25,581 nt of DNA from a virus, in the IMG/VR virus record IMGVR_UViG_3300032282_004904, positions 1 through 25,581 of that record; one strand, 5' to 3'. A program made the translations under genes and the position numbers. Position 1 is the stretch's first letter, and every line of letters begins with the position of its first letter. The notes below the pieces were generated by a model, which did not search any database, was not told the DNA's origin, and was given only the letters and a program-made list of their open reading frames with translations. Below are positions 1-25,581 of this stretch, piece after piece.

Positions 1-1398
1 GATCATGTCTTGATCGCTGAGACCAAACACTTTTTCATACATCCACTTTTTGCTGAACATCTTTTGTTCAGCCATATCTTTGCAAACTTCAATCTTGCTC
101 TTCCACACATCAATCTTTTCCTTTTCAAAGATTGTGGATGGGTTGGTCAACTCCAAACTAAAGTCAACAAGAGAATCATCACGATATCCTTGGCTGTACA
201 AATGAACTACGGCAATTTTGTTTAGCTCGCTGATGATGATTCTTTGAACACGTTGAATAGTACGAGCAAAACGAATATCTTCTGCTGCCAAAGTTGCTTT
301 ACCACTCAATGACTCATCGTAACCCAAAAATGCTTTTGGAATCTTGAGTGCTGCCATCATTTTGTTGCGCAGATACTCAATATCGTCTGTACCAGTCCAT
401 TCAAGACCTGGTAAGTTGTCGATGCTAGTGCCACTGTCGCCACCACGAACTGGCAAGAAAAAGTCTTCCACCATGTTTTGTAGGTTAAAGCGCAAATTGT
501 AATCACCAGTGTTTTGATCCAAATATGGAGTCTTTTTCATTTGTTGAATGATACGCTCCATGTGGTTATCAACTTCATTTGGTGGAATGTTACCAATATC
601 AACCTTGAAGATGCGCTTCTCGGGTGCTCTCATGATACGATGAATCAACATTGCGTCTTCCATCAAACTCAATTGCTTCCAAACACGACGAGCACCTTCC
701 AACATACTTTTGCCGTATGGCATAAAGTTGCTGTCACTGATCAAACGAAAATGCGCCATTTGATAATTTTCAATGTCTTCGATCTTGTTACCATTTGGCA
801 GATTGACTTGAAACTTAACAAAGTTACGATTTTGAATATGTGCGTTTTCTACACGGGTAACATAATACGAACTGAGTGGTTCAACCATGTACACACCATA
901 CTCTGGACTGATGTGCATTCTCAAATAAAAATCACCATACTTGACCATACTGCGAGTCCACGACCAAAGGTTGAACTCAATGTTTAGAATGTCATAGAAC
1001 AAATTGTTTAGAACACTCTTGATGTCATCGTTGCTGCTGCGAACTGTAATAACATCTCCCATTTCGTTACGAGTCGTACATTCATCTGCATAAATGTCCA
1101 AAGCAGACGCCAAAATTGGGTCCATGTCCATTGTATCATAATCACGAAACAGTTCTACACGACTGCTTTGATATGACAAATTGAAATCACGGGTGTACTG
1201 ATTGTATGCGGTGGTACGAAGACGATTAAACCTATCACGCAAACTGTTTCTATCAGTTGCGTAAAAAATTTCATCTGTGTCGATGACCTTGAGCTTTTTA
1301 CCACCAACGTTACGAACAATAACGTCGTTGCTGAACAATCGCTTGAGTCTTGCGTACAGCGATCTGTTCTTTAGCTCTTGAAATGATTTTTCGTCCAT
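1..1398 (-). CDS. 20: Portal vertex protein, T4 gp20 family (3' end beyond window)
   Basis: I translated this frame by hand. It is open for 466 codons from ATG at 1398 to the left edge with no stop, so the C-terminus is missing. The protein forms the dodecameric ring at the head vertex through which DNA is packaged and to which the tail joins. Family marks in the translation include MDPILASALDIYADE near residue 95, RIMRAPEKRIFKVDIGN near 260-275, an acidic FFLPVRGGDSGT segment near 320, and LPGLEWTGTDDIEYL followed by KIPKAFLGYDE. T4 gp20 is 524 residues, so most of the gene is present. It lies 24 bases after the large terminase stop, so 17 and 20 are neighbours here without the 18 and 19 genes that separate them in T4. 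No good Shine-Dalgarno is visible before the ATG. Confidence 0.93.
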   Translation of the reverse strand, partial: MDEKSFQELKNRSLYARLKRLFSNDVIVRNVGGKKLKVIDTDEIFYATDRNSLRDRFNRLRTTAYNQYTRDFNLSYQSSRVELFRDYDTMDMDPILASALDIYADECTTRNEMGDVITVRSSNDDIKSVLNNLFYDILNIEFNLWSWTRSMVKYGDFYLRMHISPEYGVYMVEPLSSYYVTRVENAHIQNRNFVKFQVNLPNGNKIEDIENYQMAHFRLISDSNFMPYGKSMLEGARRVWKQLSLMEDAMLIHRIMRAPEKRIFKVDIGNIPPNEVDNHMERIIQQMKKTPYLDQNTGDYNLRFNLQNMVEDFFLPVRGGDSGTSIDNLPGLEWTGTDDIEYLRNKMMAALKIPKAFLGYDESLSGKATLAAEDIRFARTIQRVQRIIISELNKIAVVHLYSQGYRDDSLVDFSLELTNPSTIFEKEKIDVWKSKIEVCKDMAEQKMFSKKWMYEKVFGLSDQDMI

Positions 1399-1422
1399 AA
1401 TTTACTAACTAATATATAAGTA

Positions 1423-3045
1423 TCACAAAAGCCACTTTAGTGACTCTTTTTTACCTGTAACAGGTCCAGCACCCGATACAACTGCTCCCACATCAAACTG
1501 CCAAGTTTCTTGTGGGTTTTGTACAACCTTGGATTGATTTGCTGGCCCTGGAGTGTTATTGACCACCTTTTTGATGCCACTCAGCATTGTTTTGGTATAG
1601 GCCATTTGTTCCATTCTTATTTTTAATGCGGTGTCACGAACCCACAAACCAATACCCAACGACATAACCAAGTCGTCGTTGTATCCTTTCATAGCTTCGG
1701 CTTTGGCACCATTCCAAATAAATACCATCAACTCTTCATACAATCGAATACTGTGAATTATAATTTGACGTTCACGGAAAAAGCTTTCCATCTTATTGAT
1801 AATCAACTGACGATTTACATTGGTTGTAGTGAATCCAGGCACAGCTTTCTTTTCAGAGCTATTGATTTTGTTGCTGTAGCTGCGCTCAATATCAACAACC
1901 TTGAGGTCTGAAGAACTGTAATACAAGTTTGGATAGTTTCTGTCAATAACTTGCTGCAATGATGCCCAACCAATATTGTTGTTTTCAATTACCAACAAAG
2001 CATTGTTGTATTCTGTAGATATCGTTACCAACAAGTTACCATAGTCCTTGGTGGTAATCTGTCCTTTATACTCCGCAACTTGCTCCAATGTGTCTACATC
2101 AAATACATGAAATGCACTATAGTCAGCACCATCACCACGGGCACAGTCAGCAACAACCATATAGTTTTTGCTGTAATCTGGTCGTTGCCAAATCCACAAA
2201 TCTTGTGTAGCACCACGTTTTTCAATAGGTTCAACAACATGAGTCTTTTTGTAAAACTCCAATGTATCAACACTAACAACTTGATTACCAGATGTGCTAA
2301 AATCACAATCACATTCTTGTGCTGCACCTTTTACACCCGACAATTCTGTTTGTTTGTCACGCCAAGCTTGATCACGCTCTGGATGCAAATTCCACGGCAA
2401 ACTGATGGTGTTGAACTTGTTCTCGCCTGCCTCAGCAGCAACCCAAGTTTTGTGAAAGAAGTTACCAACACCATTTGGAGTTGACAACACAATTGCACGA
2501 CCACCAGTTGACAGTGTGTATTGTGCCGACAACCAAATTTCTTCGATGTTGTCGATGAATGCAGCTTCGTCAATCACCAACAATGACAGTGCTGCTGAAC
2601 GACCAGCAGTACCAGCACTTGACACTGCCTTGATTTGACTACCATTTTTCAAACGCAGACTCAAACGATTGTCTTCAACGCATTGAACCTTTAACCATGG
2701 TGGTAGGTTGTCATTTGCAAAACGTACCTTGGTAACAATTTCTTTTGCAGTTTCTTGTGTAATACTGATACACAATATGTTTTTGTCGTTGAAGAATGTC
2801 ATCAACCACAAACTATATGCCGACACTAGGGTACTAATACCCATCTGACGACTTTTGAGAATGATGTTGAGATCAAAATCAACCAAATCATTCAAGGCTT
2901 TTTCTTGAAATGGATACAGATCAAAATTACAAGTGCCACGTATAGGGTGTTGAATCTTCACATACTTCTTCATGAAGTATATGGGATCTTCAATACACTT
3001 CTTATACTCGGCTTTTATTAGCTCTCTGTAATTTTGTTGACTCAT
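1423..3045 (-). CDS. 17: Terminase large subunit, T4 gp17 family
   Basis: This is the packaging ATPase and headful nuclease that docks on the portal. In the 540-residue form the ATPase has a Walker A-like SRQMGIS near 65-71, a Walker B LLVIDEAAF near 155-163 and the coupling motif STPNG near 188. The RNase H-like nuclease supplies VVADCARGDGADYS (Asp near 300), LLVIENNN (Glu near 354) and YNDDLVMSL near 470, matching the D/E/D triad of T4 gp17. The longer frame from TTG at 3066 is possible. I chose ATG at 3045 because GGAAAG lies just upstream and TTG has no comparable site. The start lies inside the preceding gene (44-base overlap), which implies translational coupling as between T4 16 and 17. 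Length is slightly shorter than T4 gp17 (610 residues). Confidence 0.95.
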   Translation of the reverse strand: MSQQNYRELIKAEYKKCIEDPIYFMKKYVKIQHPIRGTCNFDLYPFQEKALNDLVDFDLNIILKSRQMGISTLVSAYSLWLMTFFNDKNILCISITQETAKEIVTKVRFANDNLPPWLKVQCVEDNRLSLRLKNGSQIKAVSSAGTAGRSAALSLLVIDEAAFIDNIEEIWLSAQYTLSTGGRAIVLSTPNGVGNFFHKTWVAAEAGENKFNTISLPWNLHPERDQAWRDKQTELSGVKGAAQECDCDFSTSGNQVVSVDTLEFYKKTHVVEPIEKRGATQDLWIWQRPDYSKNYMVVADCARGDGADYSAFHVFDVDTLEQVAEYKGQITTKDYGNLLVTISTEYNNALLVIENNNIGWASLQQVIDRNYPNLYYSSSDLKVVDIERSYSNKINSSEKKAVPGFTTTNVNRQLIINKMESFFRERQIIIHSIRLYEELMVFIWNGAKAEAMKGYNDDLVMSLGIGLWVRDTALKIRMEQMAYTKTMLSGIKKVVNNTPGPANQSKVVQNPQETWQFDVGAVVSGAGPVTGKKESLKWLL

Positions 3046-3649
3046 ATTTGCTTTCCATATCTGCAATAAAACCGTCTAGTTCTGCTAGTCGTGCATTGAT
3101 AATTTTCAAATCGCTGGTAACATCTTCACGGATTTTTGTAATATCAGCACCAGTTTGCCATTCTTCACGACTACCATCTTCATTGACAAACTCTAGTGGT
3201 TTACCGTCATGGTCTTCACACCACTTTAATGTTTCATCAAACTTCTTTTTGTATTCAAGCAAAACACTTCGCTCGTTGCGCAAATCTCGGGCATTGTCAA
3301 AATATTCCCAAGTGCCATCCAATTTCATTTGAGTTTCGTTCTTGGTAAAACAATCATAACACAATTGTGTCTTGGGCCACACACGATCATCAAGATAGTT
3401 GCCCCAACGAACGTCGCACTTGCATTGTTTGCAACGTTTTTCTATAACAAATACAGATTTCTTTGGTACTCTGCGTTTAGAGCCATTTTTCAAAACCCAT
3501 TTGCGTCCTTGACTATCTTCCCATTGCTCGCCTTCTTTGCGCTTTGCATTGTTTAGATCGTCACTATAACCGACCTGTACAAAAGGTCGTTCTCCATTTA
3601 CATAATCTCGAATGATATCAAGATTGCTTTTGCCTTGTGCTCTTTTCAT
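3002..3649 (-). CDS. Candidate terminase small subunit (gp16 position) with Cys cluster and coiled coil
   Basis: I do not recognise this 215-residue protein by sequence alone. It directly precedes and overlaps the large terminase, the position of gene 16 in T4. The middle holds CKQCKC (Cys 73, 76, 78) and CYDC (Cys 97, 100), a plausible zinc-binding knuckle. The C-terminal third is charged and heptad-like (KIREDVTSDLKIINARLAEL), consistent with a coiled coil, which T4 gp16 also has. A WEDSQGRKW segment near residue 43 might be part of a small beta domain. The frame also offers TTG at 3655, but ATG at 3649 is the better start. The small-terminase role is inferred from position, overlap and the coiled coil. 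A separate zinc protein of unknown role is the main alternative. Confidence 0.55.
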   Translation of the reverse strand: MKRAQGKSNLDIIRDYVNGERPFVQVGYSDDLNNAKRKEGEQWEDSQGRKWVLKNGSKRRVPKKSVFVIEKRCKQCKCDVRWGNYLDDRVWPKTQLCYDCFTKNETQMKLDGTWEYFDNARDLRNERSVLLEYKKKFDETLKWCEDHDGKPLEFVNEDGSREEWQTGADITKIREDVTSDLKIINARLAELDGFIADMESKYESTKLQRANKSRV

Positions 3650-3667
3650 AACCAATATGTATTTATT

Positions 3668-4720
3668 TTATTTACCAAAACCGCTTTGTAGTCCTTTAAT
3701 AATGAAACTTCCAGTTATTTTGAATGGACTGCTGTAGATTTTTGGATCACGAATAACTATACCTTCATGTTTCTCAAGATCACCAATTTCACTGGTTGCA
3801 TTCTTTAGAATTTCATCGCCAAGCTTCACAGTGGCAATATAAACAATCGTATCATTAACAACCTTACGAATGTCTTGACCCGCAAAATCCTTAGCAATGT
3901 TTTTGCTCTTTTGTGCTTTCAAGAACTCCTCACGGGTAATAAGTGGAGTTTCAATAGTAACATCTTTCAGCCAGTCCTTCAAACTCTTGGTAACTGCTGT
4001 ACCGTTTGGATACAAAGTAACCTTTTCTCCAAGAGGACGAGTAAGGTTTGGTTCACTCTTGAAAGTTGTACCTACACTACCCAATACTTTGAAGCCATGC
4101 TTTTGAGCAACCACATTCAGCTTGTTGATGTAGCTTTGCATAGCAGCTTTGTCGTAAGGAATTTCTGTAGCCACACGACTCTTGACTTGACCGTCTTTAC
4201 CAATGTTTTTTGGTTTGATTTCTTTGAGACCGTGAATTGCCAAAAAGTTTCCAATGTCTCCATATCCAACAACGTTGGTTTGACCTTCTACATATTCAAT
4301 ATTGAGCAAAATATTTGGATTGGTGGCAAGACCAAGTTTCTTCAATTCAGCTTGTGTACTTGGAATTGCTTCATCAAAAATGTTGATGACTTTGGCACCG
4401 ATCTTGACAAATCCGTGCTCTTGACCCGTAGCTGGATCTGTTGGCCAACGTGCCGCCAAATCTTCTGGTCGCATACCTTGAACGTCAAATGGCTTGGCAC
4501 TGCCACGATCCATAACAAATCGTCCGTTGACCAAACGAATGCTGGCGTTAACACCGTCAATTTTTACACTACCAACTCCTTTTTTCAAAGACTCAATTGA
4601 CTTGGCAAAAACATCCACCAGTTGTTTGCCGTTTGATGTGAAGTCGAATGGATGTGCCATGTGTCCACCAGCACCACCTTCTCTCAATACTTCCAACAAA
4701 ATGCTATGTAGTTTAATCAT
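3668..4720 (-). CDS. KxDG ligase-like nucleotidyltransferase with possible capsid-targeting leader
   Basis: This 350-residue protein carries the marks of the covalent nucleotidyltransferase (DNA/RNA ligase and capping enzyme) superfamily. Motif I is VKIDGVNA with Lys53 as the presumed AMP-accepting lysine. A motif III-like LLNIEYV is followed by FLAIHGL (138-164). Motif IV is HEGIVIRD (318-325) and motif V is FKITGSFIIKG (333-343). It ends soon after motif V, so no OB-fold is visible. A GGAGGHMAHPFDF block (15-27) precedes the catalytic core. It may belong to a phage family of ligase-like proteins of unknown substrate. The first residues, MIKLHSILLE, match the pattern of T4 capsid-targeting peptides ending in L-x-E. 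It starts 5 bases after the FMN reductase-like gene stop, so the two are probably co-translated. Sealing activity is not demonstrated. Confidence 0.75.
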   Translation of the reverse strand: MIKLHSILLEVLREGGAGGHMAHPFDFTSNGKQLVDVFAKSIESLKKGVGSVKIDGVNASIRLVNGRFVMDRGSAKPFDVQGMRPEDLAARWPTDPATGQEHGFVKIGAKVINIFDEAIPSTQAELKKLGLATNPNILLNIEYVEGQTNVVGYGDIGNFLAIHGLKEIKPKNIGKDGQVKSRVATEIPYDKAAMQSYINKLNVVAQKHGFKVLGSVGTTFKSEPNLTRPLGEKVTLYPNGTAVTKSLKDWLKDVTIETPLITREEFLKAQKSKNIAKDFAGQDIRKVVNDTIVYIATVKLGDEILKNATSEIGDLEKHEGIVIRDPKIYSSPFKITGSFIIKGLQSGFGK

Positions 4721-4725
4721 ATAGT

Positions 4726-5490
4726 TTACTTAAGAAATGTTTTGTCAAATACTGTAATTGCTTTGTTGTAGGACTTTTTGGTTTCGTCCAAAGCGTTGTC
4801 TGTAAATTGCCAGTTCCAAAACAAAGGATCTGGTGTCTTAAATCCAAAAAAGTCAAGAACGCTCTTTTGTGTTTCCACAACATGCTTACCGTTCCAGTTT
4901 TGTCCCACAGCAATAAATCCAGAATCAATATCTTTAACCAGATTGGACTCACCCAAAGTGGTGTGTCTATTTTCAATCCAAGTCAAACGCTCAATCAACT
5001 TTTGATAATAACCGTTTGCTTGACCCCATCTAACGCTTGCAAAAAATAGTACACAATCACTCTCAAACAACTCTTTGCTGATCTTCCAAAGTTCATCCCC
5101 TTTTTCATTGACACTAGCCCAACAACGATGATGTCCACTTGGATTTTGCTCTTTGTTTTTTAACAACGCTCCAGCAGACCCACAGTGATTGCCGCCAAAC
5201 TCTTTATTGCTGCTTACGTTACCTTCACATGGAACAATGTGTAGTTTGGTGGTGTCGATAAGAGTTACCTTCTCCTTACCCAATAAATCTTGAATTTTAA
5301 TGGCAAGCTGGCTACTCTTGGGAACATCTTCTTTGTGTTGAACCCACCTATTGCTGGTGGTCAGCAACAATACCTTTTTCTTATCACGCAAATAATCGAT
5401 GGTCTTCTTGTATTTACGAGCATACAAGTCCATATCTTGCTCACTTGCTGGCAATTTAGCTTCTAATAAAAGGTCTGTTAGACTGATCAT
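4726..5490 (-). CDS. NAD(P)H-dependent FMN reductase-like flavodoxin-fold protein with possible capsid-targeting leader
   Basis: The 254-residue protein has a flavodoxin-like layout. A first strand and phosphate-binding loop (VLLLTTSNRW, about 40-49) is followed by a strand ending in IDTTKL, then a DCVLFFASVRWGQANGYYQKLIERL segment split across 145-169, which resembles the second flavin loop and helix of NADPH-dependent FMN reductases. A later strand (GFIAVGQNW) precedes the C-terminal helices. A His/Cys-rich insert (GNHCGS, HHRCW) lies at 100-125. The first residues are MISLTDLLLEA, parallel to the next gene. I chose ATG at 5490 because it aligns the two leaders. ATG at 5496 would add Met-Arg. 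It is the first gene after the sheath terminator. Flavin binding and reductase activity are inferred from fold features only. Confidence 0.7.
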   Translation of the reverse strand: MISLTDLLLEAKLPASEQDMDLYARKYKKTIDYLRDKKKVLLLTTSNRWVQHKEDVPKSSQLAIKIQDLLGKEKVTLIDTTKLHIVPCEGNVSSNKEFGGNHCGSAGALLKNKEQNPSGHHRCWASVNEKGDELWKISKELFESDCVLFFASVRWGQANGYYQKLIERLTWIENRHTTLGESNLVKDIDSGFIAVGQNWNGKHVVETQKSVLDFFGFKTPDPLFWNWQFTDNALDETKKSYNKAITVFDKTFLK

Positions 5491-5514
5491 TCTCATATAA
5501 ATATCTATACAAAT

Positions 5515-5544
5515 GAAAAAACCCCGCCTTTTTACGGGCGGGGT
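5515..5544 (-). terminator. Rho-independent terminator after the tail sheath gene
   Basis: On the minus strand an 8-base GC-rich stem (ACCCCGCC at 5544-5537 with GGCGGGGT at 5528-5521) closes an 8-base loop and is followed directly by a run of T residues (5520-5516). It lies about 20 bases past the sheath stop codon and stands out as GC-rich in an AT-rich window. The opposite strand has no T-run after the stem, so it acts in one direction. It separates the sheath transcript from the two ligase/reductase genes, which must use read-through or their own promoter. Confidence 0.93.
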
Positions 5545-5565
5545 CTTGATTTATGCTAGTTCAGT

Positions 5566-8500
5566 TTAGGCACTGAAACTTGCACCAGTTGGCAGAATGT
5601 TGAAATCCAAGAGGATAAATTCTGCGGTACGGGTTGGTTGGATGTAGATTTGACCGTAGAGAATATTACGATCAATCAAGTCTGGAGTGTTGTTCTCAGC
5701 ATCCATCTTGACTTGGTATGCATAGATACCATTGCGTTGTTGTACGCTTTCAAGATATGGATTGACAATGCTCAAGAAGCGGTTGCGAGTTGCTGCAACG
5801 TTTTGTTCGAAAACAAGGTAGTTGCTGCTGCTTGCAATGAACTTCTTCAAGTTGATCAACAAACGGCGAACGTTCACACGGTCCAGTGCGCTTGGGTTGA
5901 TTTGCAGAGTCTTTTGACCCCACACCACAATGCCTTGACCTGGGAATGCTGCGATTGGGTTGACACGGTTCTCATAGAGAGTGTCACGTTCTTGGTGAGT
6001 CAAGCGATCCAACACTTGGACAGCTTGTGGAATACCACCACGATTCAAACCTGCTGGAGCATACCATTCTGCTGCTGCGTTGTCGTTTGCAGCGTAAACT
6101 GCTGGCAACACCACAGAAGGTGGAACAGAGATGATCTTGTTCAAGTTTGTGTCGAGGATCTTGACCCAAGGATAGTAGGTTGCAACATAGTTGCTATCAA
6201 TTGTTGCCACGCTGTTGATTGCGGCATCAATCAATCCTACGCTTTGATTGCTTGCTGGGAACACCACGTTATCCATGATGTAGAAACAATCGCCACGGGC
6301 TTCACACATAGTGATCGTCAAGTTGGTAACATAGCTGTGTTGTTCACAGAAGATACCAGGCAACACAATCATGTTGATATCCCACTCATCAGCATTGCTG
6401 AGGGCTGCAATACATTGCTTGTAAGCAATGCTACCAGGGCTCTTGATGGTGGTACAATCCAAACCTTGGGTATTACCCGCAGTAATGTCGCTACCAACAT
6501 TGATTGGAATTGCTGGCCATTGACCATCAAATCCACCTTGGAAGCCAACCACGAACTTACGCAAACGAACGTAGATTGGTTCATTTACTGGATCGTAGAG
6601 ACTTGGAATACTACCACTCAACTCTGGAGCGAGCAACGAACCAGTGCTTGCGGCAACGCCTTGGGCATAGTAAGGTGCATCTGGATAACCCCAAACCTTG
6701 GCTTCAAGATCAAAGTCGATGTTGTCACCGTTTTGATCGTTTCCGCCGTAGTATGGAAGTGGCTTGAACCATTGCTTAGTGTCGGTGTCAACACCAACTC
6801 CAAATGACGAGGTTGGATACAGAGCGGCAATTTCTTCACCGGCTTCTGGTACTTCACCAAACACTGTACCAGATGGATACTTACCAGGTGCCAAACCATA
6901 GATACTTGCTTTGCTGTAACGAACTGCTGGCAGCAAGTTACCCAAAGTACCGTCAACTGGTGTGTAGTAACCTTCAAATCCGTAAGGTACAACACTTACT
7001 GGATATGGTAGGTCGATCATTTCAATACGAATATACTTACTCAAGTTGACATAAGTTCCGTATTCCACAATCTTACCTGCGAAGGTAATGTATGCGTAAC
7101 GATCACCAATACGACGTGCTACGAAGTTTGCACTGTCTGGGTTGAGGTTCAAGTTTTGGAAGATTTCCAAATACTTAGGACGCTTATCAGTGTCGCTGTA
7201 TGCACGAACTGCAAGAGTGAAGCTACCCCATTCGCTGCCAGTGACCGTACCAGCCAACTTAACATTGCTGATTTCGATCTTGTACTTGCGGTTTGCCAAA
7301 GTACCATCGCTCAAAGTGTGAACCTTGAACAACTTGAACTTGGTTGGGTTTGCGCTTTCGTCTGCACTTCCCTTGAACGGAGCAATTGCTTGTGAATAGA
7401 TCCAAGGAGTTTTTGCGTTGGTGATTGCAAATTGAGAATCACCACTGTTTGGATCATATGAATATTGATCCACAAACTTCATAGATTCGCCAACGCTGAA
7501 TCCACTAGATGGTGCGGTTGCAACTTGTAGTCTCCAACCACCACCCTTGGACTCAGGACGAGTCTTTTCAGCCAAGAAACGCTTGATGCTGTCTTCAAAC
7601 AACACATAGTTGTATGCAGCTTCAATCTTTTGGCCTTGAACTTGTTTTGCTGGATTGCCAACAGTTGGGTCCATACCAAACACTTCCTTGATGTAGTTAT
7701 TTGCGTTCTCTTCAAGAGAGAAGTCGTAATAACCATATGTGCCAGCAGATGTGTTGCCGCTGTCATCAGTGAAGTTGTAACGAAGAGCCAATTGGTATTG
7801 GTTGTCGTTTGGATTGATTTGTCCCTTGTAAGGATATACAGAGCTTGTCAATTGAGCAACAGACGAATCTACGAATCCGTAGACCGAGTAGTTGTTGTCA
7901 AATTGAGTTGATGCGTTTTGAGTATTTGCAAGAACACTCAACACCATGTTTTTACGAGCATCTGTGTTTGGGTTACATGGATCGGAACCACTGTCTCCAG
8001 CAGGTACGAATGTTCCATTGTATGGACCATATTCACCAGTTACGATACCCAAGAATCTCAATGCTGCACCGCAAGTTGCTGCACTGCGAACAGTTGCAAA
8101 GCTTGCACTACGAACAACGAGATCATCAGTTGCGTCAATAGCGTCAATATTGTAATCCAACGTAAGATCGTCCGTGACACCAAGGAGATTCAACAACGAA
8201 GAACTCAACAACCACTTGGTTTCTGAGCTTTCATTGATTGCGGTTGAAAGTTGAGTTTCCTCAACAGTTTGCTTGCCTTGTGCGCTTGAAGTTAGATAAA
8301 AATATCCAACACCAGCATCTTCATCTCCAGAATCAGCAAACTTACGAACCAACTTACCAGTGGTAACAGTACCCAAGTTGAGTTGCTTACCACCGTAAAG
8401 TTGGCTACCACTCAAATTACCAGTACCATCGTAACTAGCAGGGAATCCGCTGGTCAACTTTGCACTACCAAATCTAGCGTTGATATCACCCGTAAATGAC

Positions 8501-9567
8501 AAATATGATTTATCATACATGAGTGCTGGATTAAACAAGTTATACACGTCACCAGCCTTTTTATTGTATGCATAACCAGACAAATTAGCAACACCAGATG
8601 GATATGCAGTTTGCAAAAACACAAATGGCCAATTGACTTGTCCGTTTGTTTGTGTGATAGATGCAGTCAAATATGAACCTGAGTTTGCTGGCCAGGTACG
8701 AGATTGGTCAGCACCACTACCACCATAAGTACCATTCAATACTGCTGCAATGGACTTCGTATTTTGAATATATCCACTACCACTGAAATACAAAGTACCT
8801 TGTGGAATAAACTTTTGTACGTCAAACCACGCAATTGCGTGGTCAGAACCACCATTCAACTTGGTAATTTTCTTGCCAGCGTCACCAACTGATGAACTAA
8901 ATGCTGCGTATGCATTGGTGGTAGTAACACTTACCAACTTGCGGTTCTTAAGAGCATTGCCCAAAGAAGAACTCAAGCTGTTGATGTTTGGCAAATATGA
9001 ATATGCACCCAAAAAGCTGGTTATTTGTGCTTTGGTAGTTGGTGTAGCTGTTGCATCAACACCATACGAGTTGTTGCCAGGTGTAGGAATACCAGTACCA
9101 CCGTCGGCTGGAACTTCCCAACCAGAGCTACTGTGTACATATTTAATGTTGGTTGTAAGACTGTCTCCATTCAAATACATGAATGAACCAGTTGTCAATG
9201 CACCTTTGTCGCTGGTACGTTCCCAGTAACCTGGTTGTGCATATACAACCAATGGATTCTTTTGCCAGTAACCAGTCAAACCACCCACACGAACGATGGT
9301 TACAATACCTTGTTGAACAAGATATTCTTTGGCAGTATATGGGCCGTAATACACACCATCAGCAAGGCCGAAGCGTTGTTCAAGTGTAGCTACGTCGGTG
9401 ATAATATTTGGAAAAAATGCAGGTCCGTCAGCAAATGGAGCGACGATTGCACCTCCGATGTTGGCTACGCCTTGAGCGAGCCCCGATAGATCATTTTCTC
9501 TGGTGAAAACACCAGGACTTACTATTGTTTGTTCTGGACTCCAGCGTCCACCTTCTTGTATTGGCAT
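5566..9567 (-). CDS. 18: Contractile tail sheath protein, gp18 family, very large (1333 residues)
   Basis: The protein forms the contractile outer tube of the tail. The N-terminus carries the sheath signature TIVSPGVFTRENDLSG (about 14-29) and the DVATLEQRFG and YTAKEYL segments. The conserved C-terminal domain begins near 1210 with GIVVWGQKTLQ and continues through RVNVRRLLINLKKFI, VFEQN and the final AEFILLDFNILPTG. A part near 780-870 (FTLAVRAYSDTDKRPKYLE, then NFVARRIGDRYAYI) resembles the enlarged sheaths of marine T4-like phages. T4 gp18 is 659 residues, so about 650 extra residues sit in the middle, presumably as outward-facing domains. ATG at 9567 has a good Shine-Dalgarno, AAGGAAC at 9582-9576. 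Expression is probably late: a TATAAATA box lies about 90 bases upstream and a strong terminator follows. The frame is unbroken. Confidence 0.93.
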   Translation of the reverse strand: MPIQEGGRWSPEQTIVSPGVFTRENDLSGLAQGVANIGGAIVAPFADGPAFFPNIITDVATLEQRFGLADGVYYGPYTAKEYLVQQGIVTIVRVGGLTGYWQKNPLVVYAQPGYWERTSDKGALTTGSFMYLNGDSLTTNIKYVHSSSGWEVPADGGTGIPTPGNNSYGVDATATPTTKAQITSFLGAYSYLPNINSLSSSLGNALKNRKLVSVTTTNAYAAFSSSVGDAGKKITKLNGGSDHAIAWFDVQKFIPQGTLYFSGSGYIQNTKSIAAVLNGTYGGSGADQSRTWPANSGSYLTASITQTNGQVNWPFVFLQTAYPSGVANLSGYAYNKKAGDVYNLFNPALMYDKSYLSFTGDINARFGSAKLTSGFPASYDGTGNLSGSQLYGGKQLNLGTVTTGKLVRKFADSGDEDAGVGYFYLTSSAQGKQTVEETQLSTAINESSETKWLLSSSLLNLLGVTDDLTLDYNIDAIDATDDLVVRSASFATVRSAATCGAALRFLGIVTGEYGPYNGTFVPAGDSGSDPCNPNTDARKNMVLSVLANTQNASTQFDNNYSVYGFVDSSVAQLTSSVYPYKGQINPNDNQYQLALRYNFTDDSGNTSAGTYGYYDFSLEENANNYIKEVFGMDPTVGNPAKQVQGQKIEAAYNYVLFEDSIKRFLAEKTRPESKGGGWRLQVATAPSSGFSVGESMKFVDQYSYDPNSGDSQFAITNAKTPWIYSQAIAPFKGSADESANPTKFKLFKVHTLSDGTLANRKYKIEISNVKLAGTVTGSEWGSFTLAVRAYSDTDKRPKYLEIFQNLNLNPDSANFVARRIGDRYAYITFAGKIVEYGTYVNLSKYIRIEMIDLPYPVSVVPYGFEGYYTPVDGTLGNLLPAVRYSKASIYGLAPGKYPSGTVFGEVPEAGEEIAALYPTSSFGVGVDTDTKQWFKPLPYYGGNDQNGDNIDFDLEAKVWGYPDAPYYAQGVAASTGSLLAPELSGSIPSLYDPVNEPIYVRLRKFVVGFQGGFDGQWPAIPINVGSDITAGNTQGLDCTTIKSPGSIAYKQCIAALSNADEWDINMIVLPGIFCEQHSYVTNLTITMCEARGDCFYIMDNVVFPASNQSVGLIDAAINSVATIDSNYVATYYPWVKILDTNLNKIISVPPSVVLPAVYAANDNAAAEWYAPAGLNRGGIPQAVQVLDRLTHQERDTLYENRVNPIAAFPGQGIVVWGQKTLQINPSALDRVNVRRLLINLKKFIASSSNYLVFEQNVAATRNRFLSIVNPYLESVQQRNGIYAYQVKMDAENNTPDLIDRNILYGQIYIQPTRTAEFILLDFNILPTGASFSA

Positions 9568-9575
9568 ATGTTATT

Positions 9576-9582
9576 GTTCCTT
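9576..9582 (-). promoter_or_regulatory. Ribosome binding site of the sheath gene (AAGGAAC)
   Basis: AAGGAAC lies upstream of the sheath ATG. The same heptamer and a similar following context, ending in ACATATG, occurs before the gene starting at 14839 (14857-14851). It is the clearest Shine-Dalgarno type in the window. Most glycan and replication genes have weak or no visible site, which suggests stronger translation of these two genes. Confidence 0.75.
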
Positions 9583-9589
9583 TCAACGC

Positions 9590-9612
9590 TAACTTTCTAA
9601 CATTAGAAGTTA
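9590..9612 (-). promoter_or_regulatory. 5' UTR hairpin upstream of the sheath ribosome binding site
   Basis: An inverted repeat pairs TAACTT plus CTAA with TTAG plus AAGTTA around a tiny centre, with a single bulged base. It ends only about 8 bases before the Shine-Dalgarno of the sheath gene and falls inside the leader expected from the TATAAATA box at 9662-9655. It has no T-run and is AT-rich, so it is not a terminator. A role in mRNA stability or in keeping the ribosome site open is inference. Confidence 0.5.
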
Positions 9613-9654
9613 TGTTTACTTTATAAATATGCTCTAAAAAGTGGAAGAACCAAC

Positions 9655-9662
9655 TATTTATA
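9655..9662 (-). promoter_or_regulatory. T4-type late promoter box for the tail sheath
   Basis: The minus strand reads TATAAATA exactly, the consensus of T4 late promoters recognised by the gp55 sigma factor with the gp33 co-activator and gp45 clamp. It lies in the 115-base gap between the Mre11-Rad50 stop and the sheath start, in the correct orientation, and would give a leader of roughly 80 bases. It is the only exact minus-strand copy I found. An 8-base AT-only motif is expected about twice per strand by chance here, so position is the main support. Confidence 0.6.
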
Positions 9663-9682
9663 TCATCTTTAATTTTTTCCTG

Positions 9683-12600
9683 TTAAAAAGTGATCTTGCT
9701 ATACCCATTTTCTTTCTTGATCTCCAAATGCATGTCAACCATGTCTCGCATTTGATCCAAATGACTGATAATCCAGATAAATTCAAACTGATGCTTCAAA
9801 TAGGTAAACAATGCACCCATTTGACCCAAATGATCACTGTCTGCACAACCAAATCCTTCGTCAATACAAATGATATTTGGTCTAGGTAGATTGCTGATAT
9901 TGATCAGTGCAACACGAATTGCAAGTCCACTAATAAACTTTTCCATACCACTACCCATTTCCAAAGGCCAACACTTGTCATCATAAACAATGTTGCTGTT
10001 GATGTTTTTGCCGTCGGTTTGTAGCGTAACAGTAAACTCCACCACTTGATGAAGAATATTGTTAACTTCCTTTTCGATCTCGGGTAGAGTTTTTGTAATA
10101 ACATCGTAAGGAATACCATCACGGCTCACAACAGCGGTATAGTGCTTGTAGGCTTCATAAGAAGCTTCAAGCTCCAACAACTTCTTGAGTTGAGCTTCTG
10201 TGGTCTTTTGCTCCAGTTCCAGTTTACCCTTTTGAGTAGACGCTTTGAACAAATCTGTGTTGGCAGACTTAATATCAAGTTCAACTGATTTGATAAAATC
10301 TTTAACATCAGCAATCTCAGACAACAGTTTGTTGTTGTTTTCAATAATGTCTTTGTTTTTGTAAAACACGTCAATATTGTCAGAAACCAGCTTCAACTTG
10401 TTTTTGAGTTCAATCAAATTGTTTTCCAGTCTCAAAATGATGTTGTTAATAGCAGCCTTGTTTTTCTCAAAAGTAGCTTTGTCGGTCAACATCTTTTGAT
10501 ATGCCTTATACTGCTGCTCAATATCACCATAATCTGAAACTGTCTTTTTGATGTTTTGAAACTCAACAACCACTTGTGCAGCATGAGACTTTTGTTCTTC
10601 CAGTTCCAGCTTTGTGGCAATAGCGTCTTTTACAAAGACGTTGTTTACACAATAATTGCAGTTTGGATCGTACTTGTGTTCCTCAAGCTTTTTGAGCTTG
10701 TCAATCTTATTGCGAATCACAACCTTCAACTTATCAATTTCAGTTTGAGTTGATTGTGCAGATTGTTTGTCGCTTTGATATTGTTCGTATTTAGACTCAA
10801 TATCAGTGTATAGATTTAGTGAAGAACTGAAGTTTGTTAGACTATTCTCAATCGTCGCCAACTTTTCCTTTTGAGCTACAATATCAGATTGTGCTATTTC
10901 AATCTTGTTGGAATAGTCAATCTTTTCGGATTCTAGCTTGGTAATATCAAACGCAAATGTCTCGGTCTTGACAATATCATTGCTCAACTCCAACAATTTT
11001 TTGTTGTAATCATCCTTTTTAGATTCCAATTCCCCCACAAAATTGTTCAATTCAACTATAGAGTTTTCATTGGTCTTGATAGAGTGAGAAATACTTTCCA
11101 GTGAAGCCACAAGTTCATCTTTGCTGTAATTCTTCAACAAAGTATTGATCTCTTTGAACTGCTCGTTAGCAATGTTGTACAACTGATCAAATACAGTAAG
11201 ACCCATAAACTGACACAGCAAGTCCTTGCGCTCAGTATTACCAAGATCAACAAAAGATCCAGTCTTGCTATTTTGAATGCTCAACACTGTCAAAATAAAA
11301 TCATCATATGTTCCAAGATAATCTCGGATGATGTCGTTGGTGCTGCGACGTGCTTCACCGTTCAAAGGCACTTCCATGTCATTCTCCATTTTGTAGAATT
11401 TGACTTCGACTTTTACATTACCCTTCTTGTCAGCAGTTCCTTTGCGTTCAATAAAATAATCCACCCCGCTGATTTCAAAATTGAACTTACACTTGAATCC
11501 CATTTTTTGGGTATTCATGACGTGAACAGCTTTGTAACCTTTACTAAACTTATCGAATACACAAAATGCCAAAGCATCCATGATACTAGACTTACCACTA
11601 GCATTTGGAGCAAACAAACCAATAGTTCCCTTGAGTTTGGTAAAGTCAATTACGTTGCCTTCGCCATAACTAAACATGTTGTCAAACTCAAAGGTCTTGG
11701 GTTTCCATCGAATATTCTTTGGAGTTTTATCTTTGGGAATCTGCGTATTGGTCAACTTATTGAGTTCAAGAACTTTGTCCAACAAAGGCTTTTCTACCTT
11801 CTTTGCGGTCAAAGTATCTGTAATCAACTTGTTTTGATAATCAACATCAAAAATATTGTGAATATCCAACACTTGACCAGCGTTGGTTGCTTGGTTCTGA
11901 AAATCATCAACACGAATAAAGGTTGATTCAAGAATCTCGCACTTAGTCTTGATTTCGTTGATTACTTCTTTTACTTGAGAAGGAATCGTTTCAAAACACT
12001 TGGTACGAACACGGGCTTTCTTAGGTATATTGGAAATGTCGGTAATCAACTTACCCTTATTAATTTCCACAGTATAGAAACCATAATCGTTTTCCAATTC
12101 GTAATGTTTGAACAGTCTACGCTTTAGATCCCACAACAAAAATCCATGACCCTTGAGTTCTTCACCATGGTTTTGTTGAATCATCGATCCAGCATACACA
12201 ATAACTGGCTTACCATCATTGTCATTGTATTCTTGCAATACTTGATGTTTGTGAATGTCACCCAACATCACAATATGGTGTCCATCAAACATTTCGTTTG
12301 TAATTGCACGATTGCTGACAGTGTATCCCACATCTGTGACGGCTTCGTTGACAGGTCCATGAAACAGTCCAATGTGATGATCAGTTTCCAACCTATACTT
12401 TGAAGGAATGGTGTCATAGTTGATGTACTTATCTGGTTCATCAAACACACCAAAATGATTGAACAAAATGTTTTCGTATCGGTAAACCTCGGTATCCTTT
12501 AGATAATACAAGTTCTTGTGATTCAATCCACGTACAATTGGAGTAAGACTGTCCAATCGTGCTTTGTTGTTGAGCAACGCATCATGATTACCAGCAATCA

Positions 12601-12865
12601 AAATTGTGGGAACTCGGTCAGCACAATTCTTCAAAAATTGCGCACCCAAGTTAACGCATTCTGGTGACAAATCAACTTTGTTGTGAAACAAGTCTCCGGT
12701 AATAACACAAACCAAACGAGTGTTTTTTGCGAGCTTGTCCAGTACATCATAAAATTTGTTAAAGACAGATTCATACTCATCATGGCGTTTTGTCAACCGC
12801 ATGTGAATATCAGAAACCTGAATTACATTGTCGATCTTCGTCTCTGTGTTTTTTAGTACGATCAT
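9683..12865 (-). CDS. Single-chain Mre11-Rad50 (SbcD-SbcC; gp47-gp46) fusion
   Basis: One unbroken 1060-residue frame holds both subunits of the recombination nuclease complex that resects DNA ends and, in T4, degrades host DNA. The first 250 residues are a complete Mre11-type phosphoesterase: DIH (Asp19, His21), GDLFH (Asp58), GNHD (Asn93, His94), His169 and GDIHKHQ (His205, His207). After a linker, the Rad50 part begins near 385 with WKPKTFEFDNMFSYG. Walker A is APNASGKSS (419-427). A long coiled coil follows, with a CNYC zinc hook near 733-736. The second lobe carries GSGMEKFISGLAIR (signature region), Walker B IICIDEGFG near 1000 and the ISHLDQM His switch. In T4 these are two genes, 47 and 46. 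ATG at 12865 overlaps the primase stop as ATGA. Both active sites look intact. Confidence 0.94.
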   Translation of the reverse strand: MIVLKNTETKIDNVIQVSDIHMRLTKRHDEYESVFNKFYDVLDKLAKNTRLVCVITGDLFHNKVDLSPECVNLGAQFLKNCADRVPTILIAGNHDALLNNKARLDSLTPIVRGLNHKNLYYLKDTEVYRYENILFNHFGVFDEPDKYINYDTIPSKYRLETDHHIGLFHGPVNEAVTDVGYTVSNRAITNEMFDGHHIVMLGDIHKHQVLQEYNDNDGKPVIVYAGSMIQQNHGEELKGHGFLLWDLKRRLFKHYELENDYGFYTVEINKGKLITDISNIPKKARVRTKCFETIPSQVKEVINEIKTKCEILESTFIRVDDFQNQATNAGQVLDIHNIFDVDYQNKLITDTLTAKKVEKPLLDKVLELNKLTNTQIPKDKTPKNIRWKPKTFEFDNMFSYGEGNVIDFTKLKGTIGLFAPNASGKSSIMDALAFCVFDKFSKGYKAVHVMNTQKMGFKCKFNFEISGVDYFIERKGTADKKGNVKVEVKFYKMENDMEVPLNGEARRSTNDIIRDYLGTYDDFILTVLSIQNSKTGSFVDLGNTERKDLLCQFMGLTVFDQLYNIANEQFKEINTLLKNYSKDELVASLESISHSIKTNENSIVELNNFVGELESKKDDYNKKLLELSNDIVKTETFAFDITKLESEKIDYSNKIEIAQSDIVAQKEKLATIENSLTNFSSSLNLYTDIESKYEQYQSDKQSAQSTQTEIDKLKVVIRNKIDKLKKLEEHKYDPNCNYCVNNVFVKDAIATKLELEEQKSHAAQVVVEFQNIKKTVSDYGDIEQQYKAYQKMLTDKATFEKNKAAINNIILRLENNLIELKNKLKLVSDNIDVFYKNKDIIENNNKLLSEIADVKDFIKSVELDIKSANTDLFKASTQKGKLELEQKTTEAQLKKLLELEASYEAYKHYTAVVSRDGIPYDVITKTLPEIEKEVNNILHQVVEFTVTLQTDGKNINSNIVYDDKCWPLEMGSGMEKFISGLAIRVALINISNLPRPNIICIDEGFGCADSDHLGQMGALFTYLKHQFEFIWIISHLDQMRDMVDMHLEIKKENGYSKITF

Positions 12866-13776
12866 AGCTTGTATTTTACCTTCAACTTAAAAAGTTTGCT
12901 TTCATCCATTCTATCACTAGATTCAATGGCTTGCCAAGTTTTTTCATGCCCAATATCATTGGGATCTTTACCGTTCAACAAAACCAAATGTGTAGGTATT
13001 TGATTTTCCAACAAAAATTTGCATATCTCCAGACTGCTACTCAACGCATCATTGTCCAGCAACACATTGACTCTCGGTGGTCTGTTGGAAATCAATTTGA
13101 GTTTCAATTTGTTGGATAGTGTTTTTCCAAACAACGGAATGGCGTTGTATTTTACAGAAAATGCATCAAACACACCTTCCACCAAAGTCAATGGTTGTGC
13201 AAAATCTGTGATCATTTCAAATCCAACAATATCCTTTGTGGAATCACACAAACGATATTTCATCTTGCTGTTGAAAACATCACGACCACAATAAAAATTC
13301 AAATCTCCAGTGTCAGAGTATGATGGCACAATCACACGATTTGCAAACGTACCTTCTTCACAATATCCGATGTTGTATCGAATAATATCATGTGCAGTCA
13401 AATGACGCTTGAAACAATAACTCAACACATGCTTTTGAATCACAGAATTGGTCTGTTTGTACAATGGCTTAAACTCTGGAGGCAACTCCAATCGTTTTTC
13501 AAAGTGCTCGTCTGTGCGTTTTGGTGCTTTGATCTTGCACAAGATAGGATAGAACTCACCAGACGCATGAATTTTATTGAGCAAGCTTTTGAAGCTTTTG
13601 CCACTGAAATTACAGACCCAACAGTGATAATATCCACTCAGTGTATTAACATTGAGCTTGCGTTTGTAGTGGTTACACTTAGGACAAAAAAACATAACTT
13701 CCTCACCACCTTTTTGAATGTGAGGCTTATGCTTGAAAAGTCTTGCTAGAGTTTCTATAACCGATGTATCCACCAT
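12862..13776 (-). CDS. DnaG/gp61-type DNA primase with zinc ribbon and TOPRIM
   Basis: The enzyme makes the short RNA primers for lagging-strand synthesis. The N-terminus has a zinc ribbon, CPKC (Cys31, 34) with HCWVC (Cys52, 55), then FSGKSFKSLL. The TOPRIM fold shows TLVEGVFDAFS (Glu200) and LLDNDA (Asp241, Asp243), the metal-binding acid set. At 304 residues it is close to stand-alone phage primases (T4 gp61 is 342), and no helicase domain is fused. The frame opens with GTG at 13797. I prefer ATG at 13776 because AGGG lies 8 bases upstream and GTG has no site. It ends in an ATGA overlap with the Mre11-Rad50 gene. The RuvC-like gene lies just upstream, so the three form one DNA-processing operon. 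The partner helicase is not in the window. Confidence 0.88.
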   Translation of the reverse strand: MVDTSVIETLARLFKHKPHIQKGGEEVMFFCPKCNHYKRKLNVNTLSGYYHCWVCNFSGKSFKSLLNKIHASGEFYPILCKIKAPKRTDEHFEKRLELPPEFKPLYKQTNSVIQKHVLSYCFKRHLTAHDIIRYNIGYCEEGTFANRVIVPSYSDTGDLNFYCGRDVFNSKMKYRLCDSTKDIVGFEMITDFAQPLTLVEGVFDAFSVKYNAIPLFGKTLSNKLKLKLISNRPPRVNVLLDNDALSSSLEICKFLLENQIPTHLVLLNGKDPNDIGHEKTWQAIESSDRMDESKLFKLKVKYKL

Positions 13777-13820
13777 ACGTCTGACCCTATCATACACGAC
13801 AACGGCGGAGAATCAACTTT

Positions 13821-14333
13821 TTATTTTTCGTCGTACATGGCGCACACTATTGCGTCGTACATATCACTATTACGTTCATCCCAGTTACCCTTTTTATTTT
13901 TAACCGTGAACTTGGTAATATCGGGCATCAACGTTTCAATTTGTTCACGCACAAAATCTTTTGGTTTGATACCCTTGACACGACATTTACCAAACAAATG
14001 CTTGCGCATGGTGGTCACACTCAACAAGTTGACCTTTTTCTTGAAATGCTCTTCCAAGATGTATGCAAATACAGCATTGTGTCGAGCCAGTGTGATAATA
14101 ACTTGTTGCGATGTGAATCCGCCAGCAAAACCACTCAATGCAGCTTCCAGATTGATGTGGTCAATCTTGGAAATATTGGGATCTTTTTCCAGTTCAGCAA
14201 TTACTTGGAAAGTTTTTTCCTTGGTGGTATCGAATTTTTTGGTATCTACAAAGCCAGCAGAGAGGATTTTTTTATCCTCTCTGAATGCCCAGCCTGTTAC
14301 TGATGTGGAAGAATCTAAACCGAGTATAACCAT
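13821..14333 (-). CDS. RuvC-like Holliday junction resolvase
   Basis: This 170-residue RNase H-fold nuclease probably cuts recombination or replication junctions before packaging. T4 uses the unrelated endonuclease VII (gp49) for this. The pattern fits RuvC: first strand ILGLDSSTSVTGWAF with Asp7, second acid in HINLEAALSGF (Glu63), a SQQVIITLARHNAV helix, and C-terminal acids NSDMYDAIVCAMY (Asp157, Asp160). Length equals bacterial RuvC (about 173). ATG at 14333 is the natural start because the core strand begins at residue 2, though no Shine-Dalgarno is visible. The gap to the preceding stop is 17 bases. Whether it resolves junctions or cuts branched DNA more generally cannot be told from sequence. 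Confidence 0.85.
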   Translation of the reverse strand: MVILGLDSSTSVTGWAFREDKKILSAGFVDTKKFDTTKEKTFQVIAELEKDPNISKIDHINLEAALSGFAGGFTSQQVIITLARHNAVFAYILEEHFKKKVNLLSVTTMRKHLFGKCRVKGIKPKDFVREQIETLMPDITKFTVKNKKGNWDERNSDMYDAIVCAMYDEK

Positions 14334-14350
14334 ACTAATACATAGTATGA

Positions 14351-14839
14351 TTATCTAGTAAACTTGCCGTCGCTATACTTCTTATTGTTGAACCCTTTTG
14401 TATAAAGTGACAATTGCTTGGATTGGTTTCCGATAGCATCTTTGAATTGGGTTTGACCAACAGGAGCTTTTAGCTTGAAACCTGGGTCCACAGTATACAA
14501 TGCGTCTTGAATAGCACCTTGACCGTTCCAGTTAACAGAAATCTTGTTTACACCGTCGGTTCTAACACCACCATTGATGGTGTCACTGTAATTCAAAGCT
14601 TTGTCGTTAAAGTTCTCAGTACCAGTGTTGGCACGTAGCTTGAATCCTTTTGTCGCAGTATATTGAATATCTGCGGTGCTGGTGCCAACCGAAAGTTGGT
14701 TTGATCCATTACCAGTTTGTACGTTTTTTTGAACTGGTTGGTATGCACCACCTGCTGGTTGTCCAGACAAATAGCGATCTGCCAAGCTCATGTTGGAAGA
14801 TTCACGATCAATTACTTTGCTGTCTGATGAGGTTGCCAT
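14351..14839 (-). CDS. Unknown small protein with two-fold internal repeat, probable virion component
   Basis: I do not recognise this 162-residue protein. The N-terminal 50 residues are polar and probably disordered (Ser, Gln, Asn, Gly rich). Two related segments follow: YTATKGFKLRANTGTENFND (about 60-79) and YTVDPGFKLKAPVGQTQFKD (about 115-134), sharing YT...GFKL.A..G...F.D. Each is followed by an Asn/Ser-rich stretch, so two copies of one small beta unit seem likely. There is no signal peptide, membrane segment or cysteine. The start has the same AAGGAAC ribosome site as the tail sheath. It lies between the propeller protein and RuvC. A structural role is inferred from the shared strong ribosome site and low-complexity composition only. 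Confidence 0.65.
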   Translation of the reverse strand: MATSSDSKVIDRESSNMSLADRYLSGQPAGGAYQPVQKNVQTGNGSNQLSVGTSTADIQYTATKGFKLRANTGTENFNDKALNYSDTINGGVRTDGVNKISVNWNGQGAIQDALYTVDPGFKLKAPVGQTQFKDAIGNQSKQLSLYTKGFNNKKYSDGKFTR

Positions 14840-14850
14840 ATGTTTCTAGT

Positions 14851-14857
14851 GTTCCTT
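14851..14857 (-). promoter_or_regulatory. Ribosome binding site (AAGGAAC) of the gene starting at 14839
   Basis: AAGGAAC precedes the ATG by 11 bases with the context ending in ACATATG, nearly the same leader as the tail sheath gene. It supports the chosen start and suggests high translation. The 31-base gap holds nothing else I can assign. Confidence 0.7.
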
Positions 14858-14870
14858 ATAATAAATAGGA

Positions 14871-17441
14871 TCATGTATCCCATTTCACCACAATATTGAC
14901 TGGAATCTGACCAGTATTTTTGATAGGATTTGCAATCTTACCAACGGCAACCAAGTCAGCACCAGCATACAAACCAACTTGAGTTATGTATGGTGCCAAA
15001 TATGATCCCGTAGGGTCCATCGACGCACTCAAATGGTATGAGAAGAAATCTGGTTTGATATCATCACCAGTTCCTTTTCCAGTATTAACATCCAAGAATC
15101 TGATAATATCATCGTAGTTTTGACGACGGCTGATTGGTGACAAATATTGTTTGTAATTGGTCACTTGCAGATTTTCGATATAATAATTCCAAATCAAAAA
15201 TGCGTCAGCATAATCAACAATACCATCTTTGTTTACGTCAAAATCTTTTGTAGATAGTCCACAACGCAAATCAGGAGTCAATCTGTTTTGATTGTAGTTG
15301 TAAACCGACGACGAAAAGAATCCAAACATGCTTTGTTGAACATCACCTTCAACCAAAACATTCCACCAAGATTCTTGATGTGGAATTGTAAGCTTATAGT
15401 TGATGTATCTCAAAATAATATCTAGATTGCTAAAGTCAAATGTAGCTTTATTGATGATTCCGTATGAAAATGCAGATCCAGTAATTGCCGTTGGATTGGT
15501 GGATACGTTAAATTCACCAGGCTCAACTGTACAGATGTATTGCTTTTCGTTTAACGTTACTTCGCTGTCGTAAGTGCCGTACACATATCCCTGCAAAGGA
15601 TTAAGTGGGCTACGCAACAAATCTTTCAATATACTACCAGTATTGTTGATCACCATTCTGTCGTTGTTATAGAAAATATTACCAACAACAGCATTAGCTT
15701 GAAGATCAGAAAAGTTGTAAATGAATGCTCGACCTTGGATTTCGTCTACAACAGGTTGTTCAAACACATACGCCACATCAACTGTGTTACCTTCACAATC
15801 GCAGATTGAATCTTCCATCAAAAGTTCCACAACGTCGGGATCTGGATCTGGATCATCACATACAACTGGCACACTACCACTTTGCTCTGCCAAAATTGGT
15901 GCTGCCAAATACAAATCGTCATCCAGTATTGCAGGAGATCCAACCACTAGATTATCGTTAGACACTGCAACAGATGCACCAAAGCCAGAAAAGCTTTCTC
16001 CAATACGTTTTCTATAACCAATTGGTGATGTTGTTGCTAGTTCAAATAGTGCAGATCCAGAACATGGATTTGCTTTCCATTTGTACAATAGTGCCTGACC
16101 GTTGAATGTACTTGCACCAAAATCATTGGTTTCAAAGTTGGTGTTAAACTTGTACACAGACGACGACAGATACAAACTTGAGAATGGAAAATATGGTTTT
16201 GGTGAACCAACCAAAATATACCTATCGGTCACATCAACACTATAACCCAACATGTTGTCTTTTAGAGTATTTGTATCACCATAAAACTTCTTTTGTAGAA
16301 CATACTGATGTGAACCAGAAGATTGATAGTAAAAATAGAACGCACCACGTTGGTGATTGATGCCAGATCCGCTGTACTCTTGATAAATCAAATCGTGAGG
16401 AGCACCCACGACCAATGCGTTTTCAGTAATAGCCACTGAATATCCATATGCACTTGCGGTTTGTGGAAATGATGCAGAAAATTGTACAAAACCATCAGCG
16501 GACGTATTTAGCCACACAGATGAAGTATTTTGCTCAAGTGTTTGAATACGAGTCCAAGAATTTTCATCTGATGAAAGTTCGTATACATACACTCGACTTT
16601 GAGTTGTGGACAATGTACCCACCGCAATTTTTTTCTGGGATATTTTGTCAACTGATACCGCCGAACCAAACAGTTTTTGTCCCTTGTCACCAACACCATT
16701 ACCACATGTCAAAGTAGAATGATATGAATAACCACAACCTCCAGATTCGGTTTTTTCATAAACATATACACGGCCTTTGCCTGAAAGAGCGGTAGGAGCA
16801 CCAATCAATAGAAACTTATTTGAAATTGCAACCGCTTTACCAAATTGTTCGTAAGCAGCCCCAGTTATGGTGCAGAATGGGATTGATGGTAATGTAAACG
16901 TTGCTGGATCAGAATTGTCACATCCAGACGAAGTGCTGGTATCGGTTATTTGATATACATCGACAGATGCGAATGATTGTGTAACATTGGCAATACTTTC
17001 ACTAAACGCCATATCACTTATTGCCATGTATTTTTCACACAACGCAACTGATCTTCCATAACCATTTTGCATAGTGATGTTGTTACCAGATTCCAAGATA
17101 TAGAAGCTGCAAGAGTTGAATGCACGGTCAGCAGACTCTCCATACACACTACCACTTTGTTCTGTTATAAGTGACGATGTGAATATCCCACTAGAGCTTT
17201 GTTCGGTATAGTACGTATTAAAAAATCCCACATCGGCTGTTGCCGTTTTGCGGTATTTTTTGGCCAATGAATAGTTTGTATTAAATTGATTTTTACGATA
17301 CAACACCACCTCACCAAGTCTAGCATATCCTTCTTGGCAAGTATATGGCTTTGAATTTGGATTTCCCACAGCAACATAAGTTCCGTTTGTTGCAACTTGG
17401 TATCCAAAGTTCTCGTTATAGATGTTCAGCAGATTTGACAT
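14871..17441 (-). CDS. FG-GAP seven-repeat beta-propeller protein with dockerin-like Ca-binding pair
   Basis: The 856-residue protein has seven FG-GAP-like motifs near residues 12, 128, 200, 258, 332, 398 and 487. Examples are FGKAVAISNKFLLIGAP, YGYSVAITENALVVGAP and FGASVAVSNDNLVVGSP. Seven is the number needed for an integrin-alpha-like propeller. After a linker with an acidic DPDPDPD run and a CDC motif, residues near 733-745 read DVNKDGIVDYADA, a textbook dockerin/EF-hand Ca loop. A second loop, DVNTGKGTGDDIKPD, follows about 45 residues later, so a two-loop dockerin-like module is plausible. The last 45 residues (QVGLYAG...VAVGKIANPI...VKWDT) resemble the ends of T4-like tail or baseplate proteins. 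No signal peptide is seen. ATG at 17441 sits directly against AGGAA, an unusually short spacing. It probably displays on the virion. The ligand is unknown. Confidence 0.8.
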   Translation of the reverse strand: MSNLLNIYNENFGYQVATNGTYVAVGNPNSKPYTCQEGYARLGEVVLYRKNQFNTNYSLAKKYRKTATADVGFFNTYYTEQSSSGIFTSSLITEQSGSVYGESADRAFNSCSFYILESGNNITMQNGYGRSVALCEKYMAISDMAFSESIANVTQSFASVDVYQITDTSTSSGCDNSDPATFTLPSIPFCTITGAAYEQFGKAVAISNKFLLIGAPTALSGKGRVYVYEKTESGGCGYSYHSTLTCGNGVGDKGQKLFGSAVSVDKISQKKIAVGTLSTTQSRVYVYELSSDENSWTRIQTLEQNTSSVWLNTSADGFVQFSASFPQTASAYGYSVAITENALVVGAPHDLIYQEYSGSGINHQRGAFYFYYQSSGSHQYVLQKKFYGDTNTLKDNMLGYSVDVTDRYILVGSPKPYFPFSSLYLSSSVYKFNTNFETNDFGASTFNGQALLYKWKANPCSGSALFELATTSPIGYRKRIGESFSGFGASVAVSNDNLVVGSPAILDDDLYLAAPILAEQSGSVPVVCDDPDPDPDVVELLMEDSICDCEGNTVDVAYVFEQPVVDEIQGRAFIYNFSDLQANAVVGNIFYNNDRMVINNTGSILKDLLRSPLNPLQGYVYGTYDSEVTLNEKQYICTVEPGEFNVSTNPTAITGSAFSYGIINKATFDFSNLDIILRYINYKLTIPHQESWWNVLVEGDVQQSMFGFFSSSVYNYNQNRLTPDLRCGLSTKDFDVNKDGIVDYADAFLIWNYYIENLQVTNYKQYLSPISRRQNYDDIIRFLDVNTGKGTGDDIKPDFFSYHLSASMDPTGSYLAPYITQVGLYAGADLVAVGKIANPIKNTGQIPVNIVVKWDT

Positions 17442-17492
17442 TTCCTATAAATATTGTTCAAAAGCAAATATTCTGCAAAAGAATTGTGCTAA

Positions 17493-19184
17493 TCAACCAG
17501 CATTTTCTTTTCTTTCTTCTGGTTTATAATAAGCAATTCTGTTATGATGGATAGGACTTGCTAGTAGAACAGCCGGTTTCAAGTTACCTTTTTTTGTTTC
17601 TTGGAACATGTGACTCATCCAAGTTTGTTCATATGGATATGCCCATGTAGTATCCAAAAACATCTTTTTATTGCCACTTTTACCCACAATCATTGGCCAG
17701 TTTGCATAATATACATCGCCCTTTATATAACTTAATCCATCCACAACCTCTATTGTGTCAAACTTTGTTCTTGGGCAATTTGGGTCCAAACCAGACACAG
17801 GCAATTTAGTATAATGAGGCCAAACCTCCGCTCGCACCACCTTGGGTACGTTATACCAAGAAACTTGGATATTGTTGTCCATGTATACCTCGGTATAAGA
17901 AAATTTCAAAAAATCAACATCAACATCGCCGCCGATGATTTTTAATACTTTGTCATACAAGTTTGGAATATAGGTGCTAAATCCATTGCGACACACGTTT
18001 TTTTCGGGTGGGTGAATTCCCATATCATCTTCCAAAAACACATAATAGTCACTATCAGAGTTTTGAAAATGTTCTGCCACTTGAAACCTACCACCGTTGA
18101 TACCCAAATTTTTGTTGTTGATGATATGTTCAAAATTGTATTTTTTGCACAATTCAGCATTGACCGTTCTTGCAGTTTCGTCAGTTGAGTTGTCAATCAA
18201 AATGTTGCGGGTATTTGTGATCCACTTTGGATGTTTTAGCCAAGTTTGTATAGTGTGTTCAACTTGTTGAGGAAAGTTGAACGTTAGCATATACAAAGAC
18301 ACCCTCAGCTTGTCTGGATCAACGTGCTTTCTTGGAGTGTATATATTGACATCTTGTGGGATTGGTTCAAGCGTCACTTTGTTGTCCAATAGTGCTTGTA
18401 CAAACTTCACAATCAAACCATTTGAATCCAGAGAGTAGCGTCTATACTTCTCAGGTTCCAAATATGACATGATGGTAAACACACTTTCTTCTGTACCCAT
18501 GTAGCCATCGTTGAGTGTTCTATCTAAAAGAGAATAATAGGTGGCATTGGCTTGATTGATAGACTCTTTAGTGCCCCCGAACAATCCGCCTCTACAAACG
18601 TAAGTTACCTTCTTACCACTGTATCTATTGATAGCATCAAAATCAAATCCGTGGATCTCCAAGTTGGCTTCATATGGATAGCTCAAGAACAAGAATTGTT
18701 CTAGATATGGTGCAATCTTATCCAGTACTCGGTTGTCTGTAAAGTATTTTTCGTATACAGTGTTGGTGATACCAGCATCCAACCACATAAAGTGTTTGGT
18801 ATTGAAAGGATTCCAAATGGTAACGTCATTCAACAAAAACATCTTGGATTGCACAATTGGATTGTACCATTCTTGTGAAGCCTGAGGTGAAGCTGCAAGC
18901 CAACCTGCCTTATTTATCCATGCTGGATCGGTTCTCAATTTTTGAGTTTTGTCCCAGAATGGTTTGTACATGTTTTGAACATCACTTAATTCATAGATCT
19001 TGACAAACGTATTCTTTTTGGTTCGTTTTTTCCACACCAAAGGTTCCAATTCTTTTGGTAGATACAAAAACAAATTTGCATCAATATCTAGCAATTTGTT
19101 TAGATTTTCGATATAGTGATCGAATGGTCTACCAATTCTGTTGATATTCCACAAACCGGTAACTATTGTAAGATCGTTTGTCAT
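17493..19184 (-). CDS. Two-domain glycosyltransferase: HtrL/WlaTC-like plus GT2
   Basis: Residues 1-290 look like the HtrL/YibB-WlaTC family: IVTGLWNINR at the start, a conserved NPIVQSKMFLLNDV, and HFMWLDAGI near 131-139 in the place of a DxD metal site. Residues 293-563 look like a family 2 glycosyltransferase: a first strand VSLYMLTFNFPQQVEHTIQTWL cut by the Pro turn, NILIDNSTDE, NKNLGINGG and the metal motif LEDDMG (384-389). The enzyme should therefore have two active sites and could add two sugars in sequence. There is no membrane segment. It begins in an ATGA overlap with the methyltransferase upstream. Donor and acceptor sugars cannot be told. The domain assignment is by motif memory, good for GT2 and fair for HtrL. 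Confidence 0.8.
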   Translation of the reverse strand: MTNDLTIVTGLWNINRIGRPFDHYIENLNKLLDIDANLFLYLPKELEPLVWKKRTKKNTFVKIYELSDVQNMYKPFWDKTQKLRTDPAWINKAGWLAASPQASQEWYNPIVQSKMFLLNDVTIWNPFNTKHFMWLDAGITNTVYEKYFTDNRVLDKIAPYLEQFLFLSYPYEANLEIHGFDFDAINRYSGKKVTYVCRGGLFGGTKESINQANATYYSLLDRTLNDGYMGTEESVFTIMSYLEPEKYRRYSLDSNGLIVKFVQALLDNKVTLEPIPQDVNIYTPRKHVDPDKLRVSLYMLTFNFPQQVEHTIQTWLKHPKWITNTRNILIDNSTDETARTVNAELCKKYNFEHIINNKNLGINGGRFQVAEHFQNSDSDYYVFLEDDMGIHPPEKNVCRNGFSTYIPNLYDKVLKIIGGDVDVDFLKFSYTEVYMDNNIQVSWYNVPKVVRAEVWPHYTKLPVSGLDPNCPRTKFDTIEVVDGLSYIKGDVYYANWPMIVGKSGNKKMFLDTTWAYPYEQTWMSHMFQETKKGNLKPAVLLASPIHHNRIAYYKPEERKENAG

Positions 19185-19813
19185 TGTACTTTTTGTTTAC
19201 AAACCCATACAGCTTTAACAAACTCATCGGCGTTATATGCCACCAATTTGTTTCGGTTCACGGATTCTTGAATATTGGAGTCTTGTATCTCGTGCCAGTT
19301 CCACAGTTTTTTGTATACTTCATCTGCAAAGAACTTTGAATCCGGTGCGTAATCGTGAGCCATGATGAGATCACCAACTTTGATGTGATCTGAAAGCAAG
19401 TTGAACTCTCCAATTTTGTATCCACCATCACACAACACCAAGGTTACACCATCACCTTGGATATAATCCAACACTTGTTTGTATACTTGTGTATAGCCAG
19501 CGTTAAAAATATTTTCGATACGTACATCAATTCCCACGTCCAAGAGTGTTTTGTATTCTTGTCTTGAATTAACGTCGTATGTAACGATTGTAGTATCTAA
19601 TTGAAGCTCGTCACACACATGCTTCAAAAACATAGAAAACCCTCCTAATCCAGTCCCAATTTCAAGAATTCGTTTTGGTTTGACGTTTTGAATAAATTTG
19701 TAAAACGCCTCATACGCATTTGGATTTTGTTGTGCCGTATAACCCAAATAAGAAGACAGACTATCGTTATTTGCAAGATCTGAACGTCTTGTTATTTTTT
19801 CGTTTGTATACAT
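19181..19813 (-). CDS. SAM-dependent methyltransferase, class I (CmcI/Methyltransf_24-like)
   Basis: The 210-residue protein shows the class I fold: motif I RILEIGTGLGGFS (about 48-60), an acidic end to strand 2 (IVTYDVNSR), LVLCDGGYK for the strand 4 position, and GDLIMAHDYAPDSKFF, a His-Asp pair typical of CmcI-like and glycan or small-molecule O-methyltransferases. It starts 9 bases after the preceding stop and ends in an ATGA overlap with the two-domain glycosyltransferase, so it is likely to be made together with it. A role in methylating a sugar of the same glycan is inferred from context. Confidence 0.78.
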   Translation of the reverse strand: MYTNEKITRRSDLANNDSLSSYLGYTAQQNPNAYEAFYKFIQNVKPKRILEIGTGLGGFSMFLKHVCDELQLDTTIVTYDVNSRQEYKTLLDVGIDVRIENIFNAGYTQVYKQVLDYIQGDGVTLVLCDGGYKIGEFNLLSDHIKVGDLIMAHDYAPDSKFFADEVYKKLWNWHEIQDSNIQESVNRNKLVAYNADEFVKAVWVCKQKVQ

Positions 19814-19822
19814 AGTATTATA

Positions 19823-20836
19823 TCAAAGTTTTGGCCATCGTCCTTGTGCTTTCAAAGCATCAATAATGTGTTTATTTTTTTCCATGAAATCATCAAGTGT
19901 AGAGCCAGGTTCAAATTTCATTCCATCTGGCAAGCCCCCTTCTCGGGGCATAAAATACCGATCCGTCCAATACAGATCGATTGTATAATACTTGGTGCTA
20001 AAATCCAACACCTTCATATTATAGTAAAGATTCACAGCACCAATTGGAATATAGTCACACAACATATATCCCCCACAAAAATTAGTTCTGCGAAGGTATG
20101 TGTCTGAAAGGCTCAGCTTTATAGTATCATTCCAAATGTTAAAATACTCTTTTAGCTCAGAAGTTGATGAAAAATTGTAGTATCTAAACGGACCTTCCGT
20201 AATTTCCAATCGTGGAACAATCGGATATCTATCGGTTTTATACTTTGTGTTTAACTTTTCTATCAATATTGACGCTGTTTGCAATGCCACCAGTGATTGA
20301 TGTAGTCCAACTGCTCTTGCCCACTCAAACTTTTCAGAGCTAACTTGAATAGCTTCTTTGTAGCATCCCTTCATGGATCTAACAGGAGTATTGAATTGTT
20401 CCCAAAACTCTTCTTCTGTGATCTCGCCGCTTACGATTTTGTCGTATCGAATGTCGGCATCTGGGTCGTGCATTAAAAAATTGGTGTATCCAAGCTCTGC
20501 AATTTTAGGCAAAGAAAACCGATGTAGCGAATATGAAAACTGTTTATCTCGGCTCATATTTGCCCGATACTCATCACCGTAGGTTTCTTGTTTTTGTGGA
20601 ATATGTTCTATGTCTTTTGACCACGCATACTCTTCACGTACTTCGTGAATATTGACTACATCGACAATTTTATTTGTTGTGATACGTAGTTCGTCAAAAT
20701 CACTTGGCACGTCGGTGAGTATGACGTAATCCATGGTATTGTCATACCCACTTTTTAGACAAGTTTCGATGTTGCTTTTGATGCGTGATCGATAAGTGTC
20801 TCCAATACCCCACGTAGTAACTATAGGTTTTTTCAT
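19823..20836 (-). CDS. Putative glycosyltransferase (DxD-type), family uncertain
   Basis: I recognise the fold type only loosely. The 337-residue protein begins with a strand (PIVTTWGIGD), has YVILTDVPSDFDEL near 38-50, then FSYSLHRFSLPKIAELGY leading to MHDPDADI (122-129). This is the arrangement of a GT-A enzyme in which a helix precedes the metal-binding DxD. A later RMKGCYK-like and FCGGYMLCDYIPIG region may bind the acceptor. The open frame extends upstream to 20929, but that part overlaps the methyltransferase. ATG at 20836 follows AAGAAGTAA and gives a sensible N-terminus. The gap to the previous stop is 7 bases. It probably works in the same glycan pathway as its neighbours. Confidence 0.6.
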   Translation of the reverse strand: MKKPIVTTWGIGDTYRSRIKSNIETCLKSGYDNTMDYVILTDVPSDFDELRITTNKIVDVVNIHEVREEYAWSKDIEHIPQKQETYGDEYRANMSRDKQFSYSLHRFSLPKIAELGYTNFLMHDPDADIRYDKIVSGEITEEEFWEQFNTPVRSMKGCYKEAIQVSSEKFEWARAVGLHQSLVALQTASILIEKLNTKYKTDRYPIVPRLEITEGPFRYYNFSSTSELKEYFNIWNDTIKLSLSDTYLRRTNFCGGYMLCDYIPIGAVNLYYNMKVLDFSTKYYTIDLYWTDRYFMPREGGLPDGMKFEPGSTLDDFMEKNKHIIDALKAQGRWPKL

Positions 20837-20843
20837 AATGATA

Positions 20844-21377
20844 TTACTTCTTGATTCCGTAAAAATACAAGTCCCAGATATGAGGAATTTCTTGGAATTC
20901 GTATTCGCTAAACATGCTTGCGATGTCAAAATTCTCTTTGAACATCTTTTCGGTCAAGTTTCCATAGTAATTACCCAACTGAGCAACGCCAGGAGCATCC
21001 CACGGAGCACATCGTGCCGTACCATGCTCGTTTCTACCTTCGGATGCACATGTAAACATCAACAAACCTGCTGGCTTTAATAGGTTGTACATGTTTTGAA
21101 ACGACTCTTTCCAAAACTCATCATGCTCAAAACACTCTGTGGATATCGCCACGTCAAATGGTTCTTCTCGGTGATATGTGTGTGATCTACCAATATAGTT
21201 TACGTTTCTGCCCTCAATAATATCAATACCAACATAATCATAATTCTCTTCAAATAGATAATGATTTGATCCATTTATATCCAAAGAACCAACATCCAAA
21301 ACGGATGTATTCTTGAATAGAGTTGGGTGTCGATTTTTTACGCTGATACAATAGTCTCGTTGTTGTTGATGTGCCAT
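20844..21377 (-). CDS. SAM-dependent methyltransferase, class I (Methyltransf_11-like)
   Basis: The 177-residue protein has motif I SVLDVGSLDINGSN (about 25-38), an acidic strand 2 end (YVGIDIIEG, Asp52), motif II FDVAISTECFEH near 75-86 and motif III LLKPAGLLMFTC. Those four in order are typical of small-molecule and sugar methyltransferases. It is short for the family but not truncated at either end as far as can be seen. It lies between the truncated glycosyltransferase fragment and the DxD-type glycosyltransferase, 7 bases before the next start. The substrate is unknown. Confidence 0.8.
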   Translation of the reverse strand: MAHQQQRDYCISVKNRHPTLFKNTSVLDVGSLDINGSNHYLFEENYDYVGIDIIEGRNVNYIGRSHTYHREEPFDVAISTECFEHDEFWKESFQNMYNLLKPAGLLMFTCASEGRNEHGTARCAPWDAPGVAQLGNYYGNLTEKMFKENFDIASMFSEYEFQEIPHIWDLYFYGIKK

Positions 21378-21439
21378 AATAATATGTATGTTGTAAATTC
21401 AAGATAGTTTATCAAAGTCAATCAATTTTGTCAATAGTT

Positions 21440-21601
21440 TTATGGTAGATTACTGTCTTTATAGAAGTTGCTTATGACGCTTACTTTCACATTCTTCAGT
21501 GTGTTGTATTTGAAAAAGTTTTTGAGCGTCAATTCCATCAATGGAATATTGGTCTCATTTGTAAAGTAAACAAAACGTAAGTTGCTAATATCAAAAGTCA
21601 T
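21440..21601 (-). pseudogene. Truncated glycosyltransferase N-terminal fragment (53 residues)
   Basis: ATG at 21601 overlaps the stop of the upstream tandem glycosyltransferase as ATGA, so translation is likely coupled. The product reads as the first strand-helix-strand of a GT-A enzyme: LRFVYFTNETNIPLMELTLKN followed soon by VKVSVISNFYKD. It then stops at TAA after 53 residues, and 62 non-coding bases precede the next gene. No DxD motif or catalytic part follows in any frame before the methyltransferase. I call it the remnant left by an internal deletion, though a real small protein is possible. The open frame extends upstream in sequence, but that part is the overlap with the larger gene. 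Confidence 0.55.
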
Positions 21602-24216
21602 AGTTTTATTTCTACTCGTTCTGCCCAACCACGGCTTTGGCTCACTCCCCAATACACAACCCTAGCAGGCCATTTATCTGTAAGGAAGTATTCTTCATAG
21701 TGAATGTTTTCTTTACCTTGCAAAAATTTCTCCAAAGTTTTGCCAGTGATATGCTTTGCTGAAATTGCTTGACCTTGATCATCATCAAACGCAACCAAAA
21801 TACTGCTATAGTCGTTGCCTGGTAATTGTTGTTTGGTAATGTTGACGAGATGATAAAATGACTTTTTAAGCGAAGCTTTCCACTGTTCTTCCGACATCTT
21901 TGGGTTTGGAGGAACTCCATTGTCCATAGTATATGGTTGCACAGACTTTTCTTTGAAGCATATACCGGCATACAACTCATAGTCATGCAATGAACGCTCA
22001 GTTCCCAAATCATAACCACTCAAATCATATCCGTTGTATTCGGTTTGCAGAAGTTGTCGAATTTTTGCTCGGGATTTGGATTGCAACTCATTCCAATTTT
22101 CTCCACGCTTTGCTTGGTCATCCCAAACCAAAATTCCATCTCGTTCTTTTCTTGCCATAGAATGCCAAATTACCACCTTGTTTGGATGATAAATGTCATA
22201 TCCATGTGTAAATGAACGCACAGTCAGATTGATTTCTTCACCGCTGAAAAAGATATCTGAGTCATGTTTGATAGTTTTTCCCCAATGATTATCACCAAAG
22301 CAAAAATGTCCAGACAAAAATCTTCCTGGTACTGGCTTTGTCAAATCCACAGAACTGTTAAACGAGCTTGGTCGAATAAAGATAGTTCCATGTGGATAAA
22401 AACATGACATGACTGACTGCCATGGCTGTTTGGTTCTAGAGTTTGGATCGTCAGATGGATCATAGAACGGCAAATATCCAGCCACCAACGGCTTTTTGAC
22501 ACCATCTGCTTTTAATGAATCGTGCATCTCAATCAACGTAGAATCCCAATTTTTGGCAAATCTATGATGGCTGTCCAATTGCAAAATATACTCCTCATTC
22601 AGCAACATAGTGTTGATTTGGTATCGTGCAAAAGGAAGCCCTTTTGCTGCGGTGTAATCCATATCAATGATTCTGAATCTAGGATCGGTTCTGAACTTAT
22701 CCAAATCCTTTGAAAATTTGTCAGCTTTGTTGACTTGGTGACAAACACCAAACACCAATCGGTCAGAGTATGCAGCGTTTTTCAATGCGCTTTCAATGGT
22801 TGGTAACAACTCTGGATCTCGGTAAGCAGGAATGTGAACAAAGATTTTTCTCTTGTTTGGGTCAGAATTGAAAGCAACCTTTTCGTTTCTTTGCTTTTGA
22901 TTCTTTTTGCTATGCTTCCACAAACTCTCTGGATCTGGTGAGCGAGGAATAGGTTTTACTGGTGATGGTATATACCGCTCAATCTTTTCCATCCATCCCT
23001 TGGATTTACTATGTGGCCAAAATACATAAGTCTTTGGCACTTCTTTTGTGTGAAATGCTCGCCAAATTCTATGCCACCGATCCGCAGCCAAAGAATTTTT
23101 GTAAGAAGCTACCTCAGCTTCTCCAGCGTCAACTCGCACAATTTCAACTCCATCGGCATTTTTGAACGCAATGATCCAAGCATCATAATCTTTTTCTGGA
23201 ACACTGTCATCATGCATATCAATACAGAACTTAAAGATGTGCAGCAAAGATTTTTCGTATTCTTCTGGATCACTGATTACTGGATTAGGAGCAATTTTTT
23301 GATCCAATGTGTATTGTTGGACTGAACGATCTTTGAATCGCACACCCGCAAATTTTTCATAGTCTTGAAGTGTTCTTACTTTACCAAAATCATATACGCC
23401 AAAATCTATATTTTTGGTTTCTCCGTCCATACCAAACAATTTTCTTGTACGCAAGTGTGATGCTGCATTTCGGTCTGCCCAAATCTTGTCATCATCCCAT
23501 TGCTTTATAGATCCAGATCGATGGTAATAATGCCATGCTATAACTTTGTGAGGGTGAAACAAATCATATCCGTGCGTATATGCACGAACTGCCATGTTGA
23601 TTTCTTCGCCATGGAAATACAAATTTGGATCATACACCACTTCTTTTACAAACGATCCATGTGCAAAAGCAAAATGTCCGCTAAAAAATCGTGCTGGAAT
23701 TGGCAACTCTAACGTATTGTGATCTGGTATAACACTTGGAGTTGGAAAGATTGGCCCCTCAGGCAAATACCTATCAAAACAGATCATCCAAGGCTCTGTG
23801 ACCCTACCTTTTGGATCATTCTCTGGTTCGTAAGAAGACAAATACGCCGTCAATACTGGCTTTTTGTATCCAACCGCACACAAATCTTGCAACATTCCAA
23901 TAGCTTGTGTATCCCAGTCTTGAGCAAATCTATGATGACTATCCAATTGCAAACAATAATCTTCACCAGAATACAACAAATTTAATTGGTGTCGAATCCA
24001 ACAAACTCCCTTACTTTGCTTGTATGGAATGTCTATGATTTTGAATCGTGGATCTTTGTCGTAACCATCCAATGTCTCAGTTTCATCATGTTGCCATGCA
24101 ACTGCAAACACTAAATTTTCTGGGTATTTTGCTTTTGCTATACAATCTCGTATAGTTGGCAGCAACTCTTTATCTCTGTAACTTGCAATTTGTATAAATA
24201 TTTTTGACATAGACAT
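21598..24216 (-). CDS. Tandem-duplicated GlcNAc-transferase-like glycosyltransferase (PF11397 type)
   Basis: The 872-residue protein consists of two homologous halves, about 1-440 and 454-872. Each begins with the same layout (KIFIQIASYRDKELLPTI and KIFVHIPAYRDPELLPTI) and carries a metal motif LQLDSHHRF (near 89-97 and again near 545). Each then has FSGHF, GEEIN..VR..THGYD and a C-terminal module (VYDFGKVRTLQDYEKFAG versus GYDLGTERSLHDYELYAG, ending in GW.E..E). This matches the GlcNAc transferase family that includes Skp1 hydroxyproline GlcNAc transferase. Both halves keep the acidic motif, so both may be active. ATG at 24216 or 24210 is possible. The gene follows a 110-base gap and leads the glycan cluster. 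The donor sugar in this phage is inferred only from the family. Confidence 0.85.
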   Translation of the reverse strand: MSMSKIFIQIASYRDKELLPTIRDCIAKAKYPENLVFAVAWQHDETETLDGYDKDPRFKIIDIPYKQSKGVCWIRHQLNLLYSGEDYCLQLDSHHRFAQDWDTQAIGMLQDLCAVGYKKPVLTAYLSSYEPENDPKGRVTEPWMICFDRYLPEGPIFPTPSVIPDHNTLELPIPARFFSGHFAFAHGSFVKEVVYDPNLYFHGEEINMAVRAYTHGYDLFHPHKVIAWHYYHRSGSIKQWDDDKIWADRNAASHLRTRKLFGMDGETKNIDFGVYDFGKVRTLQDYEKFAGVRFKDRSVQQYTLDQKIAPNPVISDPEEYEKSLLHIFKFCIDMHDDSVPEKDYDAWIIAFKNADGVEIVRVDAGEAEVASYKNSLAADRWHRIWRAFHTKEVPKTYVFWPHSKSKGWMEKIERYIPSPVKPIPRSPDPESLWKHSKKNQKQRNEKVAFNSDPNKRKIFVHIPAYRDPELLPTIESALKNAAYSDRLVFGVCHQVNKADKFSKDLDKFRTDPRFRIIDMDYTAAKGLPFARYQINTMLLNEEYILQLDSHHRFAKNWDSTLIEMHDSLKADGVKKPLVAGYLPFYDPSDDPNSRTKQPWQSVMSCFYPHGTIFIRPSSFNSSVDLTKPVPGRFLSGHFCFGDNHWGKTIKHDSDIFFSGEEINLTVRSFTHGYDIYHPNKVVIWHSMARKERDGILVWDDQAKRGENWNELQSKSRAKIRQLLQTEYNGYDLSGYDLGTERSLHDYELYAGICFKEKSVQPYTMDNGVPPNPKMSEEQWKASLKKSFYHLVNITKQQLPGNDYSSILVAFDDDQGQAISAKHITGKTLEKFLQGKENIHYEEYFLTDKWPARVVYWGVSQSRGWAERVEIKL

Positions 24217-24227
24217 AACAACTTAAA

Positions 24228-24257
24228 TGAAACACAGTTATACATATCTGTGATTCA
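24228..24257. repeat. Imperfect inverted repeat, 10-base arms, 10-base loop
   Basis: TGAAACACAG and CTGTGATTCA pair with one mismatch around TTATACATAT. It lies in the 110-base gap between the Ser/Thr-rich repeat gene and the tandem glycosyltransferase. On the minus strand it is followed by a weak T-rich stretch (TTTCATTT overlaps the arm), so it could be a poor terminator for the repeat protein, a processing hairpin or a protein-binding operator. The rest of the gap is AT-rich and I cannot assign a promoter in it with confidence. Confidence 0.45.
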
Positions 24258-24326
24258 TTCAAGCTTTACAACAAATTCTAGCACCAAAATGTAGAATTGC
24301 AAATTATATTTTAACAATTATCGTGC

Positions 24327-25581
24327 TCATGCACAAGGACGAGATTCAACTCCGCCAGGCATAAATATGCGGTAAGGATCACTTCCAGTACCAGATCCGC
24401 AAGCAGGGGCATCTATTTGACTCTGCAAATCTCCGAACGTCAAGGTGACATAACGGTTAGGAGTCACTTGAGTACAACAACCTGTATCTGGATCTGGACC
24501 GTAAGAAATCATTGTTGCAGCCATTGTAGTAGCACCAGTAGCGTCAGCCACAAAACCTGCGGTGAACCAACCTCTTGCCAAAATATAAGGTGCTGCCACA
24601 TATGAATCGGCGGCATGTGGTGGAAACACTTCCAAGTTTGCGTTTACATTGGTATATACAAGTTTTCCGTTTCCACTGTCCTGACCTGTTCCAGAACCTT
24701 GGCTTATAATTTTGCCACTATTGCAATATTCGCCTGCATGTCCACACACACATTCAGGTGGAACTGGATCTGGACATGTTGAATTTTGTGTTGGTGCTGC
24801 CGAAGGTTGTGGATATATTACAAAGAATACAGCACCAGCAGGCGCAGGACTATTACTTGGACTCACGCTAGGTGTTGGTTGTGGTGTTGGACTTACTGCC
24901 AAACTAGGACTTGGTGTTACACTAGGCGTTGTTGTCACACTAGGTGTCACGCTAGGTGTGGCTGTGATGCTTGGTGTAGCTGTGATGCTAGGTGTAGCTG
25001 TAATACTTGGAGTAGTTGTAATGCTTGGTGTCACGCTAGGTGTAGCACTTACACTTATGCTTGGAGTCACACTAGGTGTTACACTAGGAGTTGCACTCAA
25101 GCTAATACTTGGAGTAACGCTAGGAGTTGCGCTCAAGCTGATGCTTGGCGTGACGCTTGACGTAGCTGTAATGCTTGGAGTTACACTAGGAGTTACACTT
25201 GAAGATGCTTCTGGTGTTACGCTAGGAGTTACACTCACACTAATACTTGGTGTTACACTAGATGTAGCTGTAATGCTTGGAGTTATACTAGGCGTTACGC
25301 TTGAAGATGTAGCGGGTGTGGAGCTAGGAGTTGCGCTTACACTGATGCTTGGAGTCACACTAGGCGTTGTTGTAACGCTCGGTGTAACACTAGGAGTAGT
25401 GCTTGATGACGCCGCAGGTGTAGAGCTTGGTGTGGTACTTACACTTATGCTTGGAGTTACACTAGACGTGGAGCTAGGAGTTGCACTTACACTGATGCTT
25501 GGTGTCACACTTGGCGTCACACTAGGTGTAACACTAGGTGTACGAGTTACTGAAGGTGTTGGAGTTGGTGTAGGCGTTGCC
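24327..25581 (-). CDS. Ser/Thr/Pro-rich repeat (mucin-like) protein, 5' end beyond window
   Basis: The frame is open from the right edge to TGA-side stop at 24327, giving 417 visible residues with no true start, so the N-terminus is missing. A GTG at 25520 is only an internal valine of the repeat. The first 240 or so visible residues are built of TPSVTPSISVSATPS-type units, almost only Thr, Ser, Pro, Val, Ile and Ala. They end at a NSPAPAG border. The last 175 residues are different: a Cys cluster (CPDP..PECVCGHAGEYC), a Gly/Ser linker, then a compact part with YVAAPYILARGWFTAGFV, GCC and GGVESRPCA at the end. There is no membrane segment. I infer an extended virion stalk with a small C-terminal head. 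Such a Ser/Thr-rich stalk beside glycosyltransferases is a likely glycan acceptor, but no modification is shown. Confidence 0.8.
   Translation of the reverse strand, partial: ATPTPTPTPSVTRTPSVTPSVTPSVTPSISVSATPSSTSSVTPSISVSTTPSSTPAASSSTTPSVTPSVTTTPSVTPSISVSATPSSTPATSSSVTPSITPSITATSSVTPSISVSVTPSVTPEASSSVTPSVTPSITATSSVTPSISLSATPSVTPSISLSATPSVTPSVTPSISVSATPSVTPSITTTPSITATPSITATPSITATPSVTPSVTTTPSVTPSPSLAVSPTPQPTPSVSPSNSPAPAGAVFFVIYPQPSAAPTQNSTCPDPVPPECVCGHAGEYCNSGKIISQGSGTGQDSGNGKLVYTNVNANLEVFPPHAADSYVAAPYILARGWFTAGFVADATGATTMAATMISYGPDPDTGCCTQVTPNRYVTLTFGDLQSQIDAPACGSGTGSDPYRIFMPGGVESRPCA
24850..25581 (-). repeat. Coding tandem repeat array (TPSVTPSISVSATPS units)
   Basis: Short 9-15 base units repeat irregularly and are grouped into larger blocks, for example TPSSTPAASSSTTPSVTPSV and TPSSTPATSSSVTPSITPSI. 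Copies differ mostly at third codon positions (acaccaagc, acgcctagt, acacctagt), which indicates selection for the protein repeat and not recent copying alone. The array continues past the right edge. Assembly collapse of such a repeat is possible, so true length is uncertain. Confidence 0.9.

Follow-up and report, generated by a model that had tools for sequence, protein, structure and literature searches.

Predicted T4-type capsid-targeting leaders on unrelated enzymes of uncultured freshwater T4-like viruses

Two adjacent genes of an uncultured virus, one for an oxidoreductase and one for a KxDG nucleotidyltransferase, encode proteins with parallel ten-residue leaders, MISLTDLLLE/A and MIKLHSILLE/V (the slash marks the predicted cut), and these leaders are probably working capsid-targeting signals that a prohead protease removes. 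The evidence lies in the sequences: the leaders themselves, the pattern of their conservation, their modular occurrence on unrelated enzymes, the protease and a matching cleavage motif. Several unrelated enzymes bear the same tag, both in this virus and in its relatives, and these uncultured freshwater T4-like viruses of bacteria therefore probably deliver a varied, ready-made set of enzymes to the host together with their DNA.

The window analysed here, 25,581 nucleotides of IMG/VR record IMGVR_UViG_3300032282_004904, is 99.98% identical, in reverse complement, to the opening 25.35 kb of a contig of 39,116 bp. Both reading frames and both leaders, as described in an earlier note on this DNA, are present (Table 1). 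The pair is flanked on one side by the tail sheath gene and on the other by a small gene and the terminase large subunit, which is 54-56% identical to those of Microcystis phage Mel-JY01 and Flavobacterium phage immuto. In 111 of 147 close loci, and in 16 of the 19 large contigs, the two genes stand side by side. Each can also be found without the other, its leader retained (oxidoreductase only in G018, KxDG protein only in G001 and G006).

Table 1. Features at and beside the pair of leader-bearing genes
Feature	Position	Strand	Remarks
Flavodoxin-like (NADPH-FMN-reductase/NQO1-type) oxidoreductase with N-terminal leader	4726..5490	-	254 aa ORF
Leader MISLTDLLLE, predicted capsid-targeting sequence, predicted cut before Ala11	5461..5490	-	
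KxDG nucleotidyltransferase (RNA-ligase-like) with N-terminal leader	3668..4720	-	350 aa ORF
Leader MIKLHSILLE, predicted capsid-targeting sequence, predicted cut before Val11	4691..4720	-	
TATTTATA box, 5 nt upstream of MISL start codon	5496..5503	-	
GC-rich hairpin and T run, terminator-like, in the gap between sheath and oxidoreductase	5516..5546	-	Sequence reading only, no tool score
Tail sheath gene, upstream neighbour, late structural module	5566..9567	-	PHROG_23 tail sheath 2e-64
Terminase large subunit, downstream neighbour	1423..3045	-	PHROG_2 3.5e-45

Four genes on the same strand of the window deserve mention. The tail sheath protein, at 1333 aa, is about twice as long as that of T4, and its family match is confined to a region near the C-terminus. 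A single ORF of 1060 aa (9683-12865) looks like an SbcD-like nuclease with an SbcC-like ATPase behind it, fusing the counterparts of T4 gp47 and gp46. The 872-aa glycosyltransferase-like protein at 21598-24216 consists of two similar halves (a tandem duplication), and the protein at 24327-25520 has long TPSVTPSISVSATPS-type repeats and a cysteine-bearing C-terminal domain.

The MISL start of the oxidoreductase is preferred over an alternative in-frame ATG upstream, at 5496 (MRM-ISL), because it sits 5 nt behind the TATTTATA box. Clade-wide, this box was observed 201 times in 841 upstream regions, against 18.8 expected; of 275 genes with the box in the 60 nt upstream, 184 have it 3-5 nt ahead of the ATG. 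Should it serve as a promoter -10 element, transcripts with almost no 5' leader would result. We rejected a late promoter of the TATAAATA type ahead of the pair, the enriched element being TATTTATA.

The oxidoreductase appears, on modest scores, to share its fold order with NADPH-dependent FMN reductase, NQO1 and SsuE. Its best structural matches in Foldseek were human NQO1 (E 8e-4), SsuE and WrbA, with a probability of 0.99 but TM scores of 0.3-0.4; the pLDDT of the model was 60, and part of the mid-chain was poorly modelled. The window protein did not match the Pfam family PF03358 (FMN_red), and its family profile did not match E. coli SsuE; its cellular homologues matched PF03358 weakly, below the cut-off (1.3e-4 and 0.0039; 22 bits against 24). 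The phage oxidoreductase differs from these enzymes in that it forms a distinct family with PCEGN and RCWAS motifs of its own. The family is common in viral contigs of up to 321 kb (L283-L361) and occurs also in candidate-phyla bacteria and archaea.

The neighbouring protein resembles T4 RNA ligase 2 and other KxDG nucleotidyltransferases in the order of its KxDG, E..G and EG..R motifs, and K53-I-D55-G56, E142, E319-G320 and K334 are invariant in 34 sequences. Its best fold matches were RNA and DNA ligases, including T4 Rnl2, all of them weak (E 0.012-0.04, probability up to 0.85), and against Pfam RNA_ligase (PF09414) it scored 14.8 bits, under the cut-off of 27. It differs from T4 Rnl1 and from a gene annotated rnlB in having no sequence homology to either that direct comparison could detect. 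Neither enzyme of the pair had a match in 50,697 phage records, and therefore no annotated isolate carries either. Searches of PDB with phmmer gave nothing useful.

The leaders were compared among related proteins from 147 viral loci, and each is kept in about 120 of them, nearly all of those examined. In the oxidoreductase (n = 33), L4, L8 and E10 are present in every sequence and L7 in 31; in the KxDG protein (n = 34), I or L at position 7 and L8 are universal, L4 and E10 are each found in 31, residues 1, 2 and 8 are invariant, and residues 5, 6 and 9 vary. Mutagenesis of the T4 IPIII capsid-targeting sequence assigned residues 4 and 7 to targeting and residues 8 and 10 to processing, and the gp21 cut site in T4 lies after L/I-x-E (PMC9026906). 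The conserved positions of the window leaders (4, 7, 8 and 10) are those that govern targeting and processing in T4, and both leaders satisfy a T4-type rule of about ten residues, hydrophobic at 4, 7 and 8 and ending in Glu10. The AlphaFold models set the N-termini, at low confidence, apart from the fold (residues 1-12 of the oxidoreductase and 1-19 of the KxDG protein).

Short hydrophobic or charged starting helices occur in many phage proteins, and the N-termini could be amphipathic helices of one kind that serve some other purpose (docking to a membrane or a complex, or the context of the translation start), in which case the match to L-x-E is coincidental. That explanation seems to us quite improbable, since conservation falls on the four T4 positions and passes over 5, 6 and 9, and E10 is nearly invariant although a docking helix has no chemical need of it.

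Internal methionines provided a baseline, the leader pattern being found at 0.23% of them (14/5,981). On the 39-kb contig to which the window belongs, 5 of 33 proteins carry the strict leader, where chance predicts between 0.08, from internal Met, and 0.22, from shuffled N-termini; five was not reached in any of 20,000 shuffles. The earlier note held that no other protein in the window has such a leader, and inside the window this is so, but three more strict leaders lie beyond it on the same contig: MIKFSNLLRE/G, on a PolyA_pol/HD nucleotidyltransferase, MNIKIKDLLKE/V and MIKLTDILKE/S. MIKFSKIIE/S is a fourth candidate there. In a clade set of 19 contigs (1.81 Mb, 571 families), family-weighted leader matches amounted to 12.9 families against 1.3 expected, and the string hydrophobic-hydrophobic-x-E ended at residue 10 in 10.4 families, compared with 2.7 ± 1.4 at positions 16-60.

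The excess is seen also in T4 and, more weakly, in the isolates Mel-JY01 and immuto, for which the position-10 excess over background is modest (7.0 vs 2.95). Leaders of this form include MIKLIDLLTE/S in immuto and MIKLKSLLQE/I in Mel-JY01. A scan of T4 with the leader pattern retrieves gp24, Alt, gp2 and 61.1, and gp24 and Alt are known gp21 substrates. The IPII and IPIII leaders share the pattern but have Tyr at position 4, a residue excluded by the expression used in that scan. No excess was found in T5 and SPO1, which are not T4-like, and in gp21-bearing genomes the leaders match the gp23 and gp24 sites; both observations count against the shared-helix reading. The same genomes also contain a second recurrent N-terminus, MxxxxLxxLIxE(x), exemplified by MTKTELIQLIKEVIDE and MKKSQLRQIIKEAL (G001, G013, G032 and immuto), which can be cited in favour of such a helix and may represent another targeting class, its Glu being at 12-13. 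Some leader matches need not be functional; a few have odd starts and may be due to chance. L/I-x-E is short and common, and single cases are therefore weak, so that the case for a targeting leader depends on the statistics, on which positions are conserved, on the matching gp23 site and on comparison with cellular homologues.

The protease and capsid sites required by a T4-type leader, which the earlier note had suggested looking for, are both present. A gp21 homologue (Peptidase_S77) lies at 27925-28533 of the 39-kb contig (E 2.7e-30), and the protease was found in 20 of 20 large relatives. The contig also encodes gp23 (31326-33068) and a gp22-like MSDLLKE protein. When gp23 from nine relatives, two isolates and T4 was aligned, the known T4 cleavage site, FLTE/A, fell on QLLDE, QLLNE, QLISE or QIVSE followed by A. 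The gp23 of the window's own contig has QLLTE/A, and the leaders end in a like motif; the match extends to the QLLDE/A and QLLNE/A sites. Among contigs with distant viral oxidoreductase homologues, an S77 match was found in 6 of 13 that bear the leader by our own assignment, several of the others being short fragments, and several leader-free contigs are S77-positive as well. This correlation is weak and was therefore not used as proof; its looseness is partly due to the many fragments. In the S77-positive relatives L310/L311 and L353-L356 the oxidoreductase has no leader, and packaging is therefore not essential to the use of this enzyme.

Comparison with homologues indicates that the leader is a removable module. 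A search for the same leader on unrelated folds was successful, in the same genome and in relatives. Seven cellular homologues of the oxidoreductase (from Woesearchaeota, Gracilibacteria, Sulfurovaceae, Falkowbacteria, an alphaproteobacterium, Methanoregula and Kerfeldbacteria), 52-62% identical to it, lack the leader, though one is cut by the contig end and its N-terminus is uninformative. Homologues outside T4-like phages that kept the N-terminus would have refuted the targeting proposal, and for the oxidoreductase none did so. For the KxDG protein, the searches turned up no homologue without the leader. E. coli Cca, whose residue 2 aligns with residue 33 of the CCA-type enzyme from the phage, likewise has no leader. 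Some viral oxidoreductase homologues start as the cellular ones do, and others carry MISLLELLNE/A, MMKLSNILSE/I, MIKLKDLLSE/V or MIKLSELLKE/E. The CCA enzymes have MIKFSNLLRE, MITFKNLLVE, MISLKELLME or MIKLKQLLTE, with the targeting and processing positions conserved.

In L143, a homing-endonuclease-like ORF (10770-11624) took over the KxDG leader through GGAGGH. Behind this ORF, the KxDG gene (11608-12657) has a new start, MIKISKLLVSLFE, which again is compatible with the rule; as read from the sequence, this gene has regained a different leader after the capture. Such capture by a neighbour, and the adjacency of the two window genes, could suggest that both leaders descend from one recent duplication of a 5' end at the locus and have no targeting meaning. 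We hardly credit this, in view of the solitary genes that bear leaders, the recurrence of the pattern on distant unrelated genes and a pair of ADP-ribosyltransferase (ART)-like paralogues in L205 (1531-1998 and 10348-10818; VYRGVNPAYGD) that have near-identical bodies and differing leaders of one pattern.

The tagged proteins of relatives include PolyA_pol, Mom, GP88 and ART-like proteins and, in L135, a DnaJ-domain (J-domain) protein; the ART-like label is a reading of the sequence, Pfam having given no match. In the isolates, leader-type N-termini are found on NT5C-, cytidylyltransferase- and ParB-like proteins. A leader could target the tagged proteins, those of the window included, to the prohead core and be cut by gp21 without their being delivered, if they were core or assembly factors or were degraded at maturation. 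In T4, gp21 also cleaves the core proteins gp22, gp67 and gp68, which end up as fragments (PMC9026906), and the window pair stands in a late structural module near terminase and sheath. We nevertheless regard this as unlikely: the tagged proteins have enzyme folds, two of them with clear cellular enzyme homologues, and they vary among relatives, whereas core proteins would be expected to be conserved.

The carriage in the head that we infer for the tagged enzymes has precedents in T4. The leader MKTYQEFIAE/A of IPII and IPIII shares with the window leaders a length of ten residues, hydrophobic positions 4, 7 and 8, Glu10, a small residue after the cut and a gp21 gene in the genome. It differs in that positions 4 and 7 are aromatic in T4 and aliphatic here, and the T4 cargo consists of small basic proteins where that of the window consists of enzymes; the mature parts showed no homology. 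Closest in form to MIKLNNILNE and MIKLHSILLE is the T4 gp24 propeptide, MAKINELLRE/S, although gp24 is a shell protein and the window pair is enzyme-like. The short gp24 propeptide is cleaved by gp21 (PMC5694885). The ADP-ribosyltransferase Alt (MELITELFDE), packaged and ejected by T4, is itself a head-carried enzyme with an N-terminal propeptide, and leader-bearing ART-like proteins occur in relatives, but the Alt propeptide has 7 residues (PMC9026906) and the window enzymes are of another type.

The proposal that the leaders are T4-type capsid-targeting sequences is thus well supported by sequence; packaging, cleavage and injection have not been shown and are inferred. Leader residues 4 and 7 would bind the growing prohead core, so that the enzyme would be enclosed as the gp23 shell forms. 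The S77 protease gp21 would then cut after E10 of L/I-x-E and free the mature enzyme inside the head, where it would remain with the packaged DNA and be ejected alongside it. Injection into the host is likely by analogy with T4 (PMC9026906), and an enzyme ejected with the DNA would therefore be at work in the host before phage genes are expressed. If the leader is removed, semi-tryptic peptides are predicted to begin AKLPASEQDMDLYAR and VLREGGAGGHMAHPFDF; we found no virion proteomics of the nearest isolates, immuto and Mel-JY01, in the literature.

The predicted cargo is a lineage-specific mix: here the oxidoreductase, the RNA-ligase-like enzyme and a CCA/polyA nucleotidyltransferase with an HD domain, and in relatives Mom-like, GP88, ART-like and J-domain proteins. 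An untagged 2H phosphoesterase adjoins the tagged CCA/polyA-type enzyme (G032 36212-36733 = L262:16212-16733; PF13563 7.5e-12; weak Acb1 match), and a role in RNA repair for these two and the KxDG protein is a reasonable but unproven guess. More tentatively, and with considerable doubt, the portable ten-residue tag on host-derived genes may preload a variable enzyme kit, whose RNA-repair-type members would, from the very start of infection, repair tRNAs that the host's anticodon nucleases cleave in defence.

T4 packaging signals have mostly been studied in one phage with few cargo proteins. Where sequence alone reveals a T4-type signal, as in this common, uncultured lineage from fresh water, it can be used to predict which enzymes are in the virion, including some that seem to have been recruited from cells, and what is injected with the DNA becomes a matter of genome-wide prediction. 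The leaders would also provide new, naturally occurring tags with which proteins could be loaded into T4-like heads.
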